From the NCBI RefSeq assembly GCF_038594945.1, contig NZ_JBCFYD010000002.1:868001-932000 (forward strand): a stretch of 64,000 nucleotides of DNA, given 5' to 3'. The stretch's first letter is position 1. Every line of letters begins with the position of its first letter. The DNA comes from Fodinibius sp. Rm-B-1B1-1. Its GTDB lineage: Bacteria > Bacteroidota > Rhodothermia > Balneolales > Balneolaceae. The translations under genes and the position numbers were made by a program. The notes below the pieces were generated by a model that saw nothing but the letters and a program-made list of their open reading frames with translations, did no database searches and had not been told where the DNA came from. Positions 1 through 64,000 of this stretch are shown piece after piece.

Positions 1-2715
1 CAGATTCCAGCTCATTCCTTTTTTGATCTGGCCGAGGAATATCTTTCCCAATTAGATTCTATACTGCAGTTTGAAATCACCTTTAAAAAGGATCTACTGC
101 ATTTTTTACGTAACGAGCTTGACCAGAAAAAAGAGGAGCTGCAAGTACTATCGTATGATGATTTGTTGTTGAGGCTGCGCAATGCTTTGCTGGATGGGGA
201 GCAGGGGATCCATTTAGCAGACCGGTTGAGACAGAAATATCCCATTGCTATGGTTGATGAGTTTCAAGATACCGATCCCAATCAGTACGATATATTTCGC
301 ACGGTGTATAAGGATTCGAATGGCGCCTTATTTATGATTGGGGATCCCAAACAGTCGATATACAGCTTTCGCGGGGCAGATGTATTTTCGTATCTCAAAG
401 CAAAACGTGATGCACCAGCGGAAAATACTTTTGATTTGGGACGTAATTTTAGATCCGTGCCTACCCTCATTGAGGGATTGAATACCTTGTGGGGAGAGCA
501 TGACAATCCTTTTATTCTTGATCAAATTCCGTACGAATCGGTGAAGCCCGGTAAAAACAGGGAGGATTATCAATCGTTGGTAGAATACGATAACAGGTAT
601 CCACCTATTCGATTTCGTAATCTTTCGTTGGAGGATCGGGATCAATTTAACAAAGCAGAAGCGAAAGAGATGGTAGCCGAAGATACAGCTCAAGAAATTG
701 AGCGACTGATTGAGGGCGGGAAATCTAAAGCAATCAAGATTGGGAAGAATAGCGTTGAAGCTAAAGATATAGCCGTGCTGGTGAGAACGCACGATCAGGC
801 CTCAATGATGGCTGAGGCATTGCGCAAAAGGAAGATTAAAAGCGTACAGTACAGCCAGGAAAGTGTGTTCGACAGTGTGGAAGCCGGCTGGGTTGAAATA
901 CTTTTGAAAGCAGTTGTTGAACCGGCGAACGAGTCGCGAATTAAAGCGGCACTGGCGTTACCATTAACAACTTTCTCAGCCAAAGAAATTTATGATATCG
1001 AAGAAGATGAACAGCGCTGGCTTTCTGTGTTGGAGCAATTTAGGGAATGGCACCAGCTATGGCAGGAGAAGAGTTTTTCGGCTATGTTTCGTTCGCTTAT
1101 TAATAAGACTAATATCGCTGAACATATCATTCAGCATAGTGAAGGAGAGCGTCGGCTGACAAATTTGCTGCATCTTGGAGAACTGTTGCAGGCCGAGTCT
1201 CGTAATCAAAAAAGCGGCATGCGAGGATTATTAAAATGGTTGGCAAAAAAACGTCAAGAGGATAACCGACAGCAGTGGGATGAGGAACAATTGCGACTTG
1301 AGAGCGACGAGGAACTGGTCAAAATTGTGACTATGCATCGAAGTAAAGGGCTTGAATATCCCATTGTGTTTTGTCCTTTTCTATGGCATGGTCCAAAGTA
1401 CAGCGATTATGGCAAACCGTTGGTGTATCACGATCCTGATAATCTCGAGAAAACATATTTGGATTTGCATGGTAAGTCTGATGATGATCGCAATGAAAAA
1501 CGATTGATCATTGCCAAAGAGGAACTATCCGAAAGTCTACGGTTGGCATATGTGGCGATGACCCGGGCTGAACATTGTTGTTATTTGAGCTGGGCTTATG
1601 CCAAGCGATCAGAATTTTCACCGTTAGGATATTTGTTTTTGGAACCTGAAAAGGTACATGACTTACTGGTCGAGACGATCAGTACGTCATATCGCGGGAT
1701 TGGAAATGAACCTTTTGAAGATAGTCTACAGCAATTATGCGAGGAATATCCTCAATATTTTACTTTGGAAGCTCCCAGTGCCAAGCCTACCATAGATAAG
1801 CAGACTAATCTGTTTGATGATAACGGTAAAAACGAGTTTTTGACGAAATCTTTTACAAGACAAACTCCACTCAATACTGGTTACCAGGTTTCCAGTTTTT
1901 CATCCCTGAGCAGCTGGATGGAAGAGGACGATCCTGACATGCCAGATTATGATCAATTTATGGATTATAATGATATCCAAGTTGATTCTGGCTACAAGAC
2001 TGAATTTCGCTCTATATTTACTTTTCCAAAAGGCCCACAACCCGGGACATGCATCCATAATATTTTTGAAAATATCGATTTTGCTAATCCTGAAAAAGAA
2101 ATTATTGCTGACCACTTGCAGATGCAGGGAATTGATGAACAATGGATGCCAGTGGTTGCTGATATGTTGGAGACAGTTCTTAACAAACCATTACTTCCAA
2201 CAGATTCTAAACTAACACTTTCAGCTATTGATGAGGAAAAGTTGATTCCCGAAATGGAGTTTTATTATCAAAACAGCGACATCAAAACCAGGAAACTGTT
2301 GAGGATTATCCGTAATGAAAACACACCGCAATGGGATAATCGAGGTCGGGCAGAATCGGGATTTTTAAAGGGATTCATTGACTTGACATTTGAGTTTAAC
2401 GGCAAGTTTTATCTGCTCGATTATAAAACGAATTTTTTGGGTGATTCTATCCAAGATTATAGTCAAGAGTACCTTATTGATGAAATGCAGGAAGCCTCGT
2501 ATGACCTGCAATATCATATTTATACAGTGGCACTGCACCGGTTTTTGCAGAAACGATTACTGAATTATTCCTACCAGAAACACTTTGGAGGGGCTTTCTA
2601 TCTTTTCTTGCGGGGAATGAATGACGAGGGTCGGGAAGGGATTTATTTTGACTGCCCCGATGAAGAGGTTATTACTAAATTAGATGAATACATCAGAGGA
2701 GGGAAGCATGCGTAA
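1..2715 (+). CDS. recB: Exodeoxyribonuclease V beta subunit (RecB), 5'-truncated
   Basis: This is the helicase-nuclease subunit of RecBCD, which resects DNA double-strand ends for recombination repair. The frame is open from base 1, so the N-terminus with Walker A lies outside the window; 904 residues remain. Visible UvrD/Rep helicase motifs are VDEFQDTDP (about residue 85), IGDPKQSIYSFRGAD (about 112), IVTMHRSKGLEYP (about 442) and LAYVAMTRAEH (about 514). The C-terminus carries the RecB-type PD-(D/E)XK nuclease: GFIDL (D794), LDYKTN (D807, K809) and a QYHIY motif near 837. It overlaps recD by 8 bp, so the two are co-translated. RecC is not in the window and may lie upstream. AddA is the main alternative, but a RecD partner argues for RecB. 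Confidence 0.95.
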   Translation, partial: QIPAHSFFDLAEEYLSQLDSILQFEITFKKDLLHFLRNELDQKKEELQVLSYDDLLLRLRNALLDGEQGIHLADRLRQKYPIAMVDEFQDTDPNQYDIFRTVYKDSNGALFMIGDPKQSIYSFRGADVFSYLKAKRDAPAENTFDLGRNFRSVPTLIEGLNTLWGEHDNPFILDQIPYESVKPGKNREDYQSLVEYDNRYPPIRFRNLSLEDRDQFNKAEAKEMVAEDTAQEIERLIEGGKSKAIKIGKNSVEAKDIAVLVRTHDQASMMAEALRKRKIKSVQYSQESVFDSVEAGWVEILLKAVVEPANESRIKAALALPLTTFSAKEIYDIEEDEQRWLSVLEQFREWHQLWQEKSFSAMFRSLINKTNIAEHIIQHSEGERRLTNLLHLGELLQAESRNQKSGMRGLLKWLAKKRQEDNRQQWDEEQLRLESDEELVKIVTMHRSKGLEYPIVFCPFLWHGPKYSDYGKPLVYHDPDNLEKTYLDLHGKSDDDRNEKRLIIAKEELSESLRLAYVAMTRAEHCCYLSWAYAKRSEFSPLGYLFLEPEKVHDLLVETISTSYRGIGNEPFEDSLQQLCEEYPQYFTLEAPSAKPTIDKQTNLFDDNGKNEFLTKSFTRQTPLNTGYQVSSFSSLSSWMEEDDPDMPDYDQFMDYNDIQVDSGYKTEFRSIFTFPKGPQPGTCIHNIFENIDFANPEKEIIADHLQMQGIDEQWMPVVADMLETVLNKPLLPTDSKLTLSAIDEEKLIPEMEFYYQNSDIKTRKLLRIIRNENTPQWDNRGRAESGFLKGFIDLTFEFNGKFYLLDYKTNFLGDSIQDYSQEYLIDEMQEASYDLQYHIYTVALHRFLQKRLLNYSYQKHFGGAFYLFLRGMNDEGREGIYFDCPDEEVITKLDEYIRGGKHA

Positions 2716-4549
2716 ATTGATGCAGAAATTAAAGCTCCTCCGTGATGATGATGTTATTCGTCCTATTGATGTTGAGCTGTGTCGTTTTCTAAGTGATCAA
2801 CACCCAGGTATTTCAAAGGATGTATTGCTTGCGGCAGTGATGGTCAGCCACTTATACAGGCAAGGGCATGTCTGTTTGCCTATGGAAGATTATGCCGGGC
2901 AGTTACTTTTTGAGGAAGCCCATGATGAGATGGCATTACGAGCACCAGAGGTAAAACCATGGCGTCGGTCGTTGCAGGAATCTCCCGTGGTTGGATCACC
3001 GGGCGATTATAAGCCTCTTATTGTGGACGATGCCAACCGCATTTACATGCACAAGTTATGGTATTACGAACACACGCTGGCCCAAGGGCTCATCCAAAAA
3101 AGTTGCATACAAGTAGACAATGTTGATGTAGAACTTTTGCAACAGGGGCTGGAACGGTTATTTAAGCATAGCACAGAGCAGCCTGATTGGCAAAAAGTGG
3201 CTGCGGCAACTTCAGTACGAAATAAATTGTCCATCATTTCTGGTGGACCCGGAACAGGGAAAACATCAACGGTTGTACGCATTTTAGCTCTCATTTTAGA
3301 ACAGCATCAACAGTCAGAAACTGTCATCGATATAGCGTTGGCTGCCCCAACGGGAAAGGCTGCTGCACGGCTTAAAAATTCAATCATGGAAGCCCGGGAA
3401 GGGCTTGCCGTTGCTGATGAGATTCGAGCACTTATTCCCGAAAATGCTCAAACCTTGCACCAGCTACTTGGCGCAAGGCGACACAGTGCCCGTTTTCGGC
3501 ATGATGCAGAGAATCCTATTCCGTATGATTTAGTAATTGTTGATGAAGTTTCGATGGTTGACCAGGCACTGATGAGTAAACTAATGGAAGCCTTGCTTGA
3601 TGATGCCCATCTCATTTTATTGGGGGATAAAGATCAGCTCGCTTCCGTTGAAGCTGGTTCTGTGCTCGGGGATATTTGCCAACCTGACGAGAATAAATTC
3701 TCTGAGGAGCATCATGACTGGCTTAGTGAGTTATCGATAAGTATTCCCAATAAATATATCGTCGCAAATAGTAACACACTCAGCGACAACATTACCTTGT
3801 TAACGAAGAGCTATCGCTTTAACGTCGACAGTGGTATTGCCCAGCTTAGTGAAGCGGTCAACAGTGGAAAAGCTGATAGAGCAGTAAGAGTTCTCCAGGA
3901 TCAACAGTTTGATGATGTTGTACTTAACGAGATAGAAAGCAGTGAAGCTTTACAAGCGGCTATAGAAAGAAAGCTGCCATCTTATTTTGAGGCGATGATC
4001 AATGCCAATGCTCCCAAAGAGTCGTTAGACTATTTTAAGCAGTTCAGAATTTTATCGGCGCACCGGAAAGGGGCAACGGGCGTAGAGAATATAAATATGT
4101 TGGCGGCGAAGATTCTCCATGAGAAGAATCTGATCCCCAAGTATGCCAAGTGGTATGTTGGTAAACCAGTAATCATCAATAGTAATGATTACTCATTGAA
4201 TCTTTATAACGGGGATATTGGTATTTGTTTAGCGGATGAGAATGGAGAGCTCCGCGTATATTTTGAGCATGAAGGTGAAGTGCGTGGGATAGCTCCCAAT
4301 CGGTTAACAGATTTTAGTACGGCCTATGCACTAACGGTGCATAAAAGTCAGGGGGCAGAATTTGATAAAGTGATGCTGGTATTACCGCGCACAGTTTCAA
4401 AAGTGTTGAGCCGAGAACTCATTTATACAGCCCTTACAAGAGCACGCACAGCAATTACTATTCTCGGAAAAGAATCTATTCTTAAAGAGGGTATCAAGAG
4501 AAATATTCGCCGTTCATCCGGCTTAACGGATTATATGTGGCATAAATAA
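2708..4549 (+). CDS. recD: Exodeoxyribonuclease V alpha subunit (RecD)
   Basis: 5'-3' superfamily 1 helicase subunit of RecBCD, 613 residues. Walker A is GGPGTGKT (179-186), Walker B is VDEVSMVD (from about 278), followed by LLGDKDQLASVEAGSVLGD, TKSYRF, the UvrD-C motif TVHKSQGAEFD (about 543) and YTALTRAR (about 574). A start at 2708 is chosen because a purine-rich AGAGGAGGG stretch precedes it and it overlaps the recB stop; an in-frame codon 24 bp further upstream is less likely. The pair has the normal recB-recD order. A strong hairpin terminator lies about 170 bp downstream. Confidence 0.94.
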   Translation: MRKLMQKLKLLRDDDVIRPIDVELCRFLSDQHPGISKDVLLAAVMVSHLYRQGHVCLPMEDYAGQLLFEEAHDEMALRAPEVKPWRRSLQESPVVGSPGDYKPLIVDDANRIYMHKLWYYEHTLAQGLIQKSCIQVDNVDVELLQQGLERLFKHSTEQPDWQKVAAATSVRNKLSIISGGPGTGKTSTVVRILALILEQHQQSETVIDIALAAPTGKAAARLKNSIMEAREGLAVADEIRALIPENAQTLHQLLGARRHSARFRHDAENPIPYDLVIVDEVSMVDQALMSKLMEALLDDAHLILLGDKDQLASVEAGSVLGDICQPDENKFSEEHHDWLSELSISIPNKYIVANSNTLSDNITLLTKSYRFNVDSGIAQLSEAVNSGKADRAVRVLQDQQFDDVVLNEIESSEALQAAIERKLPSYFEAMINANAPKESLDYFKQFRILSAHRKGATGVENINMLAAKILHEKNLIPKYAKWYVGKPVIINSNDYSLNLYNGDIGICLADENGELRVYFEHEGEVRGIAPNRLTDFSTAYALTVHKSQGAEFDKVMLVLPRTVSKVLSRELIYTALTRARTAITILGKESILKEGIKRNIRRSSGLTDYMWHK

Positions 4550-4722
4550 CTTGGATATCCAGTCCAATATTCAGGAATTGAAGTCGTTATTCTAACTCAA
4601 TAATTAAGTAAGAAAAATTCGGAACAAAGATGAATTTTCTAAGTACTAATTATTGAACATACTGATCCCTGGTTACTTATCTATTGTAACCATTGATTTG
4701 TACCCCGAAAAGCCAACGTACA

Positions 4723-4759
4723 AAACAGGGCCGATTGATCTCGGCCCTGTTTATTTTTT
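4723..4759 (+). terminator. Rho-independent terminator after recD
   Basis: A perfect 12-bp inverted repeat (4723-4734 with 4741-4752, core AGGGCCGA/TCGGCCCT) encloses a 6-nt loop and is followed by a T-rich tract. It lies in the 378-bp space between recD and the pyrophosphatase gene; nothing else was recognised in that space. Confidence 0.85.
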
Positions 4760-4927
4760 GAGATATTCCTACCATTTCTTTTCTGTTGATAATTTGTCCC
4801 TTCCTTTTCGTGCTATTGGTCAGAAGATCTGACTGGATGCCAATTTTATTTTGATCTTATCTAAAGAGACAATTTTTTGCTATCTTTATCGCATTCACTA
4901 AATCAAGATTTTAGTCCAAAAACTATT

Positions 4928-5629
4928 ATGGAACGTTCACAGATACGTCGTTTCTTAAAGCTTACGAAGCTATTTTCAAAACCACATCCCTGGCATGGAA
5001 TCGACATCGGGGAGGAAAGTCCTGATGTAATTAAGGTTTTTATCGAAATTGTACCCGGTGATACGATGAAATATGAGCTTGACAAAGAGAGTGGGTATTT
5101 GAAGGTAGATCGGCCCCAGCGATTTTCAAATATTTGCCCCATACCTTATGGGTTTGTCCCCCAAACATTCTGTGATGAACAGGTGGGAGAGTATTGTATG
5201 CAAAAAACGGGGCGCAAAGATATTGAAGGCGACCGAGATCCTTTGGATATATGTGTGATTACCGAACGTAATATTCCGCATGGTAATCTCATTTTAGATG
5301 CTATTCCGGTAGGTGGATTTCGCATGATTGATGGGGAAGAGGCTGATGATAAAATTATTGCTGTTATGAGGGGGGATGCTTTATACGGTGATATGAAAGA
5401 TATCCAAGAAGTGCCGAAGCATATTGTTGAACGTCTGTCTCATTACTTTTTGACATACAAGCAGCGTCCGTTTAGTGAAGAGGAACGTGAGGTAGAAATC
5501 ACCCATATTTATAACTCCAAAGAAGCCAAAGAAGTGATAAGACGAAGCCGTAAGGATTACAACAAACGCTTCAATATGGATAGAAAAGAGTTGTTTGAGC
5601 TCATTAATTCAGGATTGGGAGCATCCTAA
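4928..5629 (+). CDS. ppa: Inorganic pyrophosphatase (family I)
   Basis: Hydrolyses pyrophosphate to orthophosphate in the cytoplasm, which pulls biosynthetic reactions forward. 233 residues from the ATG at 4928. The family I signature DRDPLDI is at residues 102-108 with the metal-binding Asp residues, and YGFVPQTFCD and MRGDALYGD match conserved pocket segments. A start 51 bp upstream is in frame, but the added residues look like translated leader. The protein is longer than the roughly 175-residue E. coli enzyme because of an N-terminal extension of about 35 residues and a basic C-terminal tail. It converges on the FKBP gene across a hairpin. Confidence 0.93.
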   Translation: MERSQIRRFLKLTKLFSKPHPWHGIDIGEESPDVIKVFIEIVPGDTMKYELDKESGYLKVDRPQRFSNICPIPYGFVPQTFCDEQVGEYCMQKTGRKDIEGDRDPLDICVITERNIPHGNLILDAIPVGGFRMIDGEEADDKIIAVMRGDALYGDMKDIQEVPKHIVERLSHYFLTYKQRPFSEEEREVEITHIYNSKEAKEVIRRSRKDYNKRFNMDRKELFELINSGLGAS

Positions 5630-5637
5630 AATAAATA

Positions 5638-5670
5638 AATCTGACAGGAACTAAATCCTGCCAGATTCTT
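5638..5670. terminator. Bidirectional terminator between ppa and FKBP genes
   Basis: Inverted repeat: AATCTG and CAGGA on the left (5638-5649) pair with TCCTG and CAGATT on the right (5656-5667), with one A/C mismatch and a 6-nt loop. Flanking A/T tracts on both sides suit two convergent genes. Confidence 0.65.
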
Positions 5671-5689
5671 ATGCAATAGCAAATCGCTG

Positions 5690-6406
5690 TTATTCCTCCG
5701 GGTTTACCTCGTGAAGCTCGACCTCAAAAATAAGGGTTTCATTTGTTCCAATTGGGCTTCCGGGAGGAGGATTTTGTCCATAGGCAATATCGCCCGGAAC
5801 AAAGAACTTATATTTTGCTCCCTCTTTCATCAGTTGTAGTCCCTCGGTCCAGCCAGGAATCACACGGTTTAGAGGAAAAGTTGCAGGCTCACCACGTTCA
5901 TAGGAGCTGTCAAAAACAGTACCGTCAATCAAAGTTCCTTCATAATCCACGCGAACCCGATCTTCTTCGGATGGTGATGCGCCGGAACCTTCCTCAAGTA
6001 CCTTATACTGTAAGCCACTATCCGTTACTTGAACACCTTCTTTATTTTTATTCTCTTCTAAAAAGGCTTCACCTTCTTTTTGGTTATTTTGCCCTTCTTC
6101 CATTTTCTTTTGTTGGGCATTTTGTCGGGCTTTAATCTGAAACTTCTGGATAGCCTGTTTCATCTCAGCATCCGAAAGCTTGGAGTCTTGTTTATTTAAA
6201 GCTGCCTGCAGACCGGCTTTTACGACCTCTGGATCAATATCATCCATGCCGCTCTCAGCCATAAATTGACCGTTTTGATAGCCCAGGCTATAACTTAAAC
6301 TATCGGCTTCGTTGTTAAGGGAAACATCTCCCGAACTGGGGTTACAGCCGCTTAGCAGAACCATTCCGGCCAAGAAAGTGAAAAATGTATAATAAAGTAG
6401 TTTCAT
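5690..6406 (-). CDS. FKBP-type peptidyl-prolyl isomerase lipoprotein (Mip/FkpA-like)
   Basis: Periplasmic prolyl isomerase/chaperone, 238 residues. The N-terminus is a lipoprotein signal with lipobox LLSGC (Cys21). Residues about 30-125 resemble the helical FKBP_N dimerisation domain (NEADSLSYSLGYQNGQ), including a Gln/Lys/Glu-rich helix. The FKBP catalytic domain covers about 140-235, with VDYEGTLIDGTVFDSSYERG, VIPGWTEGLQLMKEG and PGDIAYG. Membrane anchoring by lipidation is inferred from the lipobox. It sits alone, convergent with ppa. Confidence 0.92.
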   Translation of the reverse strand: MKLLYYTFFTFLAGMVLLSGCNPSSGDVSLNNEADSLSYSLGYQNGQFMAESGMDDIDPEVVKAGLQAALNKQDSKLSDAEMKQAIQKFQIKARQNAQQKKMEEGQNNQKEGEAFLEENKNKEGVQVTDSGLQYKVLEEGSGASPSEEDRVRVDYEGTLIDGTVFDSSYERGEPATFPLNRVIPGWTEGLQLMKEGAKYKFFVPGDIAYGQNPPPGSPIGTNETLIFEVELHEVNPEE

Positions 6407-6520
6407 GGTAGGTGATTAAATACTTTGTTTCATTCTGATTTGGTTATAGGCTTCGAAGTTATCCAAAATTTACCTTTAAAAAAATTGTGATGCGTGTTAA
6501 GTGAATTGCTAATAAAATCG

Positions 6521-6528
6521 TATCTTTG
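6521..6528 (+). promoter_or_regulatory. Possible -7 promoter element upstream of the DEAD-box helicase
   Basis: TATCTTTG matches the TAnnTTTG -7 element known for the primary sigma factor of Bacteroidota. No TTTG box at the expected -33 position is clear, so this is a partial match only. Confidence 0.35.
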
Positions 6529-6587
6529 GCACCTTCTTTCGGGAAATCCGCATATCACAGCAATTGTAAATTAATCAGTATAGCATA

Positions 6588-8249
6588 TTGAGTTTCGAAA
6601 AGTTTGACCTGAGCGATGAACTTATGATGGGGCTAAGGGATCTGCGTTACAGCGAGCCGACCCCTATCCAAGACGAATGTATTCCCCTTATTTTAGATGG
6701 TAAAGACGTAATTGGTGCAGCGCAGACGGGCACAGGTAAGACCGGAGCTTTTGTCATTCCATTGTTGCAGAAGATTACTAAGAATAATTCTGATGATACT
6801 CAGGCACTTATTCTATCCCCGACACGGGAGCTTGCCCAGCAAATTGAAGAACAGATTTTTGCATTGGGATATCATACGGGCATTACATCAGCCACAGTAA
6901 CGGGAGGCAGCGACTATGGCACGCAGGTGAAAGCAATTCGGGCCGGCGTTGATATTATTGTAGCTACTCCCGGGCGATTGATTGATCAGATGAATGTGCT
7001 GAATTTGGATTTTAGCGGACTGGAATATCTTGTGTTGGATGAATCTGACCGCATGCTTGACATGGGCTTTTTGCCGGATGTGATGAAGATTGTGGAGCAG
7101 CTTCCCAAAGAGCGTCAAACGATGTTATTTTCGGCGACGATGGTTGAGGAAGTCCAAAAAGTTGTTGACCAGGTGATGAAAGATCCGGTTGAGGTAGAAT
7201 TTGAGGTTTCCAAACCGGCGGATAGCGTAGATCAGCAAATCTATTTTGTACATCCCAAAAAGAAGCTCAACTTGTTTGAACAACTTTTTGATGCCGATAA
7301 ATACAAAACAGCTATCGTATTTTGTGCTACCAAAAGGGGAACAGATCAGGTGGAACAGATGCTCAAAAAGCGCGGTGTTAATGCGGTGAGCATGCATGGT
7401 GATCGTAATCAGGATGAGCGTAATGAGGCTTTACGGCTTTTCAAAAATAAAAGCCACCCTGTGATGGTTGCGACTGATGTTCTCTCCCGAGGCATTGATA
7501 TTGACGATGTATCGCTTATTGTAAACTTTGATGTCCCCAATAACCCCGAAGATTATATACATCGCATTGGCCGAACAGGACGGTATGACAAAAAGGGTAC
7601 GGCCATTACTTTTGTAAGTAATAAAGACAAAAAGTATTACCATGCGATCAAAAACGTAGTGGGTGATCAGTTATCAGTAAAAGAGGTGGCTGATGTTGGG
7701 GAAGAAGAGAACCAACAGAAAGAAAGGTCTTCAAAAGAACGTCAACCCAAAGAAAGAGCAGAAGCCAAGCAGCACAAAGATTCTGATAAAAAGCCAGTTA
7801 CGCGTGAAGAAAGTCAATACGCGAAACGGCAAAAGGGGAATAAGCAATCATCAAAGCCAGAAACCAAAGAGAAAGAAAGTAAGGATCAATTAGCCCCGAA
7901 AAAGAAATCGCAATCCAAGAAAGATACGCGCGTACCTCGTCCCGAACGCCTTAGAGACACTTCGATTCCAGAACCCAAGGAAGAACCCGAAGAGGAAGAA
8001 GATACAAAAGAGAAGGAAGGGCAAAAGGAATCTAAGAAAAAGAACAAAAAGAGTTCTCCTAAGAAAAATAGTTCAGGTCGATCGGGCAAAAAAGCAAGTA
8101 TTCCTCGGCACATCAGAGAATCTCAGGAAGAGGAAGATATTTTTCAGCCAGAAATAATTGAAAGAGCTGTGGCACGCAATCGTCGATCATTAAAACCGGC
8201 GAAAGGAATATGGGGTATAATTAAAAGCATGTTGCCCAAGTTGTGGTAA
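6588..8249 (+). CDS. DEAD-box ATP-dependent RNA helicase with long charged C-terminal tail
   Basis: RNA unwinding enzyme of the RhlE/DeaD type, 553 residues. Ordered motifs: aromatic FEKFDLS plus Q-motif PTPIQ (25-29), Walker A AQTGTGKT (45-52), PTRELAQQ, TPGRLID, motif II, SAT (about 181), VATDVLSRGIDI and HRIGRTGR (325-332). Motif II reads DESD (151-154) rather than DEAD. Residues about 365-553 form a Lys/Glu-rich low-complexity tail, probably an RNA-binding extension. A TTG start is taken because an in-frame stop lies just upstream at 6567 and the conserved helicase domain begins within the first residues. The last codons overlap the next gene. Confidence 0.92.
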   Translation: MSFEKFDLSDELMMGLRDLRYSEPTPIQDECIPLILDGKDVIGAAQTGTGKTGAFVIPLLQKITKNNSDDTQALILSPTRELAQQIEEQIFALGYHTGITSATVTGGSDYGTQVKAIRAGVDIIVATPGRLIDQMNVLNLDFSGLEYLVLDESDRMLDMGFLPDVMKIVEQLPKERQTMLFSATMVEEVQKVVDQVMKDPVEVEFEVSKPADSVDQQIYFVHPKKKLNLFEQLFDADKYKTAIVFCATKRGTDQVEQMLKKRGVNAVSMHGDRNQDERNEALRLFKNKSHPVMVATDVLSRGIDIDDVSLIVNFDVPNNPEDYIHRIGRTGRYDKKGTAITFVSNKDKKYYHAIKNVVGDQLSVKEVADVGEEENQQKERSSKERQPKERAEAKQHKDSDKKPVTREESQYAKRQKGNKQSSKPETKEKESKDQLAPKKKSQSKKDTRVPRPERLRDTSIPEPKEEPEEEEDTKEKEGQKESKKKNKKSSPKKNSSGRSGKKASIPRHIRESQEEEDIFQPEIIERAVARNRRSLKPAKGIWGIIKSMLPKLW

Positions 8250-8686
8250 AAATCCAATCCTTTATACTGCTTATAGCTTTATCACTGTTTCTTTTTGGAT
8301 GTGCTGAAAAAGATCAGTTGGCTCCGCAATCACTTATCCTGTCATTAAGTGAGGCTGACAGCACGTTAAAAGTGGTCAATCATGAAGTGCGTAACAAGCC
8401 TTTTATGAAGTCACAACAGCAGGGCCGTTACCAGGCGCATCTTTTAGCTGACGGGGATATCATTTTAGAACAGATAAACTTCGAGAAAATGGATATCCCT
8501 CTTGGAGACAGAGAAAGCAAAAAGATTGATTTCTTTGTATCTTTGCCATGGATATCTGAGGTACAACGTATTGAGATTTACCAGCTTGATGGACGTTCAG
8601 GGCATTACCAGCTAAAGACTGATAACCCATTGTTGGATTGGGAAATCCCTCAGGATATCAGGCAACATAGTCAATCTGATGAATAG
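8243..8686 (+). CDS. Small lipoprotein of unknown function
   Basis: 147 residues starting with GTG and overlapping the helicase stop by 7 bp. The N-terminus is a clear lipoprotein signal, with a hydrophobic helix followed by LFLFGC (Cys20). The rest is soluble, with no motif I recognise; it looks like a mixed alpha/beta or beta domain without transmembrane segments. Overlap with the helicase gene suggests translational coupling, but no functional link is evident. Confidence 0.75.
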   Translation: MVKIQSFILLIALSLFLFGCAEKDQLAPQSLILSLSEADSTLKVVNHEVRNKPFMKSQQQGRYQAHLLADGDIILEQINFEKMDIPLGDRESKKIDFFVSLPWISEVQRIEIYQLDGRSGHYQLKTDNPLLDWEIPQDIRQHSQSDE

Positions 8687-8720
8687 TCGACATTTCAACT
8701 ATTGACCCAAAGAGATTTCT

Positions 8721-9485
8721 ATGTCATCAACCGTAAAATCCCTACTTATTTGGATTGGGGTCGTAATCCTCATCTTTATTTGGCTGCCGCTACTTGCTGT
8801 TAGTCGATTTTTTGACCGTGATCCCGCTCGTTACAGAACCGGTAAACTATTTCGTAAGCTTGGGAAATATATTTCCAAAATAAATCCCAACTGGCAAATA
8901 AAGATTACGGGCTACGAGAATATTGATGATCGAAGGCCGTACGTCATGGTTTGCAACCACCTTTCCCAGGCTGATATTCCACTAATTTCAAACTTACCCT
9001 GGGAGATGAAATGGGTAGCCAAGAAAGAGCTTTTTGAAACGCCTGTTGTTGGATGGATGATGACTCTTGCCGGAGATATTTCGGTCGATCGTCGAGCGTC
9101 CAATAGGAGAGAGCAAACCTTTAAGCAGGCTACACATTATCTCAATAATAATTGTTCGGTAATGTTTTTCCCAGAGGGAACCCGTTCGCGTGATGGAAAC
9201 CTTAACCGATTTAAAGCCGGGGCCTTTGACTTGGCTATTAAAGAGCAAAAGCCCATTCTTCCGATGGTTATTGACGGCACCCAGAATACACTACCCAAAC
9301 GAAGCTGGAAGTTTGGAGTTGCCAAACAGATTAAGTTAAAAATACTTGACCCTATTCCTACCGAAGGACTCGACCGTAGTGATATTCGATCTTTAACCAA
9401 AGAGGTGCGTCAAGCTATTTTAGACCAACTCTCAGAATGGCGGAATGAAAACCCCGAACAGATAGATAACTTGGTTAAGAGTTAG
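8721..9485 (+). CDS. plsC: 1-acyl-sn-glycerol-3-phosphate acyltransferase (PlsC family)
   Basis: Transfers an acyl chain to lysophosphatidic acid to form phosphatidic acid at the inner membrane. 254 residues. A hydrophobic N-terminal segment (about 7-27) is followed by the catalytic HX4D motif NHLSQAD (H80, D85) and the substrate-binding motif FPEGTRS (150-156); GDISVDRR (118-125) corresponds to motif II/III. The gene ends 1 bp before the stop of the convergent BNR gene. A second PlsC-like gene at 40312 belongs to an aminolipid operon, so this copy is the better candidate for phospholipid synthesis. Confidence 0.88.
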   Translation: MSSTVKSLLIWIGVVILIFIWLPLLAVSRFFDRDPARYRTGKLFRKLGKYISKINPNWQIKITGYENIDDRRPYVMVCNHLSQADIPLISNLPWEMKWVAKKELFETPVVGWMMTLAGDISVDRRASNRREQTFKQATHYLNNNCSVMFFPEGTRSRDGNLNRFKAGAFDLAIKEQKPILPMVIDGTQNTLPKRSWKFGVAKQIKLKILDPIPTEGLDRSDIRSLTKEVRQAILDQLSEWRNENPEQIDNLVKS

Positions 9486-9486
9486 A

Positions 9487-10698
9487 TCAATCAAGATTTA
9501 ACTTTTTTGTTACAATCTTTGTTTGAGCGCTATCAGGATTAGTCCACGCGAAAATTAAATTATTGCCCAACTGCTCCATCTGGGGAAAGCCCGTTTTACG
9601 GGACTCATCAAGTGTAGCAATAGTTTGAGTTTTTTCAAGCTTCTCTTGCCCGCTAAAAGTAGAAACTTTTAGCTTCGTTTCAGTATTGTTTTTCTCTATC
9701 CACGATACGTAGATACGACCGTCAATAATTTCGGTATCAACCCGACCTAAAGACCTGCCTTTATTTAATTTTATAGGCTTTTCAAAGGTTTGTCCTTTAT
9801 CAGTGGAATAAGCATACTTAGCAGTGGGGGTACCTTGGGCTGCTGTATGCCATGCTACAGTAACTAATGAATCTTCTGCAGCCAACTTTGGGCCATTTAC
9901 AGGGCAAGCACCAATTTCCCAGTTATCATTATAGACGGCTTCGGGATTAGACCATTGCTGTCCGTCAAATCGGCTCGTATAAATATCACGAATTTCATTT
10001 TCTGTTCGGTTTCGATACGCCACAATAACGGTATCTCCTGATTTTATAAGAGAGGTTTGACAGCAGTCACAAACTGATTCGTCAATGATATAGCGCTCTT
10101 CTATCTCGCCATTTTGGTTAATAACCGCTCCACGTAGTGTCATAGCATAATCGAGATTATAATAATCCTCATCCGATCTACCATCTGTCTTACGTCCATC
10201 GAGCCAAACGGCTAAAAAGGAATCATCATCCCAGGGAATCATCGAAACAAATCCATGTTCGGTAGGTGTGCCATCGCTATGTGGGGTGATGGCTTTGCTC
10301 GAATCCCCTGAATTGCTGTTAAACGCCGCAATGTTTACATCATAGGCATAGGTGCCGCCTTCTTTTTTGTTGAGCCAGTGAGCGGCGACAGGGCCATGTT
10401 TATCAGCAATGATGGAGGGGAAGTCCGCCCAGTTTACAAACCAGGTAGAATCAGATGCGATAGTGTTAACAGCTGACCATTGATCATTGCTATAAGATGA
10501 AAATTCAAGTGAATAATTACCATCTGCACTTGAGGTAATCCAGCTCATATACAGTTGATCACCTGTATTATAGAGAAAGGGATACATACTATTACCACTC
10601 GCTGGATTATCAAATACTTCAGGAGTACTTGGTTGTATAGAACATCCTACGATGAGGATAGCAAGTAATCCCAAACTAAAAGACTTAAGCTTGTTCAT
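9487..10698 (-). CDS. BNR/Asp-box beta-propeller lipoprotein (sialidase-like fold)
   Basis: 403 residues with lipobox LIVGC (Cys19), so probably a surface or periplasmic lipoprotein. One clear Asp-box, STDKGQTF (298-305), and repeated W/Y-containing strand patterns point to a sialidase-type beta-propeller. A CDCC cluster (210-213), ahead of QTSLI, is a striking local feature. No catalytic Arg triad can be assigned by eye, so sialidase activity is not claimed. The start overlaps the stop of the upstream membrane-protein gene by 14 bp. Confidence 0.75.
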   Translation of the reverse strand: MNKLKSFSLGLLAILIVGCSIQPSTPEVFDNPASGNSMYPFLYNTGDQLYMSWITSSADGNYSLEFSSYSNDQWSAVNTIASDSTWFVNWADFPSIIADKHGPVAAHWLNKKEGGTYAYDVNIAAFNSNSGDSSKAITPHSDGTPTEHGFVSMIPWDDDSFLAVWLDGRKTDGRSDEDYYNLDYAMTLRGAVINQNGEIEERYIIDESVCDCCQTSLIKSGDTVIVAYRNRTENEIRDIYTSRFDGQQWSNPEAVYNDNWEIGACPVNGPKLAAEDSLVTVAWHTAAQGTPTAKYAYSTDKGQTFEKPIKLNKGRSLGRVDTEIIDGRIYVSWIEKNNTETKLKVSTFSGQEKLEKTQTIATLDESRKTGFPQMEQLGNNLIFAWTNPDSAQTKIVTKKLNLD

Positions 10699-11086
10699 GT
10701 TGAGGCGATGTATTTTGAGTTTGCAGTCGATAGCCCATATAAATACCAGAAATCGTTAATATAGGAGCCATAATTAAATACCAAAGTGGTTCCGTTTCGA
10801 CTGTCATAGAATAATTAATGAGTCCTACAGCCACCATGATAAGGATAAATCCCAATATAACTTTGCTCGAATTCTGTGCAATAGTAGTTGCCAATAATCC
10901 ACCAAATAATCCAAATGCAAATTGCAATATCGTTACACCAACAGTCCATGTGATGGATGGTAAGAATGCAACACCGGTTAGGGTTACCTCTGTTTTGAAA
11001 TAAATAGAAATAATAAGGTGCACAAAACTATTGAGTGCGGTAATAGAGAAATATCCTGCAGTAATGGCAATGACAGTTCGAAGCAT
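10685..11086 (-). CDS. Small four-helix membrane protein, unknown
   Basis: 133 residues, mostly hydrophobic, with four predicted transmembrane segments at roughly 5-28, 38-60, 70-90 and 100-120. No family motif recognised. Translation is probably coupled to the downstream BNR lipoprotein gene, because the reading frames overlap by 14 bp. The gene is divergent from endonuclease VIII. Confidence 0.65.
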   Translation of the reverse strand: MLRTVIAITAGYFSITALNSFVHLIISIYFKTEVTLTGVAFLPSITWTVGVTILQFAFGLFGGLLATTIAQNSSKVILGFILIMVAVGLINYSMTVETEPLWYLIMAPILTISGIYMGYRLQTQNTSPQHEQA

Positions 11087-11117
11087 AAAGCGGGAAACGA
11101 TTTACAGATTAATCTTG

Positions 11118-11125
11118 TACATTTG
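11118..11125 (+). promoter_or_regulatory. Possible -7 promoter element upstream of nei
   Basis: TACATTTG fits the TAnnTTTG -7 consensus of Bacteroidota promoters and would give a leader of about 30 nt before the nei ATG. No convincing -33 box was found. Confidence 0.35.
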
Positions 11126-11161
11126 AGTGAAAATTCTAAAAGCTAAATAAACAAATTTTTT

Positions 11162-11986
11162 ATGCCAGAAGGACCAGAAATTTGGCGAACGGCCGATTCA
11201 TTGACAAATGCTCTTAAAGACAAACCCATCCATGAGCTCTTTTTCGCCTTTGATGAATTAAAGGATTACGAGTCAAAGCTTAAAGGACAATCTGTTCTAA
11301 ATGTAGAAGCTCGAGGAAAAGCCTTGCTTACATTTTTTGATACCGGTAAGGTAATGTATAGCCATAACCAGCTATATGGCAAGTGGATGGTAAGTAATGC
11401 TAATGAGGAGCCGGATACGAATCGGTCATTGCGCGTGGCTATTCACAATGGTGAAAAGTCGGCCTATCTGTATTCAGCCTCTGAAATTGAGATGCTGGAT
11501 AGGGAAGAGGTGGGTGAACATCCTTATATCAAGAAATTGGGTCCAGACGTATTACACCCCGATACGACGTATCAAGATGTTTTGGGACAGTTTACGTCTG
11601 ATGAGTTCAAGAATCGCAAGTTGACCACTTTACTGCTTGACCAGGGATTTGTGAGTGGTATAGGCAACTATTTACGCAGTGAAATTATGTTTTATGCTAA
11701 GGTTGATCCTCGAAAAAAGCTGCGTGAATATTCGGATGAGGAAAAAGAAGCACTTGCTGAAGCTACTTACAAACTTACTACACGATCATACGAAACGGGG
11801 GGGATCACCAATGATCAAAAGATTGTGGAAGCACTTAAACGGGAGAATGCATCGTATGATGAATATCGACACTTTGTGTACAAACGTACTGATGATCGCT
11901 GTCATAAATGTGGTTCTATCATTGAAGAAGATAAAACAGGCGGACGAAAAATCTATTTTTGTCCCCGTTGCCAATTGGAAGAATAA
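11162..11986 (+). CDS. nei: Endonuclease VIII / Fpg-family DNA glycosylase
   Basis: Bifunctional base-excision glycosylase/AP lyase that removes oxidised pyrimidines. 274 residues. The N-terminal MPEGPEIWR supplies the catalytic Pro2 and Glu3, and K53 (RGKALL) matches the beta-hairpin Lys of Nei. The helix-two-turn-helix segment is at about 155-185 (VSGIGNYLRSEI), and the C-terminal zinc finger has Cys247, Cys250, Cys267 and Cys270. The EGPEIWR start resembles Nei more than MutM. Confidence 0.88.
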   Translation: MPEGPEIWRTADSLTNALKDKPIHELFFAFDELKDYESKLKGQSVLNVEARGKALLTFFDTGKVMYSHNQLYGKWMVSNANEEPDTNRSLRVAIHNGEKSAYLYSASEIEMLDREEVGEHPYIKKLGPDVLHPDTTYQDVLGQFTSDEFKNRKLTTLLLDQGFVSGIGNYLRSEIMFYAKVDPRKKLREYSDEEKEALAEATYKLTTRSYETGGITNDQKIVEALKRENASYDEYRHFVYKRTDDRCHKCGSIIEEDKTGGRKIYFCPRCQLEE

Positions 11987-12186
11987 ATACAGTATTCGTG
12001 GTCCGGCTGGATTTGTCGTCCCATGAATAATTAATAAGCCTAATACCCCCATCCGATCGCAAGCCCAGCGAGCAGATGGGAATAAAAGGGTAAATTATTT
12101 TACTGATTACGGATGAAAAGATCGCCTTAGAATCATACCTTTAGCAACCTTGAAATTCAGAATTTAAATTCCAAAGCAGTACGTTC

Positions 12187-12681
12187 ATGAAAGACAATGA
12201 TTTTTTAAAGCCGGGAGATACGGTTGCTCATAGCAATAAGCAGCTAATGGAATCCCCCGAAGTAGCGAAAATTGCAGAAACAGTTATTGAGCGAGAAAGT
12301 CTTGATTTTGGTCCCGCTTCTATTGGTTACTTTTTGGTATATCCTAATCTGTCCAAATACAAAGCCGCGAAATGCAAAAAAGCCTCAAGAGAAGTTGAAT
12401 ACTATTCCGGGCACAATTACCTGATCGAAATCTCGGGTGAAATGTGGGATATGCTTGATCAGAAAACCCGCGAGATGGTCGTTTTTCATCAGCTTCTGCA
12501 TGTAGATCCAGTATACAAAGCCAAGAACCAAGAGTGGAAGATGAAGGTTCGCAAACCCGACTTCTCAGACTTTTATGAGATTAACGATAAGTACGGCAAT
12601 GAATGGTATAAAACCGTGCAGGCAACGGTATCATCACTTTATGACTTGGATCCTAAAAGAGAAAGTAAAGTGAACTTATAG
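12187..12681 (+). CDS. Putative phage-type metallopeptidase-like protein with HQLLH motif
   Basis: 164 residues. The segment TREMVVFHQLLHVDP (95-108) aligns with the zinc-binding helix of the putative phage metallopeptidase (zincin) family, where HELLH is expected. The catalytic Glu is Gln here (H101, Q102, H105). A third ligand could be in the downstream His/Asp-rich part. No signal peptide, so cytoplasmic. The protein may be an inactive zincin or may use another base. It is monocistronic, with a strong terminator following. Confidence 0.6.
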   Translation: MKDNDFLKPGDTVAHSNKQLMESPEVAKIAETVIERESLDFGPASIGYFLVYPNLSKYKAAKCKKASREVEYYSGHNYLIEISGEMWDMLDQKTREMVVFHQLLHVDPVYKAKNQEWKMKVRKPDFSDFYEINDKYGNEWYKTVQATVSSLYDLDPKRESKVNL

Positions 12682-12707
12682 CTACCACACTTTCTATCTA
12701 TTTGTAT

Positions 12708-12745
12708 AAAGGGATATGGTTCAAACCCCATATCCCTTTTATTGT
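12708..12745 (+). terminator. Rho-independent terminator after the metallopeptidase-like gene
   Basis: Perfect 12-bp stem AAAGGGATATGG (12708-12719) with CCATATCCCTTT (12728-12739), an 8-nt loop and a trailing T-rich run. Confidence 0.85.
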
Positions 12746-12854
12746 TTTTAATAGATCCAATTAATTTGCATTGAACGTTTTATTGTTAAATAAAATTACA
12801 TTGGGTAAAAGTAGGGATAATTAATTTCAAAAAGCTTACTTAACGTCTGTTTTA

Positions 12855-14468
12855 ATGAGCTTACGAAATCAAGATTCTAAAGAGTCATCACAAAGAGAAG
12901 GCATTAAAAAGTATTTCGACGTTCATAATCCCGTCTTTTGGCCGTCGGTTGTGCTTATTTTCTCCATGATTGTTACAACCTTAGTCATGGGGGAGCAAGC
13001 AGAAACGATGTTCAGTGCCGCCCAAAGTTATATTTCTAATAATTTTGGATGGTTGTTTATCCTGTCGGTAAATACGTTCCTCATTTTTTCCCTGGTTATC
13101 GCCTTTAGTCGATTTGGTAATATTCGCTTGGGTGGAGCCGATGCTAAGCCTGAGTTCAGTACCATGGCTTGGTTCGCCATGCTCTTTAGCGCGGGAATGG
13201 GTATTGGGATCATGTTTTGGAGCGTTGCTGAGCCGATTTATCATTATTTGAGTCCCCCGATGGCCCCGGAAGAAAGTGTTGAGGCTGCCCGACAGGCTAT
13301 GAGTTTAACCTACTTGCATTGGGGATTTCACGCTTGGGGTATTTATGCTATTGTTGCCCTCTCGTTAGCTTTTTTTGCCTTTAACAAAGGGTTACCGCTC
13401 TCGTTTCGATCTGTATTTCATCCAGTATTGGGTGATCGTATTGAAGGCTGGATAGGAGATGTCATCGATATTCTTGCTGTTTTAGCCACCTTATTTGGAC
13501 TTGCCACTTCGCTGGGACTGGGGGTAAAACAAGTAAGCGCTGGACTTAATCATTTATTTGCTACACCCGATACGGTGTGGTTGCAAGTAGGGCTTATTGT
13601 AGGCATAACCATGGTTGCAACCTTATCGGTGATACTTGGAATTGATAAAGGAGTGCGTGTGCTTAGTGAAGCAAACATTCGCATTGCCGTGCTATTTTTG
13701 GTGTTTATGCTGATTGTAGGTCCCACTATTTACATCATGGATTCCTTTGTCCAAAACCTTGGACATTACGCCAATAATATTCTCTCGTATAGTTTCTGGA
13801 CAGAATCTTACGAAGGTTCAACTTGGCAAAATAGCTGGACCGTCTTTTATTGGGCCTGGTGGGTGTCATGGTCGCCTTATGTAGGGATGTTTATCGCTCG
13901 TATATCCAAAGGCCGAACCGTAAAAGAGTTTATTTTAGGGGTGTTAATTGCGCCCAGTATGGTCACCTTTTTATGGTTGGCCGCATTTGGAGGAACTGCC
14001 ATAAACCTTGAGATGGAGGGAATTGGAAATATTGGGGTTGCTGTGCAAGATAATGTCGCAACAGCATTGTTTGTTTTCTTAGAACAATTTCCGCTTGGCT
14101 TTTTTACATCTATTATTGCTATCATTTTGGTAATGAGCTTCTTTGTAACATCATCCGATTCTGGGTCACTCGTTATTGATAGCTTGACCAGCGGGGGCAA
14201 ATTAGATGCTCCCGTGGGGCAGCGCATATTCTGGGCGCAAACCGAGGGGGCCGTAGCAGCTGTGCTGTTACTTGGAGGAGGATTGAATGCCTTACAAACG
14301 GCTTCTATCATCACAGGATTACCATTTTTGTTTATCCTGTTATTGATGTGCTACAGCTTGTATAAAGGACTGAGTGAGGCGCATCAGAAGAAAATACAGC
14401 GCAACAAAAAGAAAGAACGCGAATCGTACCGCACATTGATCACTAAGCTTGTTGAAAGAGACAGTTAA
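12855..14468 (+). CDS. BCCT-family osmolyte transporter (betaine/choline/carnitine type)
   Basis: Secondary transporter for glycine betaine or related trimethylammonium compounds, 537 residues with about 12 transmembrane helices. Diagnostic segments are GMGIGIMFWSVAEPIYHY (glycine-rich TM3) and the tryptophan box WAWWVSWSPYVGMFIARISK in TM8, followed by the family helix with SKGRTVKEF. The C-terminus is a short basic/charged tail (EAHQKKIQRNKKKERES), which in BetP-like carriers senses osmotic state. The substrate cannot be fixed from sequence. A universal stress protein follows after 33 bp and is probably co-transcribed. Confidence 0.92.
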   Translation: MSLRNQDSKESSQREGIKKYFDVHNPVFWPSVVLIFSMIVTTLVMGEQAETMFSAAQSYISNNFGWLFILSVNTFLIFSLVIAFSRFGNIRLGGADAKPEFSTMAWFAMLFSAGMGIGIMFWSVAEPIYHYLSPPMAPEESVEAARQAMSLTYLHWGFHAWGIYAIVALSLAFFAFNKGLPLSFRSVFHPVLGDRIEGWIGDVIDILAVLATLFGLATSLGLGVKQVSAGLNHLFATPDTVWLQVGLIVGITMVATLSVILGIDKGVRVLSEANIRIAVLFLVFMLIVGPTIYIMDSFVQNLGHYANNILSYSFWTESYEGSTWQNSWTVFYWAWWVSWSPYVGMFIARISKGRTVKEFILGVLIAPSMVTFLWLAAFGGTAINLEMEGIGNIGVAVQDNVATALFVFLEQFPLGFFTSIIAIILVMSFFVTSSDSGSLVIDSLTSGGKLDAPVGQRIFWAQTEGAVAAVLLLGGGLNALQTASIITGLPFLFILLLMCYSLYKGLSEAHQKKIQRNKKKERESYRTLITKLVERDS

Positions 14469-14501
14469 ATAAGCAACAGAATAAATTATACTTATTCTAT
14501 T

Positions 14502-15419
14502 ATGACATCATTTAAGCACTGGATGGTTGGTCTCGACTTAACGAATATGGATGAGCTTGTCCTGGGGTATTTGGATTTCTTTTCGGAAATAAAGCAACCG
14601 GAGCAAATTACGTTTATCCACGTTGTGGAAGACAGTGGTATTTCTGATGAACTTGCAGAACTATTTCCAGAGGTTGAGACTACGAAATCATTAGAAAGCA
14701 TAATTCGAGAAGAGTTAAAGAAGAAGGTTCATCAATATTTTGATGCTGACAGTCCACATATAAATATTATTGTCCGCGAAGGGGATACCACAGAGTTACT
14801 ATTATCTTCTCTTGGAGAATTTGATCCCGATTTGTTGGTTGTCGGAAAGAAAACAGGGTATGAAGGAGAGGGCATTTTAGCGCGAAAGATCACGAAATAT
14901 GCCCATTGTTCTCTCTTGTTTGTTGCAGAAAATTCACAGTATCAGCTTCAAAATGTGCATGTGCCTATAAAGTTTTCAAAAGCTTCGGCTCGGGCGGTTC
15001 GTTTTGCCCAATCATTAGCGCAAAAGGTTGAGGCTAACTTACATATTCAGTATGTGTACCGGTATCCCAAGCAGTTTTTTCCCTATATCCCTTCTGATAA
15101 ATATTCCGAGCGGATGGACAAGCACCTCCGAGAAAAGTATACCGATTTCAAAGAAAGTTTTAAGTTGCAAGAATTACCTAACTGCACCTTTACAGTTAAT
15201 GAGGATGGGAAACCTGCAGACAAAATATATAATTTAACGCTACATACCCGGGCCGATATGCTGGTGGTTGGAGCAAAGAGCAAATCCTCTGCCGCTGCAC
15301 TCATAACCAATGAAATGGCTGATAGTCTGGCCAATTATCATTTTGGAATTCCAGTACTCATTTATAAAGAAAAGGAAGAACACATCGGGCTGCTACGAAG
15401 TCTCTTGGAGGGGGATTAA
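14502..15419 (+). CDS. Tandem universal stress protein (UspA family)
   Basis: 305 residues containing two Usp folds (about 5-145 and 150-295). Each ends with a conserved buried strand: DLLVVGKKTG then LARKITKYAHCSLLFVAE in the first, and ADMLVVGAKSKS then IPVLIYKE in the second. The classic G-x2-G-x9-G(S/T) ATP-binding motif is not well preserved in either, so nucleotide binding is doubtful. Placement 33 bp behind the BCCT carrier suggests a regulatory or stress-linked role for transport; Usp-transporter pairs occur in halophiles. Confidence 0.8.
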   Translation: MTSFKHWMVGLDLTNMDELVLGYLDFFSEIKQPEQITFIHVVEDSGISDELAELFPEVETTKSLESIIREELKKKVHQYFDADSPHINIIVREGDTTELLLSSLGEFDPDLLVVGKKTGYEGEGILARKITKYAHCSLLFVAENSQYQLQNVHVPIKFSKASARAVRFAQSLAQKVEANLHIQYVYRYPKQFFPYIPSDKYSERMDKHLREKYTDFKESFKLQELPNCTFTVNEDGKPADKIYNLTLHTRADMLVVGAKSKSSAAALITNEMADSLANYHFGIPVLIYKEKEEHIGLLRSLLEGD

Positions 15420-15524
15420 CATCCCACACCGTACCAAGAACCTTGTATCTCCATAGCGCTTTGGGTAAATGGATTATGCAGCGTTAGAAGTAGGATTTCA
15501 TGTTGGATACATAGCCTATTTAAA

Positions 15525-15645
15525 ATATCCCTATAGGGTTAGTCGGATTATTACTTAAGGGATAATTCAATTATTACTATAGGGTTAGTCCAATTATCCC
15601 TATAGGGGTAATACAAATATCCCCTAAGGATATTTGTATTAAGGG
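15525..15645. repeat. Palindromic repeat patch behind the Usp gene
   Basis: This 120-bp stretch has three copies of a CCCTATAGGG-like palindrome. Two sit in a longer direct repeat CTATAGGGTTAGTC (15531 and 15577) and a third, CCCTATAGGGG, is at about 15598. It ends with a 13-14-bp perfect inverted repeat (15609-15622 with 15628-15641, core ACAAATATCC) around a 5-nt loop. The last hairpin could terminate the Usp transcript, but no long T-run follows. The rest of 15420-15902 shows no gene on the plus strand. Confidence 0.7.
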
Positions 15646-15902
15646 GTGGGGGTAGGCCTAATTTCTTGTTATAGAGCTCATCTGCCTAAGGTGCAAGGAA
15701 AGGAATGTTGCTGGTTGTATCTTGTACCAAAACAGAGATATGATACGACAGATATTTAATAAATTGCTTTATCTGATCGCAAGATAACCTTGGCATGTTT
15801 ATACGATTCCCATCTCAACGCTAAGCTTGTGATCGGATGGGTTCTGTATAAAATTACAGATTCTGATCTAACAACCGGTAGAAAGGATAAAATGAATAGC
15901 TA

Positions 15903-16082
15903 TTACTCTTCCTCTTCTTCAAAGAAACGCATTTCAAGAGCTTCCAGTCGTCGTTCCAACCGCATTAACTTTTGCAGGATAAGTACATGTGTTTTTCCCG
16001 CATCAATACCTACCGGACTATCTTCATCCTTAATTTGCTCTAAAATTTCTTCATACTCTTCTTTAGAAATATCCAGACTCAT
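15903..16082 (-). CDS. Small conserved-looking acidic helical protein, unknown
   Basis: 59 residues, translated from the ATG at 16082 (starts MSLDISKEEYEEILEQI) to a stop at 15903. It reads as two amphipathic helices ending in an acidic tail (FFEEEEE), with GIDAGKTHVLILQKL between them. It lies 32 bp downstream of the SUI1-like gene on the same strand, at the end of a compact row of small genes. A longer frame on the opposite strand across this region is judged a shadow. Function unknown. Confidence 0.6.
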   Translation of the reverse strand: MSLDISKEEYEEILEQIKDEDSPVGIDAGKTHVLILQKLMRLERRLEALEMRFFEEEEE

Positions 16083-16114
16083 AGAGTACCTCGTAATATT
16101 GATAAAACCTTAAA

Positions 16115-16339
16115 TTATTTGACGTTATACCCTTCATCTTGCAAAAAGGATCGGACCTTATCTACATGGTCGCCCTGAATTTCGATTGTTTTTGCATAGC
16201 TTGTTCCACCAGCTCCACACTTTTGCTTTAGTTGCTTCTCGAGTTTTTCAATCACCTGTGGATTATGTTGAATATTAGAAATCATCGTAACCGATTTGCC
16301 GCGTCGTCCACTGGTATCTAACTTAACTTGAATAGCCAT
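16115..16339 (-). CDS. SUI1/eIF1-like translation factor (YciH family)
   Basis: 74-residue SUI1 core. Conserved features are RRGKSVTMISNI, the KKLK-like basic helix (EKLEKQLKQKCGAGGT) and the terminal strand IEIQGDH followed by VRSFLQDEGY. The family resembles eukaryotic eIF1; E. coli YciH acts as a fidelity-related translation factor under stress. E. coli YciH is about 108 residues, so this version lacks the N-terminal extension. It is 8 bp from the preceding CxxC gene, so they are likely co-transcribed. Confidence 0.88.
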   Translation of the reverse strand: MAIQVKLDTSGRRGKSVTMISNIQHNPQVIEKLEKQLKQKCGAGGTSYAKTIEIQGDHVDKVRSFLQDEGYNVK

Positions 16340-16347
16340 AAATAACC

Positions 16348-16497
16348 TTACTGCTTATTAATTTTCTTATTGGGATGTTCTTGCTGTTTTTGCCACTCTT
16401 TATATTTAGCTAAATGCTCTTCGTAGATTTCATAAATACATTTTGGGCACCCCGACCCACAGCAATCAGTAGGCAGAGGTTTAATCGGTTTACGCAT
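16348..16497 (-). CDS. Small Cys-rich 'oxidoreductase-like' domain protein
   Basis: 49 residues from the ATG at 16497. The pattern DCCGSGCPKCIYEIYEEHL matches the short oxidoreductase-like domain (CCxxGCxxCxxxxY), found at the N-terminus of some flavoenzymes and as stand-alone small proteins. The four Cys may bind a metal or Fe-S cluster; this is inference. The rest is a basic helix ending KKINKQ. It sits between the degenerate AAA+ gene (19 bp) and the SUI1 gene (8 bp). Confidence 0.75.
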   Translation of the reverse strand: MRKPIKPLPTDCCGSGCPKCIYEIYEEHLAKYKEWQKQQEHPNKKINKQ

Positions 16498-16516
16498 TCG
16501 ATAGTTCTAAAAGAAT

Positions 16517-17116
16517 TTAACTTGCTTCGCCGTATGCTTCAGGACGAGTAGTCTTGAGTTCAAATCCGTGGGGAGAAAAATTCTTCAAATGCCAAATGGC
16601 CCGTTTAAACTTTGATTTTGGTAGTGTAAATGAAACAATAGAGTGAGCAGCCCGACGAAGCGTCTTATCAGCATCAGAAAATTGTTCAATATCCACAATA
16701 ACAAGTCCGCTAAACGACTTAACCTTCTCGAGAAAATACCGTTCCTGTGGAGTAGCATATTTGACGTGAGAGTGTGAGCTGCTGGTATAAACGCCACAGA
16801 GCTTATCCCCATTCTTGAAGTAAAGGATGTCATCTGATTCATGCATATCCGCAAAAAACTGATCAAGCTTTTCATAGGTTTCTGACTCAATGCGTGATAC
16901 AAGCTCTGCCGTATCAACAATAGTAACCTTTTTATTCAGCTTATCTTCGAGCTGTTTTAATGCTTTTTGCTTGTTGGGTACATAAATCCCCAAAAATAAA
17001 CTTAGGTGGTGACGATCTTTGGTGACGTCTTCCACTAAATGCTGGAGAAGGTCCTTGTATTCTTGTTCTCCGTAAGAAACATCTTGGAATTTATTTTCAG
17101 GGGTTTTGATATCCAT
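16517..17116 (-). CDS. Degenerate AAA+ ATPase-like protein lacking catalytic motifs
   Basis: 199 residues. Read against bacterial AAA+ ATPases, the fold can be followed through most of the protein. LFLGIYVPNKQK (41-52) sits where Walker A should be, ETYEKLDQFFADMHESDDILYF leads to KNGD (101-104) at the Walker B DEAD position, and LEKVKSFSGLVIVDIEQ then LRRAAHSIVSFTLPKSKFKRAIW match the sensor-1 and arginine-finger region. Walker A and B are both lost, so ATP hydrolysis is unlikely. It may act as a scaffold or partner for an active AAA+ protein. First gene of a four-gene minus-strand cluster. Confidence 0.6.
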   Translation of the reverse strand: MDIKTPENKFQDVSYGEQEYKDLLQHLVEDVTKDRHHLSLFLGIYVPNKQKALKQLEDKLNKKVTIVDTAELVSRIESETYEKLDQFFADMHESDDILYFKNGDKLCGVYTSSSHSHVKYATPQERYFLEKVKSFSGLVIVDIEQFSDADKTLRRAAHSIVSFTLPKSKFKRAIWHLKNFSPHGFELKTTRPEAYGEAS

Positions 17117-17214
17117 CAGATTGCAAAGTTTAAAGAAGTTAACAAAAGCAGTTAAAGTAATTTCGTATGCTGCCGAAATATATGAATCCTACACCTTAGA
17201 CCGAAGAGCTAAGT

Positions 17215-17832
17215 TTATAGGTTTGCAGCCTCTTCTATTGAATTTATTTTGATATCCAAGTCGTTGAGCAAGCCGGACTTCAAGTCATAAATAAGTCCGT
17301 GAACAGTAAGATCTTGTCCCGCCTCCCAAGCCTGTTTAACAAAAGGAGAGTGGCTCATATTCTTCACTTGTTCCTGGACGTTGAGCTCACAGAAACGATT
17401 GAGCTTTTCTTCTTCGGATGCCCGGCCTTCAATTTCATCCTGATGTGTTCGGTATACGTCCTCAATATTAGCCAACCAGTTGTCGATAAGCCCCAGGTTG
17501 TCATCCTCATACGCTGCCGTTACGCCGCCACAGCCATAGTGTCCACATATCACAACGTGGCGTACCTTCAGCACGCTTACAGCATATTGTATTACCGATT
17601 GACTGTTGATATCGGAGTGAGGAATAACGTTCGCAATGTTACGATGCACGAATAGATCCCCCGGGCCAAGTTCGGTAAGTTGTGCAGGAGGGACGCGACT
17701 GTCAGAACATCCGATCCACAAAATGTCGGGGCTTTGCCCTTTGGCCGATTCTTTAAAGAAATCCGGTTGTTGCTGTTTGATGTTATCAGCCCATTGTTGG
17801 TTGTTCTCGAAGACTTGTGATAGGTTTTCCAT
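17215..17832 (-). CDS. Beta-class carbonic anhydrase
   Basis: Interconverts CO2 and bicarbonate. 205 residues from the ATG at 17832; an in-frame codon eight residues upstream is less likely. The zinc ligands are visible: Cys42 in IGCSDSRV with the D44/R46 dyad, and His98 and Cys101 in CGHYGCGG. DLFVHRNIANVI is the family-typical segment after the active site. It lies 70 bp downstream of the desaturase on the same strand. Confidence 0.93.
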   Translation of the reverse strand: MENLSQVFENNQQWADNIKQQQPDFFKESAKGQSPDILWIGCSDSRVPPAQLTELGPGDLFVHRNIANVIPHSDINSQSVIQYAVSVLKVRHVVICGHYGCGGVTAAYEDDNLGLIDNWLANIEDVYRTHQDEIEGRASEEEKLNRFCELNVQEQVKNMSHSPFVKQAWEAGQDLTVHGLIYDLKSGLLNDLDIKINSIEEAANL

Positions 17833-17902
17833 AATTAAGTTAAAATGTATTGACAAATTTTATTAATAAATTAAACTCAAGAATGCTTTAAGGCACTTAA
17901 TA

Positions 17903-18832
17903 TCAGCGCTTACCGGGATGATCAATGACCTCCGGTGGCCGCTTAAAAACTTTTCCTTCAGCATATATCCGTTCGGGAGGTACGCGTAAATCCCAAACAA
18001 TTTTAAACCAGGAAAGAACTTTAAGAGTATAGTGTGAGAAATCAAATTCCCACCAATAGAATCCCTGTCGTTCGGATGATGGAAATCGGTGATGGTTATT
18101 GTGCCAACCTTCACCAAGCGTTATAAGTGATATAAACCAGTTATTGCGACTGTCATCAGTCGTTTCGAAACGGCGTTTACCAAATACATGAGCAAGAGAA
18201 TTTACGGTAAAAGTTCCGTGGTAGAGCAGAACAGTGCTAATGATAAATCCATAAACCAATAGTTGAAAACCAGACGTACCCAGCGAAGGAAAATAGTAGT
18301 TGAGAAGTTCGCCTGCCACAAACGTTCCAATTGCCAGTTGAATAGGAGGGATCAGGTGATACTTGTTGAGAATTTTAAGTTCAGGTATTTTCTTTAAATC
18401 CTTTACCATATCGTAATTGGTATTCTTAAAACGGTTGCTAAGAATCCATCCCACGTGCGACCACCAAAAGCTGCGTTGTACCGGTGAGTGAACATCCTTT
18501 TCGGTATCGGCATGTTTATGATGATGCCTGTGATGGGCGGCCCACCATAAGGGACCTTTTTGTGCCGCTGAAGTGCCCAGCCATGCTAAGATAAATTGAA
18601 AGGGGCGGCTGGTTTTGAAGGTTCGGTGCGAAAAGTAACGATGAAAACCAGCGGTAATAGCAAACATGCGTACGACATAGGTGATCCCCAACGCTGCTAA
18701 GGCTGTCCAGCTAAATCCCGCCCAGTATACCAATCCTACTGCTAAATGCAGTAAAATAAACGGCAGTCCGCTAAGCCAGTTAATGTTATCAAGATCTTTG
18801 TCGTACTCTTCGGGAGTATATGGTGCTTCCAT
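17903..18832 (-). CDS. Acyl-CoA delta-9 fatty acid desaturase (membrane di-iron)
   Basis: Introduces a double bond into acyl chains, which tunes membrane fluidity. 309 residues. Three histidine boxes are present: HRYFSH (64-69), HHRHHHKHAD (100-109) and WHNNHH (243-248), with hydrophobic segments between them (about 22-58, 75-92, 165-210). The EGWHNNHHRFP form is that of stearoyl-CoA-type delta-9 desaturases. Electron donor not evident in the neighbourhood. Confidence 0.92.
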   Translation of the reverse strand: MEAPYTPEEYDKDLDNINWLSGLPFILLHLAVGLVYWAGFSWTALAALGITYVVRMFAITAGFHRYFSHRTFKTSRPFQFILAWLGTSAAQKGPLWWAAHHRHHHKHADTEKDVHSPVQRSFWWSHVGWILSNRFKNTNYDMVKDLKKIPELKILNKYHLIPPIQLAIGTFVAGELLNYYFPSLGTSGFQLLVYGFIISTVLLYHGTFTVNSLAHVFGKRRFETTDDSRNNWFISLITLGEGWHNNHHRFPSSERQGFYWWEFDFSHYTLKVLSWFKIVWDLRVPPERIYAEGKVFKRPPEVIDHPGKR

Positions 18833-18963
18833 TTATTGATTAAACTATTACATAGGTTCAAAAATCAGCCGGAAAATATAATAATTGTTATTGGGTAATG
18901 GAAAGATTGATCAAGAAGGAGTATTGATTGCGACAATGGAGCAGAACAGTCCAATTATTGTCC

Positions 18964-19006
18964 TAAAACAAAAAACCCTGTCAGAGTTCAGAACTCTAAC
19001 AGGGTT
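18964..19006 (-). terminator. Rho-independent terminator of the Ig-like lipoprotein gene
   Basis: Read on the minus strand, AACCCTGTTAGAGTT pairs with AACTCTGACAGGGTT (14 pairs, one mismatch, 3-nt loop) and is followed by TTTTTTGTTTT. It starts 27 bp past the stop at 19034. Confidence 0.9.
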
Positions 19007-19033
19007 GAAGGTAAAATTGTTAATTAGAATAGT

Positions 19034-20476
19034 TTAAAAACTTTTTCGACGAGTCCCTGATATCTCAGTATAGGTAGTAGTATTACCAGAGGGAGTTGTT
19101 ACTGAAATATTTATTGTTAAATCAGCAGGATCATTTGATTCTTCATCGGTATCTCGAATTGAAAAGTTGAATTCTGTAGCGCCTGGTCCCGGGAATAGGT
19201 GATTACCAAGTGTGAAATCAGCATCTCCTGTAACTTCCATACCTTCACCAGCCTCAACGGAAATCTGAGTACCCGCTGCCATTGGATTTCCATTCATATC
19301 AGTAACGGTATACGAAAACTTTTCTCCGCCGTTGGGATCCAGATCAAATGTAGTAGGAGTAGCACTTATTTGTGCCGCTCTTGTGGAGAAAACGACATTT
19401 ATTTCTTTAGAAATAGGGTTGTCATTTTCATCAACCGTAGTTGCCGTAACAGTTGAATAGCCGGGACGTCCGCCACTACCAGATATACCGTCATCGGGAC
19501 GAGGATCTCCGGAAATCATGTCAACGGTGACGATACCGTCCTCATTTGTTTCTCCCGAGCCCTGGATAACTCCACCGGTAGAGTTAAAGTAAACAACCGT
19601 GCCTGGTTTTACAGGATTTGAAAATTTATCTCCAACAATAACAGTAACAGGATTCCTTACCCCATTAATATCATAAGCTTCGAAATTGAACTTATCAGGA
19701 GAAATACTGAAGTGATCTGGATCTGGAAACCCCCCGTGAATAGCTACAAGAACAGGAGTAGATTTTATTGTTATGCCCAAGTCTTCTCGATCTACACTTG
19801 CTTGGACCTTAACAGGTCCGGCTACATTACCACTAAATAGGGAAGTTGTTGCTTCACCATTAGAATTTGTTGTAGCTGTTTTAGGAATAATTTCTTCTTC
19901 GCCCCCAGGTCCGGATAAAATTTCAAAATCAACATCTACCGCTCCATTTGCATTTAATGCCCGGCCTGCTGAGTCAACAACTTGGAAAGTGAATGCAGTA
20001 CTAATATTATCACCAGTTTCTTCTATAAAAATTGCTTGCTCTGATATACTTTCAAGGATAATAGCTGCCGGTCCTTCCGGTTCTCCGCCAACCTCATCGC
20101 CTCCACCATCACCACTACCATCTCCAGAACTATCTGTTGATTGTAATTCAATGACTAAATCATCAACATCAGTGTCTGGAGCAAGCTTAAAGTTTGTCGT
20201 TTGTGACTGATATCCCTGTTTGTCAATTTCCAACGTTACACTTACAGTTTCACTTCCGGGATCCACATCAAAAGAGAAATTTCCTGCAGAGTCGGTTGTA
20301 GCTGTTTGTTGAAGATTTTCGGGTTGGGTTAGTTCGACAATGGCCTTACTAATGGGGTTGCCAGAACTTTCTTCAATAACCTGTCCGGCAATAATAACTG
20401 TGTCACTGCCAGCGGTACAGGCCTGTAACATAAATACAATAATGATGGAGAAGAGGAGGTATAGGCGGTTCTGCAT
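19034..20476 (-). CDS. Surface lipoprotein with carboxypeptidase-regulatory and Ig-like domains
   Basis: 480 residues with lipobox MLQAC (Cys20). Residues about 30-112 form a carboxypeptidase regulatory-like beta-sandwich (IAGQVIEESSGNPISKAIVE). A Gly/Ser/Asp linker (about 115-130) follows, then several Big_1-like Ig domains with the alternating pattern of TNSNGEATTSLFSG and NEDGIVTVDMISGDP. This layout suits an exposed adhesive or structural protein. It has its own terminator and is divergent from the pilus locus, from which it is separated by 820 bp; a link is inference. Confidence 0.8.
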   Translation of the reverse strand: MQNRLYLLFSIIIVFMLQACTAGSDTVIIAGQVIEESSGNPISKAIVELTQPENLQQTATTDSAGNFSFDVDPGSETVSVTLEIDKQGYQSQTTNFKLAPDTDVDDLVIELQSTDSSGDGSGDGGGDEVGGEPEGPAAIILESISEQAIFIEETGDNISTAFTFQVVDSAGRALNANGAVDVDFEILSGPGGEEEIIPKTATTNSNGEATTSLFSGNVAGPVKVQASVDREDLGITIKSTPVLVAIHGGFPDPDHFSISPDKFNFEAYDINGVRNPVTVIVGDKFSNPVKPGTVVYFNSTGGVIQGSGETNEDGIVTVDMISGDPRPDDGISGSGGRPGYSTVTATTVDENDNPISKEINVVFSTRAAQISATPTTFDLDPNGGEKFSYTVTDMNGNPMAAGTQISVEAGEGMEVTGDADFTLGNHLFPGPGATEFNFSIRDTDEESNDPADLTINISVTTPSGNTTTYTEISGTRRKSF

Positions 20477-21299
20477 TGAACTGAGGGTTTTATAACTAAT
20501 TAGATGTTTTGCTCTTTATAAAAGAGATATCGTGACCAACGCAATTACTAATATTAAAAAATATTAATACTTTCCTTTCATTTTAAGGTAATAGGACCGT
20601 GTTGTCAACAGTATAATTTTCTTGGACCTTGGATACAATTAAAATCGTGGTCGTTGGTAAGACTTAGATATTTTAATATCAGACTCGAACTTCCGTGAGA
20701 TAATGACTTGTAGTATTTTAACTACTAAAAATCCATACTATCATCGCAAACGAAATGTGGCCTGCCTGTGCGGAGCCTTCTACAACATATTAGTTACCAT
20801 ATTACAAAAGTTTCGGTATAGGCAGGCAATCTCTTTTCAGGAACTTTAACCAGAAGATTGTTTTCAGACTTACAATGGTTAGCTAATTTTTAAGGGGGCC
20901 AATGACCTTTATTGTTTGTTCATTTGATCCAAGTTATAAACTCATAACCAATAAAGTTCTAAAAGGTTTATACCCAACAGTTATTTTGAATAAGGCCATA
21001 ATTTAATTAGCATAAAGCCGAAACTATTTAAAATATTAAAAATTTCTAATATTTAGCTTGCATTTCACTTAAGGTCCTGTAATATTTGAATTAGGAAATT
21101 TGAATATGGCTTAAGAAAAATTAACTTGAATGCTCTTTGGTTAAGAGTTAATCTTGTAAGGAATAAAAAAATTGTAACAAACGATTATTCGGGAACTCTT
21201 ATTGAGTGAACGAAAGGGAAAGTCATTCGGGGATGTTCGGGCGGCTTTTCAACAAAAGATCTAACTAATAAACAATCATCTAACAAATAGGTAATAACT
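20477..21299. other. Long AT-rich intergenic region before the pilin gene
   Basis: About 820 bp without a convincing gene, between divergent lipoprotein and pilin genes. It holds an 8-bp inverted pair GCCTGCCT (about 20762) and AGGCAGGC (about 20822), plus several short inverted A/T tracts. The pilin leader upstream of 21300 presumably carries its promoter, but no clear -33/-7 pair was identified. A 48-codon frame at 20703-20849 has no recognisable content. Confidence 0.5.
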
Positions 21300-21737
21300 A
21301 TGGGACAACAACAACTTTTACTCGTAATACTCGTGACGATTATCGTAGGTATCGCTACGGTAGTGGCTATTAACACTTTCTCAAGTGCCAGCGACAGCGC
21401 TAATGTAGATGCTGCTCGTCAGGATATACTATCAATGGCATCAACTGCTCAAGGATGGTATATGAAACCAGCCATGATGGGTGGTGGAGGACAGGACTTT
21501 ACTAATACTAATGGAGATCAAATTGAAATTGACGATATTTGTCAAGGAACTGTTGATGGTACTGATTGTGTAACTGAAAATGGAACCTATTCGATACAAT
21601 CAAGAAGTACAGATGAATTTGAAATTCAAGGCACCCCATCAACAGCTGGAGGAACTTTAACTGCGTTTATAGTTCCAGATAATATTCTCCAAACCAGTGG
21701 CGGGTCTGAAGGTATAGCATATACGGCTGGTTCCTAA
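21300..21737 (+). CDS. Type IV pilin-like major subunit with minimal leader
   Basis: 145 residues. The N-terminus is MG, then QQQ, then an unbroken hydrophobic helix (LLLVILVTIIVGIATVVAINTF), like a class III signal peptide cut after Gly2. The Phe+1 and Glu+5 of canonical pilins are absent. After the helix comes a polar globular part of about 115 residues with two Cys (DICQG, TDCVTE) that could form a disulfide loop, and Gly/Ser/Thr-rich segments. It is the first gene of the pilus cluster, followed at once by a strong terminator, as expected for an abundant subunit. Assignment rests on helix form and context. Confidence 0.75.
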   Translation: MGQQQLLLVILVTIIVGIATVVAINTFSSASDSANVDAARQDILSMASTAQGWYMKPAMMGGGGQDFTNTNGDQIEIDDICQGTVDGTDCVTENGTYSIQSRSTDEFEIQGTPSTAGGTLTAFIVPDNILQTSGGSEGIAYTAGS

Positions 21738-21757
21738 TAGATCCATATATTTTATAT

Positions 21758-21790
21758 AAAAAGGCTCCAATTTATTTGGAGCCTTTTTTA
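21758..21790 (+). terminator. Terminator directly after the pilin gene
   Basis: 13-bp stem AAAAAGGCTCCAA (21758-21770) with TTGGAGCCTTTTT (21776-21788), 5-nt loop, and a T-run built into the 3' arm. It separates the pilin transcript from the machinery genes or lowers their read-through. Confidence 0.9.
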
Positions 21791-21825
21791 TTTAATATTA
21801 TCCCTAAGCTTTATTAAATGTATTG

Positions 21826-23313
21826 ATGGTATTTCGCATCGCTTTATTTGCGGTTCTTCTCGTACCTATACTGACGCCGGTCATTTACTTTTCTGACTTA
21901 ATGTTTCTCTATAATGAGAAACGAATACTACAGTTGACTATACTTATATTTATTGGAGTATTGACAGCTTTTGTATCCAAGGAACAATTGAAGAAAACAC
22001 TTCGCCAATTACCTAATTACTTTTGGATAATCTTTTTATGCATATTGTTATTGGCGTTTATTTCAACACTATTTTCGTCTTCCCCTTTTTATGGTGCTGT
22101 TGAAATAAGTTTATTGTTAATGGTAATTTGGGTTGCTCTAATAACTGCTCATGTAACCCAAAACTACTATTATGGGAAGTATATGGTAGTCTCAGCAGCT
22201 TGTATTGTTGTTTTTCTCTATGTGCTTAAATTTAGTATTGGGTATACATTTTTTATGTCTGGCTACGAAAGTTTTCCCCTTTGGCCTGCATCAGGTATTA
22301 AAGGAGGTATTACAGGATTTGTAAACATCCGTTTTTTTAACCAAGTGCAAGCCTTCACGCTTCCTTTATTAATTGGAGGAGGTCTGGTAATGATGCCCAA
22401 AAAAAGAACTGCTGGAATTTTCTGTTTTTTGCTTACTGTAATTTGGTGGATGCTATTGATACAGTCGGCTGGTCGTGGCATTATGTTAAGCTCTTTATCA
22501 GCAGCTTTGGTTTCATTGTTTTTTTTAAAAAAACATATACACCGTTGGATATGGTACTTCTTAGGAACACTTTTGCTAGGATACCTTTTGAAGGTCATCC
22601 TATTTGACATTATTCCTATTGATACCAGTTCAGCCAAATCTATGGTCAGAGGGGGCAGTCCCAGATTGACATTATGGCCCCAAACTTTTTTTTCGTCCTT
22701 AGAACAGCCAATTTTTGGCCATGGGCCCATGTCATTCGCACAAATACATACCGGCTTTACACCAAGTCATCCCCATAACTCTATACTACAACTATTGTAT
22801 GAATTGGGATATCCAGCTACAATAGGCGTATTAATAGTAGCCGGTATGGGATTTAAAACGTGGATATTACAAACTAAAAAGAACTTAAAAGTAAAATCAG
22901 ATATTTTAGATGATACTGCAATTATCAAAGTTTCCTTAACAACATCAGTTTTAGCAGGTTTATGTTATAGCTTAGTTAGTGGGGTAATAGTAATGCCTTT
23001 GAGCCAATTATGGCTGGCTTTGGTTTTTGGTACAGTCTTGGGTTTATACAACAAAGGAAAGTCTGAACAAGATATATATATATCTATTAATACCTTTTAT
23101 GTATATGCTTCAAAGTTATTTATAATTATTGCCGCGATTGTATTAGCATCTGTTTTAATTCGAGATATACCAACTTTGCGAGAAAATGAAAAAAGATTTG
23201 TAAAAGAAACGGACAGACACGTTTTTAGGCCTCGCTTTTGGCAACAGGGGAAAATAGGTTTCGAAAAACTTGATACAATAGAACTCAAGCAAACCGAAAA
23301 ATCCAATTTGTAA
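21826..23313 (+). CDS. O-antigen ligase/Wzy-C family membrane protein, candidate pilin glycosyltransferase
   Basis: 495 residues with about 11 to 12 hydrophobic segments. A large loop carries SHPHNSILQLLYELGYPA (about residues 311-328), the signature His loop of the Wzy_C superfamily, which includes WaaL ligase, Wzy polymerase and PglL/PilO oligosaccharyltransferases. Its position between pilin and PilC favours a pilin-modifying role; that is inference, as no glycan-synthesis genes adjoin. ATG at 21826 preferred over a TTG one codon earlier. The C-terminal 40 residues are basic and soluble. Confidence 0.75.
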   Translation: MVFRIALFAVLLVPILTPVIYFSDLMFLYNEKRILQLTILIFIGVLTAFVSKEQLKKTLRQLPNYFWIIFLCILLLAFISTLFSSSPFYGAVEISLLLMVIWVALITAHVTQNYYYGKYMVVSAACIVVFLYVLKFSIGYTFFMSGYESFPLWPASGIKGGITGFVNIRFFNQVQAFTLPLLIGGGLVMMPKKRTAGIFCFLLTVIWWMLLIQSAGRGIMLSSLSAALVSLFFLKKHIHRWIWYFLGTLLLGYLLKVILFDIIPIDTSSAKSMVRGGSPRLTLWPQTFFSSLEQPIFGHGPMSFAQIHTGFTPSHPHNSILQLLYELGYPATIGVLIVAGMGFKTWILQTKKNLKVKSDILDDTAIIKVSLTTSVLAGLCYSLVSGVIVMPLSQLWLALVFGTVLGLYNKGKSEQDIYISINTFYVYASKLFIIIAAIVLASVLIRDIPTLRENEKRFVKETDRHVFRPRFWQQGKIGFEKLDTIELKQTEKSNL

Positions 23314-23382
23314 CAAACCCAAGTTTTACTGATCATTGTTAGAGTAACATCATCTACTATCAAATTATAAGTAACAGGGATT

Positions 23383-24726
23383 ATGCCGGAGTTTAGATTA
23401 CGAGCTATTTCGCCACAGGGCAAGATGATCAAATCGGAGTTTGAGGCGGGGAGTAAAAAAGAAGCTGAGCAGCGGGTAGAAAAACTGGCTCGAAAAAACG
23501 GTTTCAAGGTTAAAGGGATTGACAAAAAAGAAACCTACCAGTACAAAGTACAGAAAGGAACCAAAGATCCGGTTACGGGAGAACAGGAGGCTTATTCTAA
23601 AGAGGAGGTTGAAAAAGCATTAGTCAAGTTGGGCTATAAGGTCATCCGCATCAACAAAAAGTGGTTTGACTTTAAGGGAGGAGTCCCCCAAAAAGAAGTA
23701 GTGACTTTTATTAGTCTAAGTGCCGATCTCTTAGAGCAGCAGCTGAGCTTTGATGAGATTTTGGAACTACTTCATGAGGATACGACCAACGCGCGTATGA
23801 AAGAGACCATAGCTACCATTCAGAAAGATCTAAAAGATGGCAAGGAAGGGGATGAGGTGTATAGCAAGCATGAAGATGTGTTTGGGGAATTTGCTTCCTA
23901 TATGTTAAGTGTAGCCTCAACCAGTGGTAATATGGCCCAGGTATTTCGAAGCACTGCTAAATTTTTGGAACGCGACGCAGAATTTAAAAGTAATCTGCGT
24001 CGATCACTACTTATGCCGGCCATAACCGTTGTAGCCACAATTGGTGTAATCCTTTTTTATGTGGGTTACATCTTTCCCGCTACTGCTGAAGCGTTTGTAG
24101 AGATGGATATCCAGCTTCCGCCTATGACAGCTGCAACACTGGAGATGAGTTATTGGTTGCAAGACAACTGGCTTATCTTAACTTTGGCCCATATAATTCC
24201 CATTGCAGGGGCGTGGTATTGGCTGACTCAAACCAGGAAGGGACAGCTTTGGAAGGATAAAAACATTATTAAACTTCCAGTTATTGGTGATCTAATACAC
24301 AAAACCAGTATCGAAATTTTTGCCCGTGTTTTTTATACCCTATATAGTGGATCGGGACAAAATATTGAGGTCATCAAAGTGGCTGCCGAAGCCTGTCGTA
24401 ATAAGTACATGGAGAAACAGATTAAAGAGGTGGCTATTAAGATGATGTTAAGCGAGGGGGCAGGCCTTATTGAATCGCTGAAAGCTACTGGCGTGTTTAC
24501 CGATACAGCTATCAGCCGTTTTAAGCTTGGGGCTGAGTCGGGAGCATTAAAACAAAATGCCAAGCAACTTGCTCAATACTACGAAACCCAAACAACCTAT
24601 AAAATGGATACCATTGTGGATATGATTAGTCTGGGCGTAAATATCTTTATTATGATCGCGTTGATTGCTATTACCATTGTATCCGCTGAGTCTGCATTAA
24701 TACAACCCAACTCGGGTGGTATGTAG
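23383..24726 (+). CDS. pilC: Type IV pilus inner-membrane platform protein (PilC/GspF)
   Basis: 447 residues. Two T2SSF helical repeats, one at about 110-225 and one at about 310-420, frame the usual hydrophobic segments at about 210-230, 260-280 and 420-440. In front lies an unusual N-terminus with two successive copies of the small strand-helix domain (about 3-46 and 51-96): FRLRAISPQGK and KKEAEQRVEKLARKNGFKVKGI, then YQYKVQKGTKD and KEEVEKALVKLGYKVIRI. Only one copy is normal. PilC couples the ATPases to the pilus base in the inner membrane. Its partner PilB follows after 170 bp. Confidence 0.9.
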   Translation: MPEFRLRAISPQGKMIKSEFEAGSKKEAEQRVEKLARKNGFKVKGIDKKETYQYKVQKGTKDPVTGEQEAYSKEEVEKALVKLGYKVIRINKKWFDFKGGVPQKEVVTFISLSADLLEQQLSFDEILELLHEDTTNARMKETIATIQKDLKDGKEGDEVYSKHEDVFGEFASYMLSVASTSGNMAQVFRSTAKFLERDAEFKSNLRRSLLMPAITVVATIGVILFYVGYIFPATAEAFVEMDIQLPPMTAATLEMSYWLQDNWLILTLAHIIPIAGAWYWLTQTRKGQLWKDKNIIKLPVIGDLIHKTSIEIFARVFYTLYSGSGQNIEVIKVAAEACRNKYMEKQIKEVAIKMMLSEGAGLIESLKATGVFTDTAISRFKLGAESGALKQNAKQLAQYYETQTTYKMDTIVDMISLGVNIFIMIALIAITIVSAESALIQPNSGGM

Positions 24727-24846
24727 GTGAATAGTAATAGTATATTTACTTGGTGACCGTATAATAGTTTGGTAATGAGGCCTGAAAACTAATAATGAAT
24801 GCCACAATATTTTACTTACATTTCTTATACGAAAATGTATATTGTG

Positions 24847-24863
24847 GAACATTCACAATGTTC
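24847..24863. promoter_or_regulatory. 17-bp palindrome upstream of pilB (operator candidate)
   Basis: GAACATT-CAC-AATGTTC is a perfect 7-bp inverted repeat with a 3-nt spacer, 33 bp before the pilB ATG. Its size and position are typical for a dimeric transcription factor site. No regulator gene is seen next to it. Confidence 0.4.
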
Positions 24864-24896
24864 ATAACTGATTTCTGAGTTAACTGTTGGCTTTTA

Positions 24897-26669
24897 ATGG
24901 GAAAAGTGAATACACGTAGACATATTGGTAATATTCTGGTGAACCGGGATATTATTACTGAGGATCAGCTTCACGAGGCCATGGCGATATTACGTGAAGA
25001 ACCTGATTCTTCGAACCGGCGATTAGGACAAATTTTGTATCAGGATTTAGGCATCGATCGCCATCAGGTGATGAGTGAGATTGCCTCAATCTACGCTTTT
25101 GAAGAAGTCTTCACAGATCAGGATTCGGTAGATGATGAGGCTATTGAAGAAATTAAGTCTCACATTGATGAACTACCTACCGAGGTTATCGATGAGCTGG
25201 TTCATCAAAAGGCAGTGCCACTGCGGCAAAATCAAAATACGTTGACTATCGCAGCTGCGGACCCCTCCGACCCAACGCTTTCCAATATTGTCTCTAAGCT
25301 TAATTTCAAACAACATCACATTGTATACTGCCGTTATGAGCTTGTAGAACAAATTTTGACGCAAGTTTATGAGCAGAAAAATGAGTTTTTGGATCTCCTT
25401 GAAGAGATTGAATATGAAGAACCAGATCTTCAGGAAGAAGCCGAAGAAATTAACGAAGAAGAAATTGATGCTGAAATTAACCAGAGCATGCTTAACTCTC
25501 TGGTTGAAGGGTTTTTGGTTGAGGGGGTTCGGAAAGGGGTCAGTGATATCCACATTGTACCATGCGGACCAACTTCTACCGATATCCGATTTCGGATTGA
25601 TGGTAAATTACAGCTCTGGCATCAACAGAATAATGTGAAGCCGGAAGCGATATCGGCAGTTGTGAAAGATAAAACCAGGAACGTAGACCGTTTTGAGCGA
25701 GATGCTTCGCAAGATGGTTTTATCCAGCGGCAAGTGGATGGTCATAACATTCGGTATCGTGTTTCTATTATGCCAATGGTAGGGGCGCAGTTCGATCGCA
25801 AGTTTGAGTCCATCGTTATACGTATTCTTGATGATCGCGAAGTAATTACCGACCTGAATGTGTTGGGCCTCCAGAAAAAGGCAAAAGAAGATTTTGTTAA
25901 AGCTATTGAAAAGCCATCAGGTATCGTTATTGTAACAGGACCTACCGGGAGTGGTAAGTCGACGACATTGGTTGCAGCGCTTTACTATGTAATTACGCCT
26001 GAAGTAAACGTACTTACGGTAGAGGAACCTGTAGAATATCTTATTGAAGGAGCGAGACAGCTTAAAATAAGCAACCATATGACTTTCGATTTGGCCATGC
26101 GGGGAATTTTGCGTCACGATCCGGATATTGTGTTGGTAGGAGAGATTCGAGACCTTAAAACTGCTGAAATTGCTATTAAGCTGGCTAATACCGGTCACTT
26201 AACATTTTCAACCCTACACACTAATGATGCACCCAGTGCCATCTCTCGACTCTATAAGATGGGGGTCGAAACATTTTTGATTGCCAATGCGGTTAACTTA
26301 ATTATGGCGCAGCGTCTTATTCGAACATTGTGTAAGAATTGTAAAGAAGAATATCGTCCACATATTGAAACTGCCAAGGGCATTGGTTTTACCGAAGAAG
26401 AGTATGAAGAGACAACTTTTTATAAGGCCGTTGGGTGTGATGAGTGCACAAATGGTTATAAAGGACGAACGGCTATTATGGAAGCGCTCTATTTTGATAA
26501 AGAAATAAGAAAAATGATTTTGGAATCTGGTGATGAAATTGATGAAGTAGCTATTAAAGAATATGCCATGAGTCAGGGGATGTTGAGTTTACGAGGTTCT
26601 GGCAGGGAGCGTATTAAAAATGGATTAACAACCATTGAAGAAATTGCAGCAATTACAATCGAAGATTAA
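24897..26669 (+). CDS. pilB: Pilus assembly ATPase (PilB/GspE)
   Basis: 590 residues. An N-terminal MshEN/GspE_N domain (RRHIGNILVNRDIITEDQL onward, about 1-150) can bind c-di-GMP in some relatives. The ATPase core has Walker A GPTGSGKST (348-356), an Asp-box with EEPVEY, Walker B DIVLVGEIRD (about 409-418) and His box TGHLTFSTLHTND. The tetracysteine zinc motif is Cys479, Cys482, Cys514 and Cys517. It powers pilus extension. A His/Asp/Glu-rich acidic linker (about 155-190) lies between the domains. Confidence 0.94.
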   Translation: MGKVNTRRHIGNILVNRDIITEDQLHEAMAILREEPDSSNRRLGQILYQDLGIDRHQVMSEIASIYAFEEVFTDQDSVDDEAIEEIKSHIDELPTEVIDELVHQKAVPLRQNQNTLTIAAADPSDPTLSNIVSKLNFKQHHIVYCRYELVEQILTQVYEQKNEFLDLLEEIEYEEPDLQEEAEEINEEEIDAEINQSMLNSLVEGFLVEGVRKGVSDIHIVPCGPTSTDIRFRIDGKLQLWHQQNNVKPEAISAVVKDKTRNVDRFERDASQDGFIQRQVDGHNIRYRVSIMPMVGAQFDRKFESIVIRILDDREVITDLNVLGLQKKAKEDFVKAIEKPSGIVIVTGPTGSGKSTTLVAALYYVITPEVNVLTVEEPVEYLIEGARQLKISNHMTFDLAMRGILRHDPDIVLVGEIRDLKTAEIAIKLANTGHLTFSTLHTNDAPSAISRLYKMGVETFLIANAVNLIMAQRLIRTLCKNCKEEYRPHIETAKGIGFTEEEYEETTFYKAVGCDECTNGYKGRTAIMEALYFDKEIRKMILESGDEIDEVAIKEYAMSQGMLSLRGSGRERIKNGLTTIEEIAAITIED

Positions 26670-26761
26670 AAAACTCTTAGACGTTTAGGGTAAAAACAAA
26701 TAATCCTTAATATTATTGATGTCCGAAAAGGGGTAGTATAAGTTAAATTTGGAGAAAAGTT

Positions 26762-27265
26762 ATGGCAACGGATAATCAGGCAGAAAAAGAAGCGACGCCC
26801 GAATACATTCGGCAATTTTTAAAAGAACCGCCTTTATTACTAAGGAACTTCCACTACGAAGATATAATGGAGTTCCTCAATCTTGGCACTGAAGAACGTT
26901 TTGTACAAGACGATGTAATAATTAATGAAGCGGAGTACGTGAATTCTGCTTATTTGATTTCACAGGGTAAAGTCTCTATCTGGAAAGACAATATTCAATT
27001 AGCAACATTATCGAAAGGTAGTTTTTTAGGAGAAACCTTTCTCTTTAGTAAAAATAACAGGATGGCAAAAGTGGTCTCGGAAGGGGATTCACAACTACTC
27101 AAATTTGAGCGATATGAAGCTTTAAACTTTTTCCGGAAGAAACCCGAGAAACTGTTCAATATATTTACCCGGAATATCATAGAGATTCAGCAGCAGAAAA
27201 TAAGTAACATGAATGTCCAGCTCTTACAACTTAAAAAACGCCTTTTAGACGATAACAGCTGGTAA
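26762..27265 (+). CDS. Cyclic nucleotide-binding domain protein, no DNA-binding domain
   Basis: 167 residues with a single cNMP-binding beta-roll (about 25-130: INEAEYVNSAYLISQGKVSIW, LATLSKGSFLGETFLF) and a C-terminal helix (IIEIQQQKISNMNVQLLQLKKRLL) that could be a coiled coil. The phosphate-binding cassette is modified (GSFLGETFLFSKNNRMAKV). No helix-turn-helix follows, so it is not a Crp-type regulator. It lies between the two pilus ATPases and may tune extension or retraction in response to a nucleotide; that is inference. Confidence 0.75.
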   Translation: MATDNQAEKEATPEYIRQFLKEPPLLLRNFHYEDIMEFLNLGTEERFVQDDVIINEAEYVNSAYLISQGKVSIWKDNIQLATLSKGSFLGETFLFSKNNRMAKVVSEGDSQLLKFERYEALNFFRKKPEKLFNIFTRNIIEIQQQKISNMNVQLLQLKKRLLDDNSW

Positions 27266-27409
27266 CTGTTTGCCCTGACTTTGTTTTAAACCTTCTTATA
27301 TATTGAAATCCGTCAATTTATATTTGGAAATATTAGAAAAATTTAATGTTTTGTGAGAGAACCTAATGAATTTCCGTTATTTATTTGGATTAATAAATAG
27401 ATGTGTGTT

Positions 27410-27423
27410 CTTTATCGATAAAG
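27410..27423. promoter_or_regulatory. Perfect 14-bp palindrome upstream of pilT
   Basis: CTTTATCGATAAAG is a perfect 14-bp palindrome about 85 bp before the PilT start, in the 243-bp gap that follows the cNMP-binding gene. It could be an operator or a short hairpin; nothing else decides between them. Confidence 0.3.
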
Positions 27424-27508
27424 TTCGTAACAAATTGTTCTTCAACTGTTCTTTATAACGAGCAGCAGGGTTATTAAACATTTGCAGCAAGTAAAAATTG
27501 GACTATAA

Positions 27509-28759
27509 ATGGAAGTAGGGGTACAAAAAAATAAGGTTAAGGAACTTATAGAACCGCTCGCAAATCAACTGCGGGACAGTTCTAAGGGGCTGGAACGGCA
27601 TAGAGAAATAGGAAAAATTGTGGACAGCCAACCTGAAGAAACACGCCATGAACTTCGGGATGTTATTGAAAAGCTCCTCCAAAAAATGTACAAAAATGAG
27701 GCTTCTGATATCGATCTGGGTGGTCCAGGGTGTGGTAATAAGGTGTGGTATCGCATCCATGGAGATAAGTCACCTGATGAAAGTGCTCCTGAGTTTACCC
27801 TGACTGAGACAGACTTTTTGTTGCATAACCTTATTATGCCCAGTCAAAGAGAGCACCTGTTGGAGAATCGAAACTTAGACTTCTCTTATTCACTTGCCGG
27901 AACAGATTCTATTGCTGGAGCTAAACGCTATCGTGCCGATATGTATTTTGATTTGGAGCATTTGGCCCTGAATATGCGTAAAATTGATAATGAAATACGT
28001 CCATTCAAAGGGCTTAACCTTCATCCTGAGGTAGCCAAGGCACTCAGCCTTAAATATTATAAATACGGGATGACCCTGGTAACCGGAATCACAGGTTCGG
28101 GTAAGTCGTCAACGCTTGATACCGTTATAGATGCCAATAATAGAACAGTAGATTCTCATATTGTAATTATTGCATCTCCGGTTGAATTGGTTCATGAGCC
28201 CAAAAAGTCTGTTGTTCGCCATCGTGAGGTTGGTCGCGATGTAGCTTCGTTTAAAGAAGGGGCTATTCAAGCGTTACGCCAAGACCCTGATATCATCGTT
28301 ATAGGTGAGCTTCGCGATCCTGAAACGATTATGACTTCTCTTGAGATCACCGACTCTGGCCACAAAACGTTTGGGACTCTTCACACCAGTTCAGCAATGG
28401 AAAGTATTGAACGTATTCTGGGAGAGGTGCCCGTAAATGAGCAAAATCGAGTTCGTACCCGTTTAGCGGATGTTTTGACCTGTGTTATTAGTCAAAAGTT
28501 AATCCCAAGTCTCGATGGTAAGCGAGTTCTTGCGAAAGAAGTACTGATGGTTACGAGTTCGGTAAAAGCTGCTATCCGAAATAACAACATCAACGAGATC
28601 TATCAAATGTTGATGGAGGGTAGTGATCAAGGAATGATGACGATGGAACAAGATCTTAAGCGCCTGTATGATGAAGGCAAGATTTCAAAGGAAGAAGCTA
28701 TCAATAACGCCAATAATAAGAAAAGGCTTAAGCAGCTAATTTCAGAAACGCAATATTAA
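27509..28759 (+). CDS. pilT: Pilus retraction ATPase (PilT-like) with altered Asp box
   Basis: 416 residues. Walker A is GITGSGKSS (193-201), Walker B is VIGELRDPET (about 264-273) and the His box is GHKTFGTLHTSSAME. The PilT-type C-terminus AIRNNNINEIYQML and MMTMEQDLKRLYDEGKIS is clear. At the Asp-box, where PilT proteins carry EDPIEF, this one reads ASPVEL (222-227), and the conserved Gln-Arg before Glu becomes HRE. Whether it still hydrolyses ATP is open. N-terminal segment (about 1-60) is an extra helical region. It precedes the PilM-N fusion by 23 bp. Confidence 0.9.
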   Translation: MEVGVQKNKVKELIEPLANQLRDSSKGLERHREIGKIVDSQPEETRHELRDVIEKLLQKMYKNEASDIDLGGPGCGNKVWYRIHGDKSPDESAPEFTLTETDFLLHNLIMPSQREHLLENRNLDFSYSLAGTDSIAGAKRYRADMYFDLEHLALNMRKIDNEIRPFKGLNLHPEVAKALSLKYYKYGMTLVTGITGSGKSSTLDTVIDANNRTVDSHIVIIASPVELVHEPKKSVVRHREVGRDVASFKEGAIQALRQDPDIIVIGELRDPETIMTSLEITDSGHKTFGTLHTSSAMESIERILGEVPVNEQNRVRTRLADVLTCVISQKLIPSLDGKRVLAKEVLMVTSSVKAAIRNNNINEIYQMLMEGSDQGMMTMEQDLKRLYDEGKISKEEAINNANNKKRLKQLISETQY

Positions 28760-28782
28760 TCTACGACGGATAAACGTACCGG

Positions 28783-30486
28783 ATGTTTGGAAAAAATGAA
28801 TATGTGGGTATAGCGGTACAGGATGACCTCATCCGAGTAGCACAACTACGTGTGGAAGGGAACTCGGTTAGAATTGTTAAACTGGACCGATTTTCTCTCG
28901 TTGAAAGAATAAAGTCTCAATCACAGTCTCAGAATCGGAATGCTCATGCTGAAGAAGATTCCGTATTTGAAGAAGATGCTGATGCAGATTCTATTTTTGG
29001 ATTAGAAGAAGATGAAGAAAGCGAAGAAGAAAGCATTGAGGATGAGCTGGATTTATCTGAATTAGAAGAAGATACCAGTAATGAGGAAGTGGGACTTGAT
29101 ATGGTTGAGGAGTCTGAGGCCCCACAATCGAATGAACTTCTTCTGTATAATATTCTTGCTGACATTGATAGCGATAAAGTTAATTTAGGGCTAAATATCC
29201 CGGCTGGAGATACTATTTTCCAGGTTATTCGTGATACTGACTTTTCAGAAGTCAAAAAGAAAGATCTTATTGAAGATCTGGAAGCCAAACTGGAGTCGAT
29301 TTACGGCACTCCAAAATCACCGGATAATTATTCATATGAAATCAGGGAAGATGGATCTTTGTTATTGGGATCTGTCGAAGATGAATCGGTTACTCTTCAG
29401 GCAATAAATAGGACCCGTGAGCTTTATACTGGAAAGTTAATAATACAAGATATTATTCCGGATGAAGTTGGGCTTGTGGGTATGGTCCGGGCTAATTATG
29501 AGCTGGATCCCGATGAAATGACGGGAATCATTCAGTTCGGTAAAGAATCGTGCCGGGTTGTGTTTATGAAGGGAGAAGAAGTTTGGTTGGTTTCTCCCAT
29601 CATTAATGAGGGAACGGAGAAAAAATCCTTCATGAACACAGTCTTTAGTAAAATTCTTTTTCAGCTTGATACTGGAGAAGTACCAAGCTTAGATCGTATT
29701 ATTCTTGCCAACAATACAAAAGGGGCTGAGGCTGTAGATTTCTTTAAACAAAACTTCCCTGATATCCATGTCGAAGATCTACAGGTAAAAGAGGAATATA
29801 TTGAAAGTGAAAGTGTCGAATCTTCTGCTATTCCGGCATTTACTACAGCAATAGCCACAGCTTTGGCGGCTTCAGGAGCTAAGGCTGACGTTTTTCCTGA
29901 TATTTCTTTTGTTCCAAAATATGTAGAAGACCGGCAAAAGATATTTAAGCTGCAATGGCATGGGTTGCTCATTCTATTCCTGATATTTCTGACACCTATC
30001 ACCTTTAATTATTTCTATACTCAAAATGCGCAACAAATTGATTCTTATTCCAGTGAGTTAAATCAGATGAATTCGCAGCTGGAACGCTTAGATCCTATCG
30101 TAGAAGAAGTTGGTCAGTTGGAGCAAGATTTATCGGTGCTCAAAGAAAAGCTGACGATGCTCGATACACTTACGCAAGGTAGTAAAGAGTGGTCGGAAAA
30201 ACTTGATATGCTTAACAAGGGTGTTGATGGAGTAAATAACACGTGGATAACTTCTTTTTCACAGTCGGGTGATGGCACATTTATACAGGGTTATACTCTT
30301 TACCGTAACAGAATACCGGAGATTGTAAATATTTTTGATGAAGCAACTTTATTGAGTGTAAATAACGAAACGATCCGCGAAAAACAGGTATATACATTTT
30401 CAATTTTGATACAATCATTTGCAGCGTCCGATTCAATTTATTCACCTTCGTCACCTGAAGAGGTAAAAAACTTGATTGGCAAATAA
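28783..30486 (+). CDS. PilM-PilN fusion protein of the pilus alignment complex
   Basis: 567 residues. Residues about 1-380 read as an actin-like PilM domain (YVGIAVQDDLIRVAQLRVEG, later MTGIIQFGKESCRVVFMKG). It is interrupted at about 50-115 by a strongly acidic, low-complexity insert. Residues about 390-412 are a transmembrane segment (GLLILFLIFLTPITFNYFY). The remainder, a coiled coil (DSYSSELNQMNSQLERL) plus a ferredoxin-like domain, matches PilN. In most bacteria PilM and PilN are separate and bind each other; here they are one chain. The next gene, PilO-like, follows after 18 bp. Confidence 0.8.
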   Translation: MFGKNEYVGIAVQDDLIRVAQLRVEGNSVRIVKLDRFSLVERIKSQSQSQNRNAHAEEDSVFEEDADADSIFGLEEDEESEEESIEDELDLSELEEDTSNEEVGLDMVEESEAPQSNELLLYNILADIDSDKVNLGLNIPAGDTIFQVIRDTDFSEVKKKDLIEDLEAKLESIYGTPKSPDNYSYEIREDGSLLLGSVEDESVTLQAINRTRELYTGKLIIQDIIPDEVGLVGMVRANYELDPDEMTGIIQFGKESCRVVFMKGEEVWLVSPIINEGTEKKSFMNTVFSKILFQLDTGEVPSLDRIILANNTKGAEAVDFFKQNFPDIHVEDLQVKEEYIESESVESSAIPAFTTAIATALAASGAKADVFPDISFVPKYVEDRQKIFKLQWHGLLILFLIFLTPITFNYFYTQNAQQIDSYSSELNQMNSQLERLDPIVEEVGQLEQDLSVLKEKLTMLDTLTQGSKEWSEKLDMLNKGVDGVNNTWITSFSQSGDGTFIQGYTLYRNRIPEIVNIFDEATLLSVNNETIREKQVYTFSILIQSFAASDSIYSPSSPEEVKNLIGK

Positions 30487-30504
30487 TTTAGCAAGCTTAG
30501 CAAT

Positions 30505-31377
30505 ATGTCCTACGGTGTACGAAATACTCTTATTCTTCTCATTGTCTTAACCATCTTTATTGGTGGCGGATGGAGCTATATCTATTTTTATCAGCAACCA
30601 AAATTAGATGAGCTTGAGCAAAATGTAGAGCAGACAAGACAAGAGCTAAATCAACAACAACAACGAGCTGATCAGCTACCAGCACTTCAAAATCAGTTTA
30701 AAGAAGCTACTAAGTTTTTTGATAACTATTACAAAGTCCTTTATCCCAATAGCAATGAAGATAATGTCTACGATTTTCTTAACCGGGTAAGTACGGGGTC
30801 GGCTTATACCGAATTTACATTCAATTTTTCTGATTCAACCACTTATAACCAGCACGGTGTCATTAACATGCAGGTTACCGGTCAGGGATACTATAGAAAT
30901 TTCATCAATTTTATTCGCCAGATTGAATTAAGCAGACCGTTAAATAAGGTGAGTCAAGTATCCATTAATCCCATTAATGAGCTCGATTCATATGGCAAGG
31001 TCAATTTTCGTTTTTCTCTAAAAAGCTTTTATGATCGCGTAAGATTATTAGATGAATCAGAGCTTGCCATAACTAATAATTTACGAGGATCGGTTTATAA
31101 TCCATTTTATCCACTTATTAGAGCTGTAAAGGATAATGAGAATAATTTAATTGATGTAGAAAATAGTACCCTTTTGGCGGTAAGCTCAAACAAAGTTTTT
31201 CTTTTAGATCAACAAGGAATTATGCAGCGACTCTCTGAGGGAGATGACGTTTATCTCGGACAATTGACATCGATTGATATTGATGAGGGATCTGCTTCTT
31301 TTAGACTCAATAAAGGTGGAATTGTTGAACGCGTAACCTTGCAGGTCAATAACGATGAAAATGAAAGTAGTGATTGA
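30505..31377 (+). CDS. PilO-like protein with C-terminal PilP-like domain
   Basis: 290 residues. Short cytoplasmic start, one transmembrane segment (about 8-28), coiled coil (about 34-75), then a PilO-type ferredoxin-like domain (about 85-185). Residues about 195-285 end with LSEGDDVYLGQLTSIDIDEG and FRLNKGGIVERVTL, the pattern of the small beta domain of PilP/GspC that contacts the secretin. No separate pilP gene is present, so fusion is the simplest reading. It joins the inner-membrane complex to the secretin, whose gene begins 1 bp after this stop. Confidence 0.7.
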   Translation: MSYGVRNTLILLIVLTIFIGGGWSYIYFYQQPKLDELEQNVEQTRQELNQQQQRADQLPALQNQFKEATKFFDNYYKVLYPNSNEDNVYDFLNRVSTGSAYTEFTFNFSDSTTYNQHGVINMQVTGQGYYRNFINFIRQIELSRPLNKVSQVSINPINELDSYGKVNFRFSLKSFYDRVRLLDESELAITNNLRGSVYNPFYPLIRAVKDNENNLIDVENSTLLAVSSNKVFLLDQQGIMQRLSEGDDVYLGQLTSIDIDEGSASFRLNKGGIVERVTLQVNNDENESSD

Positions 31378-31378
31378 T

Positions 31379-33295
31379 ATGAATTCTTTTAGATACCATA
31401 AGTTTATTCTTTTTGTTGCGGCATTTTTATTTCTGGCTACAAGTAGTGTATTTAGTCAGAATAGAGATAATCTACCTGCAGAGTTCAGAGAATATACCAA
31501 CCCCGAAGAATTAGTTCGGTTTGACCGAAGCACTTCGTTTACACGGGCTGTGGATGTTATCAATGAGTTTTCTCAACAATTTCGTGGTAAAGCTATTGTG
31601 AATCGTGCAGAGGTGGATGGAAATATTGGTATTTCGGTTCCTCCCATGCATTGGATGGATGCTCTCAAGCTGATTTTACGCGTTAATGAACTGCATTTAG
31701 TTGACAAACAGGACTTTTTTGAAATTGTTACACGAAAATCGTTAGAAGCTGAAACAGAAGGCCAAACTGCTCCCCAAACAGCGAGAACAGCAGATGGAGA
31801 AGGACCGGTGGCTACAACGCAAACCCACGAGGTCCGAATAAATGCGATATTTTTTGAAGGGAATCGCAGAGCCTTGCAAGAAATTGGAGTAGATTGGTCT
31901 ACAATTTCTGAAAATGTTCCAGAGTCGGCCCTTGGTGGAGGTCAAGGTGGGGGTGGACAACAAGGGGGCGGTCAGGGTCAGCAAGGCTCACAAGTACCAA
32001 GCGCAGATTTTGACGGACCTTTTGTACAAGTAAATTCGAAAGGTGCTCAGAGTGTCTCACAAGATGTGTTTAATGCCTTAATTAACGTCGGGGAAATTGG
32101 CAACACTGGCATTGATGTCCAAGCTTTATTTAGTGCATTTGAAGCCGATAACCTGGGAGAAATTTTAGCTTCTCCCACGGTAAAAGTTATGGATGGCCAG
32201 GAGGGTAAAATACAGGTTGGTCAAGACTTTTCTATTAAACAACGTGATATTGCAGGGAATGTCGTTGAAAACTTCTTCCAGGTAGGTACCATTCTTACGG
32301 TAACCCCCCAAGTGATAACCCAGCAAGATACTACTTTTATCCATCTGGATATTGATGCTGAACGTTCATCTGCACAACCTGATCCTGTTAGTACCATTAT
32401 CAATAAGCAGGAAGCAACGACACAATCATTGTTACTCGATGGAGAAGCAACAGTTATTGCAGGGTTGTACCGAACAGAAAAGGCTGATGTAAGGAGAGGG
32501 GTACCCATTTTGAAGGATCTGCCGGCTTGGTTTTTTGGATTACGATATCTCTTTGGCTACGAGTCGCATGACTTCCAGATGAGAGAACTCGTGATTTTGA
32601 TTCAAGCTTCGTTAGAGCCTACGATCCCCGAACGATATGGTAAAGAGTCTTATGATTCAAAATATGAGATTCTACAGGATGAACGGGATCGCATGCAGCA
32701 AGAAATTCGGGACGGAGAAGAGATCATGAATCGAGATCCTATTGAGCAAGATGAGATGGATAATTTTGAGGATTCGGATACGGAGCAGGAACCTCAGGAA
32801 GAAGATCAAAGACAACAAGATACTGCTGACTCTGAAGATCTTAAGCAACAAGGTCAGGAAGAAAATACACCTTCCGAAACAGTGGAAAATAATGACGGGG
32901 AAGAAGCCTCTGAAACTCTCCAGGATCCTGAGGTTAAAACAGAAAAGGTTGAGCTCAACTTAGGAGGGGGATACGAAGAAGATTCTGTCTCAACAAATGG
33001 GGAAGAATCAGCACGAGATTCTGATACCCAAGATTCTGCCAATAATGCTGGGCCTACTAATAACATTTCCACTTACTATGTTGTTGGCGGATCATTTTCA
33101 GTGATGGAAAATGCTAATAACTTACAATCGGAATTAGAGGCCAATGGCTATAACTCATCAATTATCAAAATGCAGGGATCTGATATAAACCTTGTCTCAT
33201 ATCAAGGTTTTGATAACTTGGAAAGTGCCCAAAAAGCCCTTAGAGATATCAAGCAGAATCAAAACCCTGATGCCTGGTTGTATAAGGCTCAGTAA
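31379..33295 (+). CDS. pilQ: Secretin (PilQ/GspD family) with C-terminal SPOR domain
   Basis: Outer-membrane pore of the pilus machine, 638 residues. A signal peptide ends near SSVFSQ. An N0/STN-like domain (about 40-120; VNRAEVDGNIGISVPP) is followed by a Gly/Gln-rich loop (about 186-206), then the secretin core with TVKVMDGQEGKIQVGQ, ITQQDTTFIHLDIDAERS, GLYRTEKADVRRGVPILKDLP and a REL-containing final strand. After an acidic disordered segment (about 440-560) comes a SPOR-type domain (about 564-638; YYVVGGSFSVMENANNL). ATG at 31379 is preferred because the signal peptide starts there; an upstream ATG at 31355 lies inside the previous gene. Confidence 0.9.
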   Translation: MNSFRYHKFILFVAAFLFLATSSVFSQNRDNLPAEFREYTNPEELVRFDRSTSFTRAVDVINEFSQQFRGKAIVNRAEVDGNIGISVPPMHWMDALKLILRVNELHLVDKQDFFEIVTRKSLEAETEGQTAPQTARTADGEGPVATTQTHEVRINAIFFEGNRRALQEIGVDWSTISENVPESALGGGQGGGGQQGGGQGQQGSQVPSADFDGPFVQVNSKGAQSVSQDVFNALINVGEIGNTGIDVQALFSAFEADNLGEILASPTVKVMDGQEGKIQVGQDFSIKQRDIAGNVVENFFQVGTILTVTPQVITQQDTTFIHLDIDAERSSAQPDPVSTIINKQEATTQSLLLDGEATVIAGLYRTEKADVRRGVPILKDLPAWFFGLRYLFGYESHDFQMRELVILIQASLEPTIPERYGKESYDSKYEILQDERDRMQQEIRDGEEIMNRDPIEQDEMDNFEDSDTEQEPQEEDQRQQDTADSEDLKQQGQEENTPSETVENNDGEEASETLQDPEVKTEKVELNLGGGYEEDSVSTNGEESARDSDTQDSANNAGPTNNISTYYVVGGSFSVMENANNLQSELEANGYNSSIIKMQGSDINLVSYQGFDNLESAQKALRDIKQNQNPDAWLYKAQ

Positions 33296-33315
33296 CACAT
33301 ACAGAAATTATATTC

Positions 33316-33353
33316 AAAATGGGTATTCAGATATATTTTTGAGTACCCATTTT
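33316..33353. terminator. Bidirectional terminator between secretin and D-threonine aldolase-like genes
   Basis: Stem AAAATGGGTATTC (33316-33328) with GAGTACCCATTTT (33341-33353), one G-T pair, 12-nt loop, T-run after the 3' arm and A-run before the 5' arm. It ends both convergent genes. Confidence 0.8.
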
Positions 33354-34444
33354 TATTTCATCATGGAAATTTGCTCTCCACCGATAGTCTGATACCCACT
33401 CATCAAATTGGCTGTCAGACATGAATGCACAGGTAACACAGTAACCATATCTCCGATGTCATAGTTTTGAAACAGCTTTGCTGAACATGATACCACACCA
33501 TGCTCTTGGGATAGTTTTGTGACGTAGGAATAAGGCTCTACAGGTTTCCAGCTATTATCATTCCGTTCAGCAACCAATCCAAAATGAGTAGTGTCATTGG
33601 TTTTCATGAACTCTTTTGAAAAGTGAATTGCGCCTCCTTGAATAATCAATTGATTATGACTTTCATACTTGTCCACAATAGGACAAGCCATAGCAACAGC
33701 GATATCACCAAATTTACAACTGCCAATTTGCTGCTGCATTAGATCATAAAATACAAAATTACCGGGGCTAATAGCATCCACCGGGCCAAAAGTATCTCCA
33801 ATCGAGCAACAAGGAGTATCCCCAATACAAACTTCAAAGTCATGATAACTTTGGGATAATTCATCCTTAAGTTGTTTAAATTGTCGTATGACAGCGTGAT
33901 GGACAGCCTCTATTTGCTGTTTAGATCGGCAGGCATAGGAATGGCCTGGGTGAGAGTAAAGTCCAGCCCAAGTTATATTATTTGATGTGTTTATTACCTC
34001 TATAACAGATCTAATTTCCCTAATATCATCCGAGGGTAATCCACTCCGGGCCGATCCGCTATCAATTTCGATATAAGCACTAACAGGGGATTGCAGTTTC
34101 TTATCAAGGGCTTTTGCTACATCTGTTTTATTGACTAATATTGTGAGCGAAATATTGGCAGCAAGCTCATTGAGGTCATCAATCTGACGAATGTTGCATG
34201 GAAAGGCGATGGTTATATCATTCCATCCATGTCTGGCAAAATATTGAGCCATCTTTACTGAAGAAACTGTTGTAGCCTCTATATCGGCATCTCTAAGCCA
34301 ATGACCAATCGTGGCCGACTGGTGTGTTTTCATGTGTGGCTTAAAATCCAAATCATGTTCTTTTGCCTTATTTGCCATTGCATGAATATTGATCTTACAA
34401 ATGTTTTCATCGAGCAAAAGGGTTGGGGATGTGATATTCTTCAT
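33353..34444 (-). CDS. PLP-dependent D-threonine aldolase / D-serine dehydratase-like enzyme
   Basis: 363 residues, alanine-racemase-type barrel. FKPHMKTHQ (about 34-42) holds the PLP-binding Lys; YIEIDSGSARSGL and GLYSHPGHSYA are barrel segments. The C-terminal motif VLPVHSCLTANL contains the His and Cys that bind zinc in D-serine dehydratase (DSD1) and D-threonine aldolase. Substrate is not fixed; both D-amino acid roles, and D-threo-3-hydroxyaspartate dehydratase, fit. Converges on the secretin. Confidence 0.85.
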   Translation of the reverse strand: MKNITSPTLLLDENICKINIHAMANKAKEHDLDFKPHMKTHQSATIGHWLRDADIEATTVSSVKMAQYFARHGWNDITIAFPCNIRQIDDLNELAANISLTILVNKTDVAKALDKKLQSPVSAYIEIDSGSARSGLPSDDIREIRSVIEVINTSNNITWAGLYSHPGHSYACRSKQQIEAVHHAVIRQFKQLKDELSQSYHDFEVCIGDTPCCSIGDTFGPVDAISPGNFVFYDLMQQQIGSCKFGDIAVAMACPIVDKYESHNQLIIQGGAIHFSKEFMKTNDTTHFGLVAERNDNSWKPVEPYSYVTKLSQEHGVVSCSAKLFQNYDIGDMVTVLPVHSCLTANLMSGYQTIGGEQISMMK

Positions 34445-34463
34445 AAAGATTAATTTGTATCAA

Positions 34464-34497
34464 AATAAAAGCCCCGATTACGTATATAATCAGGGCT
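34464..34497 (-). terminator. Terminator of the M19 dipeptidase gene
   Basis: On the minus strand AGCCCTGATTA pairs with TAATCGGGGCT (10 pairs, one mismatch) and is followed by TTTTATTTTG. Confidence 0.75.
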
Positions 34498-34514
34498 GAT
34501 ATGTAAAAATTGTA

Positions 34515-35726
34515 TTAGTTTTCGGATTGCATGCTGGCAGCAACTTCATCCACTTTTTGCCACACTCTAAACACATTACCAGACGCTATTTTTTCAATGT
34601 CTTCTTCGGTATATCCGCGCTCCAACAGCTCTGCAAATAGATTTGGATAGGTAGATACATCCTTAAGGCCCGTAGGCAGGGTAGGACCAACACCATCGTA
34701 ATCAGAGCCCAGTCCCACATGGTCAATACCCACAAGATTTACGACATGGTCAATATGATCAGCAACTTTTTCGACTGTACTAAACTGGAAGTTATCTTGG
34801 AAATACTGCTCGCTAAACTGATTACCTTCCTCACTTTCAGGATCTAAGCCCTTTTCTTCAAGCAATTGGGTTATTTCTTGTTGAACTTGTTCGCCACTGT
34901 TTTGGGACGCACTATCCAAAAATGTAGATCCAAAATTAATCATGATAACCCCATCATTTTCGCCAAGTGTCTTGATCAAGTCATCACCCATATTCCGTTC
35001 AAATCCGGGAGTGAAATGACGTGCCGAAGAATGAGAAGCAATAACCGGAGCTTCGGAAGTGCCGATAACATCATAAAAAGCGCTATCAGTAATATGTGAT
35101 ACATCTACCATCATGCCCAGTCGGTTCATTTCATGAACCACCTCTTTGCCATACTCGCTAAGACCATTGTGGGTATTTGCGGTTGTGTCGTAAGAAGAAT
35201 CACTGATTCTGTTGTCTTTTGCATGAGCCAGGGTAATATAGCGAACCCCACGATCATAGAAATATTCCACATCCGATAACGCCTGAATGGGAGCACCGTT
35301 TTCAATGCCCAGCGGTAGTGAAATAATACCTTTCTCAAAATTAGTCTGAATCTCATCACGAGAAGTTGCAATGGCAAACTTATCAGGATTGTCAGAAGCT
35401 ACGCCCTCAACCATGTCAATAAGGCTATCAGCCACAGCTTTTGCATTCCCAGTCCCTTGGTATTTAACAGGGATATAAATGGACATAAAAGGAGCATCAA
35501 GCCCGCCTTCTTTCGCTCGGGGATAATCAAAGTCGCGATCTGGAGCAGATACGGATACATCCACCCAGTTATCCTTCAACCGATAGGGCATATCAATATG
35601 TCCATCGACAATTATTACTTTTTGAGCAAGATTTTTCGCTTGCTGTTGATACTGATCCTGCTGCGAACAGCTGGCAAAAATCAATACCACTAATACGATA
35701 ACACTAAAATTTTTTATGCTATTCAT
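34515..35726 (-). CDS. Membrane (renal-type) dipeptidase lipoprotein, family M19
   Basis: 403 residues from the ATG at 35726, which begins a lipoprotein signal ending in LIFASC; an in-frame ATG 42 bp upstream adds a polar leader. Zinc-site segments of M19: VDGHIDMP (HxD), GIENGAPI (Glu), VDVSHI and ASHSSARHF (His ligands) and GLGSDYDGVG. Cleaves dipeptides, including D-amino-acid C-terminal ones in some members; the adjacent D-amino-acid enzyme makes a shared role possible. It is divergent from an M28 peptidase lipoprotein gene. Confidence 0.9.
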   Translation of the reverse strand: MNSIKNFSVIVLVVLIFASCSQQDQYQQQAKNLAQKVIIVDGHIDMPYRLKDNWVDVSVSAPDRDFDYPRAKEGGLDAPFMSIYIPVKYQGTGNAKAVADSLIDMVEGVASDNPDKFAIATSRDEIQTNFEKGIISLPLGIENGAPIQALSDVEYFYDRGVRYITLAHAKDNRISDSSYDTTANTHNGLSEYGKEVVHEMNRLGMMVDVSHITDSAFYDVIGTSEAPVIASHSSARHFTPGFERNMGDDLIKTLGENDGVIMINFGSTFLDSASQNSGEQVQQEITQLLEEKGLDPESEEGNQFSEQYFQDNFQFSTVEKVADHIDHVVNLVGIDHVGLGSDYDGVGPTLPTGLKDVSTYPNLFAELLERGYTEEDIEKIASGNVFRVWQKVDEVAASMQSEN

Positions 35727-35868
35727 CCTGTTTGTTTTTGATTGTAGATTCCGTTGAATGTTGATCAAAAATTGAACCTTTCCAAATATTAAAAAAACAT
35801 TTTACAACATTTGGATACTCAAACCTTTATGATTTAGCAAATGACCTTAGGCAACTCTTCCACCTACT

Positions 35869-37257
35869 ATGGCAAAAATTCATCTACATAGATTCAGAAC
35901 ATTTTTTATTGGTCTGCTCATCATTGGTTTTTGGGTGAGCTGCGACAACAATCGGACTCAAAATACCAAAGAAACTAACACCTATGAGAAAAAAATCCAG
36001 GATATAAAAGCAGAAATTTCTGCGGACACATTAGAAGCCAATATTCGTGAGCTTACCTCATTCTATACACGTCACACTGCATCTGACACCGCCAGTGACA
36101 CCACAGGCATAGGCGCGGCCCGCCGGTGGGTCTACGGTCAATTTAAAGATTATCAACAACGCTCTAATGGGCGGCTGCATGTGCAATACAGTTCTTTTAC
36201 AGCAGATGATCAGCCAAAACTTGAAGCAGAAACGGAAATCGTTAATATATTAGCTTATCTGCCCGGTACACAATTAGAGAGCAAAGATCGTATGTATCTT
36301 GTTACGGCCCATTATGATTCTCGTGCCTCTGATCTTATGGATGCAAGAAGTCAGGCTCCGGGAGCCAGTGATAACGCATCCGGAACGGCAGCCGTGCTTG
36401 AGTTGGCAAGGGTAATGTCGAATTATGAATTTGATGCTACTATAGTATTTTTGGCTTTAGCCGGAAAAGAGCAGGGGCAACTGGGCGCCAAATATATTGC
36501 CGAGCAGGCCTCCTCACAAAATCGTCATATTGCCGGCATTCTTAATAATGATATTATTGGTAACCACCGTGGAATAAAGAAACCAGACACCGTTCGTGTT
36601 TTTGCTCCCGGAATTTCTTCTGACGGTAAATTAACTCAATATCAACAAACGTTGTTACATACAGGTGGAGAAAATGATACTCCGAGCCGCCAGTTGGGGC
36701 GATTCATGTATCATATTAGTGAAAAATATTTTAATGACGTTTCAGTTGACCTGATCTATCGAAAAGATCGGTATTGGCATAAAGGAGATCATTTGGCCTT
36801 TCTCGAGTATGATTATCCATCTGTTAGAATCAGTCAGCTTACCGAGAAACATCGACGTCATGACCAAGATGTACGCACCGAGGATGGAAAACAATACGGC
36901 GATCTACCCAAGTTTATCAACTTTGATTATACTGCCAATGTCACGAGGCTAAATGCTATAACATTGGCGACGCTGGCCGATGCACCGGCTCCTCCAACAA
37001 GAGTAAAAATTGTTATTGATAAATCGTTTACTGATACTCGATTGAAATGGAAGTCTAATAAAGAACCGGATTTCAAAGGATATAATATTGTTTGGCGCAG
37101 GCCATCTCAACCACACTGGCAGCATTCAAAATTTGTTGGAGATACCTTAGAATACCGGCTTAAAGATGTGCCCAGAGATAATTTTATTTTTGGCGTTCGT
37201 TCCGTGGATAACTTCGGACACGAGAGTCCGGCCGTATTTCCTACCCCTGCCTTGTAA
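35869..37257 (+). CDS. Zinc aminopeptidase lipoprotein (M28) with C-terminal FN3-like domain
   Basis: 462 residues, lipobox FWVSC (Cys25). M28 core (about 65-345): HYDSR (ligand His and Asp region), GASDNASGTAAVLELAR (bridging Asp), LNNDIIGN and KGDHLAF. The family EE pair (base then ligand Glu), usually GEEQG, reads GKEQG here, so the first Glu is Lys. Residues about 365-460 form a fibronectin type III-like module. Acts in the periplasm or at the surface on peptides. Confidence 0.85.
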   Translation: MAKIHLHRFRTFFIGLLIIGFWVSCDNNRTQNTKETNTYEKKIQDIKAEISADTLEANIRELTSFYTRHTASDTASDTTGIGAARRWVYGQFKDYQQRSNGRLHVQYSSFTADDQPKLEAETEIVNILAYLPGTQLESKDRMYLVTAHYDSRASDLMDARSQAPGASDNASGTAAVLELARVMSNYEFDATIVFLALAGKEQGQLGAKYIAEQASSQNRHIAGILNNDIIGNHRGIKKPDTVRVFAPGISSDGKLTQYQQTLLHTGGENDTPSRQLGRFMYHISEKYFNDVSVDLIYRKDRYWHKGDHLAFLEYDYPSVRISQLTEKHRRHDQDVRTEDGKQYGDLPKFINFDYTANVTRLNAITLATLADAPAPPTRVKIVIDKSFTDTRLKWKSNKEPDFKGYNIVWRRPSQPHWQHSKFVGDTLEYRLKDVPRDNFIFGVRSVDNFGHESPAVFPTPAL

Positions 37258-37351
37258 GTCATCTACATAAAAACAATCATGTCGTGCTAAATTTGCCCTG
37301 TCCCAGCCATTCAGGATAACACATATTTTTTCAAAGCTCTCTTCCAACAAC

Positions 37352-37846
37352 TTAAGTGAGAAGAGTTTTAAAAAATTGTTCGACTTTTTCTTGTGATGAC
37401 TTTTCAAATAGTAGCGGGCGACCACTAAATTCAAACAGGTTTAATTCTCGATCAGTATCGGTAAAACGTATTTTAAACGTTTTAATAGAGGGTTTTAAAT
37501 TTTGTAGCATTACATTAACTCCTGCTGAAGTAGCAAAAACCTCTTTGACGGTCTCTTTTGCAAACTCCTCTTCTTGTATAATTTCTCCTTTTTTTTGATA
37601 GGAAATAATAACTTCACTATCCGTCGTATCCAATAACACACTTATCGGACCATTCATTATTTGCAGGTAACAAAGCACTGTTAGTGCAAAAAAAACAAAA
37701 GCCCCCAATCGGGTTATACTTATCCAGAATGGATCTTCTAACATCAGAAATACAATAAATATCACAGTACTTGCAAGGGCAGAGATGATGGTACCGCTTT
37801 TCCAAAAATCATAATTAGCTTCGGTCACTGATACGGTAGGCTGCAT
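37352..37846 (-). CDS. Hypothetical two-helix membrane protein
   Basis: 164 residues, with two adjacent hydrophobic segments (about 17-36 and 43-65) and a cytoplasmic alpha/beta tail. No family recognised. The arrangement resembles PH-domain-like bacterial membrane proteins but is not diagnostic. It converges with the M28 gene. Confidence 0.6.
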   Translation of the reverse strand: MQPTVSVTEANYDFWKSGTIISALASTVIFIVFLMLEDPFWISITRLGAFVFFALTVLCYLQIMNGPISVLLDTTDSEVIISYQKKGEIIQEEEFAKETVKEVFATSAGVNVMLQNLKPSIKTFKIRFTDTDRELNLFEFSGRPLLFEKSSQEKVEQFFKTLLT

Positions 37847-38005
37847 TGGATACTCTTAATTTAATTACTGATTATGTTAGCTCTGTAGTAGGTGCAAAAA
37901 TATAAAAATCTTCTTTTTTACCTTGCACCTCATGGAGCTGACTTATAGATTACCTTTAAAATAAGGAAACTGTTCTTGCACATATCACATTAGGGAAAAT
38001 TGATT

Positions 38006-38134
38006 ATGGCTCAAAAAAAGAAAGAATCTGAAGGGAAAACAATTGCAATTGCAGTAATTTTATTTGCAGCAGGAATTGTTGCACTTATTTATGCGGTCCA
38101 ATTTATATTTAATTATTTCTTCCCAAATTTTTGA
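38006..38134 (+). CDS. Short single-pass membrane peptide
   Basis: 42 residues from an ATG at 38006. Basic N-terminus (MAQKKKESEGK) followed by one hydrophobic helix (IAIAVILFAAGIVALIYAV). The charge layout suggests N-in topology. It sits upstream of parA, with two hairpins between, so it is probably its own unit. Function unknown. Confidence 0.5.
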   Translation: MAQKKKESEGKTIAIAVILFAAGIVALIYAVQFIFNYFFPNF

Positions 38135-38175
38135 GTATCTAAAAAATAGGGAAATATCTATTTAACCTATTCTCT

Positions 38176-38229
38176 ATTAACAGTTTTTGACTGTTAATCA
38201 ATCGAAATATTAAATAATTTTAATATTTC
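38176..38229. promoter_or_regulatory. Two adjacent perfect inverted repeats upstream of parA
   Basis: The first is ATTAACAGT (38176-38184) with ACTGTTAAT (38190-38198). The second is GAAATATTAA (38204-38213) with TTAATATTTC (38220-38229). They lie about 95 to 145 bp before parA. They may be protein binding sites for the ParA partner, or terminators of the short gene upstream, although T-runs are absent. Confidence 0.45.
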
Positions 38230-38322
38230 TGTAACAAAACACATTGTTGATACTCTATTAAATAAAGGGGCATAGCTCCAATTAATAATTGAGTATTCGG
38301 GAATCCTTAAACAGTGTGTTTT

Positions 38323-39087
38323 ATGAAAACGATCGCTTTTACCAACCAAAAAGGAGGAGTAGGGAAAACAACGTCAACTATCAATGTGGGGGCAGGTCTT
38401 GCCAAGCATGGTTTTAGTGTACTACTGGTGGATTTGGACCCACAAGCGAACTTAACTTATTCGTTACGGCTTAGTTCAAACCGACTGGACAAAAGTATAT
38501 ACGAAGTTCTCAAAGGAGATATCTCGGCTGATGAAGCTATTATCAGTCATGACGGTTTCGATATTATGCCGTCCTCAATAGACTTGTCAGGGGCAGAAAT
38601 GGAGTTTGCCAATGAACCGGCCCGGGAGATGATACTAAAAAACAAGCTAAATAGTTTATCCAAAGATTACGACTACATTCTTATCGACTGCCCGCCAAAT
38701 TTAGGCCTATTAACGCTCAATGCTTTTACAGCCGTTGAAGATTTATTTATTGTAGTGCAATCGGAATATTTGGCGCTTCACGGACTTTCTAAACTTATGG
38801 ATGTGATCCAAATCGTTAAAGAACGGCTTAATCCCGATATCGAGATTAGTGGTATCATTTGCACGCTTTATGATGGTCGTAAAAATCTGAACAAAGAAGT
38901 CGTCGATCACATAAAAGATTACTTTGGCGATAAGGTTTTCAATACTCTTATTCGGGATAATGTAGCCCTTGCCGAAGCGCCCAGTCATCATAAAACAATA
39001 TTTGAGTATGCTCCTGACAGCCATGGGGCTAAAGATTATGAAGCCTTGTCGAAAGAGATATTAAACGGACAATTGCAGCACGCGTAG
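38323..39087 (+). CDS. ParA/Soj-type partitioning ATPase
   Basis: 254 residues from the ATG at 38323. Deviant Walker A KGGVGKTT (10-17), DLDPQANLT, and IDCPPNLGLLT are textbook ParA features; ParA forms ATP-dependent gradients on the nucleoid that move cargo. There is no N-terminal HTH, so it is the Soj/type Ib size. It is followed after 28 bp by a small ribbon-helix-helix protein, not ParB. Confidence 0.9.
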   Translation: MKTIAFTNQKGGVGKTTSTINVGAGLAKHGFSVLLVDLDPQANLTYSLRLSSNRLDKSIYEVLKGDISADEAIISHDGFDIMPSSIDLSGAEMEFANEPAREMILKNKLNSLSKDYDYILIDCPPNLGLLTLNAFTAVEDLFIVVQSEYLALHGLSKLMDVIQIVKERLNPDIEISGIICTLYDGRKNLNKEVVDHIKDYFGDKVFNTLIRDNVALAEAPSHHKTIFEYAPDSHGAKDYEALSKEILNGQLQHA

Positions 39088-39115
39088 AAATTGGAATAGG
39101 GATCAGTAAAGCATT

Positions 39116-39439
39116 ATGTCTGATAATAAAAGTTTAGGGAGCAGCCCTTTTGGATTCAATGATAAGAAAAGCACAATGGCTTTTATCCCTGACCGGAATG
39201 AGTCAAAGACAAAGGAAAAGCCCAAAAAACCAATTTCTGCTGTTTCTTCCCAAAGTGGCAGTTCTACCGACCAATCACCGGAGCCCAAAAAACGTCAAAA
39301 GTCAGAAAAAAAGGTGGTGAGTTACTACCTCGAAGTTGAACTGGTTGACAAAATAAAATCGGTGGCCGACCATAAGGATATCTATTACTCCTCATTAGTG
39401 TCTATGGCGTTACGCGAATGGATCGCAAACCACACTTAA
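39116..39439 (+). CDS. ParA partner with ribbon-helix-helix C-terminus
   Basis: 107 residues. The first 65 are polar, Ser/Lys/Pro-rich and probably disordered. The C-terminal part (VVSYYLEVELVDKIKSVAD onward) has the strand then helix-helix layout of a ribbon-helix-helix DNA-binding domain. This arrangement is like ParG or other non-ParB partners of ParA. No parS was identified; the hairpins before parA are candidates. Confidence 0.7.
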   Translation: MSDNKSLGSSPFGFNDKKSTMAFIPDRNESKTKEKPKKPISAVSSQSGSSTDQSPEPKKRQKSEKKVVSYYLEVELVDKIKSVADHKDIYYSSLVSMALREWIANHT

Positions 39440-39546
39440 AGAGGGGAGTCATTTAAATAAATTTGCAAATTAATAACAGTTTCATAGTTCGATTTCTCCA
39501 TACAGTTACTTATTCTAAAGGAAAAGTAATAAGTAACTGATAATCT

Positions 39547-40308
39547 GTGAATTCAACACTTCCCGAAAAACTTCTCTCTACAAGCCGGTACGAACTCCGC
39601 CTGGCAAGAACGGAATCCGATATGCGAGCGGCACAATCACTGCGCTATCGCGTGTTTAATGTCGAACTGGGTGAAGGATTAGAAAGATCCCATGAATATG
39701 AGCTCGACATTGACCGTTTTGATATGCAGTGCGATCATCTCATTGTTATTGAACAACAATCGGGCCGTGTAATTGGTACCTATCGTTTACAAACATATCA
39801 AAAAGCAAAAGAAGGCTACGGCTTATATACAGCAGATGAATTTGATTTATCTGCATTGCCGTCGGATGTCCTTGAAGATGCCGTGGAAGTGGGACGGGCC
39901 TGCATCGAAAAAAAGCACCGAAATGGACGTGTTCTATATCTCTTATGGAGGGGGATTGCAAAATATATGGAGATGACTAAATCGCGTTATCTTTTGGGAT
40001 GTTGTTCAATCAAAAGTATTGATCCCAAAGAAGGCTGGATTGTCTGGGATTACTTGCATCATAACGATTTAATTAACCCTTCACTGCAAGTAACTACTAA
40101 AAGTGATTTCGCATGTCCTGAAATGGAGAGAGATACCAACGCGTGGCACCAGGTAACGTTGCCCGAACTGTTTGAGCTTTATATTGATATAGGAGCAACA
40201 GTACTTTCAAAACCAGCATTGGATTGTAATTTTAAGACCATCGATTTTTTAATTCTGGTTGATATTGAAAACCTTGACGACCGGTCGCGATCACTCTTTT
40301 TTCGTTAA
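39547..40308 (+). CDS. GNAT-type N-acyl amino acid synthase (OlsB/GlsB-like)
   Basis: 253 residues with a GTG start. The N-terminal GNAT-like domain (LARTESDMRAAQSLRYRVF, YELDIDRFDMQCDHLIV and EVGRACIEKKHRNG) is that of OlsB-type acyl-ACP:amino acid N-acyltransferases. The product is N-acyl-ornithine or, as in Bacteroides glycine lipid synthesis, N-acyl-glycine; the amino acid cannot be read from sequence. The next gene, a PlsC-type enzyme, starts 3 bp downstream. Confidence 0.82.
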   Translation: MNSTLPEKLLSTSRYELRLARTESDMRAAQSLRYRVFNVELGEGLERSHEYELDIDRFDMQCDHLIVIEQQSGRVIGTYRLQTYQKAKEGYGLYTADEFDLSALPSDVLEDAVEVGRACIEKKHRNGRVLYLLWRGIAKYMEMTKSRYLLGCCSIKSIDPKEGWIVWDYLHHNDLINPSLQVTTKSDFACPEMERDTNAWHQVTLPELFELYIDIGATVLSKPALDCNFKTIDFLILVDIENLDDRSRSLFFR

Positions 40309-40311
40309 GCT

Positions 40312-41085
40312 ATGGCTTTGAAAGACACTTTTCGGGCATTCCTTCGTATAATAGCATTCTTGACGATCACCGTTACCACGGTTATTACTACCGCAATGGG
40401 TGATATACTCTTGGGCTTCATAAGTCAAAGTGGGGTGGTCCGGTGGAAAAACAAGGTAATAAAATGGTGGGCGCGATGGTCCTCAAAAGTGTTGGGATTT
40501 AACATAAAAGTTACGGGGAATCCTCCCGAAGCACCATTTTTCCTGGTCTCGAATCACTTAAGTTATGTTGATGTTATTCCACTGTGGTATTATTTGGATG
40601 CTACGTTTATTGCCAAGAGTGAAATAAAATCATGGCCATTTTTTGGCTGGGCCACCCAGAAGTTAGGCGTCCTTTTTATTGACCGGCAATTGCGTAGCGA
40701 TGTCAAGCGAATGAATAAACAAATTGCAGACAGTATAAATGCCGAACAGGGAGTCATCCTTTTTCCCGAGGGAACAAGTTCAAAAGGAAAGAAGGTTTTA
40801 CCTTTTAAATCCTCTTTGTTAAACTATCCCGCGGAAAAAAATATGCCAGTTCATTACGCTTCTATTTCGTATCGTAGCCTTGATACTGATCGTCCCGCAT
40901 GGTCACATGTTTGTTGGTGGGGAGACATGAGCTTTTTGCCTCATTTTTGGGAATTATTAAAAATAAAACACATTGAAGTGATTATAGATTTTGGGGAAAG
41001 CATTTCAGCAAAGGACCGGAAAGTGTTATCAAGCAAACTGCAAAAAGCGGTATCTAAATCATTTAAACCAGTAATTACTTCTTAA
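40312..41085 (+). CDS. O-acyltransferase of aminolipid synthesis (OlsA/GlsA-like, PlsC family)
   Basis: 257 residues. HX4D motif is NHLSYVD (about 82-88) and the second motif is FPEGTSSKG (about 154-162). N-terminal hydrophobic segment (10-30). Its tight coupling to the OlsB-like gene makes second acylation of a lyso-aminolipid the likely reaction. A separate PlsC at 8721 is available for phospholipids. Confidence 0.85.
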   Translation: MALKDTFRAFLRIIAFLTITVTTVITTAMGDILLGFISQSGVVRWKNKVIKWWARWSSKVLGFNIKVTGNPPEAPFFLVSNHLSYVDVIPLWYYLDATFIAKSEIKSWPFFGWATQKLGVLFIDRQLRSDVKRMNKQIADSINAEQGVILFPEGTSSKGKKVLPFKSSLLNYPAEKNMPVHYASISYRSLDTDRPAWSHVCWWGDMSFLPHFWELLKIKHIEVIIDFGESISAKDRKVLSSKLQKAVSKSFKPVITS

Positions 41086-41114
41086 TACCATAGCAATTCA
41101 TAATATTGTTTTAG

Positions 41115-43706
41115 ATGCTTCATAGGTGGAAAAAATATATCCTCATTTACATTGCGCTTCTTGCAGCATCTCATCTTGTATCATTCTTTTTCCAGGCCCC
41201 AATTCCAGAAGAAAGCAACACCGATCTATCTGTTGAATTAAAGGTTGTTGCCAACGACCAGACGCTTCAAGAGGAAACCATATCCATAGATTATAAAGAC
41301 GTTTATACGGGTAAGAATGAGAATCCGCCAATTATCGTATTATTACCCGGTGGACCTGAAGGGCCGGAGGTCTTTCAGGAAATTATACCGAAGTTGTCTT
41401 CTGAAATGAGGATCTTAGTCCCTTTTCTACCCGGATATGGTATCGAGAATGATAATCTACCCAGCTATTCTTTTGAAACATCTGCCGTGTATACCTCCCA
41501 ATTTCTGGATCAGCTTAATGTATCAAACGCGCATATATTTGGTTTTGGATTGGGCGGTGCCAGTGCGATCTACCTCGCTCACAATCACTCCGAGAAGATC
41601 TCCTCGCTGGGATTAATGGGAGCGATTGGGGTACAAGAGCTGGAATTATTGGGCAGCTATCGGCTTAATCATGCCGTGCATGGCCTACAGCTTACAGCGG
41701 TTTGGCTACTGCATAATGCCATTCCGCATTTTGGACTTTTTGATGCCTTTGACTGGGACGTTTCTTACGCCAAGCGCCAATATGAGTCTGATCAGCGGCC
41801 TATTCGATCTCATCTGAAGGAGTATGAAAAGCCCATGCTTATTCTGCACGGAAAGGAAGATCCCCTGGTTCCCCTTGCTGCAGCCCAAGAGCATCATCGC
41901 ATTGTGCCACAAAGTCAAATTACGTTATTTGATGCGGACCATGATTTATTAGAAACACATAGCGATTCTGTAAGCTCTCGTATCAATAGGTTTATCCAAA
42001 GTGTTGAACACGGAAGAGCAAAGACCGCTGCCAATGCATCCAAAGAACGTATTGAAGAGGCTCAGAAATCCTTTTCAAATGTAGAATTCGCCAAATTCGA
42101 GGGCCTTTCTCTACTGATTATCATGATTATTATCATATTAGGTACACTTATTAGTGAGGACTTAACATGCATTGGCGCCGGGTTACTGGTGGCTCGCGGA
42201 TTAATCGGCTTCGGTCCGGCCGTGCTGGCATGTTTCTTAGGTATTTTTATTGGGGATATCGGACTTTATGCAGCCGGACGAATATTGGGGCGCCCGGCCA
42301 TTAAAAGAGCACCCTTAAAATGGATAATATCAGAAAAAGATCTCGAAAAGAGTGCGCAATGGTTTAAGGTAAAAGGTCCGGCCATCATTATAGCCACCCG
42401 TTTTTTACCCGGCAGTAGGCTACCTACCTACTTTAGTGCCGGTGTCATTCGGGCGGGCTTCTGGATGTTTTTATTTTACTTTATCCTTTCAGGATTAGTT
42501 TGGACCCCCATTATTGTAGGAATATCTAAACTGCTTGGTAACGAGTTATTGCGATATTTTTCGGTCTATCAAGATTATGCGCTCTGGGTCTTTCTGGGAG
42601 CAATTGCTTTTATCATTTTCCTGATTAAAGTGATTGTTCCCGCTTTCAGTTACAAAGGGCGAAGACTATTGCTGTCTCGCTATCGCAAGTTGACCCGCTG
42701 GCAATACTGGTCGCCTCTCATTCTGTACATACCTGTTGGACTTTATATCATTTCTCTGGGGATTAAATACCGATGCTTAACCTTATTTACGGCTGCAAAC
42801 CCGGCAATCCCTGATGGAGGAATCATTGGTGAGTCTAAAAGTGCTATTTTAGATCTTTTTGATGATCAATCACATATAGCTCGGTACACCAAGATCACCG
42901 CCAGTAATACTTTTGAGCAACGGTTATCCCAAGCCGATATATTTATGGAGAAGCGTGATTTAAGATATCCTATTGTAGCAAAACCAGATGTGGGAGAACG
43001 AGGAAAAGGGGTCTCCATCGTAAAAGATCGGTATGAACTGCAGGATTACCTTTCCAAGGCAGAAGCTGACGTAATTATCCAAGAGTATATAATAGGGAAG
43101 GAGGTTGGTGTTTTTTATTACCGGATGCCAGATGAAGATCAAGGTCATATCTATTCAATTACCAAAAAAGAACTACCCAAGGTCATAGGGGATGGAGAGC
43201 GTACGTTACAGGAGCTTATCCTGGCAAATAATCAGATGGTAAATATGGCTAAGGTATACCTGCAAGCGAATGATCACCGTTTATATGAAATTCCCGATCA
43301 AGGAGAAGAAATAACCTTGGTCGAACTGGGTACTCATGCACGGGGAGCTGTATTCTATGACGGGGAAGAGCTTATAACCAATGCACTGCAAAATAAGATG
43401 AATGAGATCGCAAAATCAGCAGATGGGTTTTATTTTGGGAGATTTGATATCAAGGTACCCACTTATGAGGATTTACAAAAAGGGCAAGATTTAAAAGTGG
43501 TTGAGGTAAATGGCGTAAGTTCTGAGTCAGTTAATATTTATGATGAACAGTATTCTTTCTTTGAGGGGCAACAAGTGCTAATGGGGCAGTGGCAAATAGC
43601 TTTTCAAATAGGGCAGCAAGTAGTTGCCAAAGGGGAAGAGGCTACCAACGTTTACCCATTTTTAAAGCGGGTCTTTAAAGCTTCTGTTAGGACCCCTGAA
43701 AGATAG
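41115..43706 (+). CDS. Triple-fusion membrane protein: alpha/beta-hydrolase, DedA and ATP-grasp
   Basis: 863 residues. A signal-anchor helix (about 8-27) precedes an alpha/beta-hydrolase domain (about 60-295) with acid D249 and His276, but the nucleophile elbow reads GFGLG (143-147), so the Ser is Gly. Residues about 330-510 are a DedA/VTT integral domain (SEDL at 347-350, GDIGLYAAGR at 380-389, TRFLPGSR at 428-435). From about 530 comes another helix, then an ATP-grasp domain (about 600-850; YPIVAKPDVGERGKGVSIV, KVVEVNGVSS). It follows the aminolipid genes by 30 bp. Possible roles are lipid transport plus carboxylate-amine ligation; this is inference. Confidence 0.8.
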   Translation: MLHRWKKYILIYIALLAASHLVSFFFQAPIPEESNTDLSVELKVVANDQTLQEETISIDYKDVYTGKNENPPIIVLLPGGPEGPEVFQEIIPKLSSEMRILVPFLPGYGIENDNLPSYSFETSAVYTSQFLDQLNVSNAHIFGFGLGGASAIYLAHNHSEKISSLGLMGAIGVQELELLGSYRLNHAVHGLQLTAVWLLHNAIPHFGLFDAFDWDVSYAKRQYESDQRPIRSHLKEYEKPMLILHGKEDPLVPLAAAQEHHRIVPQSQITLFDADHDLLETHSDSVSSRINRFIQSVEHGRAKTAANASKERIEEAQKSFSNVEFAKFEGLSLLIIMIIIILGTLISEDLTCIGAGLLVARGLIGFGPAVLACFLGIFIGDIGLYAAGRILGRPAIKRAPLKWIISEKDLEKSAQWFKVKGPAIIIATRFLPGSRLPTYFSAGVIRAGFWMFLFYFILSGLVWTPIIVGISKLLGNELLRYFSVYQDYALWVFLGAIAFIIFLIKVIVPAFSYKGRRLLLSRYRKLTRWQYWSPLILYIPVGLYIISLGIKYRCLTLFTAANPAIPDGGIIGESKSAILDLFDDQSHIARYTKITASNTFEQRLSQADIFMEKRDLRYPIVAKPDVGERGKGVSIVKDRYELQDYLSKAEADVIIQEYIIGKEVGVFYYRMPDEDQGHIYSITKKELPKVIGDGERTLQELILANNQMVNMAKVYLQANDHRLYEIPDQGEEITLVELGTHARGAVFYDGEELITNALQNKMNEIAKSADGFYFGRFDIKVPTYEDLQKGQDLKVVEVNGVSSESVNIYDEQYSFFEGQQVLMGQWQIAFQIGQQVVAKGEEATNVYPFLKRVFKASVRTPER

Positions 43707-43972
43707 AATTTAAAACAGATTCGGGATTAGAAATCGTCCAACCCCCAATAAAACACTGAGTTTAATCCATAAGATAGGTCAATCCGTTGCTAAATATAGG
43801 GAAGTTGAATTGTTTGAAGAGCACCCACTGCAAATCTCTCTTAGAGAAGAGGAATTGAATGCCTTGTTCGTGTGGCGGCTGAACTTGCCATCCTATGGAT
43901 ATTAGAAGCACCTGCTACCCATCCAAGAGTAAACCCAGTGCTTTGATGAAAGCAGTGGCATTCAATCTCGTC

Positions 43973-44527
43973 CTAAAAATACTTTTCAAGCATCTCTTTC
44001 GCTTTTGTGTGATCAAGCTCAACAGCCCGCCGAAAATCCTTTTCTGCCTCGTCCATTTTTTCTGAGATCATAAAGCTGCAACCCCTGTTAAATAACAATT
44101 CAGCATTGTCAGCATTTATGTCGATCGCTTTGGTGAAATATTTTATAGCCCGGTCATGTTCACCCAAAATATGAGCAAAAATCATCGCTGCCCCTTGTAA
44201 AGCAGACAAATTTTCCCCATTTAAATCAATTGCGTTTTTAAACTGTGCAAGCGCTTTTTGAGGTTTGCCGTTGTTGTGATACAGGGTGCCAAGCAGTTGA
44301 TATAGTTGATCATCCTCTGGCTGCTGTTTTGTAGCAAAAAGAAGAAATTCTTCTGCTTCCTCGGAATCACCATTCAACACCTTTAAAAGTCCTTTATTAC
44401 GAAGGGCTTGCTTGTGAGAAGGTTCTCTGTTTAAAACTTGATTAAACAAGCGCAGGGCATGCTCATGATTTTCATTTTCTAAATTCTCTTTTGCCCGCTC
44501 AAATATTTTCTCAGTTTTTTGACCCAT
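43973..44527 (-). CDS. TPR repeat protein
   Basis: 184 residues, no signal peptide. Several tetratricopeptide repeats are visible, for example ALRLFNQVLNREPSHKQAL, ALAQFKNAIDLNGENLSAL, AIKYFTKAIDINADNAELL and AEKDFRRAVELDHTKA, covering about 20-180. TPR proteins mediate protein contacts; no partner can be named. The upstream gene is the Gfo/Idh oxidoreductase on the same strand, 63 bp away. Confidence 0.85.
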   Translation of the reverse strand: MGQKTEKIFERAKENLENENHEHALRLFNQVLNREPSHKQALRNKGLLKVLNGDSEEAEEFLLFATKQQPEDDQLYQLLGTLYHNNGKPQKALAQFKNAIDLNGENLSALQGAAMIFAHILGEHDRAIKYFTKAIDINADNAELLFNRGCSFMISEKMDEAEKDFRRAVELDHTKAKEMLEKYF

Positions 44528-44590
44528 GATATCGCTATGCGAATTAAAACGTTAGCTTAAGATAAGAATTAAATAATTTTTGTGGTGATA

Positions 44591-45565
44591 TTATTTTTGC
44601 CCAACACTTTCTCGGAATCGATCGATTGTCCTCATATTATCAACGGCATCTTTAATAGGGATTGGCACAGGATCATCCGCAATAACAGCCTTAGCAAAGG
44701 CCTGAGCCTGTAAAGTATATTGATTAACAGCAGGGAAAGAGATCTCTTTACGGTTGCCCTCCTTATATAACCACAATCGTGTTGCTTTATCGGGTGGAGC
44801 ATTAAAAGGAATATCAATCACTATTCGTCCATGTGTGCCTAATATTTCAACCTGTTGATGCGGAGTGGATTGCGTTGAGCAAGAGAATGTTGCCGTACCG
44901 CCAGCGAACTGAAGTGTACCGGAGGATAGGTAATCTGTTTCAAAGTCGGGATCTATCTTCCAATATCCCGATATATTTGTAGGTTCCTCACCAAACAAGT
45001 AGCGAGACAGCGAAATACAATAACACCCGATATCCATAAGTCCGCCACCACCCATATCCGCCTTATTGCGAATGTTCGCCGGATCATCATTATAGTAGGC
45101 AAAAACAGAATGAACGGTTTGCAGCCTACCGATTTTACCATTAGCGATAAGTGATTTCGCCTTTTGCCATTGGGGATGAAACCGGTACATAAACGCTTCC
45201 ATCACTTTTAAATTGGGATACTTGCGACTTACTGCTAAAAGCTTCTGTGCTTCTTCACCATCCAATGCGATAGGTTTCTCACAGAGCACATGCTTGCCGG
45301 CTTTCAGCGCTGCTACTGTCTTGGGGACATGCAAGTGGTTGGGCAGGGGGTTGTATACAGCATCAATGGATGAATCTGCTAACAGTTTTTCATACGATCC
45401 GTACGAATGGGAGATACCAAGCTTTTGAGCAGCTGTTTGGGCGTTATCGGCAGAGCGTGACGCAATCGCCTTGACCTCACAATTATCGGCTTGCTGTATA
45501 GCCGGAATAACCTTTTCAATCCCAATTTTGGCTGTGCTTATAATGCCCCAGCGAATGGTTCTCAT
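44591..45565 (-). CDS. Gfo/Idh/MocA family NAD(P)-dependent oxidoreductase
   Basis: 324 residues. The N-terminal Rossmann segment WGIISTAKIGIEKVIPAI and the family motif EKPIAL (about 96-101) are present. A second domain contains GGGLMDIGCYCISLSRYLFG. Enzymes of this family oxidise or reduce sugars and polyols; the substrate is unknown. Confidence 0.88.
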   Translation of the reverse strand: MRTIRWGIISTAKIGIEKVIPAIQQADNCEVKAIASRSADNAQTAAQKLGISHSYGSYEKLLADSSIDAVYNPLPNHLHVPKTVAALKAGKHVLCEKPIALDGEEAQKLLAVSRKYPNLKVMEAFMYRFHPQWQKAKSLIANGKIGRLQTVHSVFAYYNDDPANIRNKADMGGGGLMDIGCYCISLSRYLFGEEPTNISGYWKIDPDFETDYLSSGTLQFAGGTATFSCSTQSTPHQQVEILGTHGRIVIDIPFNAPPDKATRLWLYKEGNRKEISFPAVNQYTLQAQAFAKAVIADDPVPIPIKDAVDNMRTIDRFRESVGQK

Positions 45566-45611
45566 ATTAATAATGGCTGATGATTTTTATGATGCGAAGT
45601 ATCCCAAAATA

Positions 45612-46067
45612 TTAGCTGGCCAACAAATATAAGACGGCAAAGCGGGCATTTTCTTTGATGTTACAGCCTGGCTCTGGCGTAGTAAAATTGAAGGTAATCT
45701 CATTTGCCGTCTCATCAAGTGAAACATAAGTGGCGTTCCCAATAATACCAGCTGATTGCGCATGTTCGTGCAATCCTAAGAGAGCTACTGTGTCTTCCAC
45801 TTCCTTAATTTGCTCATTCATTTTTGCTTGGTAATGGCCCGCCGGTAAATTCCACCAACCATAGTCATCGCCCTGATCTTTTTTTGGTTCCACAAGGGAC
45901 GTCTCGGCTTTTTTATATTCGCTACCTCCAAAATCAAGGGCGCCGGCCTTGGTAAAGGTGTAAATCTTATCCACGGTTAAATCAAAATGGGTGGCGTGCT
46001 GTTGGGTTTCCTGGTGAATGATAGTATCAATATGATCGCGTAATTCATCTGACTTTAGAAAAAACAT
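45612..46067 (-). CDS. dUTPase/dCTP-deaminase-like protein
   Basis: 151 residues. Pattern DLTVDKIYTFTKAGALDFGGSEY, WWNLPAGHYQAKMNE and SAGIIGNATYVSLDE resembles the trimeric dUTPase/dCTP deaminase superfamily, in which archaeal and some FCB members share a GGSEY-type segment. I did not find an unambiguous catalytic motif, so activity is uncertain. It lies just downstream of the frameshifted lipase maturation factor gene, 70 bp away. Confidence 0.45.
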   Translation of the reverse strand: MFFLKSDELRDHIDTIIHQETQQHATHFDLTVDKIYTFTKAGALDFGGSEYKKAETSLVEPKKDQGDDYGWWNLPAGHYQAKMNEQIKEVEDTVALLGLHEHAQSAGIIGNATYVSLDETANEITFNFTTPEPGCNIKENARFAVLYLLAS

Positions 46068-46137
46068 TGGCTAATAATTATTTTTTGTTGGGATTCTATT
46101 TTCTTAAGAAAATAGCTTATTCAAAGATGATTTCTGA

Positions 46138-47579
46138 TCAATAAAGGTGCGATAAATCTTGTAGTGATGTCGGTGATATATACATCCGTTCGAATGATCG
46201 GTTCCACCGCTTGCCTGTTTCCTTATATTCTTGAGAAGACGTAAATTCATATTTTAAAAGTCGTGCTCGTATATAGTTGGGAGAATGGTCATTAAAAGGA
46301 TTATTTGATAATAGTCTTAATGTTTTATTATCACCCAGCAGTAGTTTTTGTATAAAGATAATCAGCCATGGATTTCTTCGGATCGAGGTCATTGCTGCAA
46401 ACCACATCTGCCAATCCAGACGTAGATGATAGGGCGCCCATTGCCGCGGTATTTTATGGGGATTACCGGGCTTACCCTTGAATTCATAGGCTTTCCAGTC
46501 GGTGTTGTCATTAATAACCTCATCCGTAGTGCCTTCAATAATAATTTCGTGCCGCGTACGAGTTACCGAGCCAAATGCCCCGTAGGTATTTACTAAATGA
46601 AGGGGATTAAAGCTGGCATTCATCCGCTGTTGTGGGGAGATCATATTCTTAATGGGATCAATACTTAAATAGGCGACGACTACCCCTATAACAACGGTAA
46701 TGATACCAAGTATGGGGTCGGCAGCAAGGGTAGCAGGAGCTTCAATGGGGATCATAAACTGAATATATGAGTCGCTAATACCGCTAAAGGCCAATAGCAG
46801 GGTTAACCAGTTGAGCCATGCATAATTTCCACTGATAATAAGATAACACTGGGATAGAATGATAAGTCCCGCGCCAATGGTGGCCAACGGCTGCGGAAGA
46901 AAGAGCAGCCAAACAGCTCCAAGCTGTACAACATGGTTCGAAAGCGTTTCGACCTTATGAACTGATGAGGGCAGGTTATGAAATAGTCGGCTTGACGGGT
47001 TGGCAGGGGCTGCGTTTCGTGGTGATAATTCAGGCACGTCAAATTACGCCAGCACTCATCCCCCCGCATCTTTATAAGTCCGGCCCCGAATTCGACCCGA
47101 AATACCAACCAGCACAATAAAAAAACAATGATGATGGGAGCCTGGTAATGGATGGGGCCCAGAAAAATAGCGTAAAAACCGGCTTCGAGCAGTAACGATT
47201 CCCATCCGAAACCGTAAAAAAGTTGACCTACATTAACTATAGAGAGGTACAGGAGCCATAGCAGAAACCATATCAGCATAGAAAGCCAAAGGGGACCCAC
47301 ATCAGAAAGCCCAGATGCAGCTATTATAGACAATACCAATCCCGTCCATGCAATAAAAGCAAAGAAATGATCGGAATAATACCAGTGAAAGATGCTGGGA
47401 GATTGCCTAAATGACACTCGCTCTAAAAATCGAGGTACAGGCATTAACCCGTTTTCACCCAGCAGGGGACGAAACTGGTTGATTGCGACCAAAAAAGCGA
47501 TGGCATAAATAGCTCCTATTCCTCGCTGAATGATGAAGGTACTTACCCAATAATCCGAATGATAAATCCCCTCAATCAT
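46138..47579 (-). pseudogene. Lipase maturation factor family gene broken by a frameshift
   Basis: Two overlapping reading frames together give a multi-pass membrane protein of about 475 residues of the LMF family. The upstream frame from 47579 contains GENGLMPVPRFLERVSFRQS, FGWESLLLEAGF and KMRGDECWRNLTCLNYHHETQPLP. The homologous sequence then continues in the other frame with NPSSRLFHNLPSSVHKVETLSNHVVQLG. The shift is at about 46997-47005, where one base seems to be missing (minus strand CTGCCAACCCG instead of an expected CTGCCAAACCCG). Either the gene is inactivated, or a sequencing error or programmed shift explains it. Confidence 0.8.
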
Positions 47580-47664
47580 AGAAATATTTATCGCAAGTTT
47601 AAAGACTGTAACAGCTGCTACAAAGTGCTTTCAGTCCATAAAATCAGCATTGGAGCGATCTATA

Positions 47665-48132
47665 TCAATTCGTTAGCTCCTTTTCAATAATGAAGGTGGT
47701 TTCAATTTTACCATTAAGCAATACCTGTTGTTTTTGGACGGTACTAAACCCAACTTTGAAATAAAACGCCCGGTCTTGTGCATTGGTCTCGGTATGGATA
47801 GTACCAATACTTTTGCCTTTGGCATAGTCTTCAAGCGCTAAATAGAGCTGTTTGCCAAGTCCACGTCCCCGGTAATCGGGGTGACAGTAAAAGCAGCTGA
47901 TGTGGCCTCGATAATCTATTTGTGCAATACCAACAATTCGGCCGTTACTTTCGGCAACCACCGTAAAGTTCGTTAAGCATGTTTCTTCCCAATCCTTAAA
48001 GTGGATGCTGTCGGGGGCAAAGGTATGAATTTCTGTTTCAGTGTATCCTTCAGCATTTAAAATGCTAACAGTATCGCCAAGCAAATGTGCAATCTGTTCG
48101 ATATCGCCTTTTTTGTATAATCGTATTTCCAT
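47665..48132 (-). CDS. GNAT family N-acetyltransferase
   Basis: 155 residues. The acetyl-CoA binding motif HPDYRGRGLGKQLYLAL (about 84-100) and the beta-bulge segment TNAQDRAFYFKVGF near the C-terminus are typical of GNAT. Target unknown. It is upstream of the lipase maturation gene on the same strand. Confidence 0.88.
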   Translation of the reverse strand: MEIRLYKKGDIEQIAHLLGDTVSILNAEGYTETEIHTFAPDSIHFKDWEETCLTNFTVVAESNGRIVGIAQIDYRGHISCFYCHPDYRGRGLGKQLYLALEDYAKGKSIGTIHTETNAQDRAFYFKVGFSTVQKQQVLLNGKIETTFIIEKELTN

Positions 48133-48318
48133 AGAAATAAGGGTAATAACCCTGATTTGACCTATAAGTAGTTAGTTTGAGATATGGCACAAATATGTAA
48201 AAGCCGTAATAAATGAGCTTTAAGTATAATGAAATTAACTACTTATGTTCCAAGAAAATTCCGATTTATTTGCCCGAATATAGAAGTCTCTCTATCATAC
48301 TGCACCCGATGGGCTTGA

Positions 48319-48357
48319 AATAAAAAAAGCTGCTCACTATTACAGTAAGCAGCTTTA
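48319..48357 (-). terminator. Terminator of the YegP-like gene
   Basis: On the minus strand AAAGCTGCT (48356-48348) pairs with AGCAGCTTT (48334-48326), extended by an ACT/AGT pair, and is followed by TTTTATTTC. Confidence 0.75.
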
Positions 48358-48376
48358 CAAGTGCTTGATAATTCAA

Positions 48377-48553
48377 TTAATATGAATTACTTCGTGTGTA
48401 ACTTGTGCAATTTCCGTTTTCTTTTCCGTCTTTCTTCGCTTCTTCTTTGTCTTCAAAACTACCGTCGGAGTAGGCTTCAATATCGCCGTTTTTGGCTGTT
48501 TGCCTCCATCTCCATCCGCCTTTGGCATCCTGGTATAATTCACATCGTGGCAT
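48377..48553 (-). CDS. Small YegP/DUF1508-like protein
   Basis: 58 residues from the ATG at 48553. RCELYQDAKGGWRWRQTAKNG (about 3-23), then SDGSFEDKEEAKKDG, matches the short DUF1508/YegP fold, with its GxWRWR tract and a following Ser-Gly turn. E. coli YegP is a two-copy protein of about 110 residues; this has one copy. A terminator follows its stop. Confidence 0.7.
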   Translation of the reverse strand: MPRCELYQDAKGGWRWRQTAKNGDIEAYSDGSFEDKEEAKKDGKENGNCTSYTRSNSY

Positions 48554-48691
48554 AACGTGTTTCTTTCTTTATTTGTTTAAACTTAATGTTACGTCTTATA
48601 TAAATAATAATTATGAGTACGATTTACAAGCTTTTAAGCCCATTTTTTGTAGTAGCAGGCTTAATTGGTATCGTTGGAAATTATCATGCTA

Positions 48692-48952
48692 TCAGCTGCC
48701 GTTAATCTTTATATGGTAAGCAACATCGGAAGAAAAAATGACTTCAAAACCATTTACGTGACTTACGATAGCAAGCATCAGAAATAAAAGTCCGGAGATA
48801 ATAAGGAGCAAGTTTCCTCCCTGCAGCAAGTAAAAATATAATCGGGATGATTGGTCACCCGTTATCTTCATTCGGAATTTCTTCCGGTTATTGATATAAG
48901 CCCGAAAGCTGAAAAAGATGATAAGTAGGGCACCACAGCCAATCCAAAACAT
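48692..48952 (-). CDS. Small two-helix membrane protein, unknown
   Basis: 86 residues with hydrophobic segments at about 1-18 and 45-66, and a basic stretch (NNRKKFRMK) between. No family recognised. Codon use is plausible, but the evidence is only length and topology. Confidence 0.5.
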   Translation of the reverse strand: MFWIGCGALLIIFFSFRAYINNRKKFRMKITGDQSSRLYFYLLQGGNLLLIISGLLFLMLAIVSHVNGFEVIFSSDVAYHIKINGS

Positions 48953-49009
48953 ACAACCTTTTTTAGGTCTTATATTCAGGATCGGCCAAAGTGTTCCATC
49001 CCTGTGATA

Positions 49010-49207
49010 TTAGGGCAGGAGTTTAAAATCGTAGTCTACGTTATCTTTAATTTCCAGGTTAGGTAGGTCAATAGGTACGTCGTGCTCCTCAGCTTCTTTT
49101 TCTAATTTGGTATAGAAGGTTCTTGAAACAAGCAACCTCCGGTATTCTACGCCATTCTCTTGAATGTAATCGGTAATAGCATCACGCAGGCGATCCATAA
49201 GTTCCAT
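49010..49207 (-). CDS. Small soluble protein, unknown
   Basis: 65 residues: MELMDRLRDAITDYIQENGV, then RRLLVSRTFYTKLEKEAEEHDV. Helix-rich, charged, ending in an acidic/hydrophobic strand. Plausible gene by length and lack of an overlapping alternative, but no family is recognised. Confidence 0.5.
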   Translation of the reverse strand: MELMDRLRDAITDYIQENGVEYRRLLVSRTFYTKLEKEAEEHDVPIDLPNLEIKDNVDYDFKLLP

Positions 49208-49428
49208 AAACGAAATAGTCCTTAGATAAAATTAGTTAGCTGCTTCAAACATAACATAAAATTTGCAGACCAGTAAGGTGAATGTATAAAGAGACGACCC
49301 GGGGATTGGGGGATCCAGTGATTAAGTAACCGGCAATAAAACTTTTTAACGTAGGGAAGGTTAGAAAAATAACAGCCTTGCAGGACAGCCCAAAGGATTT
49401 CTTTCTCGTTTCGTAAGAGATTGAAGAT

Positions 49429-49542
49429 GTGCGTTTAAAAATTCCTGACGGTATAGATATTCATGCAGATGGAGAGGTTATAAAAAGTGATACAGATGAA
49501 TATGCTATCCGATTAGATCCCAATAGCTTAAGAGCAATTTGA
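49429..49542 (+). pseudogene. Possible C-terminal remnant of a degraded gene
   Basis: A 37-codon frame from GTG, VRLKIPDGIDIHADGEVIKS and ending in NSLRAI, reads like the tail of a protein with coding-like composition. An in-frame stop precedes it, so the N-terminal part is missing. The rest of the 49208-49554 gap shows no other gene. A short real gene is an alternative. Confidence 0.3.
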
Positions 49543-49554
49543 AGGCTTGAGTAA

Positions 49555-50001
49555 TTATTCAATAACCCCATTAATAATATGAATTACGCCGTTGTTAGCT
49601 TTAATATTAGGTGAGGTGATCTGATTATTTTCAACAGCCAACCCAGAACCGCTACTTTGAACTGAAATCCTTTTTCCACTTAAACAAGAAATATCAGACA
49701 TCACTCGTAAGCTGCGTACGGTAGCCATTCCTGTTAAAATGTGGTTTAGTAATAAGTTAGAATCGGATTGTTGACCCGTACTTAAGTTTGAAAACGTTTG
49801 GTTTGTAGGTGCAAAAACAGTGTATGGTCCGGGTTGAGAAAGCCTATCGCCAATACCAGCATTTTCCAACGCCCGAGCAAACTGGGTAGTTTGACTATTA
49901 GATTTCAGTTTTTCAATGACTGACTGCGCCTGGACTGTTGTGACACATAAAAATAGAGTCATGATGCAGGCAAAGCGAAGAATCTTTTGGAAGACTTTCA
50001 T
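49555..50001 (-). CDS. Secreted fasciclin-domain protein
   Basis: 148 residues. Signal peptide ending near TTVQAQ (about 26) and one FAS1 domain, with the H1 motif GPYTVFAPTNQTFSNL (58-73) and the H2 region NNGVIHIINGVIE at the end. FAS1 domains occur in adhesion and matrix proteins. Only one copy is present. Confidence 0.85.
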   Translation of the reverse strand: MKVFQKILRFACIMTLFLCVTTVQAQSVIEKLKSNSQTTQFARALENAGIGDRLSQPGPYTVFAPTNQTFSNLSTGQQSDSNLLLNHILTGMATVRSLRVMSDISCLSGKRISVQSSGSGLAVENNQITSPNIKANNGVIHIINGVIE

Positions 50002-51054
50002 AGCTCAGTTGCTTTAAGGTTTTTGTTACAATCCTGATGAATATCTATCGCTATTATAGTGTGTTTTTTGTGAGATACAAATTATTAATCTCTAAATAGA
50101 AAATCAGTGCTTTAAAGTGATACTCACTCTAATAAAAACTGTTTCATATGATAAATTAGGCTAAAAATTGCCAAATAGTGATTTTAGACATACTAAACCA
50201 TTCGAATTTAATTTAAACCTCTTAAAATCAAAATTTAAATAATATCACCGCTTAAACACTATAAAGGGCATTATTTTGGTATATTAGTGAAATAAGTTAA
50301 CCAAAATGTAGCTAATAAAGGGTTCAGATATTTTTTTGCTATATCAAGAAGTCGTTTGGAATGATTATAAAATTACAGACCAACCAATAAATGCTAAAAA
50401 AGGTAGGGTCTTTAATTAGCACTTTAATTAGCACTTTTTTAAAAACAGAGATTAGTATTTATGTAGAAATCTCAGAAATATTTAGTCATAGTTATAAAAC
50501 AAATAGCAAGACGAAGTTAATCTTAGTCATCAGATATATTAATGATATAAAACCAATTTACGATAATGCTTAAAATAATTTTGTAGCATGGAGAATATGA
50601 TCCCTTAAATAATAAGATATTTATATGATAGTCTATATTTGTCGTATAACTTATATTATGTAAAGTAATGTTGGTTTAATATAATTGGTGGTATTGCCTA
50701 CCAAACCCTTCACTATTATTATTATCGAGAGACAACCGCTTTAATATTTAGGGACAACCAAAATAAAATAATTTAACCTTTGCTCCTGTATGGCAACCGG
50801 TTCTCTTAAGTCGTTATTTTCCCTGGGGTATTTATCTGCACGTTCTACATATTCATATTAAGATTGATGTTTTGAGTCATTAATATAGACTGAGTGATAC
50901 ATCTTCCTGCCTCCCTATCGGCCAGTAGACCTTTTGCAATATTCTATCAGGTAAATTTACTAAAGGCACTCTACTTCGTTAAAAAAACTGCTTGATATAT
51001 CCTTAATATTGTAAGAATAGTTGTAAAATTTGTGAAGATTGATAAATTTCAGTT
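50002..51054. other. AT-rich intergenic desert
   Basis: About 1 kb of markedly AT-rich sequence. A 12-bp direct tandem repeat TTTAATTAGCAC occurs twice at 50411-50434. A frame at 50391-50573 has a hydrophobic N-terminal half but no family features and is considered spurious. No rRNA, tRNA, integrase or repeat array was recognised. It could be a decayed insertion or a large regulatory region. Confidence 0.5.
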
Positions 51055-51540
51055 ATGGAAAAAGCATCAGCTGGAGATAATAACCTAAAGCAGGCCCAGG
51101 TCGTTTTGTTTCCCCCATTAGTGGGGTTAACACTTGCGGTGACAAGTATTTTCTTACATATATTTTTTCCACTTAATATAACTTCTGCAACAATTGTGAT
51201 AATTGCCGGTATTATTATTTTGGGAAGCGGAATTGTTCTTCAAGTAATTTGTTTGCAGGTTTTTAAGAAAGCCAAGACAACACCCTTATTCCAGAAACCC
51301 ACTACCAATATTTTAGAATCCGGACCCTATGCCCGATCGCGTAATCCGATATACATCGCTGTTTTTCTTCAATTTATAGGACTATCCTTTTTGATCAATA
51401 CTTGGTGGCTTATCGCTGCCTTACCTATCCTATATGTATACCTACGTTATGGCGTAATAGCTCGTGAAGAGCAGTATCTTGAACAAAAGTTCGGAGAAGA
51501 ATATCGTAGATACCGGTCCAACGTACCACGCTGGTTCTAA
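51055..51540 (+). CDS. Isoprenylcysteine carboxyl methyltransferase / phospholipid methyltransferase family protein
   Basis: 161 residues with four hydrophobic segments. The cofactor region is SGPYARSRNPIYIAVFLQF (about 89-107) and the C-terminal REEQYLEQKFGEEYRRY (about 136-152), the pattern shared by ICMT and phospholipid N-methyltransferases. Substrate not known. Confidence 0.85.
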   Translation: MEKASAGDNNLKQAQVVLFPPLVGLTLAVTSIFLHIFFPLNITSATIVIIAGIIILGSGIVLQVICLQVFKKAKTTPLFQKPTTNILESGPYARSRNPIYIAVFLQFIGLSFLINTWWLIAALPILYVYLRYGVIAREEQYLEQKFGEEYRRYRSNVPRWF

Positions 51541-51711
51541 TCTAATAGATAAGAATTGTTGCCTATACGACCAGCTGGCGCATTGACTTGGACATGCCTC
51601 TTCTATGCTGTCGCTTTTAAGTCTCTCAATTTCTATTGGGATACTTGTTTGTATGGAGAACCTCCCCTTACGAATAAATTTCTCAAAAACCCCTCCAACT
51701 ATAAGTAGAAA

Positions 51712-52179
51712 CTATATTTCGGTTAATATCTCTTGTATCCTTTTAAAATCGGGAAGCTGGCTGGAATCTTCTAATATCTCATTATGTCTTATAGTACCCT
51801 GTTCGTCAATCACAAAAGATGCTCGTTTAGAAACTCCCTTCATTCCAAAATAATCATCATATAAAACCCCATACTTTTGGGATACCTCTTTATTGAAATC
51901 ACTTAGAAGTGTAAAATTCAAATTCTCAGCTTTTTTATATGCTTTTAATGTAAAAAAACTATCAACACTAATCCCTAATACCTTGGCATCTAAGGAATTA
52001 TAGACTTTCATATTGTCTCTAATCGTACAGAGTTCCTCGGTACAGGTACTGGAAAATGCAAGCGGAAAAAAGAGTAATACTATGTTTGACTCTCCTTTAA
52101 AATCAGAAAGGCTTATCTGATCCCCGTCCGTATTTTGGAGTGTAAAGTCAGGGGCTTTGGTATTAACAGTTGCTTTCAT
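51712..52179 (-). CDS. Peroxiredoxin (AhpC/TSA family)
   Basis: 155 residues. The peroxidatic loop FPLAFSSTCTEELC has Cys46 and a second Cys51, the CX4C form of BCP/atypical two-Cys enzymes; Pro and Thr/Ser of the PxxxTxxC site are present. Reduces hydroperoxides in the cytoplasm. It is 9 bp upstream-side of a membrane protein gene on the same strand and probably co-transcribed with it. Confidence 0.88.
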   Translation of the reverse strand: MKATVNTKAPDFTLQNTDGDQISLSDFKGESNIVLLFFPLAFSSTCTEELCTIRDNMKVYNSLDAKVLGISVDSFFTLKAYKKAENLNFTLLSDFNKEVSQKYGVLYDDYFGMKGVSKRASFVIDEQGTIRHNEILEDSSQLPDFKRIQEILTEI

Positions 52180-52188
52180 AGCTAAAAA

Positions 52189-52818
52189 TTAAACTGTTTC
52201 TGTAGCTGGAATTTGTTGTTCTGTATCTTCATACCCATATATGCTAACAACCATAGCTATAATAATCATTATTTTCCATGTCCAAGCATATGATTCGCTT
52301 ATCAATGGAACATGCCAGAAAAGGATATATGAAATTAAAAAAAGTATCACCCCTCCTAATATTAAACGGTATTCACTTCTGCGATACGTATAAACGGAAT
52401 ACATTAACAGGCCCACAAGTATAGCTCCTCCCTGGTATATAGCTAAAAGCCAAGTTTTGAGTGCATAGGTATCTTGAACCAATAAATAGGATATGATAAT
52501 AAGTAATGGAAGTGCCGTATAAACCATGGGGAATTGTGCAAAGACAGGCTTAGATTCCCTAATGAAAATTGCCAACGAGCTTAGTATAAATGCCAAGCTT
52601 GTAATATGGCCCCATTCAAAAATAAATTCCGCAGCAGTGGTCACTTCTGAACCTGAAGAAAGATTGTCTATAAATAAAGCAAGGTGCATTATGGTAAATA
52701 ATACAGATGCAACAGTGAGTCCCAGGTATTTTAATCGTCCTTTTTTATTTGTAAGACTGAAAAATTTAGCAGCAACAAATGCTCCTGCCAATACCATTAA
52801 CAATGTGACCCAAACCAT
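52189..52818 (-). CDS. Seven-helix membrane protein, unknown
   Basis: 209 residues with about seven hydrophobic segments. The C-terminus is a short polar tail ending in TETV. It is immediately upstream of the peroxiredoxin gene. No family recognised; the many aromatic residues and paired His (HITS, HVPL) may suggest heme or redox involvement, which is speculative. Confidence 0.6.
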   Translation of the reverse strand: MVWVTLLMVLAGAFVAAKFFSLTNKKGRLKYLGLTVASVLFTIMHLALFIDNLSSGSEVTTAAEFIFEWGHITSLAFILSSLAIFIRESKPVFAQFPMVYTALPLLIIISYLLVQDTYALKTWLLAIYQGGAILVGLLMYSVYTYRRSEYRLILGGVILFLISYILFWHVPLISESYAWTWKIMIIIAMVVSIYGYEDTEQQIPATETV

Positions 52819-52841
52819 AAATACAATGCAGTTTAAAGGGG

Positions 52842-53405
52842 TTAATTATCTGAGGTAGGTTGACCCTCTCGTTGCGATCTGCGTTGTTCAATATCGCGTT
52901 TTCGCTGTTTATCTTGATTATAGACACGAACTTGGTCTGCGATATCTTTTAAAATTCCACGTTCAAAGCGGATCATCTCTTCCATTACATCAAAAAGAAG
53001 AAGCTGAGATTCGTTTTTATAGACAACGGTTTCCCAGTCGATTAATGGTACGTTCTTGATCGCATTTACAAGTCCAGCCCGGTGCTTCGCTATTTTCTTA
53101 AGGATCTTGTGGACATCCTGAAGCTTTTCTTCATCCGGCTCAAAACTTTCTCTGAAGTGCGTAAATTTATCGAGATGGGTCGGCCTTGGATTGTCAATAG
53201 CTTCTTCTAAGATAGGACGATAATAAGAAAGTTGAGCATGATCGATAAGTAACAACATTTCAGCTATTGAACGTCCCTCTGGTGGTGTTTCATCGTACGG
53301 AACCGTATCAATAACATATTGCATGGCTTCGGCCTCATCCTGTAGATAGGAAGCATCATCAACCAGCCGATCCAGTTCGTCCTGCGAGATTTCTCGATCA
53401 GTCAT
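52842..53405 (-). CDS. DinB-like domain protein
   Basis: 187 residues, mostly helical, no signal. GRSIAEMLLLIDHAQLSYY (about 43-61) resembles the first helices of the DinB-like four-helix superfamily, but the metal-binding His set cannot be assigned. The C-terminal tail is basic. It is 7 bp downstream of the NuoI-like gene on the same strand. Confidence 0.45.
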   Translation of the reverse strand: MTDREISQDELDRLVDDASYLQDEAEAMQYVIDTVPYDETPPEGRSIAEMLLLIDHAQLSYYRPILEEAIDNPRPTHLDKFTHFRESFEPDEEKLQDVHKILKKIAKHRAGLVNAIKNVPLIDWETVVYKNESQLLLFDVMEEMIRFERGILKDIADQVRVYNQDKQRKRDIEQRRSQREGQPTSDN

Positions 53406-53412
53406 GATAAGA

Positions 53413-54111
53413 TTATCTCACCCACTCAGATTCGGGCTCTACATTATCATTGTGCTTCTGTTGTTCGAGCATTTCAACAAGAGAAAGACCAGAATTAAAC
53501 TCCCGATCGCGGTCACGGACAGAGTGAATATTATTTTCTTCCTGAAAATCCCAAAATTGACCAAATTGACGGTTTTTGTATTCTCGTAGAAACTCCAAAC
53601 GTTCTTCTAAGTCTTCTTTAGGTACTAACAAGCGCTGTTTATCGTAAATAGCCTCTTCCCTGGATTCAAAAACAATGTCATAATCCTTACTCATGACAAT
53701 TGCTTCTTCAGGGCAAACCTCTTCACAGTATCCGCAATAAATACAGCGGAGCATATTAATTTCAAAGAAATCCGGATACCGTTCTTTGGGGTCATCGGAA
53801 TCTTCGTTCGCCTGCATACTAATAGCCAACGGTGGACATGCTCGAGCACATAACCCACAAGCTACACAACGTTCTTTGCCATTATCTTCGACAAGTACTG
53901 GCCGACCGCGAAATATAGAAGGCGGATCCCATTTTTCTTCGGGATATTGAAGGGTTACACTGGGTTGAAACATTTGCTTCAGGGTGTACCATAGGGCTTT
54001 AAAAACCTCAGGTAGGTATAAATTTTCCAGAAATGAAAAAGAACGCTCACGTTCATACTGTTCGTTGAGCGCGTTAGCTCTGGGTTGCTCTAAATTTTGT
54101 TGTGTTGGCAT
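53413..54111 (-). CDS. NADH-quinone oxidoreductase subunit I-like 2[4Fe-4S] protein
   Basis: 232 residues with an N-terminal polar extension of about 75 residues. Two ferredoxin motifs: Cys82, 85, 88 and 92 ([12 protein letters not shown]) and Cys123, 126, 129 and 133 ([12 protein letters not shown]). The following [13 protein letters not shown] matches NuoI. It is isolated from other nuo genes, between der and a DinB-like gene. It may be a spare NuoI or a related electron carrier. Confidence 0.8.
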
Positions 54112-54199
54112 GAGTATGCAATTAAAAATTGGTTGTTACTCAACGTAATATCGCTGGAAAAATAACTGATTCAGCGATTCACTTCAAAAGGAATATTAA

Positions 54200-55507
54200 T
54201 TATTTCTGAACAAATCTCATTGTTATAGGAACGCCGGTAAATTTAAATTCCTCACGGATTTTATTTTCAATATAACGACGATAACTGGCTGGTAACTCTG
54301 ATGGTTTGTTCATAAAAAATTTAAAAACGGGTGGGTTGGATTTTACCTGTGTCCCATATTTTATTTTCAACGGTACTCCCCTCCGCACTGGCAGTTGTTT
54401 TTCCTTTAGGATACGTTCAATAAAATCATTCAAATCAGATGTTTTGATCGTTTTCTTCCGTTCCTCCAATACTTTGTCTGCAACATCAATAACTTTATGA
54501 ATGCGTTTACGGTGCAGTGCCGATATTGATACAATGGGGATCCATTTCATCATAGGAACACGGCTATATACGTATTCTTCGAACTCTTTATGAATATTTG
54601 TGTCCTTGTCAGGTACCAAGTCCCATTTATTCAGCAATATTACTATACCCTTATTATACTTTGCAGCATTACGTAAAATACGTTTATCCTGTTCTTCAAA
54701 ACCCCGCATGGCATCAAGCATCAGCAACGCTACATCACACTCTTTAAGGGCACGGTCTGTCCGTACTGTGCTATAGAACTCTACATTCTCTTTTACTTTG
54801 GCCTTCTTGCGGAGCCCGGCTGTATCAATCAGAATGTATTCGTTTTCATTATAGATCAGTTTGCTGTTAATCGAATCGCGCGTAGTACCTGGAATATCTG
54901 TTACAATACAGCGTTCGTCATCTAAAAGAGCATTTATAAAACTACTTTTACCCACATTTGGTCGCCCTACAACGGTTAATTTTGGGATAGATGATTCGGG
55001 CTCATCTTTTTCTTCCGGAAGTAATTCGGTAAGCTTATCGAGCAGATCGCCTGTTCCACGCCCGCTTAATGCAGAAATAGGATGTAACTCTTCAAAACCC
55101 AATCCATAGAATTCGGTGGCATTGAGCTCACGTTCCTCATTATCGGCTTTGTTTGCAACCAGCAGTACAGGTTTTTCTTCCTGACGTAACATTTGGGCAA
55201 CAGACTGATCCAAACTGGTAATACCAGCCTCGGTATCAACGACAAAAAGAATGACATCGGATTCTTCAATAGCAATATGAACCTGTTCCCGAATGCCCTG
55301 AATCATAATATCCGTTTCATCGGGTAAATATCCGCCGGTATCAATTACATTAAATTCACGCCCGTTCCAGAACGATTCACCATAATGTCGATCACGTGTT
55401 ACACCGTATTGGTCGTCAACAATTGCTTTACGGCTGCCAATAAGCCGATTAAAAATAGTAGATTTGCCTACATTGGGCCGCCCTACGATAGAAACTACAG
55501 GGAGCAT
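54200..55507 (-). CDS. der: Ribosome-assembly GTPase Der (EngA)
   Basis: 435 residues with two GTPase domains and a C-terminal KH-like domain. Domain 1: GRPNVGKSTIFN, DTGGY, NKAD. Domain 2: GRPNVGKSSFIN, DTAGLRKKAKVKENVEFYS, NKWD. KH-like end at about 355-430 (KYGTQVKSNPPVFKFFMN). Essential for 50S subunit assembly. Complete, with all G-motifs intact. Confidence 0.96.
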   Translation of the reverse strand: MLPVVSIVGRPNVGKSTIFNRLIGSRKAIVDDQYGVTRDRHYGESFWNGREFNVIDTGGYLPDETDIMIQGIREQVHIAIEESDVILFVVDTEAGITSLDQSVAQMLRQEEKPVLLVANKADNEERELNATEFYGLGFEELHPISALSGRGTGDLLDKLTELLPEEKDEPESSIPKLTVVGRPNVGKSSFINALLDDERCIVTDIPGTTRDSINSKLIYNENEYILIDTAGLRKKAKVKENVEFYSTVRTDRALKECDVALLMLDAMRGFEEQDKRILRNAAKYNKGIVILLNKWDLVPDKDTNIHKEFEEYVYSRVPMMKWIPIVSISALHRKRIHKVIDVADKVLEERKKTIKTSDLNDFIERILKEKQLPVRRGVPLKIKYGTQVKSNPPVFKFFMNKPSELPASYRRYIENKIREEFKFTGVPITMRFVQK

Positions 55508-55590
55508 GTGGTATTTATTATTTATATTTTATTTTCAATGACAAGCCACAAAAATAACGAATTTAACGATCAAAGTAGAGTATAAACTCA

Positions 55591-55830
55591 ATGCTTGAAA
55601 CCTTTTATAATAACTTCGGCTTTTTAGGATCTATAACGGTAGCATTTTTAATTTTTATCGCTTTTATATTTTGGATGGCCGGTATAGCAGGCATTTCTCA
55701 GATGAAAAAATCAAAAAGTAAAACTCTCAAACTTATTTCTTCTATCCTGTTCCCTCCCTATCCTATTATATGGGTCTTTGTTGATATGTATCGGCAAAGC
55801 CAGCTAATGAAAGAGAAAGAAATTAAATAA
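55591..55830 (+). CDS. Small membrane protein, unknown
   Basis: 79 residues with two hydrophobic stretches (about 12-32 and 47-63) and a basic linker (KKSKSKTLK). No family recognised. It is divergent from der and 3 bp before the alpha-hydroxy-acid oxidase gene, so probably in one operon. Confidence 0.6.
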   Translation: MLETFYNNFGFLGSITVAFLIFIAFIFWMAGIAGISQMKKSKSKTLKLISSILFPPYPIIWVFVDMYRQSQLMKEKEIK

Positions 55831-55833
55831 GCA

Positions 55834-57114
55834 ATGGCTTCAAAAGCTTCAGGAAAGCCTTTCTCACGACGAAGGCAAACCGATATTTTTTTGGGATCAC
55901 TGAAGGGGGAAAAACGAACGATACCTATCGATTTCAACAAACTTCGGTTAGCCGCGAAAGAACATCTTTCCGATGAAGCCTATGCCTATATTGCCGGTTC
56001 GGCGGGGCGTGAATCAACAAAACGAGCAAATCGGGACGGTTTTAGCCAGTGGAAGATTGTGCCTCGGATGTTAAACGATGTATCACAATGTGATACCGAA
56101 ATTACACTCTTTGGAAATCGCTACCCTGCCCCATTTCTACTTGCACCCATTGGAGTGTTAGATATGGCGCATCCCGGTGCCGACTTGGCTGTTGCGAAAG
56201 CGGCTGCTTCCGAAGATATTCCATTTATTTTTTCAAGCCAGGCTTCGGTTGATATGGAGACTTGTAGCTCCGCTATGGGTAATTCGCCGCGCTGGTTTCA
56301 ATTATACTGGAGTACTTCGAACGAGCTGGTGGAAAGTTTTGTACGTCGCGCTGAATCCTGTGGATGCGAAGCGATCGTTTTAACGCTCGACACCACGATG
56401 CTGGGTTGGCGACCACGTGACCTGGATTTAGATTATCTTCCTTTTTTGCGCGGACGAGGAATTGCTCAGTACAGCAGCGATCCGGTGTTCCAAAGGTTGA
56501 TGCAAACGGAACTCGGAGATGCAGACGAGCCACCTAAATTAACGTGGAGTTCAATAAAAGCACTGATTCAAATGGCTAAGAATTATCCCGGTGGCTTTTG
56601 GAATAATCTACTATCTAAAGACCCGCGCAGAGCGGTAAAAACATTTATTGAATGTTATTCGCGCCCCTCTTTAACGTGGGATGATCTTTCATTTCTGCGA
56701 TCGCTCACTGATTTGCCCATTCTCTTAAAAGGCATTCTCAATCCTAATGATGCGAAAAAAGCCATCGAGCATGATATGGATGGCATCATTGTATCAAATC
56801 ATGGGGGGCGCCAGGTTGATGGAGCTATTAGTGCCATTGAGGCACTGCCTAACATCATAAAAGAAGTTAATGGCGATATACCAGTACTAATGGATAGTGG
56901 TATTCGATCGGGCAGCGATATGTATAAAGCAATCGCTTTGGGAGCTGATGCCGTATTGTTAGGGCGACCATATACGTATGGCTTGGGTATTTCGGGTGAG
57001 CAAGGCGTTCGAGAAGTCTTGAAAAACTATCGTGCAGATTTCGAATTAACGATGGCCTTATCAGGATGTAGAACCGTTTCTGAAATCTCGGAAGAGCACT
57101 TGGAATCGGTATAA
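55834..57114 (+). CDS. FMN-dependent alpha-hydroxy-acid oxidase (lactate monooxygenase-like)
   Basis: 426 residues, FMN-binding TIM barrel. APIGVLDMAHP and FSSQAS are early barrel segments, LTLDTTMLGWRPRDLDL and ILLKGILN precede the active site, and SNHGGRQVDGA (about 323-333) has the catalytic His-Gly-Gly-Arg. The DSGIRSG and LGRPYTYGLG segments bind phosphate of FMN. Its length and GWRPRDLDLDYLPFLRGRG match lactate 2-monooxygenase more than L-lactate dehydrogenase; the substrate is not certain. Confidence 0.9.
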   Translation: MASKASGKPFSRRRQTDIFLGSLKGEKRTIPIDFNKLRLAAKEHLSDEAYAYIAGSAGRESTKRANRDGFSQWKIVPRMLNDVSQCDTEITLFGNRYPAPFLLAPIGVLDMAHPGADLAVAKAAASEDIPFIFSSQASVDMETCSSAMGNSPRWFQLYWSTSNELVESFVRRAESCGCEAIVLTLDTTMLGWRPRDLDLDYLPFLRGRGIAQYSSDPVFQRLMQTELGDADEPPKLTWSSIKALIQMAKNYPGGFWNNLLSKDPRRAVKTFIECYSRPSLTWDDLSFLRSLTDLPILLKGILNPNDAKKAIEHDMDGIIVSNHGGRQVDGAISAIEALPNIIKEVNGDIPVLMDSGIRSGSDMYKAIALGADAVLLGRPYTYGLGISGEQGVREVLKNYRADFELTMALSGCRTVSEISEEHLESV

Positions 57115-57208
57115 CATCAAATAGAATTCGTCTTTTTATTTTTACCCTTACAAAGATATATTCCATGCTTTACTCAGGGTATTCAGAATTATCTCATAAA
57201 AGAAATAT

Positions 57209-57847
57209 ATGCTTAACGAACCGTCATTTGTACCACAGAAAGTTGGTTGGATTGAAGTTATTTGTGGGGGGATGTTTAGCGGAAAAACAGAAGAACTTAT
57301 TCGCAGAGCTAAACGTGCTCATATTGCGGGACAGAAGGTTGTAGTAGTAAAACCAAAGGTTGATAATCGGTATGATGATGAGAACGTTGTTTCTCATAAC
57401 CAAAATTCGCTACCTGGTTTGGTAGTAGATACGGCCGATCAAATTGTTTTGCTCACTGGCGAAGCCGAGGTCGTCTGTATCGATGAGGCCCAATTTTTCG
57501 ACAAGCAGCTTATGAACGTAGCTAATACGTTGGCCAATGACGGGAAAAGAGTTATTGTAGCTGGGCTGGATATGGATTTTGAAGGTCGTCCATTTGAACC
57601 AATGCCCCAAATGCTTGCTATTGCAGAATATGTAACTAAATTACATGCCGTATGTGCCGAAAGTGGAACTATGGCACACTATTCTCAGCGTGTGGTAGAA
57701 AATAAAGAACGGGTTTTAGTAGGTGAAACAGATGCCTATGAACCTCGAGCACGGCATTGTTATCGCCCTCCTGTTGACAAACGACGAGGAAAACCTATTA
57801 CGCCCATCAAGAAACAAGATAATATAAATGAAGAAAACGGATCATGA
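57209..57847 (+). CDS. tdk: Thymidine kinase (type II)
   Basis: Phosphorylates thymidine in nucleoside salvage. 212 residues. P-loop GGMFSGKT (20-27), DEAQFF with catalytic Glu, and GLDMDFEGRPFEPM as the lid region. The C-terminal zinc domain has only two Cys (AVCAESG and RHCYRP) instead of the usual four, so zinc binding may be lost. The stop overlaps the start of the nucleoside transporter by 4 bp. Confidence 0.92.
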   Translation: MLNEPSFVPQKVGWIEVICGGMFSGKTEELIRRAKRAHIAGQKVVVVKPKVDNRYDDENVVSHNQNSLPGLVVDTADQIVLLTGEAEVVCIDEAQFFDKQLMNVANTLANDGKRVIVAGLDMDFEGRPFEPMPQMLAIAEYVTKLHAVCAESGTMAHYSQRVVENKERVLVGETDAYEPRARHCYRPPVDKRRGKPITPIKKQDNINEENGS

Positions 57848-59178
57848 TTGATATTCTGCGTGGTATGATCGGAATGGTGGCTATTATCGGTATTTCGATG
57901 CTATTCAGTACGAACAGAAAAGCTATTAATTGGCGATTGGTTGGCACTGGACTCGGTATTCAGTTTGTGTTGGCCATCTTTATTCTTAAAGGTCGCCAGA
58001 TGGCAGAATATTGGTCTCCCTTGGGATGGCCGAAAGACTTTTTTAGCTGGGTATCTTCTTTTTTCGTTATTGTGTTGGATTTTACCACGGAGGGAGCAAA
58101 ATTTATTTTTGGCGATCTGGCTAAAAGTCCGGGTATGGATGGCAGTATGGGTAACTTTTTTGCTTTCCAGGTTCTTCCAACGATTATTTTCTTTGCCTCG
58201 CTCACGGCCATTCTTTACCACTACGGTATTTTACAACGCATTGTAAAGTATATGGCAAAGGGCATGCAGAAAATTATGGGTACTTCCGGTGCCGAGTCAT
58301 TATCGGTAATTTCAAATATTTTTGTCGGTCAAACCGAGGCCCCTCTTGTTATTGAGCCGTACATTGAAAAAATGACGCGCTCCGAACTTTTAGCAGTTAT
58401 GACCGGTGGTATGGCCACAATCGCGGGTGGTGTTATGGCAGCCTATGTACAGATGTTAGGCAATTCGTATGCACAGGCCCATGATGTAGCCCTTGATGTG
58501 GGACGATTAATGTTTGCCGAGCAGTTGTTAGGTGCAAGTTTAATGGCGGCCCCGGCTGCACTTGTTATTGCCAAAATTATGTATCCCGAAGATGATGAGC
58601 CGGTAACGAAAGGAGAAGTCGATATGAAAATTGAACAGACGGATGCCAACGGTATTGATGCAGCGGCGACGGGAGCTGGGACAGGATTAAAATTAGCTGC
58701 TAATGTTGGAGCTATGCTATTGGCATTCATCGCGTTACTTGCAATGGGAAACTACTTTCTGGAAAGTATTGGCAGTTTTACGGGCATTAATTCGCTCATT
58801 ACTGATGGTAAACTAACTATTGAAAGAGTACTGGGCTGGGTTATCGCTCCTATTGCCTTTATTGTAGGGGTTCCTTGGGCAGATGCTATTAATATGGGAT
58901 CTTTGCTGGGGACGAAGGTGGTACTTAATGAGTTTGTGGCTTATTTGCAGTTGTCTGAGATGGTCAGTGCCTCCGCCATTAGCGAAAAAACGGTACGAAT
59001 GGCAACGTTTGCCTTGTGCGGATTTGCAAACTTTTCTTCTATTGCGATCCAGATTGGAGGCATTGGTGGCTTGGCCCCAAGTCGTAAATCAGAATTAGCA
59101 GAATTTGGTCTTAAAGCGGTACTGGCCGGTACCCTTGCCAATTTAATGACTGCCACTATTGCTGGAATATTATTTTAA
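57844..59178 (+). CDS. nupC: Concentrative nucleoside transporter (NupC family)
   Basis: 444 residues with about ten hydrophobic segments. GLGIQFVLAIFILKG begins the family domain; FVGQTEAPLVIEPYIEKMTRSEL, MTGGMATIAGGVMAAYV and LCGFANFSSIAIQIGGIGGLAPSR are signature segments for Na+ and nucleoside binding. Imports nucleosides for thymidine kinase, whose gene overlaps it. A cytoplasmic loop with an acidic insert (about 245-275) is present. Confidence 0.93.
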   Translation: MIDILRGMIGMVAIIGISMLFSTNRKAINWRLVGTGLGIQFVLAIFILKGRQMAEYWSPLGWPKDFFSWVSSFFVIVLDFTTEGAKFIFGDLAKSPGMDGSMGNFFAFQVLPTIIFFASLTAILYHYGILQRIVKYMAKGMQKIMGTSGAESLSVISNIFVGQTEAPLVIEPYIEKMTRSELLAVMTGGMATIAGGVMAAYVQMLGNSYAQAHDVALDVGRLMFAEQLLGASLMAAPAALVIAKIMYPEDDEPVTKGEVDMKIEQTDANGIDAAATGAGTGLKLAANVGAMLLAFIALLAMGNYFLESIGSFTGINSLITDGKLTIERVLGWVIAPIAFIVGVPWADAINMGSLLGTKVVLNEFVAYLQLSEMVSASAISEKTVRMATFALCGFANFSSIAIQIGGIGGLAPSRKSELAEFGLKAVLAGTLANLMTATIAGILF

Positions 59179-59184
59179 AAAGAT

Positions 59185-60117
59185 ATGTTTATCGATATTC
59201 GTCGAATACCAATTTTCCTATTTTTGTTCGCATTAGGTTATCTGTTAACCACTTGCGATCAGTCTATGCAGGGGAACACCGAAAACTCGCTTGCACGAGT
59301 GGGTAACGAATACCTAACCATTGATCAAGCGGTGGATGATATTCCTGATCATGTATTAGCGGAAGACAGTGTAAATGCCCTTATGCAGTATCGGGACAGC
59401 TGGGTTCGCCAACAATTATTGCTGCAGGAAGCGAAAAGGTTGGGATTGCATCAAAAGCAAGAAATACAGAAAAAAATAGAGCAAGCCCGAGACGAGGTTT
59501 TGCGTCAGGCCCTGAAAGATTATGTATTGACTAATGCAGAGAAAGAACTAACAGCTACCGATGAGCAGGCACGTTCGTATTATCAGAAAAATAAGGATCA
59601 GTTTGTACTTGAAGAAGATTTTGTTCAATATCGGCATATGAGAACGAAAACGCTGGCTGAAGCACGTAATGCACGTCAGGATTTGTTAGGAGGCGTTCCC
59701 TGGGCTGAGGTAGCCCAAGAGTATGCTATTGATCCCTCCAGGGCTCTTAGTGAAGCTGAGCAATATTGGCCGATATCAATGGCAGCACAAGGTATTGATA
59801 TTATGAACAGATACCTCAATGTCATTGGGCAGAGCGAAATATCCCCCATTCAACGTGTTAATGGTGTTTACCATTTTGTTCAATTGATGGATACTAAAGC
59901 CGAAGGCAATCATCCCGATTTAAATTGGTTAACTGAACAGATAAAGGATTGGTTAACCTTAAACAACCGGCAGCGAAATTTAAGTTCGTTCATAAAGAAT
60001 CTTTATCTTAAGGCAGAATCGAATAATGAAGTCGAGACTTTTAACGTTTTATCATCTAAATCTAATCAAAACACAACGGTTCAAGACACACTTGAAAATA
60101 CCTTATCGAATGAATAA
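59185..60117 (+). CDS. Parvulin-like periplasmic lipoprotein chaperone
   Basis: 310 residues, lipobox LTTC. The N-terminal helical region (SVNALMQYRDSWVRQQLLLQEAKRL) and the weak PPIC-like domain around 150-230 (YRHMRTKTLAEARNARQDLL) are of SurA/PrsA kind. Catalytic parvulin residues are poorly preserved, so it may be a chaperone only. It is 6 bp after nupC and overlaps surA by 8 bp. Confidence 0.75.
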   Translation: MFIDIRRIPIFLFLFALGYLLTTCDQSMQGNTENSLARVGNEYLTIDQAVDDIPDHVLAEDSVNALMQYRDSWVRQQLLLQEAKRLGLHQKQEIQKKIEQARDEVLRQALKDYVLTNAEKELTATDEQARSYYQKNKDQFVLEEDFVQYRHMRTKTLAEARNARQDLLGGVPWAEVAQEYAIDPSRALSEAEQYWPISMAAQGIDIMNRYLNVIGQSEISPIQRVNGVYHFVQLMDTKAEGNHPDLNWLTEQIKDWLTLNNRQRNLSSFIKNLYLKAESNNEVETFNVLSSKSNQNTTVQDTLENTLSNE

Positions 60118-61555
60118 AGTTTATTTACTGCTCTTTTTTGTTGTTTCATTAACATTAACCCCCTTCTTGACACACGCACAAAATAAGTCTTCTGAAAAGA
60201 AACTTGACCAAATAGTTGCTGTTGTTAATGATCATATTGTTTTAAAATCTGATGTTGATCAGGAAGTTCAACAGTATCTGATGCAGCTCCAGCAGCAGCA
60301 AAACCAACGGGTTTCGTTTAGTGATGATATTTGGTACACCGTACTGGAAAATATCATCGATCGCTATGTGATGCTGGACCAGGCTAAACGCGATTCTATT
60401 GTTGTTAGTGATGAAATGGTTGATCAGCAAATTAATCAGAGAATTAATTCATTTATTGATCAAGTTGGAAGTGAGCAAGCACTTGAAGAACAAATGGGTC
60501 AAAGTATTGTGCAAATAAGGGCCGACCTGCGGGACAATTATCGTGAACAAATGGTGGTACAGCAATTCCAACAACAAAAGCGAAATAAGGTTTCTATTAC
60601 CCGTCCAGAAGTAGAAGAGTACTTTAACAAGATTCCTCAGGATTCTTTACCCCAAATTCCTGAGCAGGTAGCAGTATCACAAATTGTAGCCGTCCCCCCA
60701 CCCTTGCAAGATGCACGAACTCAGGCTCGTGAACTGGCGAAACAGCTTCGCGACTCGGTGTTAAATCACGATAAAACCATCGAGGAGATGGCACGAAAGT
60801 ACAGTGACGGTCCATCTGCATCATCGGATGGAAAATTACCAATGATGTCGCTCGATGACTTTGTTGCTGAGTATTCTGCGGCAGCTTCTGCACTTGAGCC
60901 CGGGGAAATATCTCAGGTTGTTGAAACCAGTTTTGGATTTCATGTCATCCGTTTGAATAAACGCCAAGGTGACCAGATCGATACCAATCACATTCTTATC
61001 GAGGTTGGTGGTGAAAGCTATGACGACCAGGCAGCGATTGATAAGCTGGAACAGATCCGAGATTCTGTATTGACCAATGATGATATTACGTTTGCAGAGA
61101 TGGCTCGCAAGCACTCTGAGGATCCCAATACAGCACCACAAGGTGGTCGCGTGTTGAATCCGCAAACCGGTGAACGATTAATTGCACTCGAACAGTTAGA
61201 CCCTGCTTTATACCGCATTGTCTTATTACTTGCTGAGGTTGGTGATATTTCTGAGCCAAAATCGTTTACGATGGGCGAAGAAAATGAATCGCAACGAGCG
61301 TTTCGTATTGTTCGTCTTGACCGACGTATTGAGGAGCACCGAGCAAATCTAAAACAGGATTATAACCGTATTAAACAAGCCGCTTTGCAAGAAAAGCAAG
61401 TGGAGCATATGAGTAAACTACTCTCTAAATTGCGGAATAAAATGTATGTAGAATACAAAATATCTGTTCCTAATAATGTGAGTACTGATACTGAGCAGAT
61501 GCTTCCTAATGAGTCGAATGCCAATAATACAGGAACTGAGGCCGAGGTAAACTAA
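60110..61555 (+). CDS. surA: Periplasmic chaperone SurA
   Basis: 481 residues. Signal peptide MNKVYLLLFFVVS ending near THAQ; SurA_N domain (about 27-170: LDQIVAVVNDHIVLKSDVDQE) and two parvulin domains, about 180-285 (VSQIVAVPPPLQ, FGFHVIRLN) and about 290-400 (TNHILIEVGGESYDDQ, EMARKHSEDPNTAPQGG). Escorts outer membrane proteins through the periplasm. ATG at 60110 is chosen because the signal peptide begins there; a frame open to 60026 lies inside the previous gene. Confidence 0.92.
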   Translation: MNKVYLLLFFVVSLTLTPFLTHAQNKSSEKKLDQIVAVVNDHIVLKSDVDQEVQQYLMQLQQQQNQRVSFSDDIWYTVLENIIDRYVMLDQAKRDSIVVSDEMVDQQINQRINSFIDQVGSEQALEEQMGQSIVQIRADLRDNYREQMVVQQFQQQKRNKVSITRPEVEEYFNKIPQDSLPQIPEQVAVSQIVAVPPPLQDARTQARELAKQLRDSVLNHDKTIEEMARKYSDGPSASSDGKLPMMSLDDFVAEYSAAASALEPGEISQVVETSFGFHVIRLNKRQGDQIDTNHILIEVGGESYDDQAAIDKLEQIRDSVLTNDDITFAEMARKHSEDPNTAPQGGRVLNPQTGERLIALEQLDPALYRIVLLLAEVGDISEPKSFTMGEENESQRAFRIVRLDRRIEEHRANLKQDYNRIKQAALQEKQVEHMSKLLSKLRNKMYVEYKISVPNNVSTDTEQMLPNESNANNTGTEAEVN

Positions 61556-61559
61556 TAAT

Positions 61560-62552
61560 ATGAGTTCTATCCCCGAGGAGTCAGTTGAGGCAGTCGACTT
61601 TTTTCAAGATTCTTTTCAGCAGATACGAAAAGAGGTTGGGAAAGTCATTATTGGGCAGGAAGAAATTTTAGATCAGCTACTGCTGTGTCTTTTTTCTCGG
61701 GGGCATTGTTTACTTATTGGGGTGCCCGGGCTTGCAAAAACATTGCTGATCCAGACGGTATCACAAACACTGAATTTAGACTTCAGTCGGATCCAATTTA
61801 CGCCCGACTTGATGCCTGGTGATATTACCGGAACCGAAGTGATTGAGGATAATCGTGAAACGGGCAAGAAGAGTTTTAAATTCGTCAAAGGCCCTATTTT
61901 TGCGAATATCATTTTGGCGGATGAGATTAACCGTACCCCTCCTAAAACGCAAGCGGCTTTATTAGAAGGAATGCAGGAATTTCATATTACTGCTGCGGGA
62001 CATACTTATCCCCTTGAACTGCCGTTCTTTGTTTTGGCTACACAAAATCCTATTGAACAGGAAGGAACGTATCCCCTGCCCGAGGCACAGCTCGATCGTT
62101 TTATGTTTAACCTGTGGCTCGACTATCCATCGCTCCAGGAAGAGCAGGATATTGTAAGTCAGACAACATCGTTGGGGGAAGCTGAAATCAATCCCGTTTT
62201 AAATGCAGAGCAAATTATTGAGCTGCAAGACCTTGTCAGGGAAGTACCTGTGCCCGAAGGCGTTCTGCAGTCGGCTGTAGAACTGGTTACAAAAACACGT
62301 CCACAATCGGATATTGCCCCAGAGTTCATAAAAAAATACATGAGTTGGGGAGCTGGGCCAAGAGCATCGCAATATTTAATCTTGGGAAGCAAAGCACGGG
62401 CTCTTTCACGTGGACGTTATAATGTTTCGGAAGAAGATATTCGAGCTTTGGCCAAACCGGTACTTCGTCATCGCATTGTAAATAATTATGCGGCCGAAGC
62501 CGAGGGATTAACCGTAGACAAGCTGATTGGAATGTTGCTCGAGGAAATGTAA
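61560..62552 (+). CDS. MoxR-family AAA+ ATPase
   Basis: 330 residues. Walker A GVPGLAKT (about 58-65), Walker B LADEINR (about 120-126), AAA lid with QTQAALLEGMQE, and sensor 1 ATQNPIEQEGTYPLPEAQLDRF. MoxR proteins act with VWA-domain partners as chaperones or activators; a VWA gene follows after 11 bp, which supports the pairing. Cytoplasmic. Confidence 0.93.
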   Translation: MSSIPEESVEAVDFFQDSFQQIRKEVGKVIIGQEEILDQLLLCLFSRGHCLLIGVPGLAKTLLIQTVSQTLNLDFSRIQFTPDLMPGDITGTEVIEDNRETGKKSFKFVKGPIFANIILADEINRTPPKTQAALLEGMQEFHITAAGHTYPLELPFFVLATQNPIEQEGTYPLPEAQLDRFMFNLWLDYPSLQEEQDIVSQTTSLGEAEINPVLNAEQIIELQDLVREVPVPEGVLQSAVELVTKTRPQSDIAPEFIKKYMSWGAGPRASQYLILGSKARALSRGRYNVSEEDIRALAKPVLRHRIVNNYAAEAEGLTVDKLIGMLLEEM

Positions 62553-62563
62553 AGACAACCGCT

Positions 62564-64000
62564 GTGGACTTCATTTTTCAAGGATTTCAAGCCTCTCTGC
62601 CCCTTTGGGTATATATCCTGATTTTTATCAGTACTACAGTCTTATCGTGGTGGTCATATTCAACTATTCAGAGTGTTCCAAAAAAGTTTCGCTATACCCT
62701 GATTACGTTGCGTGCATTGGTTTTTGGAATTCTCTTGCTGGTACTGATTAATCCGTTCATAAAGACAGAAACATCCTACTTAGAACCAGCTAATATTTTA
62801 GTATTACTGGATAATTCAGCGAGCACTAATATTCAAAAAGCTGATTATCAAGGCCGTGACAGTTATAACGAAGTCCTAAACACATTACGTTTTCCAGAGT
62901 CTGATGCGGTTAATCTAAATCCTTTATCTTTTGGGAATCGCGTAAACCCCACTTCCTTTGATAGCTTAACATTTAATGACGACCAGACAGACCTTTCTGC
63001 CGCAGTAGAAGCCATCCAAGGTCAAGAAAATGATATTAATGCAGCTATTTTGGTTAGTGATGGTATTTATACAATGGGCAGAAATCCTATTTATGAGACA
63101 TCTGACTTGGAGATACCTGTTTTTACGATCGGAGTGGGTGATACGACCATTCAGGAGGATGTGTTGGTTTCTTCAATATCAACAAACTCGAGTGGTTACC
63201 TGAATACTACACAATCTGTTACTGTAACAATTAATAGTCAGGGGTTTCAGGGAGCTTCAATACCGGTTGAGCTTAGAAAGGGGGACGAAATTTTATCAAC
63301 GAAGACCGTTGTACCAGAAATAGAGAATAGTAGCTCAGAAATAAATTTTGAGCTTTTGCTTAATCAGGAAGGATTACAGCAGTACGAAATTCATATCCCT
63401 ACCCTGGAAGGAGAATGGACTGCCGAAAATAATACGCAACGGTTTAGTATTGATGTCCAGGATACTAAGCAGCGTATTTTATCTTTGGCTCTCGAAGTTC
63501 ATCCTGATGTTCGATTTGTACGATCACTATTGCTTTCGGATGAAAATACCAGCCTCACAAACCGAACATGGTTGCAAGGTAATCGTTTTATTGAAGGAGA
63601 TTTTGATGTTGATCCCGATTCGCTTGACTTAGTAATTATTCATGGATATCCCCAAACAGGATTATCTGCCGATATAGAAACGAGGCTAAAGTTAATAATC
63701 GAAGAAGTGCCCTATATTGTGGCAGCTACTCCGCAATTTGGGGCCGGACGATTTGAAGAAGAGATTGCACAGCTGCCGGTTAATGCAGGTGATCTCAGGA
63801 ATTATTCACCTGTAACGTTACATTTAAACATCGAGAATACTGACCATCCTATTCTTGAGTTAACCCCTGTAACTTTTAATCGGCTCCCGCCTTTGGCATT
63901 TCCAACTGATAATATAATGCCCGTAACGGGGACACAGGTATTATTTCAAAGTGTACATCAGGGAGAACCCACTGGGCAACCTGTAATTACGGTTCAAGAG
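62564..64000 (+). CDS. VWA-domain membrane protein, 3'-truncated (MoxR partner)
   Basis: GTG start, open to the window end (479 codons seen). Two hydrophobic helices (about 10-30 and 50-66) precede a VWA-like domain whose MIDAS reads LLDNSAST (DxSxS) and ILVSDGIYT. A beta-sandwich region follows (about 210-300), then a glutamine-amidotransferase-like segment (LVIIHGYPQTG onward). This is the BatA-like/aerotolerance arrangement of MoxR-linked proteins. C-terminus unknown because of the window end. Confidence 0.8.
   Translation, partial: MDFIFQGFQASLPLWVYILIFISTTVLSWWSYSTIQSVPKKFRYTLITLRALVFGILLLVLINPFIKTETSYLEPANILVLLDNSASTNIQKADYQGRDSYNEVLNTLRFPESDAVNLNPLSFGNRVNPTSFDSLTFNDDQTDLSAAVEAIQGQENDINAAILVSDGIYTMGRNPIYETSDLEIPVFTIGVGDTTIQEDVLVSSISTNSSGYLNTTQSVTVTINSQGFQGASIPVELRKGDEILSTKTVVPEIENSSSEINFELLLNQEGLQQYEIHIPTLEGEWTAENNTQRFSIDVQDTKQRILSLALEVHPDVRFVRSLLLSDENTSLTNRTWLQGNRFIEGDFDVDPDSLDLVIIHGYPQTGLSADIETRLKLIIEEVPYIVAATPQFGAGRFEEEIAQLPVNAGDLRNYSPVTLHLNIENTDHPILELTPVTFNRLPPLAFPTDNIMPVTGTQVLFQSVHQGEPTGQPVITVQE

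Follow-up and report, generated by a model that had tools for sequence, protein, structure and literature searches.

What kind of machine is built when the parts of a type IVa pilus are encoded beside a pilin that appears to have no leader peptide to remove, in a genome where the peptidase that would remove it is not detected? This question is raised by a locus in the stretch of DNA analysed here (the window, 64,000 nucleotides from Fodinibius sp. Rm-B-1B1-1), taken from a genome of 3.41 Mb that is 97.7% complete and not closed. To our knowledge, cleavage of the leader by a dedicated peptidase is held to be universal in, and defining for, type IV pili, type II secretion systems (T2SS), Tad systems and archaeal filaments. 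On the sequences and structural models set out below, the locus very probably encodes a retractable type IVa-like pilus, the subunits of which are made leaderless and assembled without a prepilin peptidase.

The nine-gene locus

Inspection of the whole window placed nine ORFs between positions 21300 and 33295, all on the + strand. An earlier note on this DNA had read them as adjoining genes for a pilin, a Wzy_C protein, PilC, PilB, a cNMP-binding protein, PilT, PilM-N, PilO-P and a secretin, and matches to Pfam, NCBIfam, structures and profiles find all nine to be present. The first gene (21300..21737) encodes a leaderless type IV pilin of 145 aa, the probable major pilin, assigned from its start site, invariant N-terminus, AF2 fold and profile matches. 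It is followed by a Wzy_C membrane protein (21823..23313; Pfam Wzy_C E 9e-11), which is probably, as a guess, a pilin O-oligosaccharyltransferase (TfpO/PglL-like); this gene adjoins the pilin genes in some relatives only and is missing from many.

The platform protein PilC (23383..24726) has two stretches matching T2SSF (Pfam E 5.7e-29). Two such domains are usual in PilC, so the duplicated PilC domain to which the earlier note had drawn attention is normal, and what is unusual, as read from the sequence, is a doubled N-terminal module of ~45 residues. PilB, the assembly ATPase (24897..26669), has TIGR02538 as its best model (440.7 bits, E 7.7e-132, below the equivalog cut-off), carries T2SSE and MshEN domains, the latter in an MshEN-type N-terminal region, and finds its nearest solved structures among T4aP PilB proteins, an assignment with which its position in the tree described below agrees. 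The retraction ATPase PilT (27509..28759) scores 318.9 against a cut-off of 319.1 for TIGR01420 (E 4e-95), and the PilB, PilC and PilT set by which a type IVa pilus is recognised is present. Between pilB and pilT, here and in Balneolales and Marinimicrobia loci, sits a stand-alone cyclic-nucleotide-binding protein (26762..27265; Pfam cNMP_binding E 1.4e-11) with no DNA-binding domain, which at a guess could be a motor regulator.

The next two genes had been described as fusions. In the PilM-PilN protein (28783..30486), the PilM half has no Pfam match; its AF2 model is actin-like and matches PilM structures 5eou (Z 25.1) and 2ych (Z 24.0), while the PilN half matches Myxococcus PilN 3jc8 (E 9e-12) and, weakly, Pfam PilN. 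The PilO protein (30505..31377; Pfam PilO E 6.4e-7) completes the PilM, PilN and PilO alignment complex of a type IVa pilus. Its C-terminal part has no Pfam PilP match, and a conserved NPF...L...G..V..G..L pattern in the alignment suggests that this part may correspond to PilP.

The last gene encodes the outer-membrane secretin expected of such a pilus (31355..33295; Pfam Secretin E 6e-30), with PilQ model TIGR02515 as the best match, no Pfam match to an AMIN domain and a C-terminal SPOR domain (E 3.7e-9). The SPOR tail reported earlier is therefore real here, but it is missing from the secretins of other lineages tested and occurs in part of the family only, which disqualifies it as a family hallmark; the view that the system is defined by its fusions and SPOR tail was rejected because the SPOR domain is local in this way.

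The start of the pilin

Class III leaders are hydrophilic stretches of 6–26 residues that end in Gly, and the Glu5 of the mature pilin that follows is almost invariant (PMC4471445). The first pilin of the locus opens with MGQQQLLLVILVTIIVG, read from its own start codon; its N-terminus reads MGQQQLLLVILVTIIVGIATVVAIN, and an in-frame stop lies 3 codons upstream of the ATG. That it lacks Glu5, as the earlier note had observed, is borne out; the absence of the whole leader peptide had been missed. Pilins at ~30 related loci start alike (one has MAQQQ), and across 143 distinct related pilins, which begin MGQQQ where a class III signal peptide would be expected, the N-terminus is almost invariant.

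A sceptical reading of these starts is that the system is an ordinary type IV pilus with a misassigned start codon and a diverged, undetected PilD. Some archaeal and bacterial leaders are indeed short, PilD sequences are variable, and 6/143 related pilins have some in-frame upstream start; but the remaining 137 have none, and the distance from the ATG to the upstream in-frame stop has a median of 4 codons. A Shine-Dalgarno-like motif is in place for 92 of the 143 pilins, compared with 7 and 10 for control windows, in agreement with a start at MG. On stop distance, absent upstream starts and Shine-Dalgarno placement, misassigned pilin starts were rejected, and together with the PilD searches described below this leaves the sceptical reading extremely unlikely. 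A second match to the ATGGG-CAR pattern in the genome (G000:C1:379515) falls within a transporter gene and was dismissed as chance.

Pilin fold and register

The AF2 model of the pilin (pLDDT 88.4) has a 54-residue N-terminal helix and an antiparallel beta-sheet, the long helix and beta-sheet head of a type IVa pilin. Foldseek returned no significant match for this model in the PDB, and the structural support comes from a second-look aligner and a profile search. With VIA-align as the second look, the six best matches are all type IV pilins, namely PilV (Z 9.3), PilE (7.4), PilX (6.9), FimA (6.9) and two PilA proteins, while a profile of the pilin built from 35 relatives weakly matches PDB entries for the pilins of Geobacter and Thermus and for PilE1 (E 0.002–0.2). 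No Pfam or NCBIfam family model covers the leaderless pilins. Taken on these models, the MGQQQ protein is NEVERTHELESS a type IV pilin.

The two comparisons give a shared register. Mature residues 1..142 of full-length FimA align to residues 4..145 of the pilin model, and in the profile alignment pilin position 9 corresponds to mature residue 6 and Gly17 to the conserved Gly14. Only M-G-Q then stands ahead of mature residue 1, with Asn25 at Pro22 and Leu8, in both the profile and the structural register, at mature position 5 in place of Glu5. By sequence, the reading frame opens at -3 on the numbering of mature type IV pilins, M-G-Q preceding the equivalents of residues 1, 2, 3 and onward.

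Further pilins in the genome

The same genome holds a second MGQQQ pilin (G000:C1:45102). The absence of minor pilins noted earlier holds for the window but not for the genome, where nine minor pilins in three sets of three lie at C2:301698-306878 and C1:958920-961265. By size, order and weak profile matches these sets are PilV/PilW/PilX-like, so that the minor pilins of a type IVa pilus are provided by nine V/W/X-like genes outside the window. All of them begin straight at the membrane helix, as in MNDYSDLIYLMGAMIVFS, MNLGITTSFIIGGLLLL and MGRGLLILVGGLVIIVG. Minor pilin sets in relatives often lie between pilB and pilT and weakly match the PilV and PpdB models.

Prepilin peptidase

The lack of a prepilin peptidase gene in the window had been noted earlier with the suggestion to look for PilD elsewhere, and the search extends the absence to the whole genome by two models. 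PF01478, which detects the peptidase in 12/14 control genomes and also picks up the PilDs linked to T2SS in close relatives, has no match in the window genome, and a profile of nine Bacteroidota PilDs, which recovers 8 known positives at E ~1e-30 or lower, gives only chance scores there (E ~0.01), as it does elsewhere. A PilD overlooked by Pfam was rejected on this second, chance-level result, and the prepilin peptidase of a type IVa pilus is lacking as far as these models reach. A peptidase of an unrelated family may lie beyond the reach of homology search, yet nothing leader-like is left for it to cut. Canonical N-methylation pilins (PF07963, N_methyl) are likewise absent from the window genome.

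The same state recurs widely. PilD is undetected in 106/118 good Bacteroidota genomes that have a leaderless pilin, 12 of these PilD-negative genomes being single-contig, and N_methyl pilins are found in none of those 12. Among Balneolales genomes at least 90% complete the pilin occurs in 64/85, with PF01478 absent from 57 of the 64, and it is absent from 49/54 pilin-positive genomes tested from other Bacteroidota. What the sequences of the window genome show, namely leader, peptidase and leader-bearing pilins all undetected, applies to most relatives. Counting against a peptidase-free reading, PilD is often present in KSB1, Marinimicrobia and Calditrichota MAGs (12/26 genomes reached through the cross-phylum locus scan).

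Where relatives do have PilD, its neighbours are informative. A canonical N_methyl pseudopilin lies no more than 1 kb from PilD in 8/8 PilD-positive genomes tested, in contrast with N_methyl anywhere in 4/72 PilD-negative genomes (Fisher p 1.7e-8). Four Balneolaceae clusters were inspected; in each, PilD comes after a pseudopilin such as MKKQLKQIIKSEDGFSLTELLIVLAIIGI and the cluster is separate from the pilus locus, and 3/4 of these clusters have their own GspE- and GspD-like genes. Since PilD adjoins a leader-bearing pseudopilin, these lineages retain leader and peptidase for a T2SS-like system rather than for the leaderless pilus; that relatives' PilD serves the leaderless pilus was rejected, as the copies examined lie beside leader-bearing pseudopilins of the T2SS-like kind.

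These counts also bear on a possible accessory role of the MGQQQ proteins in the membrane, such as that of assembly factors, with the filament made from other, leader-bearing pilins. The filament is predicted from genes, and the first residues of the MGQQQ proteins are unusually invariant, both of which would suit such a role; against it, no N_methyl pilin is available in the window genome or in 68/72 PilD-negative genomes, the MGQQQ proteins have the fold and size of type IV pilins, stand first in the operon and occur in 1–9 copies per genome, and the minor pilins are leaderless as well. We regard an accessory role as highly unlikely and take the MGQQQ proteins as the subunits of the fibre.

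Distribution and phylogeny

Leaderless pilins were found in Balneolota, Rhodothermia, Ignavibacteria, Kryptonia, Chlorobi, KSB1, Calditrichota and Marinimicrobia. The operon, with the pilin at its head, mostly runs pilin-pilC-pilB-[minor pilins]-pilT-pilMN-pilOP-pilQ, an order that is kept in Balneolota and recurs in KSB1, Marinimicrobia, Ignavibacteria, Kryptonia, Calditrichota and Chlorobi; pilC, flanked by pilin and pilB, is kept across FCB, and so is pilT. The gene order, for which the earlier note had proposed a conservation check, therefore reaches other FCB phyla, and a restriction to ‘this phylum’ (Balneolota/Rhodothermota) does not hold. The uniformity of MGQQQ in the cross-phylum locus scan is partly due to selection, because the motif was one of its two seeds; the Balneolales and Bacteroidota profile searches were free of this seed, and among the matches listed nearly all begin at model position 1.

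In an IQ-TREE phylogeny the PilBs of leaderless loci form one group with a support of only 62/63, and its separation from the T2SS-like ATPases (GspEs) found in the same phylum has a support of 100/100; given a small reference set and some long branches, the tree is compatible with a single origin and does not prove one. The distinct machine lineage that had been suggested is supported at the sequence level by the recurrence of the gene order and fusions and by the separate PilB group, but neither the fusions nor the SPOR tail sets it apart. Its hallmark is instead that major and minor pilins have lost the leader, and most of these genomes the peptidase.

The tree and gene content also speak to whether the locus might be a T2SS-like or other secretion or envelope device without a surface pilus. 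Denise et al. place the so-called Bacteroidetes T2SS with T4aP (PMC6668835), and the function of the locus is predicted from genes alone. Set against this are a PilT retraction ATPase conserved throughout the FCB loci, the clean split of the PilBs from same-phylum GspEs and the coexistence of a separate T2SS-like cluster in several relatives. A secretion device is accordingly unlikely, and a retractable pilus is the preferred reading. The choice between them concerns the output of the machine, and the leaderless finding is unchanged either way.

Proposed assembly and significance

In the mechanism that we propose, the pilin would be inserted into the inner membrane by SRP/Sec with its few N-terminal residues inside, and Met1 would probably be removed by methionine aminopeptidase, because Gly follows, leaving G-Q-Q... 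at the N-terminus. The subunit would then be ready for assembly driven by PilB and PilC, with neither cleavage nor N-methylation, and the invariant QQQ may cap the helix in the filament core, a task that falls to Glu5 and the methylated N-terminus in ordinary pili. PilT would retract the fibre, PilM-N and PilO-P would connect the motors to the secretin, and SPOR would anchor the secretin to peptidoglycan. Ordinary pili mutated at Glu5 fail to self-assemble (PMC4471445), which makes compensation by QQQ a hypothesis. We consider it likely, though slightly less so than the leaderless pilus of this locus, that a whole FCB lineage does without leader and peptidase for all its subunits, that processing and N-methylation are dispensable, and that the MGQQQ cap replaces Glu5 and the processed N-terminus.

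If a large clade does build fibres from ready-made subunits, leader cleavage can be dispensed with, and a natural exception becomes available against which to test what the leader, Glu5 and N-methylation do. Pilin-finding tools recognise pilins by their leader; profiles such as PF07963 miss leaderless pilins, and pili have therefore probably been overlooked in much of the FCB group. A search of open-access papers, with preprints outside its scope, returned no matching description of leaderless pilins, of pili without prepilin peptidase or of FCB pili. In a 2013 genome paper, pilA and pilD were ‘not found’ while pilT, Q, B and C were present (PMC3534657), and leaderless pilins would account for the missing pilA and pilD of that FCB genome.

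Comparison with known systems

Four known systems bear comparison. The PilM-like model NF045709 of the Akkermansia Amuc_1098-1102 cluster aligns to the PilM-N fusion as a weak match only (E 7.9e-5). The T2SS-like cluster of Balneolaceae and other Bacteroidota (L050, L069-L071) has GspE/GspD-type parts and shares some of the same genomes, but it has leader-bearing GFSLTELLIV pseudopilins with its own PilD adjoining; the locus described here has PilT, and its PilB does not group with T2SS GspEs as that of a type II secretion system would.

The MSH pilus shares loci without a prepilin peptidase gene. Denise et al. regard the peptidase as an ancestral core component, and MSH loci without one as able to borrow it (PMC6668835); MSH genomes can thus call on a PilD encoded elsewhere, whereas none is detected in the window genome, most genomes of the present lineage have none and there is nothing to cleave.

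The closest resemblance is to the type IVa pilus of Myxococcus, Geobacter and Pseudomonas, with which the system shares PilB, PilT, PilC, PilM, PilN, PilO, a secretin, V/W/X-like minor pilins and the pilin fold, here as predicted from genes and models. It differs in having no leader, no Glu5, no prepilin peptidase and presumably no N-methylation, as well as in the fused PilM-N and PilO-P and a secretin without an AMIN match. As three of the defining features tested, the leader, Glu5 and the peptidase, are those in which it departs, the system should not be filed as an ordinary type IVa pilus.

Accessory proteins of the operon

A gene for a stand-alone cyclic-nucleotide-binding protein, one that lacks any DNA-binding domain, is retained between pilB and pilT in the Balneolales and the Marinimicrobia (window 26762-27265; loci L158 and L162), and its product is a possible direct regulator of the pilus motors.

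The SPOR tail of the secretin (window 31355-33295) was also seen in one family relative, and the secretins tested from other lineages did not carry it (loci compared: L044, L056, L063, L142 and L157); it is perhaps a local substitute for other peptidoglycan anchors. Adjoining the pilin is a Wzy_C protein (window 21823-23313), which only part of the family possesses. This protein looks like a putative pilin-specific O-oligosaccharyltransferase, and no NCBIfam model matched it.

Genomic surroundings and variants

Immediately upstream of the operon, and divergently oriented, lies a gene (window 19034-20476, minus strand) whose product resembles a lipoprotein and carries CarboxypepD_reg and Big_1 domains; in close relatives the same place is taken by a neighbour of similar length. 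Response-regulator-like genes occur within the operon or immediately downstream in Ignavibacteria, Chlorobi and one unclassified MAG (L159, L157, L175, L183, L186 and L194), and two loci from Ignavibacteriae MAGs (L168, L189) combine a leaderless pilin with a second, divergent PilB.

The window's own genome has its minor-pilin sets outside the window. At L205 (1986-3571 and 11058-15911) the flanking genes code for a 1617-aa protein, for small secreted proteins and for chaperone-like ones; at L206 (2289-3571) the flanking genes are sigma-factor-like and anti-sigma-like.

Three genomes (G192, G046 and G078) contain matches to N_methyl (PF07963), the mark of canonical leader-bearing pilins, with no detectable prepilin peptidase; these matches may be remnants of a T2SS in decay.
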